Shown here: positions 1 through 64,000 of the stretch, piece by piece
Numbering within the stretch: position 1 is the first letter of the stretch
Layout: each line of letters begins with the position of its first letter
DNA from: Solimonas flava DSM 18980
GTDB lineage: Bacteria; Pseudomonadota; Gammaproteobacteria; Nevskiales; Nevskiaceae
DNA: 64,000 nt
Assembly: GCF_000426685.1 (NCBI RefSeq)
Contig: NZ_AUFV01000009.1
Location: 62,001 to 126,000, forward strand
Reading direction: 5' to 3'
Translations under genes and position numbers: made by a program
The notes under the pieces: model-generated
Told to the model about the DNA's origin: nothing
The model's input: only the letters and a program-made list of their open reading frames with translations
The model's database searches: none

Positions 1-150
1 GCCGAGCTGCCGAGTCTCGACCAGCTCTACCGCACGGCGCGCCGCCGCTTCGCGCGCACGCCGGCGATGGAGGAGATCGTGGCGCGCGCCCGCGAGCTGA
101 TCGCGCACGCCGTGGTCGCACGCCTCGAGACCGTACCCGTGCATGCCTGA
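1..150 (+). CDS. 3' end of an unidentified gene (cut by window edge)
   Basis: An open frame runs from the first base to a TGA at 148-150, giving 49 residues that are rich in Arg, Ala and Glu and probably helical. No motif identifies the product. Its stop overlaps the ATG of the MFS gene at 143, which suggests translational coupling and a shared transcript. The start and most of the gene lie outside the window. Confidence 0.6.
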   Translation, partial: AELPSLDQLYRTARRRFARTPAMEEIVARARELIAHAVVARLETVPVHA

Positions 151-1396
151 GACGCCGGCGCCGGCGCGGCATGATCCGTATGCCGCGCTGCGCTATCCGG
201 AGTTCCGGGCGTTGGCGGTCGGCGCCTTCCTGCTCAGCTGCGGCCTGCTGATCCAGGAAGTCGCGCTCGCCTACGAGATCTACCGCGTCACGCACGATCC
301 GCTGTCGCTCGGCCTGATCGGCCTCGCCGAAGCGGTGCCGTTCATCATGCTGGCGCTGTTCGGCGGCCATCTCGCCGACCGTCGCGAGAAGCGCGGCATC
401 ATCCGCGCCGCGATCGCGGTGATCTTCGCCGGCTCGCTGGCGCTGGCGGCGCTGTCGTGGCCGGGCGTGCGCGCGCAGCTGGCGCACCACGTCTGGCTGT
501 TCAGCGCCTACGGGCTGATCGCGCTGGTCGGCTTCGCGCGCGGCTTCTATTCGCCGGCGGCATCCTCGCTGCGCGCGTTCCTGGTGCCGCGCGAGGTCTA
601 CGGCAACAGCGCGACCTGGTGGAGCACCTTTTTCCAGACCGGCGCGATCCTCGGTCCGGTCTCGGCCGGCTTTCTGTTCGCGCTCGGCGGCCTGTCCGGC
701 ACGCTGGCGGTCGTGGTCGCGATGTTCACCGGCAGCCTGGTGCTGATCTCGTTCGTGCAGCCGCGCCCGGTGGTGCCCAGTCCCAACGCCGGCAATCTGT
801 GGGCGAGCCTGCGCGAGGGCGTCGACTACGTCTTCCGCACCAAGATCATGCTCTACGCGATCTCGCTCGACATGTTCTCGGTGCTGTTCGGCGGCGTGGT
901 CGCGCTCTTGCCGGTGTTCGCCGAGGACATCCTGCGCGTCGGTCCCGAGGGGCTCGGCGTGCTGCGCGCGGCGCCGGCGATCGGCGCGCTGCTGACCGTG
1001 GTCTGGTGCGCCTACCATCCGCCGCTGGCGCGGCCGTGGCGCAACCTGCTGCTGGCAGTGCTCGGTTTCGGGCTGGCCACGTTGGTGTTCGCGGTCTCGA
1101 AGCTGTTCTGGCTGTCGATCGCTGCGCTGTTCGCTACCGGCGCGTTCGACAGCATTTCCGTGGTGATCCGCAACACCATCCTGCAGACGGTGCCGCCGGA
1201 TCACCTGCGCGGCCGCGTGCAGGCCGTCAACAGCATCTTCATCAGCTCGTCGAACGAACTCGGCGCGTTCGAATCCGGACTCGCCGCCAGGCTGCTCGGC
1301 ACGGTGCCGTCGGTGATCGCCGGCGCGGCGGTGACCTGCGGCGTCGTCGCCTGGATGTGGCGGCGCTCGCGCGAGCTGTTCACGGTGAAACTGTAA
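143..1396 (+). CDS. MFS transporter, EntS-like exporter
   Basis: A 417-residue integral inner-membrane protein with about 12 hydrophobic segments, the usual length for the EntS/MFS_3 group of drug or siderophore exporters. The loop motif [11 protein letters not shown] near residues 74-84 matches the conserved MFS loop 2-3 signature, and [20 protein letters not shown] near residue 345 is typical of this subgroup. The ATG overlaps the end of the preceding frame, so the two genes look like an operon. The substrate cannot be told: no siderophore or resistance genes are adjacent. Family call is firm, transported compound unknown. Confidence 0.85.
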
Positions 1397-1407
1397 GGCG
1401 GGATTCC

Positions 1408-1989
1408 ATGCGTATTTGCGTGTTCTGCGGCTCCAGCGCCGGTGCGCGGCCGGCCTATCGCGAGGCGGCGGTCGCATTCGGCGAGGCGCTGGCCGGCGCC
1501 GGCATCGGCCTGGTTTACGGCGGCGCCTCGGTCGGCCTGATGGGCGCCGTCGCCGACGCTGCACTGGCGCGCGGCGGCGAGGTCATCGGCGTGATGCCGC
1601 GCGCGCTCGCCGACCGCGAGCTGGCGCATCGCGGGCTGACGCAGCTGCACGTGGTCGGCTCGATGCACGAGCGCAAGGCGCTGATGGCGGAACTGGCCGA
1701 TGCCTTCGTCGCGCTGCCGGGCGGGCTCGGCACCTTCGAGGAATTGTTCGAGATCTGGACCTGGGCGCAGCTCGGCGAGCACCGCAAGGCCTGCGCGATG
1801 CTCAACACCGACGGCTACTACGACGGCCTGCTCGCCTTCCTCGACCATGCCGTCGGCGAGGCCTTCATCAAGCCGCTGCATCGCGGCACGCTGCGCGTCG
1901 AGCGCGATCCCGCGCTGCTGCTCGACGCGATCCGCGCCTACGTGCCGCCGCCGGCGGCCGGCAAGTGGATCGGCCGCGACGAGACCTGA
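1408..1989 (+). CDS. LOG-family (TIGR00730) nucleotide 5'-monophosphate phosphoribohydrolase
   Basis: 193 residues, normal for the Lonely Guy family, whose members remove the base from cytokinin riboside monophosphates or from AMP-like nucleotides. The diagnostic motif PGGLGTFEE lies at residues 104-112 and the accompanying MHERK motif at 86-90, with the Rossmann start [10 protein letters not shown]. The start is the ATG 11 bases after the MFS stop, because the family always begins at this strand. Often annotated as a lysine decarboxylase, which is a misnomer. The physiological substrate in this organism is unknown. Confidence 0.88.
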
Positions 1990-2004
1990 ACGCGGGACGG
2001 CGGA

Positions 2005-2697
2005 TCAGGGTTTCTGGCGCGCGGTGTTGACGACGGTGGCCGCGAGCCCGAACGGCTGATCGCCGATCAGCTCGCGCAGGCGCGTTGGCAGGTGGCGCTT
2101 GTCGAGCTGCAGCACCGAGACCTGCGCGAAACCGTCCCGCGCTTCGCCGGCCCAGGTCTCGGCGATCGGCTGGTCGCCGGTGCGTTTCGGGCGGATACCG
2201 AGCGCGGCGAGGCGCTCCTGCTGCGGCAGCAGGTCATGGCTGCCGGCGTCGAGCGAAGCAGTCGAAGCCTGGATCTCGACCCAAGTGTTGAGATCGAGTT
2301 GCAGCAGCGGCTCGGCCAGGCGGCGGACCAGCGGCACGGCGAGCGCGCGTTGCGCGACGCTCTGCACGGCATGGCCGGCGCGTTCGGCGAGACGCAGCGA
2401 GCGGCCGCTCGGCGCCGGCGGTGCGCCGGCGGGCGGCAGCGCCGCGCGCTCCGTGCCGTCGCGCCGCGCCTGCGCGGCGGCCAGCGCCGGACGCAGCGCG
2501 CTCGCGAAATTGGTTTGCAGGTGCGCGCGCAGGCGCAGGCGCTCGCCGTCGGCCTGCGGTTCGGTGACCATCTGCACCTGCAGTTTCCACAGGGGTTCCT
2601 TCTCGCCGACCGGCAGCTCGGCGACGAACGCGAAATTCTCGGTGGCCGGCGCCACCGCCTGCGTCTTGCGCTTGCCGCGCCGGTTTAAGATCGCCAT
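2005..2697 (-). CDS. Hypothetical protein, 230 aa
   Basis: A minus-strand frame starting [11 protein letters not shown], with a basic N-terminus followed by alternating strands such as [20 protein letters not shown]. There is no signal peptide or membrane segment and I do not recognise the family. A longer upstream extension of the same frame overlaps acylphosphatase and the GMC gene antisense, so the ATG at 2697 is preferred. It diverges from acyP across only 12 bases and converges with the LOG gene. Codon bias looks like that of neighbouring genes. Confidence 0.65.
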
Positions 2698-2709
2698 GGG
2701 TTTTCCTCG

Positions 2710-2997
2710 ATGCACACTTCGAGCATGTCGACATCGTACCGGTTCCGCGTCCGCGGCCGCGTCCAGGGCGTTTTCTTCCGGCAATCGACGCGCGACCGCG
2801 CCGAGGCGCTCGGCCTGTCGGGCTGGGTCGAGAACCGTTCCGACGGCAGCGTCGAGGGGCTGGCCTGCGGTGCGGCGCCGGCGCTCGAAGCGCTGCGCGA
2901 ATGGCTGCAGCACGGTCCGCCGCGGGCGTGCGTCGATGGGCTCGACTGGGAGCGCAGCGACGAGCCCGCGGTGACCGGCTTCAGCGTGCGGCGCTAG
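2710..2997 (+). CDS. acyP: Acylphosphatase
   Basis: Hydrolyses acyl phosphates such as acetyl or carbamoyl phosphate in the cytoplasm. The signature [16 protein letters not shown] (residues 16-31) contains the catalytic Arg24, and [13 protein letters not shown] contains the catalytic Asn42. The frame gives 95 residues from the first ATG; a second ATG at 2725 would give 90, also normal for the family. Its stop codon TAG interlocks with the stop of the convergent GMC gene in the four bases CTAG (2994-2997), so there is no intergenic space or terminator between them. Confidence 0.93.
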
Positions 2998-4601
2998 GCA
3001 GCGGCCTTGGCGGCCGGCGCCAGGGCTTCGGCGAGCGCCGTGGCATTGCGCGAGACGAAGCCGTAGATCGTCAGCTGCGGGTTGGCGCCGATCGAACTCG
3101 GGAACATCGAGCCGTCGAAGATCGACAGGTTCTCGGTCTCGTGATGGCGGCCGCGGCTGTCGATCACGCAGCGCTGGCGGTCCTCGCCCATCGCGCAGCC
3201 GCCCATCAGGTGCGCGGTGACCAGGCCGGCGCGGTGCTTGCGCATCGGCAGTGCGGCGATCGCCGCGCGCGCCTCGTCCATGCTGGCGTACGGCTCGGCG
3301 TCGATGTGCGCGGGGCGCACGGACTTGGCACCCGCCGCGAACTGGATCTCCGCCATCTGCACGAAGGCGTGGCGCAGGGCGTTCCACAGCGGCTCGTGCA
3401 CGTCGTAGTCGAACACCGGCTGGCCGGAGTCGTCGATGCGCACGCGGCCGCCGGCCGACTGTTCGTGGAAGCCGTCGCGCATCAGCGCGATCAGCACGTT
3501 GGTGTTCGGCAGCTGCGCCATGTCCTGCGCCAGCGCGTCGCCGTAGCGCGCGAGCACGCTGCTGGCGAGCATCGGCTGCAGCGGCGGCACTTCGAGCTTG
3601 TAGCCGATGCCGCCGTCCTCCGGCCACAGGAAGTGGTCGGAGTAGATCGACTGCGGCGCGCCGTGGAAGCCGTCGATCTCGCGATCGAACACGGCGAGGC
3701 TGGCGTTGACCGGATGCACGCAGGTGCGCTGGCCGATGCGCTGATGCGGGTCCGGCGCCTTCGAGCGCAGCAGCAGCGCCGGCGTGTTGATCGCGCCGCC
3801 GGCGAGCACGTAATGCTTGGCGCGCACGTTCAGCGTGATGCCGGTGGGGTGCCGCGTGTCGGCGTCGAGCGCCTGCACGGTCAGGCCGTTGACGCGGCCG
3901 CCGGCGAACTGCAGGCGGTCGGCGCGGGCGTGATGGACCAGCGTCATGCCGCGGTCGAGCGCCGCCGGAATCGTCGTCACCAGCATCGACTGCTTGGCGT
4001 TGACCGGGCAGCCGAGGCCGCAGTAGCCGAGGTTCCAGCAGCCGCGCACATTGCGCGGGATCGTCTTCCAGTGCAGCCCCAGCTTGTCACAGCCGTCGCG
4101 CAGTACGGCGTTGTTGGCATTCGGCTCGGCCGCCCACGGCGCGATGCCGAGGCGTTCCTCCATCTTCGCGAACCACGGCGCCATCTCGTCGGCGGCGGAG
4201 CCCTTCAGGCCGAAGTCGCGGGCCCAGTATTCGAGCGTCGGCTTCGGCGTGCGAATGCTGGTCGTCCAGTTGACCAGCGTGGTGCCGCCGACTGCGCGGC
4301 CCTGCAGGATCGGGATCGCGCCGTCCGAGGTCGCGCGTCCGGCGGCCTCCTGGTAGAGCTTGCTGTACGAGCTGAATTCGTCGAGCGCCTTGAAGTCGCG
4401 CGAGGTGTAGAGCCCGCCTTCCTCCAGCATCAGCACCGACAGACCGGCCGCGCTGAGGATTTCGGCGGCGGTGCCGCCGCCGGCGCCGCTGCCGACGATG
4501 ACGACGTCGGCTTCCAGCGTTTCGTCGTTCGTCAGCGTCGAGGCGTCGCGGATCTTCCAGCCCTTGGCGAGGCCGTCGGTGTAAAGGTCATTGATGGCCA
4601 T
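2994..4601 (-). CDS. GMC-family FAD-dependent oxidoreductase (dehydrogenase large subunit)
   Basis: A 535-residue flavoprotein that oxidises an alcohol or sugar; the substrate is unknown. The FAD-binding motif GSGAGGG is at residues 37-43 with the ribose-binding acidic pair at 60-61. The C-terminal GMC pair is present: His464 in HLMGGCAMG and Asn507 in [12 protein letters not shown] Cys-rich stretch (Cys188, Cys194, Cys198 within [12 protein letters not shown]) is typical of the long-chain alcohol or gluconate dehydrogenase branch. The ATG at 4601 is nine bases after the Tat partner gene. It has no signal peptide, so export by hitchhiking on the partner is likely. Confidence 0.88.
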
Positions 4602-4609
4602 GGCGGGAC

Positions 4610-5188
4610 TCAGGCGTTGAGGGCGGCGACCGCCCAGGCCGGCGGGCCCGGGTAGCGCGCCAGCGGATAGGCGACCGGCTGGCTCCAGAAGACGACGCTG
4701 CCGATCTTCGCGAGCGCGCGGAAGGCGCCGTTGAGCAGGCCCAGGCGGCTGGCGCTGAGGTTGGCGAGCAGGGTCTGCATGTCGGCGGCCGTGGCTTCCG
4801 TCCACGGCTTGGCGACGCCGCCGGCGAAGCGGCGGAACGGCGCCCACTGCAGCAGATCGAACAGCTTGCGCACTTCCTTCTGCGCCGGCGCGTCGAGCGC
4901 GTCGAGGCAGATGTCGATGCGGCGCGCGCCTTCTTCGAGGGCGGCATCGGCGATAGCCGGGTCGGCGGGCAGCGCCGAGCCGGCGACGCCGGCCACGAGC
5001 AGGCGCGCGAACGGCAGATCGGCGGCGGTCAGCCAGCGGAAGCCGGCGGCGGCCGGTGCGGCCTGCTGGCTGCAGCCGGCGAGCTGCACGCTGGCGCCAA
5101 GCAGGGTGAAGGCGGCGGCGCTGCCGGCGCCGAGTTTGAGAAAGCCGCGGCGATCCAGCGCCGTGGCGGGCGCCCAGTCGGGGGACAT
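4610..5188 (-). CDS. Tat-exported lipoprotein, small subunit for the GMC dehydrogenase (gluconate 2-dehydrogenase subunit 3-like)
   Basis: 192 residues from the ATG at 5188, chosen because GGAGGA stands seven bases upstream. The N-terminus carries a twin-arginine motif, DRRGFLKLG (12-20), a hydrophobic stretch and then a lipobox LAGC with Cys39, so the product is probably a Tat-dependent lipoprotein. In the gluconate and fructose dehydrogenase families such a small subunit carries the folded FAD subunit through the Tat pore. It lies directly upstream of the GMC gene in the same operon. The family call comes from layout and the Tat motif rather than from a catalytic residue. Confidence 0.75.
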   Translation of the reverse strand: MSPDWAPATALDRRGFLKLGAGSAAAFTLLGASVQLAGCSQQAAPAAAGFRWLTAADLPFARLLVAGVAGSALPADPAIADAALEEGARRIDICLDALDAPAQKEVRKLFDLLQWAPFRRFAGGVAKPWTEATAADMQTLLANLSASRLGLLNGAFRALAKIGSVVFWSQPVAYPLARYPGPPAWAVAALNA

Positions 5189-5375
5189 CGGGACTCCTCC
5201 GTTCGGTCTTGTATTAATTGAACGATAGATCAATTCCGGCCGGCAAAACGGCCGAAAACGCCGCGACTCTAGCGCGGCGGCACCCGGTCTGCGATTGGCC
5301 CTGGCGCCCGCGAGGTGGGCGACCGACCGTCAGAAGCGCAGCGCGCGCCGCAGCCTGGCGGCGGCCGGCCAGGCC

Positions 5376-6359
5376 TCAGAGACGGACGGCGCGGCCGAAG
5401 ATGAAGTCGAAGCGGAAGTCGCGGGCCGTGGTCTTGGCGTTCTGGAAGTCCGCCATGCGCGCGAGGCGTGCCGGCACCTTCATCAGCTTTTCCTGGGCTT
5501 CGCGCCCGGCGGCCGACAGGTTGGTCATCACGCCGATCTTCCAGAAATCGAGCAGTTCGTCGACGATTTCCTTGTACTGGCTCGCGCAGAAGACGCCGGC
5601 GCGGCGCACGACTTCGCTCATGTCGTCATAGCCGCGGATCGCGTGGCCCGGCATCGCGAAGTTCAGCGTGACCTTGAGCAGCGAGTTCAGCGCGCGGTTC
5701 GGATCGTGCTCGAGGATCGCGCCGAACACGGCGCGGTAGAACTGGTAGTGGCGCGCTTCGTCGCCGGCCAGATGGGCGAGCACCTTCTGCGCCATCGGTT
5801 CGATCGTCGCGCACAGGCGGCCGGTGTTGGCGTGCGAAATCTGCGTGGCTTTTTCCTGCAGCGAGGTATACGCGAGCAGGCGATACGGATCCTGCTCCCA
5901 GTCCGGGTTGAAGCCGGCCTCGATGTAGCGGTACTGCAGTTTCTCCAGCGCGCCCATGTCGAACAGGCGGGCGTCGCGCACGTAGTCGCGCAGCGCGCAG
6001 CCGTGGCGGTCTTCTTCGGCCGTCCACAGATTGTTCCAGTCGCTCCACGGCGCGCTGTTGCCGAGGTGCACGGCGATCAGGCGGTGGAAGTGCGGCAGGC
6101 CTTCCTCGGTCAGCAGGTTCAGCGCGACGGCGACGCGCACGGTGTCCGGCAGGCCGCGCGCGGCGTCGCGGATGCGGGCCAGCTCGGCATCGGCGGCGGC
6201 GTCGAGATTGGCGTCGGCCGGCATCAGATCATTCGGGAACCACAGGCGGCGCTTCTCGATATGCAGCGCCATCTGCTGGGCGACCACGCCCTCGATCGCG
6301 ACCAGCGTCTCGATCTGATCGGGAGAACCGAAACGCGCATTGGGCGCCAAGCCAGACAT
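5376..6359 (-). CDS. Acyl-[acyl-carrier-protein] desaturase, diiron (plant stearoyl-ACP desaturase type)
   Basis: A soluble 327-residue ferritin-fold enzyme that inserts a double bond into acyl-ACP using O2. Two carboxylate-histidine iron motifs are visible, EEDRH (115-119) and DEARH (200-204), with further candidate ligands at Glu86 and Glu169. I chose the ATG at 6359 rather than the GTG at 6365 because GGAG is nine bases upstream of the ATG and too close to the GTG. This oxygen-dependent family is common in actinobacteria and in hydrocarbon-degrading gammaproteobacteria. No electron-donor reductase gene is adjacent. Confidence 0.88.
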   Translation of the reverse strand: MSGLAPNARFGSPDQIETLVAIEGVVAQQMALHIEKRRLWFPNDLMPADANLDAAADAELARIRDAARGLPDTVRVAVALNLLTEEGLPHFHRLIAVHLGNSAPWSDWNNLWTAEEDRHGCALRDYVRDARLFDMGALEKLQYRYIEAGFNPDWEQDPYRLLAYTSLQEKATQISHANTGRLCATIEPMAQKVLAHLAGDEARHYQFYRAVFGAILEHDPNRALNSLLKVTLNFAMPGHAIRGYDDMSEVVRRAGVFCASQYKEIVDELLDFWKIGVMTNLSAAGREAQEKLMKVPARLARMADFQNAKTTARDFRFDFIFGRAVRL

Positions 6360-6439
6360 CGTCACTCACTCCGGGTTCATCGTGTTGGCCGCAGCCCTTG
6401 TCGCCGGGCGCGGTAGGTCGAGCTTATAAGAAATTCACA

Positions 6440-6985
6440 TTACCCGCGACGGACCAGGCTGAGGAACTCCTCACGGGTCCGGTGATCTTCCCGGAAGCGG
6501 CCCAGCATCATCGACGTGACCATCGTCGAGTTCTGTTTCTGGACACCGCGCATCATCGCGCACAAATGCTGCGCCTCGATGACGACGCCGACGCCGTTCG
6601 CGCCGGTCACCGACTGGATGCAGGCGCCGATCTGCTGGGTCAGGTTTTCCTGGATCTGCAGGCGGCGCGCGAACATGTCGACGATGCGCGGGATCTTCGA
6701 CAGGCCGATGACCTTGCCGGCCGGCAGGTAGGCGACGTGCGCCTTGCCGATGAACGGCAGCAGATGGTGCTCGCACAGCGAGTACAGCTCGATGTCGCGC
6801 ACGATCACCATCTCGTCGTTGCTCGACTCGAAGACGGCGCCGTTGACGATCTCGTTGACGTCCTGCTCGTAGCCACGGGTCAGGAACTCCATCGCCTTGG
6901 CGGCGCGGTGCGGCGTGCGCAGCAGACCCTCGCGCTCGGGATTCTCGCCGATCGCTTCGATGATGGCGCGATAATTCTCTTCCAT
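6440..6985 (-). CDS. folE: GTP cyclohydrolase I
   Basis: Converts GTP to dihydroneopterin triphosphate, the first step of tetrahydrofolate and pterin synthesis. The 181-residue protein has the zinc ligands Cys71 and His74 in LCEHHLLPF and Cys142 in [10 protein letters not shown], and the substrate motif [23 protein letters not shown] ribosome site precedes the ATG at 6985. It diverges from parB, leaving 120 bases for both promoters. It is the zinc-dependent FolE1 type, not the FolE2 (GCYH-IB) type. Confidence 0.95.
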
Positions 6986-7093
6986 CGTCCCTTCCGTTAT
7001 GCGTTGTAACGCTCATTATTTCATGCCTTGCCGGCGCGGCGTGCGCCGAACAGGGGAGAACCGGCGCGGCGGGCGCCGCGCGGCGCCGCCCCG

Positions 7094-7099
7094 TAAAAT
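7094..7099 (+). promoter_or_regulatory. Candidate -10 element of parB (leaderless start)
   Basis: TAAAAT lies so that the expected transcription start falls on or within a base of the ATG at 7106. No Shine-Dalgarno sequence can be seen between them and the -35 region is GC-rich without a good match. Read as a weak promoter giving a leaderless mRNA. Confidence 0.35.
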
Positions 7100-7105
7100 G
7101 CGCGC

Positions 7106-7906
7106 ATGAGCCGCAAGCGCGCCACCGGCGAAATTCGCGACATCCCGATCGACCTGATCCGGCCCGGCAGCCAGCAGGCGCGGCGGCATTTCGATGCCGA
7201 TGCGCTGCGCGAGCTGGCCGGCAGCATTCGCGAATCCGGCGTCGTGCAGCCGATCGTGCTGCGCACGCGGGTCTGGGGCTACGAGCTGCTGGCCGGCGAG
7301 CGGCGCTGGCGCGCCGCGCAGCAGGCCGGGCTGCACGAGATTCCGGCGCTGATCCGCGACGATCTGTCCGACAGCGAAGCCTTCGTGCTCGGCCTGATCG
7401 AGAACCTGCAGCGCGAATCGTTGACGCCGATGGAAACGGCGGCCGGACTGAAGCGGCTCGGCGAACTGTTCTCGCTCAAGCACAGCGAGATCGGCGAGCG
7501 CATCGGCAAATCGCGCGAGTACGTGACGAACTACCTGCGCCTGCTCAACCTCGCGCCCGAGGTGGCGGCGCTGGTCAACGAGGGCCATATCCTGCTCGGC
7601 CACGCCAAGGTGCTGGCCGGTGTGCCGGTGGCCGAGCAGGTCCGCTACGCCGACGAGATCATCCGGCACAAGCTCACCGTGCGGGGCCTCGAACAGCGCA
7701 TCGCCGCGGCGCGCGACAAGCTCGTGGTGTTCCGGCCGGGCAAGCCGAGCGACTGGCAGCGCCTCGAGCGCGAGATCTCCGACCATCTGGCCTGCCCGGT
7801 GACGGTCAGCGCCGACAAGTCGGGCAAGGGCGAGCTGCGGGTGAAGTTCCACTCGCTCGATGAACTCGACGGCGTGCTCGCCAAGATCGGCTATGTCGCC
7901 AAGTGA
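7106..7906 (+). CDS. parB: ParB/Spo0J-family DNA-binding protein without a ParA partner
   Basis: 266 residues. The N-terminal CTPase/ParB domain carries GERRWRA (64-70) and ENLQRESLTPMETA (99-112), the helix-turn-helix lies about 126-147, and the C-terminal dimerisation domain ends KGELRVKFHSLDELDGVLAKIG. The short N-terminal segment that usually precedes the domain and stimulates ParA (often containing GRGLDALL) is missing. There is no parA beside it, and rsmG and the usual ori-cluster order are absent. It is followed at once by an array of DnaA-box-like repeats. It could be a chromosome-segregation ParB whose ParA is elsewhere, or a nucleoid-occlusion-type relative. No parS-like palindrome was noticed in the window. 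Confidence 0.85.
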   Translation: MSRKRATGEIRDIPIDLIRPGSQQARRHFDADALRELAGSIRESGVVQPIVLRTRVWGYELLAGERRWRAAQQAGLHEIPALIRDDLSDSEAFVLGLIENLQRESLTPMETAAGLKRLGELFSLKHSEIGERIGKSREYVTNYLRLLNLAPEVAALVNEGHILLGHAKVLAGVPVAEQVRYADEIIRHKLTVRGLEQRIAAARDKLVVFRPGKPSDWQRLEREISDHLACPVTVSADKSGKGELRVKFHSLDELDGVLAKIGYVAK

Positions 7907-7917
7907 GGGGCGGCGAG

Positions 7918-8299
7918 TTGTCCCCAGAAGACGGGGAAAAGCCTGTGGATAGCCGTCGGATGAAGCGGCCGCGATGCCGGCGGCCGCTGCGTTTCAAGCC
8001 GATCGGCGCTTTTTTCGACGACCGGCGGTGCGCGGGTGCCGACTTATCGACAGCGGCGCGGGATAAGCTTGTGGATAGCGCGCGGATGAACTGGCGCAGA
8101 GCTTGCTGCGACAAGCCTGTCCTGCAGTGCCGGCGAAAAATTCAGCAGCGGCGCGGGCTTGGCGGAAAGAGTTATCGACAGCGGGGCGGGATAAGCCTGT
8201 GGATGAGTTGCGCATGAAGCGCCGCCGGGCCAGCTGTGATGCGGCCTGCTGCGGGACTGCGCAAAAAATCATCGCGCCGGCGGGCTGAACGGCAGGAAC
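7918..8299. repeat. oriC?: Three-unit ~127-bp repeat array with six DnaA-box-like 9-mers; candidate replication origin
   Basis: This fills the only gap over 300 bases in the window. Units begin at 7918, 8044 and 8172. Each starts with a forward DnaA-like box (7918-7926 TTGTCCCCA; 8044-8052 and 8172-8180 TTATCGACA) and has an inverted box exactly 26 bases downstream (7944-7952 and 8070-8078 TGTGGATAG; 8198-8206 TGTGGATGA). Five of six match the consensus TTATCCACA at 8 of 9 positions, the other at 7. A 5-6 base A or T run recurs 91-92 bases into each unit (8010, 8136, 8263). The unit spacing and box spacing are seen directly; a function in replication is inferred. Confidence 0.55.
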
Positions 8300-8302
8300 G
8301 GC

Positions 8303-9049
8303 ATGCAGATCGAATTGTTCCGCGACGACTATCACTTCGAGGAGCGGGTCAGCGCCAAGGCGCGCAGCATCCGTCTCGAAGTGCGGCCGGATCGTCGCGT
8401 GGTGCTCGTCTACCCGCGCTGGACGCCGCGTGCCGAGGCCCTGGCCTTCCTGCGCTCACGCGAGCGCTGGTTGCGCGAGAAGCTGGCCGAGATGGCGCAG
8501 CTCGCCGCGGCCCGGCCGTTGCCGCAGCAGCTGCGCTGGGACGGCAGCGATCTTCTTCAGTTGCGCGGCCGCGAGCTGGCGGTGCGTGTCGAGCCGGCGC
8601 GCCTGCGCAGCGTCAACGTGCGCTTCGAGCCCGAGCGCATCGTCGTGTTCGCGCCGCCGGCGCTGCGCGAGACGCCGCGCAAGCTGGAGGCGGCGCTGCG
8701 TCAGGCGCTCGCCCATCAGGCGCGGCTGGATGCGGTACGCCTGCTGGAGGACGGCGCGGCGCCGCTCGGTGTGCGTTACCGCGAATTGCGCATCAACGAT
8801 CCGCAGACGCTGTGGGGCAGCTGCAATCCGGGCGCGGTGATCTGCCTGTCGTGGCGTCTGGTGATGGCGCCGCCCGACGTCTTCCGCTACGTCGCGGTGC
8901 ACGAGCTTTGCCATCTGGTCCATCTCGATCACTCGGCGCGCTTCTGGAATCTGGTGGGCCGGCAGATGCCTGATTACGAAACGCACAAGCGCTGGCTGCG
9001 CGACCACGGCCACCAGCTGCATGGCTGGCTGCCGCGGCGCAAGGCTTGA
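8303..9049 (+). CDS. M48-like metallopeptidase of the YgjP (DUF45) family
   Basis: 248 residues. The zinc motif HELCH is at 200-204, with His210 a likely third ligand in the LDHSARFW stretch. WGSC (171-174) followed by a short Ile/Leu strand is the other hallmark of the family. There is no signal peptide, so the protein is cytoplasmic. Relatives sit beside restriction or helicase genes in some genomes, but the cellular role is not established. The ATG at 8303 follows the repeat array directly and GGAACGGC is the only weak ribosome site. Confidence 0.85.
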   Translation: MQIELFRDDYHFEERVSAKARSIRLEVRPDRRVVLVYPRWTPRAEALAFLRSRERWLREKLAEMAQLAAARPLPQQLRWDGSDLLQLRGRELAVRVEPARLRSVNVRFEPERIVVFAPPALRETPRKLEAALRQALAHQARLDAVRLLEDGAAPLGVRYRELRINDPQTLWGSCNPGAVICLSWRLVMAPPDVFRYVAVHELCHLVHLDHSARFWNLVGRQMPDYETHKRWLRDHGHQLHGWLPRRKA

Positions 9050-9120
9050 GTGCGTCCCGCGCAGGGGCTATCGTCGACCCACAAACGCCACCGCGCGTCG
9101 GGCGGATCGAGGAGAGCGAT

Positions 9121-9525
9121 ATGGCCACGCTGGAAAAAGTCAGCGTCCGCGACTACATGAGCACGCGGCTGATGAGCTTCACCCCCGAGATGGAGGTGAT
9201 GAACGCCGTGCACCAGCTGGTCAAGAGCGGTCACTCCGGCGCGCCCGTGGTCGATGCGCAGGGCACGCTGGTCGGCATGCTGTCGGAGCGCGACTGCCTG
9301 CAGATCGCGATGGTCGCCGCGCAGGACACCTGCGTCGCCGGTCCGGTCAGCCAGTACATGAGCACCAAGGTCGAGACCGTCAGCTCGGACATGAGTCTCG
9401 CGCAGCTGGCCGGCTTGTTCATCAGCAACCGCCACTTCCGCCGCTATCCGGTCGTCGATGGCGGCAAGCTGGTCGGGCAGATCTCGCGTTCCGACGTGCT
9501 GCGCGCGATCAGCCACTGCTGCTGA
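9121..9525 (+). CDS. Stand-alone CBS-domain pair protein
   Basis: 134 residues made of two CBS modules (about 8-62 and 75-130), ending each with the usual LVGMLSERD and LVGQISRSDVL strands. Such tandem domains bind adenine nucleotides and act as energy sensors for other proteins. The ATG at 9121 is chosen because GAGGAGAG lies just upstream; a longer in-frame extension back to 9046 would overlap the previous gene and adds low-complexity residues. Partner unknown. It is probably cotranscribed with the upstream peptidase gene (71-base gap). Confidence 0.85.
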   Translation: MATLEKVSVRDYMSTRLMSFTPEMEVMNAVHQLVKSGHSGAPVVDAQGTLVGMLSERDCLQIAMVAAQDTCVAGPVSQYMSTKVETVSSDMSLAQLAGLFISNRHFRRYPVVDGGKLVGQISRSDVLRAISHCC

Positions 9526-9540
9526 AGCGGCGCGCGGCGC

Positions 9541-10029
9541 TCAGGGCGTGCAGGGCCCCAGGTAGCGGCCGTCGATCTTCTGCGTCATCTTGATCGGCGC
9601 GCCGCTGCGGTCCTTGCCGGTGACGTGGGTCGTCGAGGTCATCGTCCCGCCGCTGTAGGTCGCGGTGCCGGTCGCATTCATCTTGCCGTGCGGCGAATCG
9701 CAGACCGACGTCCACTCGACGGTGTTGCCGCGGCGATCCATGCGCGTGATCTTGCAGTGCTCGCCGCTCTGCTCGTTGCGCGGCACCAGGTCCGCCCGGG
9801 TCACGCACTGCTCGAAGTTCATCGTCATGCCGCCGACGCCCATCTGCGGCAGCGCCATCCCCGGCGGCAGCTTCGAGGCGTCGACCTTCGGCATGGCCGG
9901 CATGGCCGGCATGTTCGGCATTTCCATGGTCATGGTGTAGGTCCAGCGGCCCTCGCGAATGCCCTCGGCCTGCGCGCCGAAAGTAACGGTCAGCAACAGC
10001 CCGGCCAGCGCCGGCACGATCGTCTTCAT
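9541..10029 (-). CDS. Exported DUF3617-family protein with a Met/Pro-rich segment
   Basis: 162 residues with a Sec signal peptide (MKTIVPALAGLLLTVTFG, cleavage near AQA-EG). The mature part starts with EGRWTYTMTMEM, the DUF3617 opening, and has the family cysteines near FEQCV, EHCKI and VCDSPHG. Between residues about 36 and 66 there is an unusual run of methionines and prolines (MPNMPAMPAMPK, then further GM repeats), a composition seen in copper-binding periplasmic proteins. Function of DUF3617 proteins is unknown. It converges with the CBS gene, leaving 15 bases. Confidence 0.8.
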   Translation of the reverse strand: MKTIVPALAGLLLTVTFGAQAEGIREGRWTYTMTMEMPNMPAMPAMPKVDASKLPPGMALPQMGVGGMTMNFEQCVTRADLVPRNEQSGEHCKITRMDRRGNTVEWTSVCDSPHGKMNATGTATYSGGTMTSTTHVTGKDRSGAPIKMTQKIDGRYLGPCTP

Positions 10030-10052
10030 GGTCGGGTTCCCCGGTGCGAGGC

Positions 10053-10304
10053 TTACTTGAACAGCTTGTCGAAAACCTTGTCGAGCGCCTTGTCGACGGC
10101 CTCGTCGGTCTTTTGGTCGACTTTGTTGTCGACGCGCTGGGTGACGCGGTCGGTCTGACGCTCGACCTTGCCGCCGGCGTAGTCGCCGGCCGCGTCAGCG
10201 GCCTGGTGGCCGGCGTCGTCCGTCTCGCCGGCGGGCGGTTCGGCGGCGAGCGCGCTGCCGAACAGCAGCGCAGCGGTCACGGCGAGATAGGCAGAGTGGT
10301 TCAT
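10053..10304 (-). CDS. Small exported hypothetical protein, 83 aa
   Basis: Starts MNHSAYLAVTAALLFGSALA, a good Sec signal peptide with cleavage near ALA-AE. The mature part is highly charged, and its last 40 residues repeat an Asp/Lys/Val pattern (VDNKVDQKTDEAVDKALDKV) that would form one amphipathic helix. The ATG at 10304 is used because it gives the signal peptide; the same frame extended upstream has no support. It has 23 bases to the DUF3617 gene and is probably cotranscribed. Function unknown. Confidence 0.7.
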   Translation of the reverse strand: MNHSAYLAVTAALLFGSALAAEPPAGETDDAGHQAADAAGDYAGGKVERQTDRVTQRVDNKVDQKTDEAVDKALDKVFDKLFK

Positions 10305-10451
10305 GGGTCCCCCCCGGAAAATGGCGTGGTGCAAGACAGCGCATGGTCGAAGAATCGCCGATCGCCAACCGAGACCTGGGTAGCAACGCGGCGGCGGGTT
10401 CGTGCGCCAGTCCACACCCGGCCGGCAACGCGCCGCGCCGCTGCGGGCAAC

Positions 10452-10487
10452 AAAAAAGGGCTCTCTCGGGGGGGGATGAGAGAGCCC
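10452..10487 (-). terminator. Rho-independent terminator for the minus-strand gene at 10535-11008
   Basis: A perfect 10-bp stem, GGGCTCTCTC (10458-10467) with GAGAGAGCCC (10478-10487), is followed on the minus strand by six T (10452-10457). It sits about 48 bases past the stop codon of the Ala-rich exported protein. Confidence 0.9.
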
Positions 10488-10534
10488 TCGGGGCGCCCTG
10501 CGGGGGGATGCAGGGCTGGGGGGACTGGTACGGC

Positions 10535-11008
10535 CTATGGCTTCTGCAGCTTGGCCTCGGCCTGCGCGTCGACGGCGCCCTGGCTGTGCAGCGCGCCAGT
10601 GGCCGAGGCGTTGACGGCGCCCAGGGCGTCGCTGGCGAGGCCCTGGGTCTGGCCGATCGTGGCCTGGGTCTTGGCTTTGGCGTGCTGCGATGCCTCGTGC
10701 GCGGTCTTGTGCGCCTGATGGCGGGTGGCCTTGGCCTGGTCGGCGGCCGCGCTCTTCGCGGCTTCGGTGTGCGCCTGGACGCCGGCCTTGGCGTCAGCGG
10801 CGTCGCTGCGCGCCTCGTCCTTCAGCGCCCGGGCCTGCGCCTGCACGTCGGCGCCCGTCGTGTTCGCCCCGGCTTCGACGCCGGCGCCGGCATTGACGCC
10901 GAGCGCGTCGACGCCCAGCTTGACGGCGGTCTTGCCTTCGGCCGCCTGCGCCTGGACGGCGAGGGACAGCAGGGCTGCGGCCGCGGCGACGGAAATGATC
11001 TTGTTCAT
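10535..11008 (-). CDS. Exported Ala/Lys/Gln-rich helical protein (LEA-like)
   Basis: 157 residues starting MNKIISVAAAAALLSLAVQAQA, a Sec signal peptide. The mature protein is very rich in Ala with regularly spaced Lys, Asp, His and Gln (DQAKATRHQAHKTAHEASQH), as in hydrophilic desiccation or LEA-like proteins and in periplasmic coiled coils. No enzyme motif. A strong terminator follows it, so it is likely a single-gene transcript. Function unknown. Confidence 0.75.
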   Translation of the reverse strand: MNKIISVAAAAALLSLAVQAQAAEGKTAVKLGVDALGVNAGAGVEAGANTTGADVQAQARALKDEARSDAADAKAGVQAHTEAAKSAAADQAKATRHQAHKTAHEASQHAKAKTQATIGQTQGLASDALGAVNASATGALHSQGAVDAQAEAKLQKP

Positions 11009-11097
11009 GCAGCGCTTCCCCTGATGGTTCTTGCGGCCGGATTCCGACCGTGGAAGCAGACTACGAGGCCGCGCTGAATTGCAGATGAACGCTCGCC

Positions 11098-12987
11098 TCA
11101 GGCTTGGCGGCGCAGCCGTCCGGTCTTCTTGAGGTGGATCAGCAGCAGCGAGACCGCGGCCGGCGTGACACCGGAAATGCGGCCGGCCTGCGCGACCGTC
11201 TCCGGGCGATGCTCGACGAGCTTGGCGCGGACTTCGTTGGAGAGGCCGATGACGCTGTGATAGTCGAGGTCGTGCGGCAGCGGCGCCGCCTCGTAGCGCT
11301 GCACGCGCTCGATCTCCAGTTGCTGGCGATCGATGTAGCCGGCGTACTTGGCCTGGATTTCGACCTGCTCGGCGACCCGGGCGTCGATGTCGGCCGGCGC
11401 CAGCCCCTGTGCCTGCAGGAAGGCATAGTCGCCTTCGGGCCGGCGCAGCAGGTCGGTGGCGGACAGGCCGCTGTCGCTGGGCGCAGGCCCGAAGCGCTCG
11501 ACCAGCGCCGCCTGTGCCAGCTGCGCCGGCTTCAGCCACAGCGCGTCGAGCCGCGCCCGCTCGCGCTCGATCGCCTCGCGCTTGCGCGCGAAAGCGTCCC
11601 AGCGCGCGTCGTCGACGATGCCCAGTTTGCGGCCGAGCGGCGTCAGCCGCAGGTCGGCGTTGTCCTCGCGCAGTAGCAGGCGGTGTTCGGCGCGCGAGGT
11701 GAACATGCGATACGGCTCGTTGGTGCCGCGCGTGATGAGGTCGTCGACGAGCACACCGATATAGGCCTCGTGCCGTTGCGGCGTCCACGGATCAAAGCCC
11801 TGCACCTGCCGCGCGGCATTGATGCCGGCGAGCAGGCCCTGCGCGGCGGCTTCCTCGTAGCCGGTCGTGCCATTGATCTGGCCCGCGAAATACAGGCCGG
11901 CGATGACCTTGGTTTCCAGCGAGCGCTTCAGGTCGCGCGGATCGAAGTAGTCGTACTCGATCGCGTAGCCCGGCCGCGTGATGCGCGCCTGTTCGAGGCC
12001 GCGGATCGTGCGCACGAAGCGCTCCTGGATGTCGTACGGCAGCGAGGTCGAGATGCCGTTCGGATAGATCTCGCGCGTGTTCAGGCCTTCCGGCTCGAGG
12101 AAGATCTGGTGGCTGTCCTTGTCCTTGAAGCGGTTGACCTTGTCCTCGACGCTCGGACAGTAGCGCGGGCCGACGCCCTCGATGACGCCGGTGAACATCG
12201 GCGAGCGGTCGAAGCCGCTGCGGATGATCTCGTGGGTCTCGGCATTGGTGTGCGTCAGATGGCAGGGCACCTGACGCGGATGCTCGGCGCGCGAACCGAG
12301 GAACGAGAACACCGGCGTCGGTTCGTCACCGGGCTGCGGCGTCAGCAGCTCCCAGGCGATCGTGCGGCCGTCGAGACGCGGCGGCGTGCCGGTCTTCAGG
12401 CGGCCGACGCGCGGATGCAGTTCGCGCAGGCGCGCGGCGAGCGGATTGCTCGGCGGATCGCCGGCGCGCCCGCCCTGGTAGTTCGCCAGGCCGACGTGGA
12501 TGCGTCCCGCCAGGAAGGTGCCGGTGGTCAGCACCACGGCCGGCGCGTAGAACTTCAGACCGAGCCGCGTGACGACGCCGCGCACGGCGCCACCCTCGAC
12601 GATCAGATCCTCGACTTCCTGCTGGAACAGCGTGAGATTCGGCTGGTTCTCCAGCGCCTCGCGCACCGCCCACTTGTAGAGCATGCGATCGGCCTGCGCG
12701 CGCGTCGCGCGCACCGCCGGGCCCTTCGAGGCGTTGAGGATGCGGAACTGGATGCCGGCGCGATCGGCGGCGCGCGCCATCAGGCCGCCGAGGGCGTCGA
12801 TCTCCTTGACCAGATGGCCCTTGCCGATGCCGCCGATCGCCGGGTTGCAGGACATCTGGCCGAGCGTCTCGATCGACTGCGTGACCAGCAGCGTGCGGCA
12901 ACCCATGCGCGCCGGCGCCAGTGCGGCTTCGGTGCCGGCGTGGCCGCCGCCGATGACGATGACGTCGAAGTGATGCAGGTCCGGCAT
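11098..12987 (-). CDS. mnmG: tRNA uridine-5-carboxymethylaminomethyl modification enzyme, FAD subunit
   Basis: 629 residues, identical in length to E. coli MnmG. With MnmE it installs the cmnm5 group on U34 of several tRNAs. The dinucleotide-binding motif [10 protein letters not shown] is at residues 12-21, and the MnmG signatures [11 protein letters not shown] and [16 protein letters not shown] are intact. In many genomes mnmG lies near the origin beside mnmE, rsmG and parAB; here it is alone, with hypothetical genes on both sides. It is about 3 kb from the parB and DnaA-box array, which is worth noting for the origin hypothesis. Confidence 0.96.
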
Positions 12988-13057
12988 GGCAGTGATTCGG
13001 CGGGTTCCGCGGGGGCGCGGATTCTACGCCAAAGCCGGCGGCGCGGCTAAAAAATGC

Positions 13058-13462
13058 TCATGGCAGCGGTGCCAGATCCGGCTCGACGAAATCCTGGCGG
13101 GCGTCGGCGCGGTCGAGCCGCTGCGCCGAGTAGTGTCGTGCGACGAGGCTGCGCGCATCGCCGAACAGCTCGGGATGGGCGGCGGCGAAGGTTTCCCAGT
13201 CGGCCTGCGGCATCTGCCGGCGGCGGGTCTCGATCAGGCGCAGCAGGGCGATCGTCAGCGTGTGGTGGTACTTGGCTTCGGCGCCGAGCGCCGCGACGTA
13301 GCCGCGCAGCAGGGCGACGAAGCGCCGCTCGGCCGCGTCGCGATCGGCGGCCTGCTGCAGGCATTGCCAGGCGGCCTCGACGTGACGGGCATGGCCGAAT
13401 GCTGCCGGCGGCAGCGAGCCGTCGGCCAGCTGATCCAGCAGGCCGCGGTTGCCGGCCGACAT
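13058..13462 (-). CDS. Conserved hypothetical protein, 134 aa
   Basis: A soluble, helical protein with the pattern FGHARHVEAAW near residue 22, a KYHHTLTIALL stretch near 64 and a C-terminus ending FVEPDLAPLP. I recall this pattern from an uncharacterised family spread across bacteria, but I cannot assign a function. It lies three bases downstream of the Mpo1-like gene, so they are probably cotranscribed. Confidence 0.72.
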   Translation of the reverse strand: MSAGNRGLLDQLADGSLPPAAFGHARHVEAAWQCLQQAADRDAAERRFVALLRGYVAALGAEAKYHHTLTIALLRLIETRRRQMPQADWETFAAAHPELFGDARSLVARHYSAQRLDRADARQDFVEPDLAPLP

Positions 13463-13465
13463 TGC

Positions 13466-13774
13466 TCAGAACGCCAGGCGCCCGCTCAGCATCTCCCACC
13501 ACATGCGCCAGTCGCCCATGAACGAGTAGAACGGATGCTTGAAGGTGGCCGGCCGGTTTTTCTCGAAGAAGAAATGGCCGACCCAGGCGAAGCCGTAGCC
13601 GAGCAGCAGCGCCAGCGGCAGATACCACCACAGGCCCTTGATCGCCGCGAACAGCACGCAGGCCAGCGCCAGACTGCTGCCGGTGAAGTGCAGGCGCCGG
13701 GCGGTCTGGTTCGAGTGCTCGGTCAGATAGAACGCGTAGAAATCGGAGAACGTCTTGTACTGCGCGGCAGCCAT
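13466..13774 (-). CDS. Mpo1-like (DUF962) membrane protein
   Basis: 102 residues. An N-terminal H-S-N-Q..RRLHFTGS motif, two hydrophobic segments (about 36-50 and 52-64), then WVGHFFFEKNRPATFKHP and a final DWRMWWEM stretch are characteristic of the DUF962 family. Yeast Mpo1 in this family is an iron-dependent dioxygenase acting in 2-hydroxy fatty acid alpha-oxidation, and the conserved histidines are present here. The bacterial role is not established. It diverges from the RimK cluster. Confidence 0.83.
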   Translation of the reverse strand: MAAAQYKTFSDFYAFYLTEHSNQTARRLHFTGSSLALACVLFAAIKGLWWYLPLALLLGYGFAWVGHFFFEKNRPATFKHPFYSFMGDWRMWWEMLSGRLAF

Positions 13775-13878
13775 GTCCCACCCCCGTGACGAGAGTCCGA
13801 GTATAGGCGGCCCGTGTGACGCCGCGCAGCCACGGCTTCGCCGCTATGCTTGTCGGACGACGACGATACGGAGTGTTC

Positions 13879-14331
13879 GTGAGGCGACGCGACGATGAAC
13901 CCCTGCGGGAGCTCGGCTGGCGGGAGTGGCTCGCGTTGCCGGATCTCGGCGTCACGCGGATCAAGGCCAAGGTCGATACCGGCGCGCGCTCCTCGGCGCT
14001 GTACGCCTCGGCGATCGAGGCCTTGCCGGAAGGGCGCGTGCGTTTCGTGCTGCGACCGCTGCAGAACTCCGGCCGCGAGCAGTGGTGCGAGGCGGAGCTG
14101 ATCGACCGCCGCTGGGTGACCGATTCCGGCGGCCATCGCGAGCTGCGGCCGTTCATCCGGACCACCGCCGTGCTCGGGCCGGAGCGCTGGCCGATCGAGA
14201 TCTCGCTGTCGGCGCGCGACAGCATGCGCTTTCGCATGCTGCTCGGCCGCACCGCGCTCGCCGGGCGCTTCACGGTCGATCCGGCGGCCAGTTACGTGCA
14301 GGGCCGCCGCACCGCGAAGGAGTGCGCATGA
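13879..14331 (+). CDS. Retropepsin-like aspartic peptidase of the RimK-associated 'ATP-dependent zinc protease' family
   Basis: 150 residues from the GTG at 13879, preferred because GGAG stands five bases upstream; GTG 13816 and ATG 13846 are alternatives that add a divergent leader. The active-site motif [11 protein letters not shown] has Asp33 and is followed by the usual [10 protein letters not shown] and GRTAL..FTVDP strands. Such proteins are encoded next to RimK-type ligases in many proteobacteria and are thought to trim or process the ligated product. Its stop overlaps the rimK ATG (ATGA, 14328-14331). Confidence 0.85.
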
Positions 14332-15233
14332 AAATCGCCCTGCTGTCGCGCAACCGGCGTCTGTATTCGACGCGGCGTCTGATCGAGGCGGCCGAGGCGC
14401 GCGGCCACAAGGTCCAGGTCATCGACGTGCTGCGCTGCTACATGAACATCCAGCCGGGGCGGCCGGAGATCTGGTATCGCGGCCGGCGGCTCGAGGGCTT
14501 CGACGCGGTGATTCCGCGCATCGGCGCGTCGGTGACGTTCTACGGCACGGCGGTCGTGCGCCAGTTCGAGATGCAGGGCGTCTACACGCTCAACGAGTCG
14601 GTCGCGATCACGCGCGCCCGCGACAAGCTGCGCGCGCTGCAGCTGCTGGCGCGCAAGGGCGTCGGCCTGCCGCGGACCGGCTTCGCCCATGCGCCGGACG
14701 ACACCGAGGGGCTGATGAAGCTGGTCGGCGGCGCGCCGATGGTCATCAAGCTGATCGAGGGTACGCAGGGGCAGGGCGTGGTGCTGGCCGAGACCGGCAA
14801 CGCCGCCGCCTCGGTGATCGAGGCCTTTCGCGGCCTCGACGCCTACTTCCTGGTCCAGGAATTCGTCCAAGAGGCCAAGGGCAGCGACATTCGCTGCTTC
14901 GTCGTCGGCGGCGAAGTGATCGCGGCGATGCAGCGCACCGCCTGCGCCGGCGAGTTCCGCTCGAACCTGCATCGCGGCGGCAGCGCGGCGCCGGTCGAGA
15001 TCAGCGCCGCCGAGCGGCGCACGGCGCTGCGCGCGGCCAAGATCATGGGGCTCAACGTCGCCGGCGTCGATCTGCTGCGCTCGAAGTCCGGGCCGATGGT
15101 GATGGAAGTGAATTCCTCGCCGGGGCTGGAGGGCATCGAGGCGGCGTCCGGCGTCGACATCGCCGACGCCATCATCCGCCTGGTCGAGGCGCGTGCCCGG
15201 CCCGGCAGGACGGGCACGCAGGGACGCGGCTGA
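14328..15233 (+). CDS. rimK: RimK-family ATP-grasp alpha-L-glutamate ligase
   Basis: 301 residues, the length of E. coli RimK, which adds glutamates to the C-terminus of ribosomal protein S6. The ATP-grasp parts are visible: [15 protein letters not shown] (loop over ATP), [19 protein letters not shown], and [14 protein letters not shown] with the metal-binding Glu and Asn. It is translationally coupled to the upstream peptidase gene and followed 79 bases later by a deacylase, so the three form a modification and removal module. Whether S6 or a small peptide is the substrate cannot be told from the sequence. Confidence 0.93.
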
Positions 15234-15297
15234 TGGCTGGCGCCGGCTGCCGTCGCCGGGCGCGGACGGGTAGGGCGCGTGGCGGCCGCTGCGTCTC

Positions 15298-15303
15298 TAT
15301 AAA
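15298..15303 (+). promoter_or_regulatory. Candidate -10 element before the RimK-linked deacylase
   Basis: TATAAA occurs nine bases before the ATG at 15313, in otherwise GC-rich DNA. AAAAGG, partly overlapping it, could serve as a ribosome site, so the two readings compete. No good -35 is seen. Confidence 0.3.
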
Positions 15304-15312
15304 AGGTGTGGC

Positions 15313-16380
15313 ATGGCGATAAAAAAGCAGCGTCGCGCCGGCGACGGCTTCGAACTGGGCGGGCAGCAGATCGCGCCCGGCGAGGCGCGCGTCGTCGAGC
15401 TGCCGGTTGCCAACCTCTACACGCACACGCCGGTGACCTTGCCGGTGCGCGTGCTGCGCGGCCGCGAACCGGGGCCGACGCTGTTCGTCAGCGCCGCCCT
15501 GCACGGCGACGAGATTATCGGCGTCGAGATCATTCGCCGCCTGCTGCTGCAGCGCGCGCTCAAGCGTCTGCGCGGCACGCTGCTGGCGGTGCCGGTCGTC
15601 AACACTCTGGCTTTTCTGCACCAGTCGCGCTACCTGCCGGATCGCCGCGATCTCAACCGCAGCTTCCCGGGCAGCGAGAAGGGCTCGCTGGCGGCGCGGC
15701 TCGCGCACCTGTTTCTGAAAGAGATCGTCGGCCGCGCGCAGTACGGGGTCGACCTGCACACCGGCGCGATTCACCGCCCGAACCTGCCGCATATCCGCGG
15801 CGACCTCGGCAATCCGGAGGTCCTGCGTCTGGCGCAGGCTTTCGGCGTGCCGCTGGTGCTGAACTCGCCGCCGACCGCCGGCACGCTGCGCCAGTACACG
15901 ACCGAGCGCGGCATTCCGGTGCTGTTGTACGAGGCCGGCGAGGCGCTGCGCTTCGACGAGCTGGCGATCCGCGTCGGCGTGCGCGGCCTGCTCAACGTGC
16001 TCAAGGCGCTGGATATGCTGCCGGCCGACGGCCGTCCGGACCGCATGCCGGAGCCGGTCGTCGCGCGCGCCAGCAGCTGGGTGCGGGCGCCGGCGAGCGG
16101 CGTGTTGCGCGCCCAGGTCGCGCTCGGCGAGGAGGTGCGCAAGGGTCAGGTGCTCGGCATGATCGGCGATCCGCTCGGCAGCAGCGAGGCGACGGTGCTG
16201 GCCACGGCGCACGGCGTGGTCGTCGGCCGCGCGGCACTGCCGCTGGTCTACGAAGGCGACGCCCTGTTCCATCTGGCGCGTTTCGACGCGCCGGAAACCG
16301 CCGCCGGCGTCGCGCGCAACATTCGCAACGCGCGGCGTGTACTCAAACGCAGCCGGCGCAACCAGCCGCGCGTGGTCTGA
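15313..16380 (+). CDS. Succinylglutamate desuccinylase / aspartoacylase family metallohydrolase
   Basis: 355 residues of the M14-like AstE/AspA family, which removes acyl groups from amino acids. Zinc ligands are His64 and Glu67 in AALHGDEIIG and His149 in VDLHTG; RRDLNRSFPG (111-120) is the substrate arginine loop. A C-terminal beta-barrel (about 250-330) resembles a lipoyl or biotinyl fold, with SGVLRAQVALGEEVRKGQVLG. It belongs to the same cluster as the aspartic peptidase and RimK and is the likely amino-acid-releasing partner. Confidence 0.88.
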   Translation: MAIKKQRRAGDGFELGGQQIAPGEARVVELPVANLYTHTPVTLPVRVLRGREPGPTLFVSAALHGDEIIGVEIIRRLLLQRALKRLRGTLLAVPVVNTLAFLHQSRYLPDRRDLNRSFPGSEKGSLAARLAHLFLKEIVGRAQYGVDLHTGAIHRPNLPHIRGDLGNPEVLRLAQAFGVPLVLNSPPTAGTLRQYTTERGIPVLLYEAGEALRFDELAIRVGVRGLLNVLKALDMLPADGRPDRMPEPVVARASSWVRAPASGVLRAQVALGEEVRKGQVLGMIGDPLGSSEATVLATAHGVVVGRAALPLVYEGDALFHLARFDAPETAAGVARNIRNARRVLKRSRRNQPRVV

Positions 16381-16473
16381 TACCGGGGCGGCGGGAGGGC
16401 AATCTGCCCCCAGTCAATTCGAAGCGTTTCCCCATCTGGCTGCAAAAACGTTGTACAGAGCGCCGGATGACGT

Positions 16474-16504
16474 CGTTCAAGCCGTTGATTTCGGCTTACG
16501 AACG
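16474..16504. repeat. Imperfect hairpin upstream of nuoA
   Basis: CGTTCAAGCCG (16474-16484) can pair with CGGCTTACGAACG (16492-16504) with a two-base bulge and a seven-base loop. There is no T run, so it may be a leader structure or an operator rather than a terminator. A TATACA at 16527-16532 follows but lacks a well-placed -35, so the nuo promoter is not fixed. Confidence 0.4.
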
Positions 16505-16608
16505 GTCGGAATTGTGCGGCCAGTCATATACAATTCCGCCACTTTACGCGGGCGCAACCCGGCAATGACGCCGCTGCGCCCATCCGGATGGCACTCAAGA
16601 GGCTTGCG

Positions 16609-17046
16609 ATGGCTCCCATCAGCGCGTGGTCCGCTCAAACCTGGGCCCTGATCGTCTACGTGGTCGCGGTCATCGGTCTGGTGGCGCTGATGCTGGGGCT
16701 GTCCTGGGTGCTGGGCGGACGCGACTGGGGCCGCGCCAAGAACGAACCGTTCGAGTCCGGCGTGCTCGGCCAGGGCGGCGCACGCCTGCGTCTGTCGGCC
16801 AAGTTCTATCTGGTCGCGATGTTCTTCGTGATCTTCGACGTCGAAGCCTTGTTCCTCTATGCCTGGGCCGTTTCCCTCAAGGAAGCCGGCTGGGCCGGTT
16901 TCGTCGAGGCCTTCATTTTCATCTTCATCCTGACCGCCAGCCTCGTCTATTTGTGGAAGATCGGCGCGCTCGAATGGGCGCCGGCCTCCCGCGCGAAACT
17001 GGCCCAGGAACGGCAGGCCCAGCGGCCGACGCCACCCTCGCGCTGA
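16609..17046 (+). CDS. nuoA: NADH-quinone oxidoreductase subunit A
   Basis: First gene of the complex I operon. 145 residues with three transmembrane helices. The motifs NEPFESGV and [19 protein letters not shown], with the acidic residues of the proton path, are intact. The ATG at 16609 is preferred over 16588 because AAGAGG lies six bases upstream. It anchors the junction between the peripheral and membrane arms. Confidence 0.95.
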
Positions 17047-17079
17047 CCCAAGCCGCCAGCCTACGCAGAGCAAGCAGCC

Positions 17080-17748
17080 ATGGAATACACACTCACGCGA
17101 ATCGACCCGAACGCGCAGCGCTACCCGATGCAGGAGCGCGAGAAGGTGCGCGATCCGCTCGAGGAGCAGGTCCAGAAGAACGTCTTTCTGGGCACCCTGG
17201 AAGGCGCGCTGCACGGCGTCGTCAACTGGGGCCGCAAGAACTCGATCTGGCCGTACAACTTCGGCCTGTCGTGCTGCTACGTCGAGATGGCGACCGCCTT
17301 CACGCCGACCCACGATCTGGCGCGCTTCGGCGCCGAAGTCATCCGCGCCTCGCCGCGCCAGGCCGACCTGATGGTCATCGCCGGCACCTGCTTCATGAAG
17401 ATGGCGCCGGTCGTGCAGCGTCTGTACGAGCAGATGCTGGAGCCGAAGTGGGTCATCAGCATGGGCTCCTGCGCCAATTCCGGCGGCATGTATGACATCT
17501 ATTCGGTCGTGCAGGGCGTCGACAAGTTCCTGCCGGTCGACGTCTACATCCCCGGCTGCCCGCCGCGTCCCGAGGCCTTCCTGCAGGCGCTGAACCTGCT
17601 GCAGGACTCGATCGGCAAGGAGCGCCGCCCGCTGTCGTGGGTGGTCGGCGACCAGGGCGTCTACAAGGCGGAGTTCCCGTCGCGGCGCGAGACGCTGCGC
17701 CCGGAGCGCAGCGCGCAGACGACGCTGCGCACGCCGGACCAGGTCTGA
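17080..17748 (+). CDS. nuoB: NADH-quinone oxidoreductase subunit B (cluster N2)
   Basis: 222 residues. Holds the terminal 4Fe-4S cluster N2 that reduces quinone. The ligands are the adjacent Cys65-Cys66 in GLSCCYVEM, Cys131 in [12 protein letters not shown] and Cys160 in IPGCPPRPE. The C-terminal 30 residues are a charged extension typical of gammaproteobacterial NuoB. Ten bases separate it from nuoCD. Confidence 0.96.
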
Positions 17749-17757
17749 GGAAGGGCG

Positions 17758-19551
17758 ATGGCAGACGACGTTCCGCACGCCGTGCCGGGCCTCGACAACG
17801 AGGTCCTGCGCGAGCTCTATGCCCGCTTCGGCGCCGACGCCTTCGTCGCGCAGCCGACCAAGGACGGCATGCCGACCCTGTGGGTCGGCGCCGAGCGCAT
17901 CATCGAGGTGCTGCGCTTCCTGAAGGGCGGCATCGCCAAGCCGTACAAGACGCTGTATGACCTGACCGCGGTCGACGAGCGCCTGCGCAAGAATCGCCAG
18001 GGCCTGCCGCCGGCCGATTTCACGGTCGTCTACCAGCTGCTGTCGGTGGAACGCGACATGACGCGCGCCGGCACGCCGGACCTGCGCCTGAAAGTCGCGC
18101 TGCACGGCGAGTTCCCGCACCTGCCGACGGCGACCACGGTCTACGCCAACGCCAACTGGTACGAGCGCGAGGTCTGGGACCTGTTCGGCATCGTCTTCGA
18201 CGGCCATCCGAACCTGCGCCGCATCCTGCTGCCGCCGCGCTGGGTCGGTCATCCGCTGCGCAAGGAGCACCCGGCGCGCGCCACCGAGTTCGATCCGTTC
18301 GTGCTCGACCAGATGCGCCAGGATCTCGATCAGGAAGCGCTGCTGTTCAAGCCCGAGGAATGGGGCATGAAGAAGGGCACGGAGAACGAGGACTACATGT
18401 TCCTCAACTTCGGCCCGAACCATCCCGCCGCGCACGGCGCGTTCCGCATCGTGCTGCAGATGGACGGCGAGGAGATCGTCGACTGCGTGCCGGACATCGG
18501 CTACCACCATCGCGGCGCCGAGAAGATGGGCGAGCGCCAGTCCTGGCATTCGTACATCCCGTACACCGATCGCATCGACTATCTCGGCGGGGTGATGAAC
18601 AACCTGCCGTACGTGATGACGGTCGAGAAGCTCGCCGGCATCCAGGTGCCGCCGCGCGCGCAGACCGTGCGCATCATGATGTCGGAGTTCTTCCGCATCA
18701 CCTCGCACCTGCTCTTCTACGGCACCTTCCTGCAGGACGTCGGCGCGATGTCGCCGGTGTTCTACGCCTTCGTCGACCGCCAGAAGGCCTACGACGTCAT
18801 CGAGGCCGTCACCGGCTTTCGCATGCATCCGGCGTGGTTCCGCATCGGCGGTCTGGCGCACGACCTGCCGCAGGGCTGGGAGCGTCTGGTCCGCGAGTTC
18901 GTCGACTACCTGCCGAAGCGGCTCGACGACTACCAGAAGGCGGCGGTCGAGAACAGTCTGGTCATCGCCCGTACGCGCGACGTCGCGGCCTACACCACGG
19001 CCGAAGCGCTCGAGTGGGGCACGACCGGCGGCGGCCTGCGCGCCACCGGTCTCGGCTATGACCTGCGCAAGGCGCGCCCGTACTGCGGCTACGAGAACTT
19101 CGACTTCGAGGTGCCGACCGGCTCGCGCGGCGACGCGTACGACCGCCTGGTGCTGCGTGTCGAGGAGATGCGCCAGTCGGTGCGCATCATCAAGCAGTGC
19201 CTTGAGAACATGCCGTCGGGCCCGTACAAGGCCGATCACCCGCTGACGACGCCGCCGCCGAAGGACCGCACGCTCAAGGACATCGAAACGCTGATCACGC
19301 ACTTCCTGCAAGTGTCGTGGGGGCCGGTGATCCCGGCCGGCGAGGCGTGCACGATGGTCGAGGCGACCAAGGGCATCAACAGCTACTACCTGACGTCGGA
19401 CGGCAGCACGATGAGCTACCGCACGCGCATCCGCACGCCGAGCTACGCGCATCTGCAGCAGATCCCGAGTGCGATCCGCGGCGAGATGATCGCCGACCTG
19501 GTCGTGTACGTCGCGTCGATCGACTTCGTCATGGCCGACGTGGATCGTTAA
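17758..19551 (+). CDS. nuoCD: Fused NADH-quinone oxidoreductase subunits C and D
   Basis: 597 residues. Residues about 1-190 are the NuoC (30 kDa) domain, ending [19 protein letters not shown]-like near residue 165. The remainder is NuoD (49 kDa), beginning [18 protein letters not shown], which with NuoB forms the quinone site. A single unbroken frame covers both, as in E. coli and Pseudomonas; betaproteobacteria and alphaproteobacteria keep them separate. This is one of the better taxonomic indicators in the window. Confidence 0.96.
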
Positions 19552-19554
19552 GTC

Positions 19555-20100
19555 ATGACCGATACCGTCATCAAAGATACCGTCATCAAGCTCGCCGACC
19601 TGGTCGGCCAGCCGGCCGCCAAGGCCGAGCCGTTCGTGCTGTCCGACGCGGAAAAGCACGAGATCGAGCACGAGCTGACGCACTTCCCGGACGGCCGCGC
19701 CGCCAGCATCGAGGCGCTGAAGATCGTCCAGAAGCACCGCGGCTGGGTGCCCGACGGGGCGCTCGAACCGGTCGCGCAGCTGATCGGCATCACCGCCGCC
19801 GAGCTCGAAGGCGTCGCCACGTTCTATTCGCAGATCTACCGCAAGCCGGTCGGCCGCCACGTCGTCAAGGTCTGCGACAGCATCACCTGCTTCCTGGTCG
19901 GCTTCGATGAGATCAAGGCCGCGCTCGAGCAGCAGCTCGGCATCGGCTTCGGCCAGACCACCGCCGACGGGCGCTTTACGCTGCTGCCGATCTGCTGCAT
20001 CGGCGCCTGCGACAAGGGGCCGGCGCTGATGGTCGACGACGATCTGCATTACGACCTGACGCCGCAGAATCTGGCCACGGTCCTGGAGGCGTACAAGTGA
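19555..20100 (+). CDS. nuoE: NADH-quinone oxidoreductase subunit E (2Fe-2S)
   Basis: 181 residues with the thioredoxin-like 2Fe-2S domain. Ligands are the two cysteines of [11 protein letters not shown] and the two of [14 protein letters not shown]. An 18-residue leader with two near-identical segments ([16 protein letters not shown]) precedes the domain, from a small internal duplication. Its TGA overlaps the GTG of nuoF. Confidence 0.95.
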
Positions 20101-21446
20101 GCGATTACGCCCAAATCGAAAAGGAACTGCTCGTCCGTCCGCTGACGGCGCGCATCAACGCCAAGCTGCCGGTCGACATCGCCTCGTACGAGGCCACCGG
20201 CGGCTACCGCGCGATCCGTCAGGCGATCAAGGAGCTGTCGCCGGCCGACGTGCAGACGCGCGTCAAGGACTCGAACCTGCGCGGCCGCGGCGGCGCCGGC
20301 TTCCCGACCGGCGTGAAGTGGGGCCTGGTGCCGATGGGCCCGGACGCCGGCAGCAAGTATCTCGTCTGCAACGCCGACGAGATGGAGCCGAACACGTTCA
20401 AGGACCGCCTCCTGATGGAGGACGCGCCGCACCAGCTGATCGAAGGCATGCTGGTCGCCGCGTACGCGATCCAGGCGACCGCCGGCTACATCTTCCTGCG
20501 CGGCGAGTACGTGAAATCCGCGCAGCGCCTCAACGCCGCGCTCGCCGAGGCGCGCGCCGCCGGCCTGCTCGGCGACAACATCCTGGGCTCGGGCTGGAGC
20601 TTCACGCTCATCGTCCACACCGGCGCCGGCCGCTACATCTGCGGCGAGGAAACGGCGCTGATCAATTCGCTGGAAGGCCGCCGCGCCAATCCGCGCGCCA
20701 AGCCGCCGTTCCCGCAGATCGCCGGCGCCTGGGGGCGGCCGACCGTCGTCAACAACGTCGAGTCGCTGTCGAACCTCGCGCACATCATCAACAACGGCGC
20801 CGACTGGTTCAAAGGCCTGTCGCAGGGCAAGTCCAAGGACGGCGGCACCAAGCTCTACGGCGCCAGCGGCCGCGTCAAGCGCGGCGGCATCTACGAGCTG
20901 CCGATCGGCACCACCGCGCGCGAGATCCTCGAAGAGCACGCCGGCGGCATGCGCGACGGCTATACGCTGAAGTGCTGGCTGCCGGGCGGCGCCTCGACCG
21001 ACTTCCTGATGCCCGAGCATCTCGATCTGGCGATGGACTTCGACACCATCGCCAAGGCCGGCTCGCGCATGGGCACCGGCCTGATCCTCGCGCTCGACCA
21101 GACCCACAACATGGTCTCGGCGGTGCGCAACCTCGAAGAGTTCTTCGCGCGCGAGTCCTGCGGCTGGTGCACGCCGTGCCGCGACGGCCTGCCGTGGAGC
21201 GTGAAGATGCTGCGCGCGCTCGAGGAAGGCCGCGGCAGCGCCGAGGACATCGTCCAGCTGCAGAAGCTGACGCGCCTGCTCGGCCCCGGCAAGACCTTCT
21301 GCGCGCACGCGCCCGGCGCGATGGAACCGCTGCAGTCGGCGCTGAAGTTCTTCCGCTCCGAATTCGAAGCCGGCATCGCCCAGACGCCGGCCCCAGCTGC
21401 CGCCGGGGCACCCGCCACCGGCGCAGCCAGTGCCAAGGTCGCATAA
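20097..21446 (+). CDS. nuoF: NADH-quinone oxidoreductase subunit F (NADH and FMN site)
   Basis: 449 residues starting with GTG inside the nuoE stop (GTGA). [14 protein letters not shown] is the NADH/FMN-binding motif, [19 protein letters not shown] the second, and [12 protein letters not shown] plus TFCAHAPGA hold the 4Fe-4S cluster N3. A short Ala/Pro tail ([14 protein letters not shown]) extends the C-terminus beyond the usual end. Confidence 0.96.
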
Positions 21447-21452
21447 GCTCTC

Positions 21453-24143
21453 ATGGCCACGATTCACGTAGACGGCAAGCAGTACGAGGTCAACGGCGCC
21501 GACAACCTGTTGCAGGCCTGCCTCAACCTCGGACTCGACATCCCGTATTTCTGCTGGCATCCGGCGCTCGGCAGCGTCGGCGCCTGCCGACAGTGCGCGG
21601 TCAAGGCGTTCCGCGACGAGAACGACAAGCAGGGCCGCATCGTCATGTCGTGCATGACGCCGGCGTCGAACGGCACCTTCATCTCGATCGATGACGACGA
21701 GGCCAAGCAGTTCCGCGAGGCGATCGTCGAGTTCCTGATGACCAACCACCCGCACGACTGCCCGGTCTGCGAGGAAGGCGGTCACTGCCACCTGCAGGAC
21801 ATGACGGTGATGACCGGCCACCACAGCCGCTCGTACCGTTTCGAGAAGCGCACGCACCTGAACCAGGAACTCGGGCCGTTCATCGGCCACGAGATGAACC
21901 GCTGCATCTCCTGCTATCGCTGCGTCCGTTATTACAAGGACTATGCCGGCGGCACCGATCTCGGCGTCTACGGCGCGGCTGCCAACGTCTACTTCGGCCG
22001 CGCCGAGGAAGGCACGCTGGAGTCGGAGTTCTCCGGCAACCTGACCGAGGTCTGCCCGACCGGCGTGTTCACCGACAAGACCCACAGCGAGCGCTACAAC
22101 CGCAAGTGGGACATGCAGTACGCCCCGAGCATCTGCGAGAGCTGCGCGGTCGGCTGCAACCTGTCGCCGGGCGAGCGCTACGGCGAGATCCGCCGCGTCG
22201 AGAACCGCTACAACGGCGAGCTGAACGGCTACTTCCTCTGTGACCGCGGCCGCTTCGGCTACGGCTATACCAATCGCAAGGATCGTCCGCGCCAGCCGCT
22301 GGTGCAGGGCGAGGTGGTGACGCGCGAGACCGCGATCGCCGCCGCCGCCGCCGCGCTCAAGGGCGCCGGCCGGGTCATCGGCATCGGCTCGCCGCGCGCG
22401 TCGGTCGAAGCCAACTTCGCGCTGCGCGGTCTGGTCGGCGCCGAGAACTTTCATGACGGCCACGCGCTCGGCCATGGCGAGCTGGTCCAGCTGGCGCTGA
22501 ACATCGTCCGCAACGGCCCGGTCGGCGCGGCGACGATCAGCGAGATCGAGGACGCCGACGCCGTGCTGGTGCTCGGCGAGGACGTCACCGCCACGGCGCC
22601 GCGCTTCGCGCTGGCGATCCGCCAGGCCGCGCGCGGCAAGGGCAAGGCGCTGGCCGCCGAGAAGAAAGTCTCGGAGTGGCAGACGATCGCGCTGTCCGAT
22701 CTGCTGCAGCGCGACAGCTATCCGGTCTATCTCGCCAGCGTCGACAGCACCCGCCTCGACGACGTCGCGCGGGCGACCTACCGCGCCGCGCCGGAAGATC
22801 TGGCCCGTCTCGGCTTCGCGGTCGCGCACGCGCTCGATGCCGCCGCGCCGGCCGTCGACGGCCTCGATGCCGCGACCGCCGAGCTGGCGCAGGCGATCGC
22901 CGCCGCGCTCGGCCAGGCCAAGCGTCCGCTGGTCGTCTCGGGCACCGGCGCCGGGTCGGCGGCCGTGCTGCAGGCGGCGGCCAACGTCGCCTGGGCGCTG
23001 AAGGCGAAGAACGAGAACGTCGGCCTGGCCCTGTCGCTGCCGGAAGCCAACAGCTTCGGCCTCGCGCTGCTCGAACCGCAGCCGCTCGACGCGGCGCTGG
23101 CCGCCATCGAGCGCGGCGCGGCCGACACGCTGGTCGTGCTCGAAAACGATCTGTACCGGTGCGCGCCGAAGGCCCGCGTCGACGCCGCGCTGGCCAAGCT
23201 GAAGAACCTCATCGTCATCGACCATCAGGCGACGCCGACCGCCGCCGAGGCGCAGGTCGTGCTGCCGGCGGCGACGGTATTCGAGGCCGACGGCACGCTG
23301 GTCAACTACGAAGGCCGCGCGCAGCGCTTCTTCCAGGTCTTCGACCCGACCTACTACGACAGCAAGATCGGCCTGATCGAGTCCTGGCGCTGGCTGGCGA
23401 CGCTCGAGCACGCGTCCGGCTGGAAGATCCTCGACGACATCGTGCAGGCCTGCGCGCAGGCGTTTCCGGCGCTGGCCGGCATCGTCGCGGCGGCGCCGAA
23501 CGCGGCGTTCCGCATCGACGGCCTGAAGATCGCGCGCGAGCCGCACCGCTACTCGGGCCGCACCGCGATGCGCGCCAACCAGAGCGTGCACGAGCCGCGC
23601 CAGCCGCAGGACCCGGACACCGCGCTGAGCTTCTCGATGGAAGGCTACAACGGCGTCGGCAGTCTCGATCGCCCGCCGGAGCTGACGCCGTACGCCTGGT
23701 CGCCGGGCTGGAACAGCCCGTCGGCCTGGAACAAGTTCCAGCAGGAGATCGGCGGCGCGCTGCGCGGCGGCGATCCGGGCCTGCAGCTGTTCGCCGGCGG
23801 CAGCCCGCGGCCGTACTTCGGCGAGGTGCCGGCGGCGTTCGCGCCGCGCGGCGACGCCTACCGCGTGCTGGCGCTGAACCTGCACTTCGGCGGCGAAGAG
23901 CTGTCGTCGCGCGCCGAGCCGATCGTCAAGCGCGCCTCGCCGGCCTTCGTCGCGATCGCCCGCGCCGATGCCGTGCGGGCCGGCGTCAACGGCCATGCGA
24001 CGGTCGCGATCGACGGCCAGCTGGTGCAGCTGCCGACCTTCGTCAGCGACACGCTGCCGGCCGGCACGATCGGTCTGCCGGCGGGCTTCGCCGGCGTGCC
24101 GTTCATCGCGCCGGGCGCGACGGCGACCGTGACGGGAGCCTGA
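21453..24143 (+). CDS. nuoG: NADH-quinone oxidoreductase subunit G
   Basis: 896 residues. N-terminal ferredoxin domain with cysteines in [15 protein letters not shown], the His-ligated cluster motif [14 protein letters not shown], then [12 protein letters not shown] and CPTGVFTD. A fourth site, ICESCAVGC followed by a distant Cys in FLCDRG, is the extra N7 cluster found in E. coli-type NuoG. The molybdopterin-oxidoreductase-like remainder is present without cofactor motifs. Alanine-rich stretches in the middle are typical of a high-GC host. Confidence 0.95.
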
Positions 24144-24145
24144 GC

Positions 24146-25162
24146 ATGGACGCCATTGCCAACTGGTTCGCGTCTCACCCGCAGTTCACCGCGGCGCTGA
24201 TCGCCTGCATCAAGGCCGTCGTCATCCTGCTCGGCACGGTGATCGTCGCGGCCTGGATGATCTGGCTCGAGCGTCGCCTGCTCGGCCTCTGGCAGGACCG
24301 CTACGGTCCGAACCGCATCGGTCCGTTCGGCCTCGGCCAGGTCATCGCCGACATGATCAAGATCTTCTTTAAGGAAGACTGGATCCCGCCGTTCGTCGAC
24401 AAGTTCACGTTCATCCTCGCCCCGGCGATCGCGATGGGCCTGATGCTGCTGATGTTCGCGCTGATCCCGGTGACGCCGACCTGGGGCGTCGCCGACTTCA
24501 ACGTCGGCGTCCTGCTGTTCCTGGCGCTTGCCGGCCTCGAGGTCTACGCGGTGATGCTCGGCGGCTGGTCGAGCAACAGCAAGTACGCGCTGCTCGGCGG
24601 CCTGCGCGTGACCGCGCAGACGGTCTCGTACGAAGTGTTCATGGGCATTTCGCTGATGGGCATCGTCATGCTGGCCGGCAGCTTCGACCTGCGCCAGGTC
24701 GTCGAGTACCAGGCTCAGAACGGCTGGAACATCATCCCGCAGTTCTTCGGCTTCTGCGCGTTCGTGATCGCCGCGATCGCGGTCGTGCACCGCACGCCGT
24801 TCGATCTGCCGGAAGCCGAGTCCGAACTGGCCGCCGGCTTCCACACCGAGTATTCGGGCATGAAGTTCGGCATGTTCTTCGTCGGCGAGTACGTCGGCAT
24901 CGTGCTGGTTTCGGCCATCACTGTGGTGCTGTTCTTCGGCGGCTGGAGCGGTCCGGGCGTCGCCAGCCATGCCTGGCTGGCGTTTCCGTGGTTCGCGCTC
25001 AAGTGCCTGTTCTTCATGTCCGGCTTCATCCTGCTGCGCGCGTCGCTGCCGCGTCCGCGCTACGACCAGATGATGGCCGTCGGCTGGAAGGTCTGCCTGC
25101 CGCTGTCCCTGATCAATCTGCTCGGCACGGCCGCGGTCGTGCTCGCCGGGCAAGGAAGCTGA
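24146..25162 (+). CDS. nuoH: NADH-quinone oxidoreductase subunit H
   Basis: 338 residues, eight transmembrane helices. [22 protein letters not shown] and [23 protein letters not shown] are the two quinone-site signatures. The ATG at 24146 follows the nuoG stop by two bases. It links the quinone cavity to the proton-pumping arm. Confidence 0.96.
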
Positions 25163-25163
25163 T

Positions 25164-25751
25164 ATGGCCGAGACCATCGTCAAGACGAATTCGGAGCGCG
25201 GCGCGTTCGGCGCGCTCAAGGGCCTGCTGTGGGGCGTCTACACGCAGCTGCGCAGCATCTGTATGATCTTTTCGCACTCGTGGCACAAGCGCGACGTCAT
25301 CCCGTATCCGGAAGTGAAGCCGTACCTGCCGCCGCGCTACCGCGGCCGCATCGTGCTGACGCGTGATCCGGACGGCGAGGAGCGCTGCGTCGCCTGCAAC
25401 CTCTGCGCGGTCGCCTGCCCGGTCGGCTGCATCTCGCTGCAGAAGGCCGAGAAGGAAGACGGCCGCTGGTATCCGGAGTGGTTCCGCATCAACTTCTCGC
25501 GCTGCATCTTCTGCGGCCTGTGCGAGGAAGCCTGCCCGACCACCGCGATCCAGCTGACGCCGGATTTCGAGCTCGCCGAGTACAAGCGCCAGAGCCTGGT
25601 CTACGAAAAGGAAGACCTGCTGATCAGCGGCACCGGCAAGTATCACGAGTACAACTTCTATCGCGTCGCCGGCATGGCGATCGCCGGCAAGCCGAAGGGC
25701 GCGGCGGCCAACGAATCGGCGCCGGTCGACGTCAAGAGCCTGCTGCCATGA
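25164..25751 (+). CDS. nuoI: NADH-quinone oxidoreductase subunit I (clusters N6a and N6b)
   Basis: 195 residues with two 4Fe-4S ferredoxin motifs, [15 protein letters not shown] and [12 protein letters not shown]. It passes electrons from NuoG to NuoB. A C-terminal extension of about 25 residues ([18 protein letters not shown]) is longer than in E. coli. The stop overlaps nuoJ by four bases (ATGA). Confidence 0.96.
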
Positions 25752-26236
25752 CGATCTTCTTCTACATCGCGGCCGCGGTCGCCGTCGTCTCGACGCTGTT
25801 CGTGATCAGCGGCCGCAATCCGGTGCACGCGCTGCTCAACCTGGTCGTCTCGCTGCTGGCGGTGGCCGGCATGTTCTTCATGCTCGGCGCGCCGTTCGCC
25901 GGCGCGCTCGAGGTGATCGTCTACGCCGGCGCGATCATGGTGCTGTTCGTGTTCGTCGTCATGATGCTGAATCTCGGCAAGGCCACGATCGAGCAGGAGC
26001 GGCACTGGCTGACGCCGAAGAACTGGGTGGCGCCGAGCATTCTCGCTGGCGCGCTGCTGCTGGCGCTGCTGGCGGTGATCGCCGGCGGCGGCCTGCACCC
26101 GGCGGCCCTGGCCGAAATCGACGCCAAGCAGGTCGGCGTCGCCCTGTTCGGCCCGTATCTGCTCGCGGTCGAGCTGGCTTCGATGCTGCTGCTGGCGGCG
26201 CTGGTCGCCGCCTACCACCTCGGCAAGCACGACTAA
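25748..26236 (+). CDS. nuoJ: NADH-quinone oxidoreductase subunit J
   Basis: 162 residues with five predicted transmembrane helices. The conserved [23 protein letters not shown] segment contains the pi-bulge helix that couples quinone reduction to pumping. The ATG lies within the nuoI stop. Confidence 0.95.
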
Positions 26237-26254
26237 ACGACAAGAACAACGACT

Positions 26255-26593
26255 ATGGAAACTGGCACTGGTTTGTCGACGGGCTTGGCCGGGATTCCGA
26301 TGGAGCACGGGCTGGCGGTTGCCGCCGTCCTGTTCTGCCTCGGACTCGCCGGCGTCATGGTGCGCCGGAACGTCCTGTTCATGCTGATGTCGCTCGAGGT
26401 GATGATGAACTCGGCGGCGCTGGCCTTCGTGGTCGCCGGCAGCCGCTGGCAGCAGCCCGACGGCCAGATCATGTTCATCCTCGTGCTGACGCTGGCTGCC
26501 GCCGAGGCGTCGGTCGGTCTGGCGATCCTGATGCAGCTGTATCGCCGCTTCCACACGCTGGACGTCGATTCGGCTTCCGAGATGAGGAGCTAA
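26255..26593 (+). CDS. nuoK: NADH-quinone oxidoreductase subunit K
   Basis: 112 residues, three transmembrane helices, with the two buried glutamates in [16 protein letters not shown] and [11 protein letters not shown]. The family usually begins at IPxEHGL, 13 residues into this frame, so the ATG at 26300 (97 aa) is an alternative start; neither has a strong ribosome site. Confidence 0.94.
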
Positions 26594-26597
26594 GGCG

Positions 26598-28442
26598 ATG
26601 CATCTGCTCTTCCTCGTCTTCCTGCTGCCGCTGCTCGGCTTTCTGACGCTGGCGCTCGGCCGTTCGCGCATTTCCGAGAACGCGGCGGCGGTCATCGGCG
26701 TCGGCTCGATCGGCCTGTCGGCGCTGCTGACCGCGTTCATCGGCTGGCAGTTCTACCAGCTGCCGGCCGGAGAGGCCTACACCCAGGTGCTGTGGACCTG
26801 GATGAGCGTCGACGGCTTCGCACCGCGCTTCGCGCTGCGTCTCGACCAGCTGTCGATGCTGATGATGTCGGTCATCACCGGCGTCGGCTTCTTCATCCAC
26901 CTGTTCGCGTCCTGGTACATGCGCGGCGACGAGGCGTATCCGCGCTTCTTCGCGTACATGAACCTGTTCGTCGCGGCGATGCTGTTCCTGGTGCTCGGCG
27001 ACAACCTGCTGTTCCTGTACTTCGGCTGGGAGGGCGTGGGTCTGGCCTCGTACCTGCTGATCGGCTTCTGGTACAAGGATCCGGCCAACGGCGCCGCGGC
27101 GCGCAAGGCTTTCGTCGTCACGCGCGTCGGCGACACCTTCATGGCGATCGGCCTGTTCATCCTGTTCCATGAGCTCGGCACGCTCGACATCCAGCAGCTG
27201 CTGACACTGGCGCCGCAGAAGTGGCCGGAAGGCGGCACGATGGTGACGGTCGCGGCGCTGCTGCTGCTCGGCGGCGCGGTCGGCAAGTCGGCGCAGCTGC
27301 CGCTGCAGACCTGGCTGCCGGACGCGATGGCCGGTCCGACGCCGGTCTCGGCGCTGATCCACGCGGCGACCATGGTCACCGCCGGCGTCTACCTGATCGC
27401 GCGCACGCACACGCTCTTCGAGCTGTCGCCGCTGGCGCTCGACGCGGTCGGCTGGATCGGCGGCCTGACGCTGCTGATGGCGGGCTTCATCGCGCTGACG
27501 CAGTCCGACATCAAGAAGGTGCTCGCGTACTCGACGATGTCGCAGATCGGCTACATGTTCCTCGCGCTCGGCGCCGGGGCCTACCAGCCGGCGGTGTTCC
27601 ACCTGATGACGCACGCCTTCTTCAAGGCGCTGCTGTTCCTGTCGGCCGGCTCGGTGATCCTGGCCTGCCATCACGAGCAGGACATCTTCAAGATGGGCGG
27701 CCTGCGCAAGCAGATTCCGTTCACGTTCTGGGTGTTCCTGATCGGCTCGCTCGGCCTCGTCGCGTTCCCGCTGACCTCCGGCTTCTTCTCGAAGGACGAG
27801 ATCCTGTTCCAGGCCTGGGCCTACGGTCACCACGAGTTGTTCTGGATGGGGCTGATCGGCGCCTTCATGACGGCGCTCTACACCTTCCGCCTGATCTTCA
27901 TCGCCTTCTTCGGCGAGGCGCACGGGCACGAGGTGCACAAGCCGCACGGCGTCGACCACACGCTGCCGCTGGCCGTGCTCGCGGTCGCCGCGCTGCTCGG
28001 CGGCTTCATCCACATCCCGCTCGATGCGGTGCTGCCGCAGGCGGCGATCCCTGAAGAACTGGAGCACATGAAGCACACGCTGGCGTTTGTGTCGGTCGGC
28101 GTGTCGTTCTTCGGCATCTTCCTGGCGTGGTTCTTCTTCCTGAAGAACCGCGGCATGGCCGCCGCCATCAAGAACTCCGGCGTCGGCCAGCTGCTGTTCC
28201 GCTGGTGGCACGCCGCGTTCGGCTTCGACTGGCTGTACGACAAGTTGTTCGTCAAGCCGTACCTGTTCCTCGTCCACATCAACCGTAACGACATCGCCGA
28301 CCAGGCGATCGGCCTGCTGCCGCGCCTGACGCTCGCCCTCAATGCGCGCCTGACGCGCACGCAGACCGGGCAGCTGCGCTGGTACGCCGGCGCCACGGCT
28401 GCCGGTGCCGTCGTCGTGATCGCCGCGGTGGTGCTCCTATGA
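26598..28442 (+). CDS. nuoL: NADH-quinone oxidoreductase subunit L (antiporter-like)
   Basis: 614 residues, antiporter-like pump subunit with the long lateral helix at its C-terminus. WEGVGLASYLLIGFW holds the key glutamate, GKSAQLPLQTWLPDAMAGPTPVSALIHAATMV the conserved lysine and histidines. Four bases after nuoK. Its TGA overlaps the nuoM ATG. Confidence 0.96.
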   Translation: MHLLFLVFLLPLLGFLTLALGRSRISENAAAVIGVGSIGLSALLTAFIGWQFYQLPAGEAYTQVLWTWMSVDGFAPRFALRLDQLSMLMMSVITGVGFFIHLFASWYMRGDEAYPRFFAYMNLFVAAMLFLVLGDNLLFLYFGWEGVGLASYLLIGFWYKDPANGAAARKAFVVTRVGDTFMAIGLFILFHELGTLDIQQLLTLAPQKWPEGGTMVTVAALLLLGGAVGKSAQLPLQTWLPDAMAGPTPVSALIHAATMVTAGVYLIARTHTLFELSPLALDAVGWIGGLTLLMAGFIALTQSDIKKVLAYSTMSQIGYMFLALGAGAYQPAVFHLMTHAFFKALLFLSAGSVILACHHEQDIFKMGGLRKQIPFTFWVFLIGSLGLVAFPLTSGFFSKDEILFQAWAYGHHELFWMGLIGAFMTALYTFRLIFIAFFGEAHGHEVHKPHGVDHTLPLAVLAVAALLGGFIHIPLDAVLPQAAIPEELEHMKHTLAFVSVGVSFFGIFLAWFFFLKNRGMAAAIKNSGVGQLLFRWWHAAFGFDWLYDKLFVKPYLFLVHINRNDIADQAIGLLPRLTLALNARLTRTQTGQLRWYAGATAAGAVVVIAAVVLL

Positions 28443-29971
28443 TTCTGCTCTGGCTCATTCTCATCCCGTTCATCGGCGGCCTGCTGGCCTGGCAGGGCGA
28501 GCGCATCGTCGGCCGCGGCTTCCCGCGCTGGATCGCGCTCGGCACGATGCTGGTCGCGCTCGCCATCTCGGTGTGGCTGTGGTTCGTCGGCGACTGGTCG
28601 CTGGCCTCGGTCGGCGGCGTGCCGCAGTGGACCATCGAGTACCAGGCCTCGTGGATCCCGCGCTTCGGCATCTCGCTGCATCTGGCGATGGACGGTCTGT
28701 CGCTGCTGCTGGTCGTGCTGACCAATCTGCTCGGCGTGATGGCGGTGGCGTGCTCGTGGCGCGAAATCGACCGCAACGTCGGCTTCTTCCACCTGAACCT
28801 GCTGTGGAACCTCGGCGCGGTGGTCGGCATCTTCCTCGCGCTCGACCTGTTCCTGTTCTTCGTGCTGTGGGAAATGATGCTGGTGCCGATGTACTTCCTG
28901 ATCGCGCTGTGGGGCCACAACGCCCCGGGCGGCAAGGGACGCATCTACGCGGCGACCAAGTTCTTCATCTTCACGCAGGCCTCGGGTCTGGTCATGCTGC
29001 TGGCGATCCTCGGCCTGGTGATCGTGCACTACCAGCAGACCGGCGTCGTCACCTTCGACTACATGGCGCTGCTGAAGACCGAGATGTCGGCGAATGTCGA
29101 GATGCTGCTGATGCTCGGCTTCTTCGTCGCGTTCGCGGTCAAGACGCCGATGGTGCCGCTGCATTCCTGGCTGCCTGACGCGCACTCGCAGGCGCCGACC
29201 GCGGGTAGCGTCGACCTCGCCGGCATCCTGCTGAAGACGGCGGCCTACGGCATGCTGCGCTTCTCGCTGCCGCTGTTCCCGAACGCCTCGGCGGCGTTCG
29301 CGCCGGTGGCGATGTGGTTCGGCGTGATCGGCATCGGCTACGGCGCGTTCCTGTGCTTCGCGCAGAACGACATCAAGCGCCTGGTCGCGTACTCCTCGGT
29401 CAGCCACATGGGCTTCGTGCTGATCGGCATCTACGCCGGCACCGAGTACGCGCTGCAGGGCGTCGTCGTGCAGATGCTGGCGCACGGTCTGTCGGCCGGC
29501 GCGCTGTTCATTCTCAGCGGCGAAATCTACGAGCGCCTGCACACGCGCGAGCTGTCGAAGATGGGCGGCCTGTGGGCGCGCTTCCCGTACCTGCCGCCGA
29601 TCGCGCTGTTCTTCGCGATCGCCGCGCTCGGTCTGCCGGGCCTCGGCAACTTCGTCGGCGAGTTCCTGATCCTGCTCGGCAGCTGGCCGGTCAATCCGCT
29701 GATCACCGTGCTGGCGTCGACCGGCCTGATCCTCGGCGCCGTCTATTCGCTGATCCTCGTGCAGCGCGCCTTCCATGGCGCACCGCCGGAGGGAGCGCCG
29801 CCGCTCAAGGATCTGGGCAGCCGCGAGCTCAGCATGATGGCGGTACTGATGGTGCTGCTGATCGCGCTCGGCATCTATCCGCAACCCGTCCTCGACACAT
29901 CGGCTGCCGCGATGCACCAGGTGCACAGCATCTATAGCGCCGCCCAGGCGCTGACCGGGGTGACGCCATGA
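28439..29971 (+). CDS. nuoM: NADH-quinone oxidoreductase subunit M (antiporter-like)
   Basis: 510 residues, about 14 transmembrane helices. LWEMMLVPMYFLIALWG carries the essential glutamate, and KTPMVPLHSWLPDAHSQAPT the pump lysine of the family. ATGA overlaps join it to nuoL and nuoN. Confidence 0.96.
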   Translation: MILLWLILIPFIGGLLAWQGERIVGRGFPRWIALGTMLVALAISVWLWFVGDWSLASVGGVPQWTIEYQASWIPRFGISLHLAMDGLSLLLVVLTNLLGVMAVACSWREIDRNVGFFHLNLLWNLGAVVGIFLALDLFLFFVLWEMMLVPMYFLIALWGHNAPGGKGRIYAATKFFIFTQASGLVMLLAILGLVIVHYQQTGVVTFDYMALLKTEMSANVEMLLMLGFFVAFAVKTPMVPLHSWLPDAHSQAPTAGSVDLAGILLKTAAYGMLRFSLPLFPNASAAFAPVAMWFGVIGIGYGAFLCFAQNDIKRLVAYSSVSHMGFVLIGIYAGTEYALQGVVVQMLAHGLSAGALFILSGEIYERLHTRELSKMGGLWARFPYLPPIALFFAIAALGLPGLGNFVGEFLILLGSWPVNPLITVLASTGLILGAVYSLILVQRAFHGAPPEGAPPLKDLGSRELSMMAVLMVLLIALGIYPQPVLDTSAAAMHQVHSIYSAAQALTGVTP

Positions 29972-31422
29972 GCTTCACGTCCGAACTCTTCACGGCGCTG
30001 TCACCGATCCTGGCGCTGTCGGCGACGATCGTCGCCGTGATGCTGGCGATCGCCTTCCGTCGCCGCCATACCGCCAACGCGACGCTGGCCGTGATCGGCC
30101 TGAACCTCGCGCTGGCCGCCTGCGTGGCGCTGATCTGGACCGCGCATCCGGCGACGATCGTCACGCCGCTGTTCGTCGTCGATGGTTATGCGCAGTTCTA
30201 CATGGCGCTGATCCTGGTCGCGACGCTGGCGACCGCGACGCTGTCGCACGCGTATCTGGAGAACGCCAGCGGCGAGCGCGAGGAAATGTATCTGCTGCTG
30301 ACCTTGTCGGCGCTCGGCGCGCTGACGCTGGCCTGCGCGCAGCATTTCGCCTCGCTGTTCATCGGTCTCGAACTGCTCAGCGTGCCGCTGTACGCGATGA
30401 TCGCCTACCCGGTGAAGGGCCACCGCCCGCTCGAGGGCGGCCTTAAGTACCTGGTGCTGTCGGCAGTCGCCTCGGCCTTCCTGCTGTTCGGCATCGCGCT
30501 GATGTACTCGCAGGCCGGCAGCCTCGGCTTCTCCGAGGTCGGTGCCTACTTCGCGGCGGGCGGTACGCCGATCGCCCTGGTCGGCGGCGCGATGCTGCTG
30601 ATCGGCCTCGGCTTCAAGCTGTCGCTGGTGCCGTTCCATCTGTGGACGCCGGACGTCTACGAGGGCGCCCCGGCGCCGGTCGCCACGTATCTGGCGACCG
30701 TCTCGAAGGTCGCGGTGTTCGCGGTGCTGATGCGCTACTTCGTCGAGGCCGGCGGCTATTACCAGGCCTCGCTGGTGCAGGTGCTCGCCTGGCTGGCCTT
30801 CGCGTCGATGCTGGTCGGCAACCTGCTCGCGGTGCGCCAGAACAACGTCAAGCGCATGCTCGCGTACTCGTCGGTCGCGCACTTCGGCTACTGCATGGTC
30901 GCGCTGATCGCCGGCGGCCCGCTCGCCGTCGAAGCGGTCGGTGCCTACCTGCTGACCTACGTCGTGACCTCGATCGGTGCGTTCGGCGTCATCACGCTCA
31001 GCTCCAACGCCGGCGGCGAGCGCGACGCCGACGTCATCTACGACTACCGTGGCCTGTTCTGGCGCCGTCCGTACCTGGCCTCGATTCTCACCGCCATGCT
31101 GCTGTCGCTGGCCGGCATCCCGCTGACGGCCGGCTTCCTCGGCAAGTTCTACGTGATCACCGCCGGCGTCGACGCGCATCTGTGGTGGCTGCTCGGCGGT
31201 GTCGTCGTCGGCAGTGCGATCGGTCTCTACTACTACCTGCGCCTGATGGTCTCGCTGTTCCTGCTCGATCCGTCGAAGCATCGCTTCAGCGCCAAGCTCG
31301 ACTGGGCGCAGCGCTCGGGCGGCATCATGGTGCTGCTGGCGATGATCCTGATGCTGGTGCTTGGTCTGTATCCGCAGCCGTTCGTGCAGCTGCTGCGCAT
31401 CGCGACGCTGATGCCCGGCTGA
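29968..31422 (+). CDS. nuoN: NADH-quinone oxidoreductase subunit N (antiporter-like)
   Basis: 484 residues, last gene of the nuo operon. GLELLSVPLYAMIAY contains the glutamate of the proton path, and FKLSLVPFHLWTPDVYEGAPAPV the lysine motif. A strong terminator follows 27 bases after the stop, closing the 14.8-kb operon. Confidence 0.96.
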   Translation: MSFTSELFTALSPILALSATIVAVMLAIAFRRRHTANATLAVIGLNLALAACVALIWTAHPATIVTPLFVVDGYAQFYMALILVATLATATLSHAYLENASGEREEMYLLLTLSALGALTLACAQHFASLFIGLELLSVPLYAMIAYPVKGHRPLEGGLKYLVLSAVASAFLLFGIALMYSQAGSLGFSEVGAYFAAGGTPIALVGGAMLLIGLGFKLSLVPFHLWTPDVYEGAPAPVATYLATVSKVAVFAVLMRYFVEAGGYYQASLVQVLAWLAFASMLVGNLLAVRQNNVKRMLAYSSVAHFGYCMVALIAGGPLAVEAVGAYLLTYVVTSIGAFGVITLSSNAGGERDADVIYDYRGLFWRRPYLASILTAMLLSLAGIPLTAGFLGKFYVITAGVDAHLWWLLGGVVVGSAIGLYYYLRLMVSLFLLDPSKHRFSAKLDWAQRSGGIMVLLAMILMLVLGLYPQPFVQLLRIATLMPG

Positions 31423-31448
31423 AGCCGCGACGGCAACCGACCGGCAAG

Positions 31449-31477
31449 GCCGCGCCTGCGAAGGCGCGGCTTTTTTT
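31449..31477 (+). terminator. Rho-independent terminator of the nuo operon
   Basis: GCCGCGCC (31449-31456) pairs with GGCGCGGC (31463-31470), followed by seven T (31471-31477). Confidence 0.92.
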
Positions 31478-31582
31478 GTGCGCCATGCCGCCGACGTGGC
31501 CGGATGCGGCTGGCGAGCGCCCGCCATTTCGCATAACGTGTTCGCGACACGACAAGGGGGAGCCGGAATCACCGGCGGCGGC

Positions 31583-32434
31583 ATGCAGGCGTACGAGAGA
31601 CTGAAGGATCTGGCGCGGCTGGCTTCGCGCGAGGAATGGTACCGGCGCATCGTCACGCCGGAAATCGAGCAGCAGATTGCGCGCATGCCGAAGCCGGTCG
31701 GCAGCTTCGGCTACGACGCCTGGGGCTACAACGAGAATGCCGCCAAGCTCGGCCTCGGCATCGTCAAGCTGCTCTACGACAAGTACTTCCGCGTCACCGC
31801 GCACGGCCTCGAACATATCCCGCCGCGCGGGCGCGTGCTGGTGATCGCCAACCATTCCGGGCAGCTGCCGCTGGACGGCGTGCTGATCGGCGGGGCGATG
31901 GCGATGAATCCGCTCGGCCCGCGTGCGCCGCGCGCGATGGTCGAGCGCTTCTTTCCGACGGTGCCCTGGCTCGGCGGCATGCTGACCGGCCTCGGCGCCG
32001 TGATCGGCGACCCGCTCAACTGCATCAAGATGCTCGAGCAGGACGAGGCGATCATCGTCTTCCCGGAAGGCGTGCGCGGCTCCGGCAAGCTCTATCGTCA
32101 GCGCTATCAGCTGCAGCGCTTCGGCAACGGTTTCATGCATCTGGCGATGCAGACCGGCGCGCCGATCGTGCCGGTCGGCGTGGTCGGCTGCGAAGAGACC
32201 ATGCCCTCGCTCGCCAATCTCTCGCCGCTGGCCCGGCTGCTCGGCCTGCCCTATGTGCCGGTCGCGCCGCCGCTGCCGTTGCCGGCACGCGTCTACCTGA
32301 ACTTCGGCGAGCCGCTGCACTTCGACGCGGCGGCCTGCAGCGAGGAGGAGGTGACGGCGCGCGTCGAGACCGTCAAGGAGCGCATCCGCGCGCTGATCGA
32401 CCGGGGTCTGGCCGAACGCAGCAGCGTGTTTTGA
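31583..32434 (+). CDS. Lysophospholipid acyltransferase (PlsC-like)
   Basis: 283 residues from the ATG at 31583. The catalytic NHxxxxD motif is NHSGQLPLD and the second block is FPEGVRGSGK. A short N-terminal domain of about 60 residues precedes the acyltransferase fold. No ribosome site is convincing at this ATG, and an in-frame start back at 31478 cannot be excluded but would overlap the region just past the nuo terminator. Its partner is the SDR gene 17 bases downstream, a pairing also known from mycobacteria, so both may act on one lipid. Confidence 0.85.
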   Translation: MQAYERLKDLARLASREEWYRRIVTPEIEQQIARMPKPVGSFGYDAWGYNENAAKLGLGIVKLLYDKYFRVTAHGLEHIPPRGRVLVIANHSGQLPLDGVLIGGAMAMNPLGPRAPRAMVERFFPTVPWLGGMLTGLGAVIGDPLNCIKMLEQDEAIIVFPEGVRGSGKLYRQRYQLQRFGNGFMHLAMQTGAPIVPVGVVGCEETMPSLANLSPLARLLGLPYVPVAPPLPLPARVYLNFGEPLHFDAAACSEEEVTARVETVKERIRALIDRGLAERSSVF

Positions 32435-32451
32435 ACGGCGGCGCGCATCCC

Positions 32452-33402
32452 ATGAACGAAAAGAAGAAAACCGTCCTCGTCACCGGCGCCGCCGGCTCGC
32501 TGGCCAAGCGCGTCATCGCGCGGCTGCACGGGCGCTACCACGTGGTCGCCGTCGATTTCCGTCGCAAGGTGGAGACCGACGCCGATATCCCTTCGTACAA
32601 GGTCGAGATCCACAAGCGCGGCTTCGAGGATGTGTTCCGCCGGCACAAGATCGATGCCGTGCTGCATCTCGGCCGCATCTTCGCGCACGAAGGCGATCGT
32701 ACGCGCCGCTACAACGCCAACGTGCTCGGCGGCAAGAAGCTGTTCGAGCTGTGCCGCAAGTACGGCGTCGGTCAGGTCATCCTGCACTCGACCTACTTCG
32801 TCTACGGCGCCTCGGCCTTCAATCCGGCGCTGCTCGACGAGGATGCGCCGCTGAAGGCCAGCGAGGTGACGCAGGACCTCGTCGATTCGGTCGAGCTCGA
32901 GAATCTCGCGCAGATCTACCTGTGGAAGGCGCCGGAGCTGAACATCACGATCCTGCGTCCCTGCAACGTGCTCGGTCCCGGCGTCCGCAATACGATGTCG
33001 GTGCTGCTGTCGCGGCCGCTGGTGCCGGTGCTGGTCGGGTTCTCGCCGCTGATGCAGTTCCTGCACGTCGACGACATGGCCGATGCCATCGTCTGCGCGT
33101 TCGAACAGAACAAGCCGGGCATCTATAACGTCGCGCCGGACGACTACGTAACCTACCAGGTCGCCGTCGAGCAGTGCGGCTGCCGCAAGCTGCCGGTGCC
33201 GTCGATTCCTCCGCTGCTGCCGAAGATGATCAGCGGCGCGCTGAACTGGAATGCGTTCTTCCCGTCGTACCTGATCAACTACTTCAAGTATCCGGTGATC
33301 ATCGACGGACGCCTGTTCCGGCAGACCTTCGGCTGGAAGCCGAAGCGCAACCTCAACGACATCTTCAGCTATTACCGCAAGCACAAACTGCTGATGGCCT
33401 GA
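32452..33402 (+). CDS. NAD-dependent epimerase/dehydratase-like SDR protein lacking the usual catalytic pair
   Basis: 316 residues of the extended SDR fold. The nucleotide motif is TGAAGSLA (11-18), where the third glycine of TGxxGxxG is replaced by Ala. The STYFVYG strand (113-119) and ITILRPCNVLGPG (165-177) are normal, but where YxxxK should stand (around 140-150) the sequence reads QDLVDSVELE; the only Tyr-Lys pair nearby, Y156 and K159, has the wrong spacing. It may therefore bind a nucleotide without classical catalysis. Cotranscribed with the acyltransferase. Confidence 0.8.
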   Translation: MNEKKKTVLVTGAAGSLAKRVIARLHGRYHVVAVDFRRKVETDADIPSYKVEIHKRGFEDVFRRHKIDAVLHLGRIFAHEGDRTRRYNANVLGGKKLFELCRKYGVGQVILHSTYFVYGASAFNPALLDEDAPLKASEVTQDLVDSVELENLAQIYLWKAPELNITILRPCNVLGPGVRNTMSVLLSRPLVPVLVGFSPLMQFLHVDDMADAIVCAFEQNKPGIYNVAPDDYVTYQVAVEQCGCRKLPVPSIPPLLPKMISGALNWNAFFPSYLINYFKYPVIIDGRLFRQTFGWKPKRNLNDIFSYYRKHKLLMA

Positions 33403-33475
33403 GTCGCGCCCTAATCGCCAGCGGCTCGATAGCCCGTCTCAATCGCGCGGCTTGATAAAGATCATTTCGCTGGCG

Positions 33476-33508
33476 CGATGATGCACTCTAAACTCATTTG
33501 CATCATTC
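33476..33508. promoter_or_regulatory. Inverted repeat upstream of dps, candidate operator
   Basis: CGATGATGCA (33476-33485) and TGCATCATTC (33499-33508) are inverted copies with one mismatch, 13 bases apart, ending 17 bases before the dps ATG. TCTAAA between the arms could be a -10 element. The regulator cannot be named; it does not fit the OxyR half-site pattern. Confidence 0.45.
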
Positions 33509-33525
33509 GACAGGAGCCAAACGTC

Positions 33526-34026
33526 ATGGCCAAGCACAAAGCCAAGGAAGCCGGGTCTGCCAAGATCGACATCGGCATCGACAAGCAGCATCGCAAGGCG
33601 ATCGCTGAAGGGTTGTCGCGCCTGCTGGCCGACGAGTACACGCTGTACCTGAAGACGCACAACTTCCACTGGAACGTCACGGGGCCGATGTTCAACTCCC
33701 TGCACCTGATGTTCGAGACGCACTACACCGAGTCGGCGACCGCGGTCGATCTGGTCGCCGAACGCATTCGCGCGCTCGGCTTCCCGGCGCCGGGCACCTA
33801 CAAGCAGTACGCCGCGCTGTCCTCGATCGAGGAGACCGATGGTGTGCCGGAGGCGATGGACATGGTCCGCCTGCTGGTGAAAGGGCATGAGGCCTGCGCG
33901 AAGACCGCGCGCAGCGTGTTCCCGATCGCCGAGTCGGCGCAGGACGAGCCGACCTGCGATCTGCTGACGCAACGCCTGCAGCTGCACGAGAAGACCGCCT
34001 GGATGCTGCGCTCGCTGCTCGAGTGA
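33526..34026 (+). CDS. dps: Dps ferritin-like DNA-protection protein
   Basis: 166 residues. Stores iron and binds DNA under stress or starvation, forming a 12-mer. The ferroxidase-site residues are in [13 protein letters not shown] (His) and [26 protein letters not shown] (Asp, Glu). A short Lys-rich N-terminus ([13 protein letters not shown]) can contact DNA. The ATG at 33526 has AGGAG nine bases upstream; a longer frame from 33478 lacks support. Confidence 0.93.
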
Positions 34027-34041
34027 ATCTTCATGCGGGAC

Positions 34042-34063
34042 GGCCGGGCCTGCCCGCCCGGCC
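34042..34063. repeat. GC-rich hairpin after dps
   Basis: GGCCGGGC (34042-34049) pairs with GCCCGGCC (34056-34063) across a six-base loop. No T run follows, so it is at best a weak terminator. Confidence 0.35.
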
Positions 34064-34104
34064 GGCGGCGGGGCAGGCCGTTCTCGGCATCGGGGTGTCG
34101 GCCG

Positions 34105-34110
34105 TAAAAT
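34105..34110 (+). promoter_or_regulatory. Candidate -10 element of the OppF-like gene
   Basis: TAAAAT stands ten bases before the GTG at 34120, placing the expected transcript start only about three bases before the codon. No -35 or ribosome site is evident. Confidence 0.3.
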
Positions 34111-34119
34111 AGCGCGGTC

Positions 34120-35220
34120 GTGCGCTGCCGATGCGAGATCGGCCTGCCTGCCCAGAGTCGTGCCGCGGTGCGTCCTGCTCCCACTCCTGCGAATTCCGAA
34201 GTCGTGCCGCCCCTGCTCGCGGTTCGACAGTTGCGTGTCCACTACCGCGGCCGGCGCTGGCTGCCGTGGCAGCCGCCGAGCCTGCTGCGCGCGGTCGACG
34301 ATCTCAATTTCAATCTGCGCCGCGGCGAGACGCTGGGCGTGGTCGGCGAATCCGGTTCCGGCAAGTCGACGCTGGCCCGGGCTCTGGCCGGGCTCGAGCC
34401 GGTCACGGCCGGTTCGGCGCGCTTCGAAGGCCGCGAGCTCAAAGGGCTCGACAAGCGCGGCTGGAAGGAATTGCGCCGCGACATCCAGATGGTCTTCCAG
34501 GATCCGCTGGCCAGTCTCAATCCCAAATTCAAGGTCGGCCGCTGCATCGGCGAGCCGCTCAAGATCTTGCACCCGGAGTTGCCGGCCGACGAGCGTCGCC
34601 GCCGCGTGCTGGAGATGCTGGAGCAGGTCGGCCTGTCGGCGGACGACGCCGAGCGCTATCCGCGCGAGTTCTCCGGCGGGCAGTGCCAGCGCATCGCGAT
34701 CGCCCGCGCACTGATCGTGCGGCCGAAGCTGCTGATCTGCGACGAGGTGGTGTCGGCGCTCGACGTCTCGGTGCAGGCGCAGATCGTCAACCTGCTGCGC
34801 GATCTGCAGCGCCGATACCAGCTGGCGATCCTGTTCATTTCGCATGACCTGGGCGTCGTCCGTCACATCAGCGACCGCGTGCTGGTCATGTACTTCGGCA
34901 AGCTGATGGAGCAGGCCGAGCGCGACGCACTGTTCGCGACACCCCGGCATCCGTACACCCGGGCGCTGCTCGCCGCGATTCCCGGGCACGACGCATTCGC
35001 GGCTTTTCGCGCCCGCGACGGCGAGCTGCCGAGTCCGTACGCGCCGCCGGTCGGCTGCCTGTTCGTGTCGCGCTGCCCGATGGCCGACGAGCGTTGCACG
35101 CGTCAGCCGCCGCATTACCGGCGCTATCCGGACGGTGCCGTCGCGCTGTGCCATTACGCCAGCGAGTTCGGACGTGACGGCATCGTCGATTTCGAGGCGG
35201 CAGCGCTGGCACGCTCCTGA
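34120..35220 (+). CDS. Orphan OppF/DppF-type ABC transporter ATPase
   Basis: 366 residues if translation starts at GTG 34120; in-frame GTGs at 34168 and 34204 would give 350 or 338, closer to the family norm. Walker A is GESGSGKST, the signature FSGGQCQRIAIARAL, Walker B LLICDEVVSALD, and the oligopeptide-type C-terminal domain is present (RHPYTRALLAAIP, then the Cys-containing GCLFVSRCPMADERC). No OppD partner, permease or binding-protein gene is adjacent, so the transporter must be completed from elsewhere or the ATPase has another role. Confidence 0.85.
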   Translation: MRCRCEIGLPAQSRAAVRPAPTPANSEVVPPLLAVRQLRVHYRGRRWLPWQPPSLLRAVDDLNFNLRRGETLGVVGESGSGKSTLARALAGLEPVTAGSARFEGRELKGLDKRGWKELRRDIQMVFQDPLASLNPKFKVGRCIGEPLKILHPELPADERRRRVLEMLEQVGLSADDAERYPREFSGGQCQRIAIARALIVRPKLLICDEVVSALDVSVQAQIVNLLRDLQRRYQLAILFISHDLGVVRHISDRVLVMYFGKLMEQAERDALFATPRHPYTRALLAAIPGHDAFAAFRARDGELPSPYAPPVGCLFVSRCPMADERCTRQPPHYRRYPDGAVALCHYASEFGRDGIVDFEAAALARS

Positions 35221-35263
35221 AGCCGCTGCCATGATGGCGGCCCACGCAATCAGGAGCACGGCG

Positions 35264-36103
35264 ATGCGGATCCTCTGGGCCTGTGCCGCGGTCGGCGCAT
35301 TGGCGCTGAGCGGCTGCGACGACGGGCGGCTCGACCTGCAGCTGACCGACGCGCCCTACACCGACGCCAGCAGCGTGCTCGTGACGATCACCGGCGTCGA
35401 GCTCAAGTCCGTCGACAAGGGCTGGCAGCGCTTCGAGTTCGCCACGCCGCTGCGCGTCGATCTGCTGGCGCTCAACGGCGGCAAGACGCAATCGCTGCTG
35501 AGCAACGAAAGCGTGCCTTCCGGCGACTACGATGCGGTGCGCCTGTTGCTGCGTACGGCCGACGACAGCACCGCCGACGCCTACGTGCGCCTGCGGACCG
35601 GCGAGACCTTGCCGCTCTACGTCGCCGACGACAGCGACGATCGCCTGACGCTCGCGTCCGATTTCTCGGTCGACGATGTCGACAACACCGCACTGACGCT
35701 CGATGTCGATCTGCGCCGCGCGCTGCTCAAGCCGACCGATGCCAAGCCGGATGTGTATCGCCTGGTGTCGGCTCTGCGCCTGGTCGACAACAACAAGACC
35801 GGCACGCTCAGCGGCACGGTGTCGGCGCTGGGCTCCGGCTGCGTGCCGGCAGTCTATGTCTACGAGGGCGAGGTCACGCCCGACGACATCGGCGGCAGCG
35901 GCGCGCAGCCGCTGACCTCGGCGACGGTGACGACCAGCGGCGGCGGCAGCTTCACCGTCGCGTTCCTGCCCGACGGCCGCTATACCGCCGCGCTGACCTG
36001 CCAGGCCGACGAGGACGATCCGGCCCGCAACGACAGCGTCGACTTCTCGGATACGGTCCGTTTCGACATCGACCGGCGGCAGACGACGACGATCCGCTTC
36101 TGA
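35264..36103 (+). CDS. DUF4382-family lipoprotein
   Basis: 279 residues from the ATG at 35264, with AGGAG seven bases upstream. The signal peptide ends in the lipobox LSGC at about residue 20. The mature part opens LDLQLTDAPYTDASSVLVTITGVEL, the DUF4382 signature, and has a second beta-rich domain with a carboxypeptidase-regulatory-like strand pattern (SGTVSALGSG.. and GGGSFTVAFLPDGRYT) from about residue 185. Asp-rich throughout. Likely a lipid-anchored periplasmic or surface protein of unknown role. Confidence 0.85.
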   Translation: MRILWACAAVGALALSGCDDGRLDLQLTDAPYTDASSVLVTITGVELKSVDKGWQRFEFATPLRVDLLALNGGKTQSLLSNESVPSGDYDAVRLLLRTADDSTADAYVRLRTGETLPLYVADDSDDRLTLASDFSVDDVDNTALTLDVDLRRALLKPTDAKPDVYRLVSALRLVDNNKTGTLSGTVSALGSGCVPAVYVYEGEVTPDDIGGSGAQPLTSATVTTSGGGSFTVAFLPDGRYTAALTCQADEDDPARNDSVDFSDTVRFDIDRRQTTTIRF

Positions 36104-36125
36104 GCGCGCCGCCGCGCCGGAAAGG

Positions 36126-36157
36126 AAAAAGGCCGCGGCATGCGCCGCGGCCCTTTC
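36126..36157. terminator. Bidirectional terminator between convergent genes
   Basis: GGCCGCGGC (36131-36139) pairs with GCCGCGGCC (36144-36152), flanked by AAAAA on the left and CTTTCC on the right. It serves the DUF4382 gene and the acyl-CoA dehydrogenase gene. Confidence 0.85.
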
Positions 36158-36184
36158 CGTTCTCTCCTCCAGAGGCCCTCTGGA

Positions 36185-37393
<1,209 letters not shown>

Positions 37394-37512
37394 TACCGCT
37401 TCTCCGGAAGGCGTCGGGTGAGCCGTTATAAGGCGCTTGCGGATTTAGCGTCAATGCTGGCTATGCATTTATCGATGCAGTGGAAATTACAGTTACCATT
37501 TGGCTCGTATCT

Positions 37513-38364
37513 TCAGCGCTCCGGGATGCCGTCGGCCATCGCGGCGCGCGGCTTCGGCAGCCTGGCGAGGCGCAGTTCGTACATCACCGGCCAGCGCTTG
37601 CCGGTCACGTAGTAGCGGTCGTGTGCGGCGTCGTGGGCGATGCCGTTGAGGACGTTGTCGGTGGCGTCCCAGTCGGCGCCGCGTTCGAAGCGCTGCGACA
37701 GCGCCGACAGATCCAGCCACGCGAGCACGGCGCCGTCCGCGGGATCGATCACGGCGATGCGGCTCGACTGCCAGATGTTCGCGAAGATCAGGCCGTGCGC
37801 GTACTCGAGTTCATTGAGACGATCAATGGCGTGCGCGCCGTCGTGAACCTCGATCGTGCGGGCGACGCCGAAGTCGTCGCGGCGGCGGAAGAACAGGGTA
37901 GCGCTGCCGTCGCTCATGATGAGGTGCTCGTCGTCGTGCGTCAGACCCCAGCCTTCGCCTTCGTAGTGCAGCACGGCAAGCGGCTGCAGCTGGCGGTCGT
38001 AGACGACGGCCGTGCCCTCGCGCCAGCTGATCTGGTAGATGCGATCGCCCACGCAGGTCGCGCCTTCGGCGAAAAATGCCGGCGGCAAACGGTAGTGCCG
38101 CAGCGCTTCGCCGCTGTCGATGTCCTTCCGAATCAGCGCAGAAACGCCATAGAGGCCGACGCTTTCGATCATCGTGCCATCGCAGATCTCGAGCCCTTGC
38201 GTGAAGTCGGAACGCGCGTGCGGCAGCGTGCGCACGACGTCGTAACGCAATGACGCGAATGCCCTGAAACCCGCATCAGAGCTAGGTTTCAGGGCGATGA
38301 CGGAGGTGCTGAAAAACGCAGTCGTGACGATGCAGATTGCGGCGATGAAAGTGTGTCGGCGCAT
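37513..38364 (-). CDS. Glutaminyl-peptide cyclotransferase (plant/bacterial beta-propeller type), exported
   Basis: 283 residues with a Sec signal (MRRHTFIAAICIVTTAFFSTSVIA). Forms N-terminal pyroglutamate from Gln on peptides. The propeller motifs FTQGLEI, EGWGLTHD, INELEY-like (LNELEYAHGLIFANIW) and NVLNGIAHD are those of the Glu_cyclase_2 family. Its codon use is less extreme in GC than that of its neighbours. It diverges from the histone-like gene across an AT-rich 145-base gap. Confidence 0.87.
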   Translation of the reverse strand: MRRHTFIAAICIVTTAFFSTSVIALKPSSDAGFRAFASLRYDVVRTLPHARSDFTQGLEICDGTMIESVGLYGVSALIRKDIDSGEALRHYRLPPAFFAEGATCVGDRIYQISWREGTAVVYDRQLQPLAVLHYEGEGWGLTHDDEHLIMSDGSATLFFRRRDDFGVARTIEVHDGAHAIDRLNELEYAHGLIFANIWQSSRIAVIDPADGAVLAWLDLSALSQRFERGADWDATDNVLNGIAHDAAHDRYYVTGKRWPVMYELRLARLPKPRAAMADGIPER

Positions 38365-38509
38365 GATGACTTGAGTTCTGTCCTGATGAAGACATTGATT
38401 TGAAAACTTTTTATCAGTAAAAATTCACAACGTGGAAATACGCAAGCAAGCGATTCCCGAATCTGCGCGGAGATTTCCGCGAACCTTGTCTCTCGAGGAG
38501 GATGTCCAG
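38365..38509. other. AT-rich divergent promoter region
   Basis: This gap between the cyclotransferase and the histone-like gene holds the most AT-rich stretch of the neighbourhood (about 38396-38428, including TTGAAAAC and TTTTTATCAG). TTGAAA may be a -35, but no clear -10 follows at the right distance. Promoters for both genes are presumably here. Confidence 0.45.
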
Positions 38510-38728
38510 ATGGCGACTGCGAAGAAGGCTGCGAAGAAGGCGACGAAGAAGGCTGCGAAGAAGGCTCCGGCCAAGAAGGTGGCCAAGAAGGCGCCGGCCA
38601 AGAAGGTCGCGAAGAAGGCTGCCAAGAAGGTCGTGAAGAAGGCGGCCAAGAAGGTCGCGAAGAAGGCCGTGAAGAAGGTCGCGAAGAAGGCGGCCAAGAA
38701 GGCCACGAAGAAGGCGGCGAAGAAGTAA
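38510..38728 (+). CDS. Histone H1-like Lys/Ala-rich nucleoid protein
   Basis: 72 residues composed almost wholly of Lys and Ala with a few Val, Thr and Pro, in repeats of the type KKAAKK and KKVAKK and two copies of KKAPAKKVA. This resembles the C-terminal tail of eukaryotic H1 and bacterial AlgP/Hc1-like proteins, which bind DNA without a fixed fold. GAGGAG stands nine bases before the ATG at 38510. Repeat numbers in such genes vary between strains. A terminator follows after about 100 bases. Confidence 0.85.
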   Translation: MATAKKAAKKATKKAAKKAPAKKVAKKAPAKKVAKKAAKKVVKKAAKKVAKKAVKKVAKKAAKKATKKAAKK

Positions 38729-38826
38729 GCGGACTGTCTCCGCAAGGGCGGTTCTCCCAGGGAGTAAATGCCGCAAAGGCTGCCGCCCGGTTCCAAACGA
38801 AGTAGCACAGCGCTTCACTCTTACGC

Positions 38827-38864
38827 CGCGGCTATGCGAACGCTCGTCTAGCCGCGTTTTCTTC
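38827..38864 (+). terminator. Terminator after the histone-like gene
   Basis: CGCGGCTA (38827-38834) pairs with TAGCCGCG (38849-38856), then TTTTCTTC. The loop is 14 bases. Confidence 0.75.
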
Positions 38865-38917
38865 GGCGCGACGCGCGCCGTCCGTGTCCGTCCGCCATCA
38901 TCCCGCAGCGACGCCGC

Positions 38918-38923
38918 TACAAT
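38918..38923 (+). promoter_or_regulatory. Candidate -10 of the yicC-gmk transcript
   Basis: TACAAT lies 58 bases before the yicC start, just after the histone-gene terminator. No strong -35 is visible. Confidence 0.35.
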
Positions 38924-38980
38924 GCCGCGTCATCCGGTCCGCCCCGTCGGCGGCGGACAGCCATCGGGAGTTCACATCAC

Positions 38981-39847
38981 ATGATCCACAGCATGACGGG
39001 CTACGCCCGTGTCGAGGCCGCATTCCCCTGGGGGCGCCTCAGCTGGGAGCTGCGGTCCGTCAATCATCGCTACTTCGACGTGCAGTTCAAGCTGCCGGAG
39101 GAGTTCCGCGTGCTCGAGGGCGAGCTGCGCCAGGCGGCGGGCGCCAAGATTGCGCGCGGCAAGGTCGAATGCGGGATGCGCTACGTCCGCGAGGCGGCGG
39201 CTGCCGACCGCATCGAACTCGACCGCCCGCGCCTCGTGCAACTCAAGGACGCGCTCGATGCGCTCGCTGCGGAGCTGGGCGCTACCGCCGTGCCCGAGCC
39301 GATGCGTGTGCTCGCGTATCCGGGCGTCGTCAAGGAAGAGCAGTCCGATTTCACGCCGCTGCTTGCCGAGGCGCGCAAGCTGTTCGATGCCGCGCTGCGC
39401 GACTTCGCTGCGGCACGTGCGCGCGAAGGCGAGCGTCTGCAGCAGTTCATCGTCGAGCGCTGTGCGGCGATCGAAGCGCTGGTCGCCGACGTCCGCGCCC
39501 GCCATCCGCAGGTGCGTGACCAGTGGCTGGCGCGGCTCAAGGCGCGCTGCGCCGAGCTCGGCGTCGAGGTCGAGCCCCAGCGCCTCGCGCAGGAGCTGGC
39601 GCTGATGGCGCAGCGCCTGGACGTCGAAGAAGAGATGTCGCGTCTGCTGAGCCATCTGCAGGAAGTGCGCACCTCGCTGGCGCGCGGCGAATCGGTCGGC
39701 CGCCGGCTCGACTTCCTGATGCAGGAGCTCAACCGCGAGGCGAACACCTTGTCGTCGAAGTCGCAGGACGCGGAGATGACGCGCTGCGCGGTCGAGATGA
39801 AAGTCGCGATCGAGCAGATCCGCGAGCAGGTCCAGAACATTGAGTGA
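38981..39847 (+). CDS. yicC: YicC/YloC-family endoribonuclease
   Basis: 288 residues. Begins MIHSMTGYARVEA and contains LRSVNHRYFDVQFKLPEEF, both hallmarks; the C-terminal half is a coiled region ending RCAVEMKVAIEQIREQVQNIE. YicC proteins cleave RNA and promote decay of some small RNAs in E. coli. It precedes gmk by 30 bases, as in Pseudomonas. Confidence 0.93.
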   Translation: MIHSMTGYARVEAAFPWGRLSWELRSVNHRYFDVQFKLPEEFRVLEGELRQAAGAKIARGKVECGMRYVREAAAADRIELDRPRLVQLKDALDALAAELGATAVPEPMRVLAYPGVVKEEQSDFTPLLAEARKLFDAALRDFAAARAREGERLQQFIVERCAAIEALVADVRARHPQVRDQWLARLKARCAELGVEVEPQRLAQELALMAQRLDVEEEMSRLLSHLQEVRTSLARGESVGRRLDFLMQELNREANTLSSKSQDAEMTRCAVEMKVAIEQIREQVQNIE

Positions 39848-39877
39848 GCGGCGACCGGACGTGGGAGCGGGCAGCGC

Positions 39878-40507
39878 ATGAGCCAGGGCAGTCTTTTCAT
39901 CGTTTCGGCGCCGAGCGGCGGCGGCAAGACCAGCCTGACGCGGGCGCTGGTGCCGGCGCTTGCGCGGCATGGCGTGACGGCGACGATTTCGGTGTCGTTC
40001 ACGACGCGCTTGCCGCGACCGGCCGAGACCGACGGCGTGCATTACCACTTCATCGACGAGGCCTGCTTCGTCGACAAGATCGGCCGGGGCGATTTCCTCG
40101 AGCACGCCGAGGTGTTCGGGCGTCGCTACGGGACCGGCCTGTCGGAGACGCGGGCACTGCTCGACGCCGGCCACGACGTCATCCTCGACATCGACTGGCA
40201 GGGCGCCCGGCAGGTCAAGCGCGAGTGGCCGCAGGCGATCGGCATCTTCATCCTGCCGCCGTCGCTCGCCGAGCTGGAGCGGCGTCTGCGCGGCCGCAGC
40301 CAGGATTCCGACGCGGTGATCGCGGCGCGGATGCGCGAGGCGCATGAGGAGATCGCCCACCATGCCGAGTACGACTACCTGATCGTCAACGAGCACTTCG
40401 AATGCGCGCTGGCCGAAATGGTGTCGATCTTCCTCGAGCCGCGCCTGCGCGGTCAGCGGCAGATCGCGGCGCATGCCGGCCTGATCGCCCAGCTTCTGGC
40501 CAATTAG
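39878..40507 (+). CDS. gmk: Guanylate kinase
   Basis: 209 residues. Phosphorylates GMP to GDP. The P-loop is SAPSGGGKTSL (about 10-20), the GMP-binding SVSFTTRLPRPAETDGVHYHF motif follows, and DIDWQGARQVK is the lid-proximal block. Part of the yicC-gmk-rpoZ-spoT run, which links GTP supply with ppGpp. Confidence 0.96.
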   Translation: MSQGSLFIVSAPSGGGKTSLTRALVPALARHGVTATISVSFTTRLPRPAETDGVHYHFIDEACFVDKIGRGDFLEHAEVFGRRYGTGLSETRALLDAGHDVILDIDWQGARQVKREWPQAIGIFILPPSLAELERRLRGRSQDSDAVIAARMREAHEEIAHHAEYDYLIVNEHFECALAEMVSIFLEPRLRGQRQIAAHAGLIAQLLAN

Positions 40508-40519
40508 TGCCCGTTCCGG

Positions 40520-40525
40520 TATGAT
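40520..40525 (+). promoter_or_regulatory. Candidate -10 of rpoZ
   Basis: TATGAT lies 40 bases before the rpoZ ATG and just after the gmk stop. The matching -35 is weak. Confidence 0.35.
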
Positions 40526-40565
40526 CCCGCGCCCTTCCGTTGTGATGCCCGATGGTAGCTAAGTC

Positions 40566-40829
40566 ATGGCACGTGTAACCGTTGAAGATTGCCTGAAGCT
40601 GATTCCGAACCAGTTCGACCTGACGCTGGTCGCCGCCAAGCGTGCCCGCCAGCTGGCGCGCGGCGCCGAAGCCAAGCTGCCGTGGGGCAACCACAAGTCG
40701 ACGGTGCTGTCGCTGCGCGAGATCGCCGAGGGCTACACGGACCGCTCGGTGCTCGACGAGGTCGATCTGCCGGCGATCCAGCAGCCGAAGATGGAGCTCG
40801 AGGCGCTGGACCCGTCGTTCGACGCCTGA
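40566..40829 (+). CDS. rpoZ: RNA polymerase omega subunit
   Basis: 87 residues starting [19 protein letters not shown], with the conserved AAKRARQL helix that clamps the beta' subunit and forms part of a ppGpp site. A terminator follows, so spoT is likely transcribed from its own promoter as well. Confidence 0.95.
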
Positions 40830-40850
40830 TCCGTCTCGCTTCGGTCCGAA

Positions 40851-40879
40851 GGCCCGCCTCGCGCGGGCCTTTTGCTTTT
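40851..40879 (+). terminator. Terminator or attenuator after rpoZ
   Basis: GGCCCGC (40851-40857) pairs with GCGGGCC (40863-40869), then TTTTGCTTTT. The remaining 209 bases to spoT are GC-rich and hold nothing else I can name except the spoT promoter candidate. Confidence 0.8.
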
Positions 40880-41076
40880 CCGGCTTCGCGTGAAGGAGCG
40901 GCCGGTGCGGCGCCGCATTCGAGCGCTCCGGACGTCCGGACGGACGCCGCGCTGCGCGCCGGGGCACGCCGCGCAATCGCGGCGATGCAGTGGTGACCGG
41001 CGCGCGGCGCCGGACGGCGCGGCGGGACCGTTGCGGATCGGCAGGTTCTGCTTGCGCGACGACCGCCGCGCCTTCA

Positions 41077-41082
41077 TATACT
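41077..41082 (+). promoter_or_regulatory. Candidate -10 of spoT (leaderless start)
   Basis: TATACT is placed so that the predicted first transcribed base is the A of the spoT ATG at 41089. TTGCGC at 41052-41057 could be a -35 with a long 19-base spacer. No Shine-Dalgarno sequence is present. Confidence 0.4.
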
Positions 41083-41088
41083 CCGGTC

Positions 41089-43251
41089 ATGGAGCAGCTT
41101 TCCGTCATTCAGCGCCTGGGCAACGCCCTGCGCACGCAGCGTGCCGAGCGCGAGTTCGGCATGGACGCGCTGACCCGCATGCTGGAGGGCTACCTGCCGG
41201 AAGAGCAGATCGCCCAGGTCCGTCGCGCCGCGGAGTTCGCCAAGAACGTTCATGAGGGGCAGCGGCGCTCGTCCGGCGAGCCGTACGTCTACCACCCGCT
41301 GGCGGTGGCCCGCATCCTCGCCGAGATGCGGCTCGATCACACCACGCTGATCGCGGCGATCCTGCACGACGTCATCGAGGACACCGGCATCTCGCGCGAG
41401 CAGCTGGCGACCGAGTTCGGTCCTGACGTCGCGGTGCTGGTCGACGGTGTCAGCAAGATCGCCAAGATCGAAGGCCGCTCGCGCGCCGAGATGCAGGCGG
41501 AGAGCTTCCGCAAGCTGCTGCTGGCGATGACGCAGGATCTGCGCGTCATCCTCGTCAAGCTCGCCGACCGCCTGCACAACATGCGCACGCTCGGCGCCAT
41601 GGCGCCCGAGAAGAAGCGGCGCATCGCCCGCGAGACGCTCGACATCTATGCGCCGATCGCGCAGCGCCTGGGCATCTATTTCATCCGCACCGAGCTCGAG
41701 GACCTGGCGTTCGCCAACCTCTATCCGCGCCGGTACGCGGTGCTGGTGCAGGCGATCAAGGCCCAGCTCGGCGATACCCGCAAGCTGATCCGCGAGGTCG
41801 AGCAGAAGCTGTCGACGGTCCTGCGCGAGGAGGGCATCGGCGCCAGCGTCGTCGGCCGCGAGAAGAACGTCTACGGCATCTACCAGAAGATGCGGCGCAA
41901 GAAGCTGAAGCTGCTGAAGATCACCGATCTGCTCGGCTTTCGCGTGATCGTCAACAAGGTCGACGACTGCTATCGCGCGCTCGGCGTCGCCCATCATGTC
42001 TACAAGCCGGTGCCGGGCGAGTTCGACGACTATGTCGCCAATCCGAAGTCGAACGGCTACCAGTCGCTGCATACCTCCTGCGTCGGCCCGGGCGGCCACA
42101 AGATCGAGATCCAGATCCGCACGCGCGACATGCACCATGTCGCCGAGAGCGGCATCGCCGCGCACTGGCAGTACAAGCTCGGCGAGCGTGACAGCCAGTC
42201 GGCGCCGCAGGTGCGCGCGCGCGAATGGGTGTCCGGCCTGCTCGACGAGTACGGCTCCACCAACGCCATGGACTTCGTCGACAACGTCAAGGTCGACCTG
42301 TTCCCGGACGAGGTCTACGTGTTCACGCCGCGCGGCGAAATTCGCCGCCTGCCGCGCGGCGCGACTTCGGTCGATTTCGCCTACGCGGTGCATTCCGAAC
42401 TCGGCGACCACTGCGTCGCGGCACGTCTCGACGGCCAGCTCGAGCCGCTCAACACGCATCTGCGCAACGGCCAGACGGTGGAGATCATCACCTCGCGACA
42501 TGCGCGCCCGAACGCCGCCTGGCTGAACTTCGTCAAGACCGCCAAGGCGCGTGCCGCGGTGCGCGGCTATCTGCGCACGCAGCGCGAGGATGAGGCCGTG
42601 CGCCTCGGCCGGCGTCTGCTGGAGATCGCGTTGCGCGAGCTCAACGTGCCGGCCTCGGTGCTCAAGGAAGAGGCGCGCCTGCAACCGGTGCTGAAGATGC
42701 ACCAGATGCACGATGTCGAGGAACTGTTCGCCGCGATCGGCTCGGGCGAGCGCCTGGCCGCGCTGGTCGCCCGCCATTTCCTGCCGGAGGGCGAGGCGGA
42801 CCGCCAGCCGGGGCAGGCGGCGCCGCTGGCGATCGAAGGCACCGAAGGGCTGGTGCTCGATTACGCGCGTTGCTGCTACCCGCTGCCGGGCGACGAGATT
42901 CGCGGCCACGTCAGCACCGGGCGCGGCATCGTCGTGCACCGGCTCGACTGCCGGCAGGCCAAGGCGCGGCCCCAGGACTGGGTGCCGCTGGCCTGGTCGG
43001 AGCGCGTGCAGGGCGATTTCCTCTCGGAAATCCGCATGAAGACGATCCGCAAGCGCGGCATGCTGGCCAAGGTCACGGCCGAGATCGCCGGCGCCGAGTC
43101 GTCGATCGAGAACGTGCAGATGCCGGATCGCGCCGGCAGCGAGGCGGTCGAGATGCGCTTCATCATCACCGTGCGCGATCGCGTGCACCTGGCGCGCGTG
43201 CTGCGCCGCCTGCGCCGCATCGAGGGCGTCGAGCGCGTCATTCGCGCGTAA
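41089..43251 (+). CDS. spoT: Bifunctional (p)ppGpp synthetase/hydrolase
   Basis: 720 residues. The hydrolase domain is complete: His69, His93-Asp94 and Glu97-Asp98 of HDVIEDT, so it can degrade ppGpp. The synthetase domain has [17 protein letters not shown] and [15 protein letters not shown] followed by EIQIRT. TGS (about 395-455) and C-terminal ACT (about 640-715) regulatory domains follow. This is SpoT rather than RelA because RelA lacks the HD residues. Gene order gmk-rpoZ-spoT-ridA-recG supports it. Confidence 0.96.
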
Positions 43252-43435
43252 TCGGCGCGCCGGCGGCGGTGGCCGTCCGGAACGTCCGCTTTCGCCGGCG
43301 ATCGCCGGACGCGCCGGGCGGCGATGGCGACGGATTCCGGCGAGTTCGGGCTTCCTGCCTTGGCTGTCGCGCCGGCTTCGCGGACAATCACCGGCGCTTC
43401 ATCCTCATCCCCAGAAAACTAGAGAAAGAAACGAC

Positions 43436-43819
43436 ATGGCACGGCAGATCATTCACACCGACGCCGCCCCGGCGGCGATCGGCACTTATTCGCAGGCGGT
43501 TCGCTGCGGCGACACGGTGTACCTCTCCGGGCAGATTCCGCTCGATCCGCAGACCATGCAGCTCAGCAACGCCACGATCGAGGACGAGATCCATCAGGTG
43601 TTCAAGAATCTCGACGCCGTCGCCAAGGCTGCCGGCGGTACGCTGAGCCAGCTTGCCAAGCTCAACGTCTACCTGACCGACCTGACGCACTTCGCCAAGG
43701 TCAACGAAATCATGGCGCAGTACTTCAGCGCGCCGTATCCGGCGCGCGCCGCGATCGGCATCGCCCAGCTGCCGCGCGGCGCGCGCATCGAAGCCGACGG
43801 CGTTCTCGTCCTCGACTGA
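43436..43819 (+). CDS. ridA: RidA-family enamine/imine deaminase
   Basis: 127 residues. Hydrolyses reactive enamines and imines released by PLP enzymes. Arg104 in [21 protein letters not shown] is the catalytic arginine, with Glu119 also conserved. AGAAAGAAA just upstream acts as the ribosome site. The 184 bases before it show no further gene. Confidence 0.95.
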
Positions 43820-43823
43820 TCTC

Positions 43824-45920
43824 TTGGCCTCCGCACGGCCGGCGCCCGGTGGTCCGCGTCCCGCGCTGACGCTCGACACCGAGGCGACCTTCCTCAAGGG
43901 CGCCGGCCCGGCGGTGGCGATGCGCCTGCGCACGCTGGGGCTCGCCCGCGTGCGCGATCTGCTGTTCCATCTGCCGTTGCGCTACGAGGACCGCCGCGCG
44001 CATCAGCCGGTCGCGCAGCTGCGCATCGGTCAGGAAGCGCTGGTGCGCGGCCGCATCGTCGCTCAGGATCTGCGCTTCGCCGGGCGGCGCACGCTGCGCG
44101 TCACCCTCGATGACGGCAGCGGGCCGTTGCTGCTGCGCTTCTTCCATTTCAACGAAGCGCAGCGCGCCCAGCTCGCCAGCGGGCGCTGGCTGCAGGTCTT
44201 CGGCGACGTGCGTGCCGGCAGCGGCGGCCTCGAGATGGTGCACCCGCAGTGCCGCGTCGCCGACGCGGCCGAGGACCTGCAGCCCGAGGCGACGCTGACG
44301 CCGATCTATCCGCTGACGACCGGCCTCACGCAGGCGCGCCTGCGCCAGCTGATCGAGCAGGCGCTGGCCCTCGCCGCGCGCGATGCCGATCTGGCGCGCC
44401 CGCTGCCGGGGCTCGACGGCCCGGACACGCTGGCGGCGCTGCGCGCGATTCATCAGCCCCGGGACGATCGCGACGCGCAGCGTCTGCTCGCGCGGACGCA
44501 TCCGGCGCAGCAGCGCCTGAAGTGCGAGGAGCTGCTCGCGCACCAGCTGAGCCTGCGCGTGCTGCGCCAGCGTCAGCGCAGCCGGCCGTCGCCGCGGCTG
44601 CCGGACGCCGCGCAGGCGACGGCCGAGCTGCAGGCCGTGCTCGGTTTCGCGATGACCGGTGCGCAGCGGCGCGTGATCGCCGAGGTCTGCCGCGATCTCG
44701 GCGCCGCGCAGCCGATGCTGCGTCTCGTGCAGGGCGATGTCGGCAGCGGCAAGACCGTGGTCGCGGCGGTGGCGATGCTGGCCGCCGCGCGCGCCGGTCT
44801 GCAGGCGGTGCTGCTGGCGCCGACCGAGCTGCTCGCCGAGCAGCATCAGCGCAATCTCGAACGCTGGTTCGCGCCGCTCGGCCTGACGCCGGTGCTACTC
44901 GCCAACAAACTGAAGAAGGCGCGCCGCGACGCCGCGCTGGCGGCGATCGCCGACGGCAGTGCCGCGCTGATCGTCGGCACGCATGCGGTGTTCCAGGACG
45001 AGGTGCGCTTTCACCGCCTCGCGGTGGTCGTTGTCGACGAGCAGCACCGCTTCGGCGTGCAGCAGCGCCTGGCGTTGCGCGACAAGGGCGGGGCCCGGGC
45101 GCCGCACCAGCTGATCATGTCGGCGACGCCGATTCCGCGCACGCTGGCGCAGACCGTCTACGCCGATCTCGACGTTTCGGTGATCGACGAGCTGCCGCCG
45201 GGGCGTACGCCGGTGCAGACCGTGGTGCTGTCGAACGAGAAGCGCGACGAGGTGCTGGCGCGCATCGGCGAGGCCTGCCGCCAGCAGCGTCAGGCGTACT
45301 GGGTCTGCACGCTGATCGAGGAGTCCGAGGAACTGGACGCCGAGGCCGCCGAGGCGACCGCGACGCGCCTGCGCGCCGAGCTGCCCGGCGTGCGCGTCGG
45401 CCTCGTGCACGGGCGCATGAAGGGCGAGGCCAAGGACGAGCAGATGCGCGCGTTCAAGGACGGCGTCACGCAGCTGCTGGTCGCCACCACGGTGATCGAG
45501 GTCGGCGTCGACGTGCCGAACGCCAGCATCATGGTGATCGAGAACGCCGAGCGCCTCGGTCTTTCGCAGCTGCATCAGCTGCGCGGCCGCGTCGGCCGCG
45601 GCAGCGAGAAGAGCCAGTGCGTGCTGCTGTATCAGGGGCCGCTCGGCGAGGCGGCGCGGGCGCGCCTGGAGACGATGCGGGCGACGACCGACGGCTTCGC
45701 GATCGCGCAGCGCGATCTCGAACTGCGCGGGCCCGGCGAACTGCTGGGCCGTCGCCAGACCGGCGAGATCGGCATGAAGCTCGCCGACCCGCTGCGCGAC
45801 GCGGCGCTGGTGCCGCCGCTGCAGCAACTCGCCGAGCGCTGGCTCGAACGCGAGCCGGAACTCGCCAAGCTGCTGATCGCGCGCTGGGTCGGCGACCCGG
45901 ACCGCTACGCGCGCGTCTGA
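43824..45920 (+). CDS. recG: ATP-dependent DNA helicase RecG
   Basis: 698 residues. Remodels stalled forks and Holliday junctions. The wedge domain has LPLRYEDRR near residue 52; helicase motifs include GDVGSGKT (Walker A), DEQHRFGVQQR, MSATPIPRTLAQT and the C-terminal LRGRVGRG. The frame requires a TTG start at 43824, since no in-frame ATG or GTG precedes the LKGAGPAVAMRL wedge helix. Four bases from ridA. Confidence 0.94.
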   Translation: MASARPAPGGPRPALTLDTEATFLKGAGPAVAMRLRTLGLARVRDLLFHLPLRYEDRRAHQPVAQLRIGQEALVRGRIVAQDLRFAGRRTLRVTLDDGSGPLLLRFFHFNEAQRAQLASGRWLQVFGDVRAGSGGLEMVHPQCRVADAAEDLQPEATLTPIYPLTTGLTQARLRQLIEQALALAARDADLARPLPGLDGPDTLAALRAIHQPRDDRDAQRLLARTHPAQQRLKCEELLAHQLSLRVLRQRQRSRPSPRLPDAAQATAELQAVLGFAMTGAQRRVIAEVCRDLGAAQPMLRLVQGDVGSGKTVVAAVAMLAAARAGLQAVLLAPTELLAEQHQRNLERWFAPLGLTPVLLANKLKKARRDAALAAIADGSAALIVGTHAVFQDEVRFHRLAVVVVDEQHRFGVQQRLALRDKGGARAPHQLIMSATPIPRTLAQTVYADLDVSVIDELPPGRTPVQTVVLSNEKRDEVLARIGEACRQQRQAYWVCTLIEESEELDAEAAEATATRLRAELPGVRVGLVHGRMKGEAKDEQMRAFKDGVTQLLVATTVIEVGVDVPNASIMVIENAERLGLSQLHQLRGRVGRGSEKSQCVLLYQGPLGEAARARLETMRATTDGFAIAQRDLELRGPGELLGRRQTGEIGMKLADPLRDAALVPPLQQLAERWLEREPELAKLLIARWVGDPDRYARV

Positions 45921-45953
45921 GCATCACGCCGCGATGCGATACTGCGTCCGATC

Positions 45954-46823
45954 ATGAATCCGCTCTCCCGCGACAAGCTGGCCGACTACTGGCGCCTCAC
46001 GCGCATGGACCGGCCGATCGGCATCTACCTGCTGCTGTGGCCGACGCTGTGGGCGCTGTGGTTCGCCGCCGGCGGACCGCCGTCGCTGCACGTGCTCGCG
46101 GTCTTCGTGCTCGGCACGGTGCTGATGCGCGCGGCCGGCTGTGCGATCAACGATTACGCCGACCGCGATTTCGATCCGCACGTCAGCCGCACGCGGCAGC
46201 GGCCGGTCGCCGCCGGTCGCGTCAGCGGCCGTGAGGCGGTCGGCGTGTTCGTCGTGCTGTCGCTCGTCGCGTTCGCGTTGCTGCTGTCGCTGCGCAATGC
46301 GTATGCGGTCGCGCTGTCGGTGCCGGCGGTGCTGCTCGCCGGCAGCTATCCGTTCGCCAAGCGCGTGCTGTCGATCCCGCAGGCGATTCTCGGCCTGGCG
46401 TTCTCGGCCGGCATCCCGATGGCCTACGCCGCCGTGCGCGGCACCGTCGATTGGGGGATGGCGACGGCGCTGATCGCCGCGAACCTGTGCTGGGTGATCG
46501 CCTACGACACCTACTACGCGATGGCCGATCGCGAAGACGATCTGAAGATCGGCGTGAAGTCGTCGGCGATCCTGTTCGGCCGTCACGACCGCCTGATCAC
46601 CGCGGCGCTGCAGGCGCTGTCGCTGCTGATCCTGCTGCGGGTCGGCCTGCACGAGGGGCGCGGTGCGTTCTACTACGCCGGGCTGGCAGTCGGCGCCGGC
46701 TGCGCGGTCTACGAGCAGTGGCTGATTCGTGCGCGTGAGCCGGCGGCGAGCTTCCGCGCCTTCCTGCACAGCCATTACATCGGCCTGGCGATCCTGATCG
46801 GGCTCGTGCTCGATTGGCGTTAG
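45954..46823 (+). CDS. ubiA: 4-hydroxybenzoate polyprenyltransferase
   Basis: 289 residues, membrane prenyltransferase that commits 4-hydroxybenzoate to ubiquinone. The two Asp-rich motifs are NDYADRDFD (66-74) and YDTYYAMADREDD (near 183-195), with eight or nine transmembrane helices. GATACT ending 10 bases before the ATG may be a -10 element. Its product is the quinone pool used by complex I. Confidence 0.95.
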   Translation: MNPLSRDKLADYWRLTRMDRPIGIYLLLWPTLWALWFAAGGPPSLHVLAVFVLGTVLMRAAGCAINDYADRDFDPHVSRTRQRPVAAGRVSGREAVGVFVVLSLVAFALLLSLRNAYAVALSVPAVLLAGSYPFAKRVLSIPQAILGLAFSAGIPMAYAAVRGTVDWGMATALIAANLCWVIAYDTYYAMADREDDLKIGVKSSAILFGRHDRLITAALQALSLLILLRVGLHEGRGAFYYAGLAVGAGCAVYEQWLIRAREPAASFRAFLHSHYIGLAILIGLVLDWR

Positions 46824-46844
46824 CCGGGCCGGTCGCCGACGGCT

Positions 46845-47534
46845 TCAGGCGACGCGCGCGAGCGCCCAGGCCTCCACCGTCGCGGCGCCGGCGCGCCGGC
46901 AGCTGCGTGCCAGTTCGCCGAGCGTCGCGCCGGTCGTCATCACGTCGTCGAGCAGGGCCACGCGCAGGCCGCGCACGCTGGCGTCGACGCTGAACGCGCC
47001 GCGCACGTTGCGCCGCCGCGCGATTGCATCCATGCCGATCTGGTCTTGCGTCGTGCGCGTGCGTCGTGCCCAACCGGCCTCGACGCGCAGCCCGGCTTCG
47101 TCGGCGAGCGGCCGCGCCAGCTCGACGCTCTGGTTGTAGCCGCGCCGGCGCAGACGCCCCGGATGCAGGGGTACCGGGATGACGACGTCCACGGCGTCGC
47201 CGCCGCGTGCGCCCAGGCTCAGCGCCAGCAGACGGCCGAGCGTGCGCGCCGGCACGAAGTCGGCGGCGTACTTCAGCGCGTGGATCTGCTCGCGGATCGG
47301 CGCTTCGAGGCGGAACGGCGCCCAGGCGCGGACGTACGGCGGCGGGTTCGCGAGGCAACGGGCGCAGGGCTGGTCGTGCGTTTGCGGCAGCGCGCAGCGC
47401 GGGCAGGCCGGCTGATTCCACGGCAGGCCGGCGCGGCAGGCCGCGCACAACGTCAGATCGCCAGTCGGCGCGTCGCAGAACTGGCAGCGGGCGGGGGACA
47501 GCAGGGCCAGTAGTTCCCGGCGGATGTCAACCAT
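46845..47534 (-). CDS. comF: ComF-family competence protein / phosphoribosyltransferase-like
   Basis: 229 residues. An N-terminal zinc finger has four CxxC pairs (CQFC, CAAC, CPRC, CARC). The C-terminal half is a type I phosphoribosyltransferase fold with [16 protein letters not shown]. ComF proteins act in DNA uptake and transformation. It is divergent from bioB and overlaps the left arm of the candidate BirA site with its start codon. Confidence 0.92.
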
Positions 47535-47561
47535 GGCATGGCATTTTGAGTTGACAACTCA
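47524..47561. promoter_or_regulatory. Candidate BirA-type operator and bioB promoter -35
   Basis: ATGTCAACC (47524-47532) and AGTTGACAA (47549-47557) are inverted half-sites 16 bases apart, resembling the BirA pattern TTGTMAACC-N14/15-GGTTKACAA. The right arm also forms a 15-base palindrome TGAGTTG-A-CAACTCA (47547-47561) and contains a perfect TTGACA -35 at 47551-47556. Divergent comF and bioB would both be affected. No clear -10 follows at exactly 17 bases. Confidence 0.5.
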
Positions 47562-47676
47562 TGGCGCGACCCGGAACACTAAAACCATCGGCGCACGGAA
47601 ACTGCGTGCGCTTCGATGCGTCTCAAAATCATTAGTCGAATTTTCATCACAGGGTTCGCTCCCTGAAGGAATCCGC

Positions 47677-48789
47677 ATGTCGGCCGTGCTCAGCCCCAGC
47701 GTATCCGCCGCGTCCGGCGCTTCCGAGACGTGCCGCCCGGCCGACGGCCTGCGTCACGACTGGCGCCACGACGAGGTCCAGGCGCTGTTCGATCTGCCGT
47801 TCAACGACCTGCTGTTCCGCGCGCACACGATACACCGGCAGCACCATGAGCCGAACACCGTGCAGCTGGCCACGCTGCTGTCGATCAAGACCGGCGCCTG
47901 TCCCGAGGACTGCGCGTACTGTCCGCAGTCGGTGCGCTACGAGACCGGGCTGAAGAAGGAACCGCTGATGCCGCTCGACGCGGTCGTGGCGGCGGCGGCC
48001 GAGGCCAAGGTCAACGGCGCGACCCGCTTCTGCATGGGTGCGGCCTGGCGTTCGCCGAAGGATCGCGACATCGAGCGCGTCGAGGCGATGGTGCGCGCGG
48101 TGAAGGACATGGGCCTGGAGACCTGCGTGACGCTCGGCATGCTCAAGCCGGCGCAGGCGCAGCGTCTCGCCGATGCCGGCCTCGATTACTACAACCACAA
48201 TCTCGATACCTCGCCGGAGTTCTACGGCAAGATCATCACCACGCGCACCTACGAGGATCGCCTGCAGACGCTTGACAACGTGCGCGAGGCCGGCATCAAG
48301 GTCTGCTGCGGCGGCATCGTCGGCATGGGCGAGGCGTCGCAGGACCGTGCCGAGCTGCTGCGCCAGCTCGCCAATCTCGACGTCCATCCGGAAAGCGTGC
48401 CGATCAACAATCTGGTGCAGGTCGAGGGCACGCCGCTGCAGGGCCAGGATGAGGTTCATCCGATCGACTTCGTGAAGATGATCGCGGTCGCGCGCGTGCT
48501 GATGCCGAAGTCGCAGGTGCGCCTGTCAGCCGGGCGCCAGCAGATGAGCGAGGAGATGCAGGCGATGTGTTTCTTCGCCGGCGCCAACTCGATCTTCTAC
48601 GGCGAGCGCCTGCTGACGACCGAGAACCCGCAGAACGCCAAGGACCGCGCGCTGATCGCGCGCCTGGGCATGCGCACGGAAGGTCGCGTCGAGCCGGCCG
48701 ACGCCTGCGCGCACGAGCACGGCCGCGAGCCGGCGCACGGGCATGCGCAGGGCGGCTGCGGTGGCGCTGCCGCCTGCGCCCACGGCTGA
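47677..48789 (+). CDS. bioB: Biotin synthase with a His/Cys-rich C-terminal tail
   Basis: 370 residues. Radical-SAM enzyme that inserts sulfur into dethiobiotin. The 4Fe-4S ligands Cys75, Cys79 and Cys82 are in CPEDCAYC, and the core runs to about residue 330. The final 30 residues (341-370) are unusual, with five His and three Cys among Gly and Ala ([19 protein letters not shown]). AAGGA lies six bases before the ATG at 47677. First gene of bioBFCD. Confidence 0.96.
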
Positions 48790-48799
48790 GCGTCCGGCG

Positions 48800-49987
48800 A
48801 TGGCGGCTGACGATGCACGCGCGGCGCAGTCGCCGCTGGGCTCGCATCTGGCGGCCGAGCTGGCGCGCATTCGCGCCGCTGACCTGTATCGCGTGCGCCG
48901 CGTCATCGACGGCGGCCATGGCGCGCAGATTCACGTCAACGGCCGCCGCTGCATCAACTTCTGCAGCAACGACTATCTCGGTCTCGCCGCCGACCCGCGC
49001 CTCGCCGAAGCGGCGCGGCGCGCACTGGCCGGCGGCACCGGCAGCGGCGCGTCGGCGCTGGTGTCCGGCTACAACCGCGAGCATCAGCGGCTCGAAGAAG
49101 AAGTCGCCGCCTTCGTCGGCCGGCCGCGCGCGCTGCTGTTCTCGACCGGCTGGGCCGCCAATCTCGGCGTGCTGCGCGCCTTGCTTGGCCGTGACGATCT
49201 GCTCGTCGCCGACGAACTCAACCACGCCTCGCTGATCGACGGCGGCCGCCTGTCGGGCGCGCGCTACCGGCGCGTCGCGCATGCCGACGCCGCCGGTTTC
49301 GACGCGGCGTTGCGCGATGGCGGCGCGGCGCGGCTGAAGCTGCTGGTCAGCGACGGCGTGTTCAGCATGGACGGCGATCTCGCGCCGCTGCCGGCGCTCG
49401 CCGCGGCGTGCGCCGCGCACGGGGCGGCGCTGATGGTCGACGACGCGCACGGCTTCGGCGTGCTCGGGGCGCAGGGCCGCGGCGCGTTCGAGCTGAGCGG
49501 CGTGACGCCGGACATCCAGGTCGGCACCTTCGGCAAGGCGGCCGGCGCGGCCGGTGCTTTCGTCGCCGGCGACGAAGATCTCATCGAATACCTGATCCAG
49601 CGCGCGCGCAGCTGGGTGTTCTCGACGGCGCCACCGCCGGCGGTCGCCGCCGCCGCGCGCTGCGGTCTGCGTCTGATCCAGGAAGAATCCGAGCGCCGTG
49701 CGGCGCTGCACGAGAATCTGCGCCGCTTCCGCGACGGCGCGCGCCAGCTCGGCATCGCGCTGCTCGATTCGGCGACGCCGATCCAGCCGCTGCTGCTCGG
49801 CGACGCGACGCGCGCGCTGCGTCTGTCGCAGCGCCTGTTCGAGCAGGGCTTCTGGGTGGCGGCGATCCGTCCGCCGACGGTGCCGCCGAATACCTCGCGG
49901 CTGCGCATCACGCTCAGCGCCGCGCACCGCGCCGCCGAGATCGACGCGCTGCTCGCCGCGCTCGCTGACGGGCTGCGCGGATCGTGA
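48800..49987 (+). CDS. bioF: 8-amino-7-oxononanoate synthase
   Basis: 395 residues, PLP enzyme joining pimeloyl-ACP and alanine. The motif DDAHGFGVLG positions the cofactor and TFGKAAGAAGAF carries the Schiff-base lysine. The ATG at 48800 is 10 bases after bioB. The stop overlaps bioC (GTGA), with no bioH between. Confidence 0.95.
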   Translation: MAADDARAAQSPLGSHLAAELARIRAADLYRVRRVIDGGHGAQIHVNGRRCINFCSNDYLGLAADPRLAEAARRALAGGTGSGASALVSGYNREHQRLEEEVAAFVGRPRALLFSTGWAANLGVLRALLGRDDLLVADELNHASLIDGGRLSGARYRRVAHADAAGFDAALRDGGAARLKLLVSDGVFSMDGDLAPLPALAAACAAHGAALMVDDAHGFGVLGAQGRGAFELSGVTPDIQVGTFGKAAGAAGAFVAGDEDLIEYLIQRARSWVFSTAPPPAVAAAARCGLRLIQEESERRAALHENLRRFRDGARQLGIALLDSATPIQPLLLGDATRALRLSQRLFEQGFWVAAIRPPTVPPNTSRLRITLSAAHRAAEIDALLAALADGLRGS

Positions 49988-50775
49988 GCGGCGCCGGCCT
50001 GCAGGCGCTCGACGAGCGCCGCGCCGCGCGTCGCTTCTCGGCGGCCGCGGTGCGCTACGAGCAGGCCGCGCGGCTGCAGGCGCAGACCCGCGCGCAGCTG
50101 CTCGCGCTGCTGCCGCCACCCGCAAGGGCGCGTTGCGTCGTCGATCTCGGTTGCGGCTCCGGGCCGGCGTTGCCGGCGCTGCGCACGCAATATCCGGACG
50201 CGGCGCTGGTCGCGCTCGACCGCGCCGCCGGCATGGTCGCGCAGGCGCGCGGCCGCGACGCCGCGCAGGGCCTGATCGCCGATGCGCAGGCGCTGCCGCT
50301 GGCCACGGCTAGCGTCAACCTGCTGTTCTCGAATCTGGCGCTGCAATGGTGTTCGCACCGCCAGGCGGCGCTCGACGAGGCGGCGCGCGTACTGACGCCG
50401 GGCGGTTTGCTGGCGCTCGCGGTGCCGGGGCCGGCGACGCTGCGCGAGCTGCGCCTCGCGTGGCGACAGATCGACGCGGCCGAGCACGTCCATCGCTTTG
50501 CCGCGGCCGAGGCTTGGCGCGCCGCCGCCGCCGCGTCAGGGCTCGCCGTGCGGGCGGAGGTGCGGCAGCTCTATCAGCCGCAGCATCCCGACGTGCGCGC
50601 GCTGATGCAGGAGCTGCGTGACATCGGCGCGGGCAATGCGAGTCCGGCGCGCCGCCGTCACTGGCTCGGCAAGTCGGCGCTGGCGCGGCTCGAGCAGGCT
50701 TACGCGCCGTGGCGCCGCGACGGCGGCGTCTACGCGAGCTGGGAGATCCTCTACCTGGTGCTGCAGAAACCATGA
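49984..50775 (+). CDS. bioC: Malonyl-ACP O-methyltransferase
   Basis: 263 residues starting GTG within the bioF stop. Methylates malonyl-ACP to begin pimelate synthesis. The SAM motif VDLGCGSGPALPAL is followed by FSNLALQWC, characteristic of BioC. Overlaps bioD (ATGA). Confidence 0.94.
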   Translation: MSGAGLQALDERRAARRFSAAAVRYEQAARLQAQTRAQLLALLPPPARARCVVDLGCGSGPALPALRTQYPDAALVALDRAAGMVAQARGRDAAQGLIADAQALPLATASVNLLFSNLALQWCSHRQAALDEAARVLTPGGLLALAVPGPATLRELRLAWRQIDAAEHVHRFAAAEAWRAAAAASGLAVRAEVRQLYQPQHPDVRALMQELRDIGAGNASPARRRHWLGKSALARLEQAYAPWRRDGGVYASWEILYLVLQKP

Positions 50776-51476
50776 GCGCGCACACACTCTTCGTCACCGG
50801 CACCGACACCGGCGTCGGCAAGACCCGCGCGGCGACGGCGCTGATCCGCCACGCGCGCTGGCTCGGGCTCGATGCCGTCGGCTACAAGCCGGTCGCTTCC
50901 GGTTGCGAACGCATCGACGGGCAGTGGCGCAACGACGATGCGCTGCAACTGCTCGATGCCAGCGGCGGCGCGCTGCGCTACGAGGACGTCAATCCGGTCG
51001 CGCTGCCGGCGGCGATCGCGCCGCATCTGGCGGCGCGCGAGCAGGGCGTCGCGATCGATGCGGCGATGCTCGACGCCGGACACGCGCGACTCGCGCAGCG
51101 CCATGCCTGCGTGATCGTCGAGGGCGCCGGCGGCTGGCGGGTGCCGTTGAACGAGGCCTGCGATTTCGCCGACTGGGTCGGCGGCCATCGCTGGCCGGTC
51201 GTGCTGGTCGTCGGCCTGCGCCTCGGCTGCATCAATCACGCCTTGCTGACCGCCGAGGCGGTGATGCGCCGCACGCGGCTCGCCGGCTGGGTCGCCAACC
51301 GCTTGCCGCCGGCGCAGCCGTACTGGCAGGACAATCTGGAGACACTGCGCGACCGGCTGCCGGCGCCCTGCCTCGGCGTGCTGCCGGAGAACGGCGATCC
51401 GTCGGCGAACTGTCACGCGCTCGACACGGATGCCACGCGCGGCGTCCTGGGGCTGGCCGGGGCAGCCGCGACCTAG
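50772..51476 (+). CDS. bioD: Dethiobiotin synthetase
   Basis: 234 residues. The P-loop is GTDTGVGKT (10-18), the substrate region GYKPVASGCE and the carboxylate site VEGAGGWRVPL. Last gene of the biotin operon; no terminator is visible before the next promoter. Confidence 0.95.
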   Translation: MSAHTLFVTGTDTGVGKTRAATALIRHARWLGLDAVGYKPVASGCERIDGQWRNDDALQLLDASGGALRYEDVNPVALPAAIAPHLAAREQGVAIDAAMLDAGHARLAQRHACVIVEGAGGWRVPLNEACDFADWVGGHRWPVVLVVGLRLGCINHALLTAEAVMRRTRLAGWVANRLPPAQPYWQDNLETLRDRLPAPCLGVLPENGDPSANCHALDTDATRGVLGLAGAAAT

Positions 51477-51495
51477 TCCGGAAGTGGTGTTCCTT

Positions 51496-51525
51496 TTGCG
51501 CCGGTTTTCAGCCATGCTCTACACT
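51496..51525 (+). promoter_or_regulatory. Candidate sigma-70 promoter of the cox operon
   Basis: TTGCGC (51496-51501) and TACACT (51520-51525) with an 18-base spacer, 32 bases before the DUF2244 start. Confidence 0.45.
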
Positions 51526-51556
51526 CCCAAGGGCTCGACGGAACGGTCTTGCGCGC

Positions 51557-52081
51557 ATGAGCCGGGACACGCAGCTGATGATCGGTCCGAACGCGTCGCT
51601 GACGGTTCGCCAGGCCTGGTTGTTCTTCGGGCTGATGGCGGCAACCGGCTTCGGCATTGCCGGTCTGATGGCGGCGCGGGGCCTGTGGCCGGTGCTGCCG
51701 TTCGCGGGACTGGAGCTGGGGGCGCTGGGCGCCGCGCTGATCGTTTCGGTCAGACGCAACGCCTATCGCGAAGTGGTGTGGTTCTCGGGCGATAACGTCC
51801 GGATCGAATTCGGCAGGCTGGGCCGTGGTGCGAGCACGGTCGTGACGCTGTCGCGCCATTGGACCAGGGCTGAACTTGAATCGGGCGCGACCCGCCATGC
51901 GCCGATGCGGTTGTGGTTAAGAAGCGGGGGACAGCAGGTCGAAATAGGCCGCTGCCTGACAGACGAGGAGCGCGAGCGCCTGCAAAGGCGTTTGCAGGAA
52001 TTATTGACACCCGCCTGGCGAAGCCGCCCAGGCATGCACGGACCGTCGTCCGCGCAAGGGTTGCCATTGGGAGAGCGATAA
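51557..52081 (+). CDS. DUF2244 membrane protein, first gene of the cox operon
   Basis: 174 residues with two transmembrane segments near 20-42 and 45-65, then a soluble domain with VVWFSGDNVRIEFGRLG. DUF2244 genes are commonly found beside cytochrome oxidase genes, with no known function. Its TAA is directly followed by the coxB ATG with no intervening base. Confidence 0.85.
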   Translation: MSRDTQLMIGPNASLTVRQAWLFFGLMAATGFGIAGLMAARGLWPVLPFAGLELGALGAALIVSVRRNAYREVVWFSGDNVRIEFGRLGRGASTVVTLSRHWTRAELESGATRHAPMRLWLRSGGQQVEIGRCLTDEERERLQRRLQELLTPAWRSRPGMHGPSSAQGLPLGER

Positions 52082-53314
52082 ATGTCGAAGAAGGGATGGC
52101 TGGCGCGTCTGGTGGCGGGCACCGGCTTGGCGCTGATCGCGCTGCAGGCTGTGGCGTACACCCAGACCAGCGGCGGCTACAACATGCCGACCGGCGTCAC
52201 CGAGATCGCGCACGAGGTGCACGGTCTGCACATGAAGGTCTTCGCCGTCTGCACCATCATCGGCGTCCTCGTCTTCGGCGTGATGATCTACTCGATCATC
52301 AACCATCGCCGCTCCAGGAATCCCAAGCCGGCCGATTTCCACGAAAGCGTCAAGGTCGAGATCGCCTGGACGCTGATCCCGTTCGTGATCCTGATCGGTC
52401 TCGCCGTACCGGCGGCCGGCACGCTGATCCGGATGGAGGACACGCGCAATTCCGATATGACGGTGAAGATCACCGGCTATCAATGGAAGTGGCAGTACGA
52501 GTACGTCGGCGAGGACGTCTCGTTCTTCTCGACGCTGTCTCAGGAGTCGAACGCCGCGCGCCAGACCGGCTCCGGCATCGACGTCACCAAGGTGCCGAAC
52601 TATCTGGTCGACGTCGACAATCCGCTGATGCTGCCGGTCGGCAAGAAAGTCCGTTTCCTGATCACCGCCAACGACGTGATCCACGCCTGGTGGGTGCCGG
52701 AGTTCGCGGTCAAGAAGGACGCGATCCCGGGCTACATCAACGAGGTCTGGACCAAGATCGAGCAGCCGGGCACCTATCGCGGTGTCTGCGCCGAGCTGTG
52801 CGGCCGTGATCACGGCTTCATGCCGATCGTCGTGCGCGCCGTTCCGGAAGAGGAATTCAAGGCGTTTCTGGCCGCGAAGAAGGGCGGCGCCAGTGAAGTG
52901 GCCGCCGCCGCGCCGGCGACGATGAGCGATGCAGCGCCGGTCGCCGCCGAAGCTGCGACTCCCGCGGCGACCGAAGTCGCCACCGCGGCCGCCAAGCCGG
53001 CGGCCGCCAAGGACGAGGAACCGACCGAGCTGGTGAAGAAGGGCGAGAAGATCTACAAGGCCAACTGCGCCGCCTGCCATCAGGCCGACGGCACCGGCCT
53101 GCCGCCGAACTTTCCGTCGCTGCACGGCAGTAAGGTGGCCAACGGTCCGGCCGACGCGCACATCCTGCAGGTGCTCAAGGGCAAGAACCTGATGCCGCCG
53201 TTCCCGCAGCTGTCCGACGAGGACGTCGCCGCGGTGACCACGTACCAGCGCCAGTCCTGGGGTAACAAGGGCAGCGTGATCCAGCCTTCACAAGTCGCCG
53301 CGCTGCGCAAGTAA
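52082..53314 (+). CDS. coxB: Cytochrome c oxidase subunit II with fused cytochrome c (caa3 type)
   Basis: 410 residues with a signal segment, two transmembrane helices (about 50-72 and 94-115), and a CuA domain: His201, Cys236, Glu238, Cys240, His244 and Met247. An Ala/Pro-rich linker (about 265-315) connects to a C-terminal cytochrome c domain with CAACH (329-333) and axial Met371. Electrons can therefore pass directly from the fused cytochrome to CuA. Preceded with no gap by the DUF2244 gene. Confidence 0.95.
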
Positions 53315-53345
53315 GCGGCGCATCAGTACCAGAGAGGAGTTCCCC

Positions 53346-54989
53346 ATGGCTCACACGAACGATCTCGCGCACGGCCACGACGATCACGCGCACCACGGTC
53401 CCGACAAGGGCATCATGCGCTGGATCAAGACGACCAACCACAAGGACCTCGGAACGCTGTATCTGTTCTTCGCGTTCACGATGTTCTTCATCGGCGGCCT
53501 GATGTCGCTGGTGATCCGCGCCGAACTGTTCCATCCGGGCATGCAGTTCGTGCAGCCGGAGTTCTTCAACCAGATGACGACGATGCACGCGCTGGTGATG
53601 ATCTTCGGCGGCGTGATGCCGGCCTTCGTCGGCCTCGCCAACTGGATGGTGCCGATGATGATCGGCTGCTCCGATCTGGCGCTGCCGCGCGTCAACAACT
53701 GGGGCTTCTGGATCCTGCCGTTCGGCTTCACGATGATGCTGTCGACGCTGTTCATGGAGGGCGGCGGCCCGGCCGGCGGCTGGACCATGTATCCGCCACT
53801 GATGCTGCAGACCGGCAACGCGTTTCCGTTCCTGATCTTCTCGGTCCACCTGCTCGGCATCTCGTCGATCACCGGCGCGATCAACGTCGTCGTGACCATC
53901 CTCAACATGCGCACGCCCGGCATGACGCTGCTGAAGATGCCGCTGTTCGTGTGGACCTGGTTGATCACCGCGTACCTGCTGATCGCCGTGATGCCGGTGC
54001 TCGCCGGCGCGGTGACGATGCTGCTGACCGACAAGTACTTCGGCACCAGCTTCTTCACGGCGGCCGGCGGCGGCGATCCGGTGCTGTTCCAGCACGTCTT
54101 CTGGTTCTTCGGCCACCCCGAGGTCTACATCCTGATCCTGCCGGCCTTCGGCATCGTCTCGACGATCATCCCGACCTTCGCGCGCAAGTCGCTGTTCGGC
54201 TACGACTCGATGGTCTACGCCACGGCGGCGATCGGCTTCCTGTCGTTCATCGTCTGGGCGCACCACATGTTCACGGTCGGCATGCCGCTGGCCGGCGAGC
54301 TGTTCTTCATGTTCGCGACCATGCTGATCGCGGTGCCGACCGGCGTGAAGGTCTTCAACTGGGTCGCGACGATGTGGCGCGGCTCGATGAGCTTCGAGAC
54401 GCCGATGCTGTTCGCGGTCGGCTTCGTGTTCCTGTTCACGATCGGTGGCTTCTCGGGCCTGATGCTGGCGATGACGCCGGTCGACTTCCAGTATCACGAC
54501 ACCTATTTCGTCGTCGCGCATTTCCACTACGTGCTGGTGCCGGGTGCGGTGTTCTCGATCATCGCCGCGGTCTACTACTGGATCCCGAAGTGGACCGGCC
54601 GCATGTACAACGAGTTCTGGGGCAAGACGCACTTCTGGCTGTCGGCGATCTTCATCAACCTGACGTTCTTTCCGCAGCACTTCCTCGGCCTCGCCGGCAT
54701 GCAACGCCGCGTGCCCGACTATGCGCTGCAGTTCACGGACTTCAACGAGATCAGCACGATCGGCGCGTTCGGCTTCTTCGTCACGCAGTTCATCTTCATC
54801 TTCAATATCCTCGGCTGCTGCTACGGCTGGTTCGGCCGCAAGCGCGACCTGCCGGATCGCGTCTGGGAAGGCGCGCGCGGCCTCGAGTGGACGGTGCCGT
54901 CGCCGGCCCCGTACCACACCTTCGAGGACCCGCCGGCGTTGCCCGTCTCCGAAGTGACGGGCGTGCACGACGCCGAAGCGGCGCACTGA
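53346..54989 (+). CDS. ctaD: Cytochrome c oxidase subunit I
   Basis: 547 residues with 12 transmembrane helices. [14 protein letters not shown] holds the Cu-B His-Tyr crosslink region, WAHHMFTVG two further histidines, and [13 protein letters not shown] the heme ligands. The N-terminus is unusually His-rich ([11 protein letters not shown] within the first 20 residues), possibly binding metal. GAGAGGAG is 8 bases upstream. Confidence 0.96.
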
Positions 54990-55050
54990 CGGACGCTCAG
55001 CCGTGCCCGTGCAGTCGCAGGTTCGTACGGGCACGACGGATTTTCCGACG

Positions 55051-55158
55051 ATGAACGACAACAGACGCTCCCGCCGCAACGTGATCCTGTTCTGGGTCCA
55101 TATCGGCCTCGCCGTGCTGGTGCTCGGCGGGTTCGTCTACGCGGTCGTGCACAAATGA
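55051..55158 (+). CDS. 35-aa single-helix protein, cytochrome oxidase small assembly type
   Basis: A frame of 35 residues: basic N-terminus ([10 protein letters not shown]), one transmembrane helix ([20 protein letters not shown]) and a short tail. Its stop overlaps the ctaG ATG (ATGA), which argues that it is real. Small one-helix proteins occupy this position in many proteobacterial cox operons and are annotated as assembly proteins. Confidence 0.75.
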
Positions 55159-55691
55159 GCGCCGACCTGCGTCGCCGGCACTGGCTGCGCCTGCTGTTCG
55201 TGACGCTGGGCATGTTCGGTTTCGGCTTCGCGACCGTGCCGCTCTACAACAAGCTCTGCTACGCGATCGGACTCAACGGCAAGGTTGCCAACGAGGCGGC
55301 GGCGATCAAGACGGCGAGCGTCGATGCGAGCCGCACGGTGACCGTGGAGTTCCTGACGACGGTCAACGGCGGCCGGCCGTGGAAGTTCCGTGCCGACCAG
55401 GCCACGGTGCAGGTGCATCCGGGGCAGATGACGACCGTGAGCTTCTACATGAAGAACACGCAGGACCACGCGATCGTCGCGCAGGCGGTGCCCAACGTCG
55501 CGCCGTCCGACGCCGCGCAGTACCTGAAGAAGACCGAATGCTTCTGTTTCAACCGCCAGCCGTTCGCGGCCGGCGAGGAGCGACATATGCCGGTGGTGTT
55601 CATGCTCGATCCGGAGCTGCCGAAGGACATCGACCGCATCACGCTGGCCTACACTTTTTTCGACGTCACCGACGTTGCACAGAAGAATTGA
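55155..55691 (+). CDS. ctaG: Cytochrome c oxidase assembly protein CtaG/Cox11
   Basis: 178 residues. One transmembrane helix, then a periplasmic immunoglobulin-like domain that delivers copper to the Cu-B site. The copper motif is CFCFNRQ with Cys129 and Cys131, and Cys35 in the YNKLC segment is also conserved. Confidence 0.94.
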
Positions 55692-55704
55692 AGAGGAGTT
55701 AGTC

Positions 55705-56583
55705 ATGGAGTCCCCAGCCGCGCATTCCGCCGAGCGTTACTTCGTGCCTGCACCGAGCGTGTGGCCGTTCATCCTGACCGCCGCGCTGGTGGCGCTGGTC
55801 GCCGGCGTGTCCGGTTATCTCGAGGATGACCATATCGGGCCCCTGCCGATCTACGTCGGCGGCGCGCTGGCGATCGCCGTCATCTTCCTGTGGTTCCGCG
55901 ACATCGTGCGCGAAAGCGAGGGCGGCCAGTACAGCGCCCAGGTCGATCGCACCTACCGCTGGGGCATGTCGTGGTTCATCTTCTCCGAGGTGATGTTCTT
56001 CGCCGCCTTCTTCGGCGCGCTGTTCTACGCGCGCGAACTGTCGCTGCCGTGGCTCGGCGGCGAGGGTTCGAAGGTCGCGACCAATCTGGTGTTGTGGCCG
56101 GGCTTCGAGGCGGCGTGGCCGTCGAACGGTCCCGCCAATGCCGGCGGCGCGTTCAAGACGATTCCGGCGTTCAGCGTGCCGTTGCTGAATACCGTGCTGC
56201 TGCTGTCGTCGGGTGTCACGATCACGATGGCGCATCACGCGCTGAAGGCCGGCAAGCGCCTGCCGTGCATCCTGTGGATGTGGGCGACGGTCGCATTCGG
56301 CGCCACCTTCCTGTACTTCCAGGCGCACGAATACATCGAGGCCTACACCGAGCTCAACCTGACGCTGAAGTCGGGCATCTACGGCTCGACCTTCTTCATG
56401 CTGACCGGCTTCCACGGCCTGCACGTGACGCTCGGCACCATCATGCTGCTCGTCATCACGCTGCGTCTGATGGCCGGTCACTTCAAGCCGGATTCGCACT
56501 TCGGCTTCGAGGGCGTGGCCTGGTATTGGCACTTCGTCGACATCGTCTGGCTCGGCCTGTTCATCGTCGTCTACTGGCTCTGA
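55705..56583 (+). CDS. coxC: Cytochrome c oxidase subunit III
   Basis: 292 residues, seven transmembrane helices, with TGFHGLHVTLGTIML and WYWHFVDIVWLGLF signatures. GAGGAG lies nine bases upstream of the ATG at 55705. A strong terminator follows. Confidence 0.95.
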   Translation: MESPAAHSAERYFVPAPSVWPFILTAALVALVAGVSGYLEDDHIGPLPIYVGGALAIAVIFLWFRDIVRESEGGQYSAQVDRTYRWGMSWFIFSEVMFFAAFFGALFYARELSLPWLGGEGSKVATNLVLWPGFEAAWPSNGPANAGGAFKTIPAFSVPLLNTVLLLSSGVTITMAHHALKAGKRLPCILWMWATVAFGATFLYFQAHEYIEAYTELNLTLKSGIYGSTFFMLTGFHGLHVTLGTIMLLVITLRLMAGHFKPDSHFGFEGVAWYWHFVDIVWLGLFIVVYWL

Positions 56584-56611
56584 ACGGCGGGCGCGCGTCC
56601 GAAAAAAAGGC

Positions 56612-56642
56612 GACCTTCGGGTCGCCTTTTTTCGTTAAGGAA
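56612..56642 (+). terminator. Terminator after coxC
   Basis: AAGGCGACC pairs with GGTCGCCTT, bounded by A runs to the left and six T (to 56642) to the right, so it could act in both directions. Confidence 0.92.
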
Positions 56643-56663
56643 GCTTCCAAAGAAGTTCATCCA

Positions 56664-56767
56664 TCGTCATGGCAAGGAGCGTAGGCGATGAAGCCAGCCC
56701 GCCGCGCACGATGCCGGCGGCGTCTACGGATCGCCACGGCCGCTGCGTGGCCGTCGCGCCGACGGCG
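56664..56767. repeat. Imperfect palindromic interspersed repeat (GTCAT..GAGCG family)
   Basis: The left part CGTCATGGCAAGGAGCGTAG (56669-56688) and right part GGATCGCCACGGCCGCTGCG (from 56729) with GTCGCGCCGACG resemble the ends of a widespread bacterial interspersed element of GTCATTGCGAGGAGCG type, in inverted orientation. The match is imperfect. It occupies most of the 266-base gap; I see no gene there. Confidence 0.4.
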
Positions 56768-56908
56768 TTTTTCAGGCATTTCTTAATGCGCTGTTCGGGT
56801 CTGCGGATTGCCGTCCCTGGCGAGACGTTCGGCGCCCTGGCGGGCACCGGGGCGACCGTCCAGGGCCGCCTGCTGACGCCCTAAAGGACTGCCCACCGGA
56901 CCGTCGCT

Positions 56909-57118
56909 TTACGGCGTCAGCCCATGCGGCTGGATCCAGCCCATGAAGTACGAGAAGACGATGAAGACCAGCAGCGTAACCGACAGCGCGATGCGGATCT
57001 TCAGGCCGGTCAGCGTGCGCCGTCGCGAACTCGGGTCGCGGACCAGGAACACCATGCTCGCCAGCAGCGCGACGACGGCGGCGAGCAGCAGGACGACGAT
57101 GATGGTCTTGACGAGCAT
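56909..57118 (-). CDS. DUF2909 twin-transmembrane protein
   Basis: 69 residues with two helices: MLVKTIIVVLLLAAVVALLA, then a charged loop (RDPSSRRRTLTGLKIRI) and a second helix ending FSYFMGWIQPHG. This is the DUF2909 pattern, common in the cox region of gammaproteobacteria. It lies on the opposite strand from its neighbours. Confidence 0.8.
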   Translation of the reverse strand: MLVKTIIVVLLLAAVVALLASMVFLVRDPSSRRRTLTGLKIRIALSVTLLVFIVFSYFMGWIQPHGLTP

Positions 57119-57239
57119 GGACGGGCGCCGCAGCGGACAAAGCCGATAATTGCCGGCATCATAACGTGCGCCACGGCCTCGATGCCGTGGCGGCGACAAG
57201 TACATCCGACACGAGATTTCGTGCGAAAGGGGGAGGGAC

Positions 57240-57962
57240 GTGGCACGCAAGAAATTCCGGCCGGCCGCATGGGCCGTGCTCGTGGTGATCGCGCTGAGCG
57301 CGCTGATGGTGTCGCTCGGCGTCTGGCAGCTGCGCCGCGGCTTCGCCAAGCAGGAGATGCTCGATCGCTATGCGCATGCCGCGCAGCAGCCGGCGCAGCA
57401 CATCGATGCCGGCAAGGTTGCGTACGACGGTCAGATCGAGCGGGCCTACGTCAAAGGCCATTTCGACGGCAGCCGCCAGCTGCTGCTCGACAACCAGGGC
57501 TACGACGGCCAGCCGGGCTACCATGTGTGGACGCCGTTCGTGCAGGCCGACGGCAGCACGGTGGTCGTCGATCGTGGCTGGATTCCGCGCGCCGCGGCGC
57601 AGCAGCCGGACCGCTACGTGGTCGCCGCCGACGAGCGCCAGCTGCAGGGCTACTGGCGCAGTCTGCCGCGGCCGGGCTTGCGCCTGGACGCCGACAACTG
57701 CGCTGCCGCGCCGTGGCCGCGCGTCGTCCAGTATCCGACCGTCGAGGATCTGCACTGCCTCTACGGCGAGTTCGTCGCGCAGGGCCTGCTGCTGATGGAC
57801 GCCGACGCGCCGGACGGTTTCGTCCGCGAATGGCGCACGGCACCGGAACTGCGGCCGGCCAAGCACTACGGCTACGCCGCGCAATGGTTCGCGTTCACGC
57901 TGACGCTGATCGCGATTTTCGTCAAACTCAGCTTTCGCGTCCCCCAGCCCCGTCCTTCATGA
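57240..57962 (+). CDS. surf1: SURF1-family cytochrome oxidase assembly protein
   Basis: 240 residues from a GTG start with GGGGGAGG upstream. Two terminal transmembrane helices; the N-terminal one ends in LGVWQLRRGFAKQ, and the last contains YAAQWFAFTLTLI. The conserved VDRGWIPR loop lies near residue 110. Helps insert heme a into subunit I. Overlaps the next gene (ATGA). Confidence 0.93.
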   Translation: MARKKFRPAAWAVLVVIALSALMVSLGVWQLRRGFAKQEMLDRYAHAAQQPAQHIDAGKVAYDGQIERAYVKGHFDGSRQLLLDNQGYDGQPGYHVWTPFVQADGSTVVVDRGWIPRAAAQQPDRYVVAADERQLQGYWRSLPRPGLRLDADNCAAAPWPRVVQYPTVEDLHCLYGEFVAQGLLLMDADAPDGFVREWRTAPELRPAKHYGYAAQWFAFTLTLIAIFVKLSFRVPQPRPS

Positions 57963-58555
57963 ATCAGGTTCCCCGCGGCCGCGGCCAGCTCCTGCTGCTC
58001 GCCGCCCTGTTCTTCGGCCCGCTCGCCGCCGCCGTGCTGCTGTATTTCGTCTTCCCGCAATTCCAGCCGCACGGACGGACCAACTACGGCGAGCTCGTCG
58101 ATCCGGCACGGCCGCTGCCGGCGCTGACGCTGGTCGATGCCGACGGCAAGGCGCTGGACCGCGACGCGCTGCGCGGGCGCTGGACCTACGTCTACCTCGG
58201 CGCGGATCTTTGCGACGCGGTCTGCGCCAACAAGCTGTTCCAGTTCCGCCAGATTCGCACGCTGCTCAACGAGAAGCGGATGCGCGTGCAGCGCGTCTAT
58301 CTGGCGCCGTCGGCCGCCGCGCTGCCAGCGCTGCGCGAGCAGCTCGCGGGCACGCATCCGGATCTGCATCTGTACGCCGAGTCCGGTACGCCGGCGCTGC
58401 GGCCGTTCCTGCTGGCCGGTCCGGCGCGCGATCCGCAGTCGGTGTATCTGATCGACCCGCTCGGCAACTGGCTGATGGTCTATCCGGCCGAAGTCGACTA
58501 CCGCAAGGTGCTCGACGACATCAAGAAGCTGTTGCGGATCTCGCAGATCGGCTGA
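57959..58555 (+). CDS. Sco1-like thioredoxin-fold protein lacking the copper histidine
   Basis: 198 residues: one N-terminal transmembrane helix, then a thioredoxin-like domain. The copper motif Cys85-xxx-Cys89 is present in ADLCDAVCANK. The histidine that normally stands before the YLIDPxG strand is missing; the sequence is RDPQSVYLIDPLGNW. A similar weak homologue lies between surf1 and ctaA in Pseudomonas. A role as thiol reductase for CuA assembly is possible. Confidence 0.8.
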   Translation: MNQVPRGRGQLLLLAALFFGPLAAAVLLYFVFPQFQPHGRTNYGELVDPARPLPALTLVDADGKALDRDALRGRWTYVYLGADLCDAVCANKLFQFRQIRTLLNEKRMRVQRVYLAPSAAALPALREQLAGTHPDLHLYAESGTPALRPFLLAGPARDPQSVYLIDPLGNWLMVYPAEVDYRKVLDDIKKLLRISQIG

Positions 58556-58612
58556 GCGGCGATGCCAGGTCCCCGTTCCGTCCGCCTCGCGTCCCGTTCC
58601 CGCCCGATCGGT

Positions 58613-58618
58613 TAAAAT
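58613..58618 (+). promoter_or_regulatory. Candidate -10 upstream of ctaA
   Basis: TAAAAT is 22 bases before the ATG at 58640. No convincing -35. Confidence 0.35.
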
Positions 58619-58639
58619 TCGCGCAAATCGAGGCGGCCG

Positions 58640-59773
58640 ATGCATCGGGCCGCCTTTTCATTCTTCCGCCACCGCATCCGCATGCTCTGGTTCCGCCGCC
58701 TCAATCTGTTCGCCGTCGTCTGGTGTTTCTGCCTGGTGGTCGTCGGCGCCTACGTGCGTCTGTCGGACGCCGGGCTCGGCTGCCCGGACTGGCCGGGCTG
58801 TTACGGCCACCTCACGGTGCCGGGCGCCGAGCATGAGATCGCGGCCGCCGAGGCCCGCTATCCGGATCGCCCGGTCGAGGCGCCGAAGGCCTGGAAGGAG
58901 ATGGTCCACCGCTATCTCGCCGAGACTCTGGGCCTGTTCATCGTCGCGCTGGCGCTGATGAGCCTGTTCATCAAGGCTGCGCGCCGGCCGCGCGTGCTGC
59001 CGTGGCTGCTGGTCGCGCTGGTGATTTTCCAGGGCCTTCTCGGCATGTGGACCGTGACCTGGCAGCTCAAGCCGCTGGCGGTGACCGGCCATCTGCTCGG
59101 CGGCATGTCGACGTTCGCGCTGCTGCTGTGGATGTGGCTGTCGACGCGGCCGCGCAGCGAGGCCGCCGTCGCGGTGACGACGCGCACGCGCGAGATCCGC
59201 AGCGAGCGCGCCGCGGCCTTCGTCATCGAGCGCGAGCTGGTCGGCGCTGCCGGGCCCGCGCCGCTCCCGGTGGCCCCGCGCGGCCTGCGCACGTTCGCGC
59301 TCGTCGCGCTGCTCGTCGTTGCCGGCCAGATCTTCCTCGGCGGCTGGACCAGTACCAATTACGCGGCACTGGCCTGCCCGGACCTGCCGACCTGCCATGG
59401 CAGCTACCTGCCGCCGCTCGACGTCAAGGAAGCCTTCACGCTGTGGCGTGGGCTCGGCATCAACTACGAATACGGCGTGCTCGACGCGCGGGCGCGGGTG
59501 ACGATCCACTACTTCCACCGCGTCGGCGCGGTCATCGTCACCACCGTGCTGCTGGCGCTCGGCCTGTTCCTGCTGCGCCGCGGCGGGGCGCCGCTGTGGC
59601 GGCGGCTCGGCGCCGCCGTGCTCGGCGCGCTGGCGCTGCAGCTCACGATCGGCGTCTGCGTCGTGCACTTCCAGCTGCCGCTGCTGCTGGCGGCGGCGCA
59701 CAACCTCGGTGCCGAGCTGCTGCTCGGCACGCTGGTCGTGCTGAACTTCCACGCCTGGCGGCGTCCCGACTGA
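58640..59773 (+). CDS. ctaA: Heme A synthase
   Basis: 377 residues with eight transmembrane helices; converts heme O to heme A. Two similar halves each have an N-terminal [19 protein letters not shown]-like or [19 protein letters not shown] motif with a Cys pair, and heme histidines at HRYLAE and HYFHRVGA. The ATG at 58682 is a shorter alternative start. Its TGA overlaps the ctaB ATG. Confidence 0.94.
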
Positions 59774-60690
59774 TGGCCGCCGGCTCGAATGCGGTGAACG
59801 CGGCGCACGCGGCGACACCGTCGCGGCTGCATGAGTACTACGAGCTGTGCAAGCCGCGCGTCGTCATGCTGATCGTGTTCACGGCGATCGTCGGCATGTT
59901 CCTCGCGGTGCCCGGTCTGCCGCCGCTGTGGGCGCTGCTATGGGGCACGCTGGGCATCGCCCTGCAGGCGTCGAGCGCGGCGGCGATCAACCAGATCATC
60001 GACCGCAACATCGACGCGCGCATGGCGCGCACCTGCGGCCGGCCGCTGGTGACCGGCCGCCTGACGATGACCGAGTCGATCGCCTTCGCGACGCTGCTCG
60101 GCATCAGCGGTTTCGCCGTGCTGTGGTTCCTCTGCAATCCGCTGGCGGCGGTGCTGACGCAGTTCACGCTGATCGGCTACGCCGGCATCTACACGCTGTA
60201 CCTGAAACGCGCGACGCCGCAGAACATCGTCATCGGCGGCGCCGCCGGTGCCGCGCCGCCGCTGCTCGGCTGGGTGGCCATCACCGGCGAGATCCACGCG
60301 CATGCGCTGATCCTGTTCGCGATCATCTTCATCTGGACGCCGCCGCACTTCTGGGCGCTGGCGATCGAGCGCCGCGATGAGTACGCGAAGGTCGATATTC
60401 CGATGCTGCCGGTCACGCACGGCATCGAGTTCACGCGCACGCAGGTGCTGCTGTACACGATCCTGCTGTTCGCGGTGACGATGCTGCCGTTTGCGACCGC
60501 AATGTCCGGCTGGATCTATCTGGCCGGCGCCGTGCCGCTGAACGCCGTGTTCCTGTACTACGCGATCCGCATGAAATGGTGGCCGGTGCCGGGCCTGCCG
60601 ATGAAAACCTTCGGCTACTCGATCGTCTACCTGATGGGCATTTTCACGCTGCTACTCGTCGATCACTACCTCGCGGGCCTCTTTGCCTGA
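59773..60690 (+). CDS. ctaB: Protoheme IX farnesyltransferase (heme O synthase)
   Basis: 305 residues. The two Asp-rich motifs of the UbiA superfamily are [12 protein letters not shown] and [26 protein letters not shown] and FWALAIERR are heme O synthase blocks. Supplies heme O to ctaA. In Pseudomonas a SenC gene follows; here the convergent rpoH follows instead. Confidence 0.95.
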
Positions 60691-60803
60691 TCGGTTTCAG
60701 GCACGTCCGCGGCGTGGGGCGGGCGACGCGGGGGCACAAAGCGGACGAATGCGGGTCCCCCGGCGCGGCGCAGCAGCGGCTCGCGCCGATCTCCCGCGCA
60801 AAC

Positions 60804-60829
60804 GAAAACGCCCGGCGAAAGCCGGGCGT
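60804..60829 (-). terminator. Rho-independent terminator of rpoH
   Basis: ACGCCCGGC (60808-60816) and GCCGGGCGT (60821-60829) enclose a GAAA loop; on the minus strand the stem is followed by TTTTCG. It lies 26 bases past the rpoH stop. Confidence 0.88.
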
Positions 60830-60854
60830 CTGCGACATCAGGTTGCGATGATGA

Positions 60855-61733
<879 letters not shown>

Positions 61734-61756
61734 CTCAGTAACCTCCCAATGCCATC

Positions 61757-61783
61757 TTAGCACTCGTATTTATAGAGTGCTAA
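61757..61783 (-). promoter_or_regulatory. Perfect CIRCE element (HrcA operator) upstream of rpoH
   Basis: TTAGCACTC (61757-61765), nine bases, GAGTGCTAA (61775-61783): an exact match to the HrcA operator consensus. It ends 23 bases before the rpoH start and overlaps the candidate -10 described separately. The palindrome can be read on either strand; its effect should be on rpoH. Confidence 0.92.
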
Positions 61784-61799
61784 AAGCGGCGAAAGTTCC
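61771..61799 (-). promoter_or_regulatory. Candidate sigma-E promoter of rpoH, overlapping CIRCE
   Basis: On the minus strand GGAACTT (61799-61793) is followed after 16 bases by TCTATA (61776-61771), close to the RpoE consensus GGAACTT-N15/17-TCTGA. E. coli rpoH also has a sigma-E promoter. TATAAA in the same place could alternatively be read by sigma-70, but no sigma-70 -35 stands at the right distance. Confidence 0.55.
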
Positions 61800-61836
61800 C
61801 GGCCCCCTTGCTAAGTCCTTGATCTGCCGGGATCGA

Positions 61837-61850
61837 TCCCCATATGGGGA
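61837..61850. repeat. 14-bp perfect palindrome between rpoH and ftsX
   Basis: TCCCCATATGGGGA lies between the ftsX stop and the rpoH promoter. It may be an operator or part of a weak ftsX terminator; no T run follows. Confidence 0.5.
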
Positions 61851-61854
61851 CGTT

Positions 61855-62805
61855 TCAGCGCGGTTCAATGAGGGCCAGGCGCCGGCCGACCGTGACGAAC
61901 GCTCCGGCCCAGCCGAGCACCACGCCGGCGCCCAGCAGGGCCAGTCCGTCGGTCCACGGCAGGCCGGCGAGCCGGAACTGGCTGCCGTAGGCCTGGGCGA
62001 GCTGCTCGGCGGGTGCACCGAGGGCCTGCACGCCGGCGGCGACCAGGATCCAGGCCAGCAGGCCGCCGAGCAGGCCGTGCCAGAAGCCGGCGTAGAGGAA
62101 CGGCCGGCGGATGAAGCTGTCCGGCGCCCCGATCAGCTTCATCACCTCGACCTCTTCGCGGCGCGCCTCGATGTCGAGGCGGATGGTGTTGCCGATGATG
62201 ACCATGACGGCGACGCCGAGCAGGATCGCGACGATACCGACCGAGCGCTGGGCGATGTCGAGCAGCGCGTACAGGCGCTCCAGCCATTTCTGGTCGAGCT
62301 TGGCGAGGTCGACTTCGGGCAGGCGCCCGAGCCGCGCCGCCAGTTCCTCGACGCCGGCCTTGCCGAGCTTGCGGTTCGGCGTGACGGCGATGACCGCCGG
62401 CAGCGGGTTGTCCTGCAGGATCGCCAGGGCGTCGCCGAAGCCGGACTGCGCCTTGAAGTCGGCGAGCGACTGCGCGCGCGAGATGTAGTTCGTCTTGCTG
62501 ACGCCGATTTCGGCGCGCAGTTCCCGGGCCAGTGCCGCGCCGCGTTCCTCGGCCACGCTGTCCTTGAGAAACAGCGAGATCTGCAGCGATTCCTGCCAGC
62601 TGTAGCCGACGCTGGCGAGGTTGCGCGTCAGCACGTAGAGCCCGGCCGGCAGCGCCAGGGCGATGCCGATGACCAGCGCGGTCAGCGCCGCCGCCAGCGG
62701 CGCGCGCGCCAGCTTGCCGAGCGAGAAGAAGAACACGCGCGCGTGTTCCTGCGCCAGGCGCGCGAGCCAGCCCGGGCGTTCGAGTCCGGCTTCAACGAGC
62801 GCCAT
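61855..62805 (-). CDS. ftsX: Cell-division ABC transporter permease FtsX
   Basis: 316 residues with four transmembrane helices (one near 35-58, three in the C-terminal third) and a periplasmic loop that signals to cell-wall hydrolases. The MKLIGAPDSFIRRPFLYAG segment is the coupling helix region of the family. Overlaps ftsE by 14 bases. Confidence 0.94.
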   Translation of the reverse strand: MALVEAGLERPGWLARLAQEHARVFFFSLGKLARAPLAAALTALVIGIALALPAGLYVLTRNLASVGYSWQESLQISLFLKDSVAEERGAALARELRAEIGVSKTNYISRAQSLADFKAQSGFGDALAILQDNPLPAVIAVTPNRKLGKAGVEELAARLGRLPEVDLAKLDQKWLERLYALLDIAQRSVGIVAILLGVAVMVIIGNTIRLDIEARREEVEVMKLIGAPDSFIRRPFLYAGFWHGLLGGLLAWILVAAGVQALGAPAEQLAQAYGSQFRLAGLPWTDGLALLGAGVVLGWAGAFVTVGRRLALIEPR

Positions 62806-63514
62806 GGCGGTCTCCGAGTTGCGAGGCGGCGGTCGGCCGCTTGTCGGTGATCTGCCCGTGTTCGAGGTGGATGATGCGGTGTGGCAATGCCTCGATCAGG
62901 TCGATCGCGTGCGTGGCGATCATCACCGTCACGCCGGCCTCGTTGAAGCGCTGGAAGCCGCGCATCACTTCGAGTGCCATTTCCGGGTCGAGGTTGCCGG
63001 TCGGCTCGTCGGCGAGGATCAGCGCCGGCTTGGTGACGATCGCGCGGGCGATGCCGACGCGCTGCTGCTCGCCGCCGGACAGCGTCAGCGGCAGCGACTT
63101 CTCGCGGTTCAGCAGGCCGACCGCGTCGAGCGCCGCACGCGTGCGGCGGCCGATGTCGGCGTACGCATAGCCACGGATCACCAGCGGCAGCGCCACGTTG
63201 TCGAACACCGTGCGGTCGTAGAGCAGGTTGAAGTTCTGGAAGACCAGGCCGATGTGCTGGCGGTAGGCCGGGATGTGGCGGTTCTTCAGTGCCGACAGGT
63301 TCTGGCCCATGACGACGAGCTGGCCGCGCGTCGGCCGGCACAGCGCTGCGATCAGGCGCAGCAGCGTGCTCTTGCCGGCGCCGCTCGGGCCGGTTACGTA
63401 GACCATCTCGCCCTGCGCAATCGAGAAGCTGACGCCGCTGAGCACGTCCTGGCCGCCGGGGTAGCGGTAGGCGAGCTGGTCGAAGCGGACGATGTCGGAG
63501 GCGGGCGGGCTCAT
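62792..63514 (-). CDS. ftsE: Cell-division ATP-binding protein FtsE
   Basis: 240 residues. Walker A GPSGAGKST, signature LSGGEQQRVGIARA and Walker B LILADEPTGNLD are intact. Works with FtsX to regulate septal peptidoglycan hydrolysis. 49 bases from ftsY. Confidence 0.96.
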   Translation of the reverse strand: MSPPASDIVRFDQLAYRYPGGQDVLSGVSFSIAQGEMVYVTGPSGAGKSTLLRLIAALCRPTRGQLVVMGQNLSALKNRHIPAYRQHIGLVFQNFNLLYDRTVFDNVALPLVIRGYAYADIGRRTRAALDAVGLLNREKSLPLTLSGGEQQRVGIARAIVTKPALILADEPTGNLDPEMALEVMRGFQRFNEAGVTVMIATHAIDLIEALPHRIIHLEHGQITDKRPTAASQLGDRHGAR

Positions 63515-63563
63515 GCGCGCGTCGTCTCCGACGCGGTTCGCCGCCTGTGCTTGCGCATGCCGT

Positions 63564-64000
63564 TCACTCCCCGATGAGCGCGTCCGCGTAGGCTTCGGCG
63601 TCGAACGGCTGCAGATCGTCCACCGCCTCGCCGAGCCCGATGAAGCGCACCGGCAGGGCCAGCCGGCGCGCGATCGCCAAGAGGATACCGCCCTTCGCGG
63701 TGCCGTCCAACTTGGTGATGACGAGGCCGGTGAGGCCGATCGCTTCGTGGAACTGGATGGCCTGCGTCAGCGCGTTGCCGCCGGTCGTGGCGTCGACGAC
63801 CAGCAGCACTTCGTGCGGCGCGTACGGGTCGTGCTTCTGCACGACGCGCTTGATCTTGCGCAGCTCGTCCATCAGGTGCGCCTGCGTGTGCAGGCGGCCG
63901 GCGGTGTCGGCGATGACCAGATCGATGTTGCGGGCCTTGGCCGACTGCACGGCGTCGTAGATCACGCTCGCCGAATCGGCGCCTTCGCCCTGCGACAGGA
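63564..64000 (-). CDS. ftsY: Signal recognition particle receptor FtsY, 3' part (cut by window edge)
   Basis: The C-terminal 145 residues of the SRP GTPase, open to the window edge. IADTAGRLHTQAHLMDEL is the G3 region and VITKLDGTAKGG the G4 region; the last block GLGEAVDDLQPFDAEAY is the FtsY C-terminus. The N-terminal domain and P-loop are outside. Confidence 0.96.
   Translation of the reverse strand, partial: LSQGEGADSASVIYDAVQSAKARNIDLVIADTAGRLHTQAHLMDELRKIKRVVQKHDPYAPHEVLLVVDATTGGNALTQAIQFHEAIGLTGLVITKLDGTAKGGILLAIARRLALPVRFIGLGEAVDDLQPFDAEAYADALIGE

Follow-up and report, generated by a model that had tools for sequence, protein, structure and literature searches.

A predicted HrcA operator interlocked with a sigma-E-type promoter upstream of rpoH in Solimonas flava and in a minority of related bacteria

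The window analysed here, a 64-kb stretch of the Solimonas flava genome, includes ftsE, ftsX and rpoH, with an inverted repeat of the CIRCE type and a sigma-E-type promoter between the last two genes (Table 1). The product of the gene downstream scores 389 bits against the NCBIfam model TIGR02392 (cut-off 323), and the preliminary description of this DNA, made from its letters alone, was right in naming it rpoH. The CIRCE, TTAGCACTC-N9-GAGTGCTAA, was recovered by pattern search with no mismatches, its arms being read directly on the minus strand at 61783-61775 and 61765-61757. The ATG of rpoH lies at 61733, which leaves a gap of 23 bases to the CIRCE, with the GGGAGG inside it. On the same strand, GGAACTT and TCTATA are separated by 16 bases, so that the arrangement first described, a perfect CIRCE overlapping the -10 of a GGAACTT-N16-TCTATA promoter, can be read from the bases themselves.

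Table 1. Features at the rpoH locus of S. flava (positions within the window)
Feature	Position	Strand	Basis
ftsE	62792..63514	-	
ftsX, gene upstream of rpoH	61855..62805	-	E. coli has the same neighbour
-35 box GGAACTT of the sigma-E-type promoter	61793..61799	-	sequence; register conserved in the window's family (f1)
CIRCE, predicted HrcA operator, perfect 9-9-9 inverted repeat	61757..61783	.	sequence
-10 box TCTATA; TC shared with the left CIRCE arm, which ends there, remaining bases within the CIRCE spacer	61771..61776	-	sequence; spacer base preferences in relatives
Inferred transcript start region, where spacer and right CIRCE arm meet	61762..61767	-	usual distance from -10 to +1
Shine-Dalgarno-like GGGAGG of rpoH	61742..61747	-	sequence
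rpoH, sigma-32, 292 aa	60855..61733	-	NCBIfam TIGR02392

The consensus of sigma-E promoters comprises GGAACTT, 16-17 bases and a TC-type -10 element, and this combination is found at rpoH of S. flava. The earlier naming of the promoter as sigma-E-like holds for the GGAACTT box and for the register; it does not hold for the fifth base of the -10 (TCTAT), which is T where the TCNNA form has A, this form being preferred but not strictly required. The CIRCE lies where such an operator is expected, in the promoter of a heat-shock gene, and binding of HrcA at 61757-61783 is the reading that it predicts. It is the single CIRCE of the window at up to three mismatches, against 0.01 expected from dinucleotide shuffles, while a perfect copy is expected 1.3e-5 times per genome of this size (from base composition, with a G+C content of 0.66 assumed). 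In the whole genome of 4.46 Mb, searched at up to three mismatches with the spacer fixed at nine bases, there are two copies: that of rpoH, with no mismatches, and another with two mismatches, 73 bases upstream of groES (identified by Pfam Cpn10).

The regulators that such an element calls for are encoded in the same genome. A search for hrcA and for other CIRCE copies had been proposed at the outset, and it yielded, besides the groES copy, an hrcA gene scoring 321 bits in a profile search, whose product carries the Pfam HrcA C-terminal and DNA-binding domains above cut-off. The gene behind it is grpE, and no CIRCE occurs upstream of this hrcA-grpE pair in the genome-wide search at up to three mismatches with a 9-base spacer. 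RpoE was identified with 290 bits (cut-off 236), its model giving nine matches in the genome, eight of them below the cut-off, and rpoE is followed by a gene for RseA (Pfam RseA_N above cut-off).

Two known systems bear on this locus. HrcA and CIRCE control groESL and dnaK in Bacillus and in many other bacteria; S. flava has the same operator and repressor, and a groES CIRCE too, but differs in that the second target is rpoH, which encodes the other heat-shock regulator. The sigma-32 circuit, in turn, is taught from E. coli, where the control of rpoH is largely post-transcriptional. Here the likeness lies in a sigma-E-type pair, TGAACTT-N16-TCTGA, between ftsX and rpoH, which we take to be the sigma-E-dependent rpoH promoter P3; unlike S. 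flava, E. coli shows no CIRCE in the ftsX-rpoH stretch at up to three mismatches (by eye) and, as one of 14 control genomes, no match to HrcA.

Conservation was followed in S. flava and 60 relatives of its order, the upstream region of rpoH being readable in 59 of the 61 genomes; the two left out were G042, in which the contig leaves only some 20 bases ahead of rpoH, and G049, with only a weak match that was taken as something other than rpoH. Within the family of the window (f1), a CIRCE with up to four mismatches lies upstream of rpoH in all 37 readable genomes, with perfect arms in 18 (two of them with an 8-base spacer) and one mismatch in 14. Moreover, GGAACTT (up to two mismatches) precedes the CIRCE by 16 bases in 30 of these genomes and by 17 in seven; at up to one mismatch, the box stands at an offset of 16-17 in 33/37, against three matches in total at the 60 other offsets tested. 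The two 8-base spacers belong to G026 (L105) and G015 (L108); the genus that these share also includes G035, whose spacer has nine bases. CIRCE and spacer at rpoH are identical in a MAG titled Nevskiaceae (L006) and the f1 genome G032. Furthermore, second rpoH-like genes occur in four genomes (G010, G030, G019 and G017; L144-L147), 46-57% identical to that of S. flava and with no CIRCE upstream; these paralogs were inspected and excluded from the counts.

The other families of the order (f2 to f6) depart from this arrangement in two ways. In five of their 22 readable genomes, those of f2, f4 and f5, the CIRCE starts 8-15 bases past the TC that belongs to a sigma-E-type box pair separate from it, and in the remaining 17, of f3 and f6, no CIRCE was found upstream of rpoH. 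The promoter-like pair is present in most of these CIRCE-less regions: GGAACTT with up to one mismatch, followed by N15-17-TC, occurs in 12/17, compared with 2.7% of regions shuffled with base content, not dinucleotides, preserved, and the other five, with two mismatches, do not exceed chance (29% of shuffles).

The repressor gene follows a similar distribution. It was found in 45 of the 61 genomes: 36/37 in f1, 1/1 in f2, 3/4 in f3, 3/4 in f4, 1/1 in f5 and 1/14 in f6, the last being a family in which hrcA is missing from 13 of 14 genomes and the operator at rpoH is absent. Exceptions run in both directions. G016 (f1, 79% complete) has the CIRCE at its rpoH promoter and no hrcA was found in it; G052 (f6) has hrcA and no CIRCE at rpoH. 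In f3, three genomes with hrcA (G038, G045 and G048) show no CIRCE genome-wide at up to two mismatches among the matches listed. The coupling of hrcA with the rpoH CIRCE in the order thus appears strong, though not perfect, and loss is the direction of change that we infer.

Beyond the order, a strict composite was searched for, GGAACTT-N9/10-TTRGCACTC-N8/9-GAGTGCTAA, with the reversed pattern as control. In an even draw of the class it occurs in 42/369 genomes (33 of 272 genera), compared with 0/369 for the control, so that the conservation in several genera named beforehand as supporting evidence is found in the family and in the class alike. Thirty of the 42 copies were fetched, that of S. 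flava being among the remaining 12, and all 30 lie upstream of rpoH and on its strand. Composite carriers have hrcA in 41/42 cases (counted by eye from two listings), as against 270/369 genomes overall (Fisher p 2.4e-5, uncorrected for kinship), the exception being G236, a genome 72% complete in which no hrcA was found. In a draw of the phylum the composite occurs in 1/299 genomes, that of S. flava itself; with S. flava set aside, the counts are 0/86 in its class and 0/212 outside it, although the two draws follow different families, so that their composite rates are not comparable. This count does not support a spread of the composite, in its exact form, across the phylum, and the arrangement is clearly a minority one.

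The named rpoH loci examined were the 80 best-scoring of at least 592, a non-random choice, and the closest genes among them are mostly gammaproteobacterial, with a MAG titled Nevskiaceae at 72% identity; a betaproteobacterial origin, which gene order had suggested, was rejected on this ground. A CIRCE at up to two mismatches lies within 250 bases upstream in 38 of these 80, compared with 0/901 control windows. In 18 of the 38, GGAACTT (up to one mismatch) stands at an offset of 16-17, against seven matches over 69 other offsets; of the other 20, 13 are presumably Betaproteobacteria/Burkholderiales, by title or by the genus named in it. Loci of Pseudomonas, Vibrio and Xanthomonas within the best 80 have no CIRCE at up to two mismatches in the 250 bases upstream. 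In addition, a contig titled Verrucomicrobia (L005) carries an rpoH 71% identical to that of S. flava, where GGAACTT again stands in this register ahead of a CIRCE (one mismatch); the contig is probably misassigned.

The bases between the CIRCE arms carry information of their own. In the class, spacer base 3 is A in 38/41 sites, while its mirror position, the palindrome's own control, is A in 14/41, and in groES-type CIRCE spacer base 3 is A in 2/31 sites among the matches listed (Fisher tests were run). These 31 spacers are those of sites with the TTAGCAGCC arm among the matches listed; 19 of them were fetched, and in all 19 the gene that begins there is groES. Within f1, base 2 is A in 31/35 sites and base 3 in 27/35. 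The TC of the CIRCE arm and the spacer preference together spell TCNNA, as in the TGAACTT-N16-TCTGA of E. coli. Since the spacer would be free if only HrcA mattered, these preferences indicate a -10 element placed within the operator.

The groES site of f1 is of another quality. With up to two mismatches and a 9-base spacer, the matches listed include two CIRCE sites in 27/37 genomes of the family, one in seven, none in two and three in one. Among the second sites fetched, S. flava included, groES follows in 19/19 (recognized by the start of its protein); all 19 have the altered arm TTAGCAGCC, which was the selection criterion, and second sites that differ in form, such as those of G037, G039, G043 and G046, were set aside. 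The altered left arm is frequent among the matches listed, as at L002:1501-1527. It makes the groES CIRCE a poorer match than that of rpoH, and it looks as if a weaker site had been deliberately retained. Ahead of the f1 groES CIRCE lies a sigma-32-like promoter, at 28-29 bases in 18/19; at up to two mismatches it is found in 13/19, against 2/950 shuffles. In S. flava, hrcA has ATTGAAA-N14-CCCCATTT just upstream of its start, and a sigma-32-like promoter at up to two mismatches occurs in 5/20 hrcA regions, S. flava included, against 11/1000 shuffles (base content, not dinucleotides, being preserved in both sets of shuffles). Sigma-32 would thus probably make GroE and, less surely, HrcA; with a convincing promoter in only 5/20 genomes, the latter is the weakest step of any feedback. 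Given that CIRCE with a 9-base spacer occurs solely at groES and rpoH in S. flava at up to three mismatches, any effect of HrcA on dnaK would have to pass through sigma-32.

The explanation that we favour, and to which we attach good confidence, is that an HrcA operator and a sigma-E-dependent promoter are interlocked at rpoH, forming a gate switched on by sigma-E and off by HrcA. It is supported by the perfect operator, the sigma-E-type promoter that shares bases with it, the genes for HrcA, RpoE and RseA, and the conserved geometry. While GroE is free, it would keep HrcA active, and active HrcA would cover the -10 and the start region of rpoH, blocking RNA polymerase with sigma-E. On heat or protein misfolding, GroE would be titrated, or HrcA itself would lose its DNA binding, and the block would be lifted, whereupon envelope stress could raise rpoH transcription through RpoE. 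The parts of the literature source consulted for Campylobacter jejuni report both stimulation of HrcA by GroE and loss of HrcA binding on heating (PMC8533110). The resulting sigma-32 would transcribe groES-groEL, and probably hrcA-grpE too, from the sigma-32-like promoters, and the new HrcA and GroE would close rpoH again, which would place sigma-32 under negative feedback at the level of transcription. The layered heat-shock switch suggested in the preliminary description, with sigma-E and HrcA both feeding rpoH, is accordingly well supported at the level of sequence, by the presence of hrcA, rpoE and rseA and by the conservation of the element in many genera. Against the gate stand the T in the -10 of S. 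flava where 38/41 relatives in the class have A, the imperfect pairing of hrcA with the rpoH CIRCE in three f3 genomes, G052, G016 and G236, the finding of the exact composite in S. flava alone within the phylum draw, and the scarcity of convincing sigma-32 promoters at hrcA.

Other readings of the element differ in which part of it they discard. The CIRCE could be a working HrcA operator while a different sigma factor, housekeeping or another of the ECF type, reads the promoter, in which case there would be no envelope-stress input. The -10 region of S. flava (TCTATA), which contains TATAAAT, and the additional, sub-threshold matches to the RpoE model agree with this; yet neither a sigma-70 promoter nor a terminator was found in 61680-62100, the GGAACTT/TC pair persists at 12 of the 17 CIRCE-less rpoH genes of the order at up to one mismatch, and the ftsX-rpoH gap of E. 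coli holds its own pair, all of which makes the reading unlikely. Slightly less probable still is that HrcA at the CIRCE serves mainly as a roadblock to read-through from ftsEX, the overlap with the promoter being secondary: the five f2, f4 and f5 genomes keep a CIRCE that lies past the -10 without overlapping it, as a roadblock would allow, but the register fixed in 37/37 f1 genomes and the -10 preferences of the spacer are things that a roadblock does not need.

That the inverted repeat works in RNA, as a hairpin, a stability element or a thermosensor, rather than as a DNA operator seems very improbable. An RNA role is known for CIRCE in Bacillus, and a hairpin could form from the CIRCE in read-through RNA; against this, the left arm would be missing from a transcript begun at the overlapping promoter, the short leader with the first codons (66 nt) folds no better than shuffles (z +1.5), on which a thermosensor there was rejected, and the composite is found where hrcA is found, with few exceptions. 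A chance occurrence or a dead relic, finally, can be practically dismissed, in view of the chance expectation per genome given above, the retention of the CIRCE throughout f1 and its absence from the control windows of the named loci. The gate driven by sigma-E and closed by HrcA therefore remains the preferred reading, and it is directly testable.

A CIRCE before rpoH is not new as such. For Geobacter sulfurreducens, comparative genomics predicted a perfect CIRCE at -51 of rpoH (Rodionov et al. 2004, PMC545781, Table 8), a likeness to S. flava; the differences are that this is a delta-proteobacterium, that its hrcA-grpE-dnaK-dnaJ is also preceded by CIRCE and that the parts of that article consulted describe no overlap with a sigma-E promoter. 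For the beta-, gamma- and epsilon-proteobacteria, the same parts cite Permina and Gelfand (PMC545781). Among the matches listed in a literature search on HrcA and rpoH, which covered few subscription journals, no CIRCE overlapping a sigma-E promoter of rpoH was found. A CIRCE before rpoH had thus been predicted by 2004, and the interlocked, recurrent form is without a match in the literature searched. The survey of Permina and Gelfand (2003) is the likeliest earlier list of rpoH CIRCE sites in these classes and may report part of this already.

Two textbook heat-shock systems thus appear to be joined in S. flava and in a minority of its relatives, in a manner that is not that of E. coli. If so, a stretch of 43 bases would integrate envelope stress and chaperonin load, and through HrcA sigma-32 would repress its own gene. 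It would also exemplify a layer of transcriptional control whose presence largely follows that of its repressor gene. A wider proposal, which we put forward tentatively and consider somewhat more likely to be wrong than right, is that the HrcA layer on rpoH is old, perhaps ancestral in the Gammaproteobacteria (including the former Betaproteobacteria), and was lost together with hrcA in E. coli-like lineages; where kept, HrcA would be mainly a negative-feedback regulator of sigma-32, with a stronger site at rpoH than at groES. Should HrcA sit on the rpoH promoter in many other groups, the two classical heat-shock systems would be one circuit there.

Finally, in G006, a genome of the same genus, a third and perfect CIRCE (L258:345-371, contig C23) follows a TATAGT box recognized by eye. 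It sits 39 bases before an operon that encodes a Prok-E2_A/ThiF/JAB fusion flanked by two MBL-like proteins and, last, a protein with no Pfam match. Six distant f1 relatives of the first gene of this operon have no nearby CIRCE at up to four mismatches. The operon resembles candidate anti-phage cassettes (PADLOC models E1-E2, JAB and PDC-M48B), and a heat-shock operator on such a defence-like operon would be odd.
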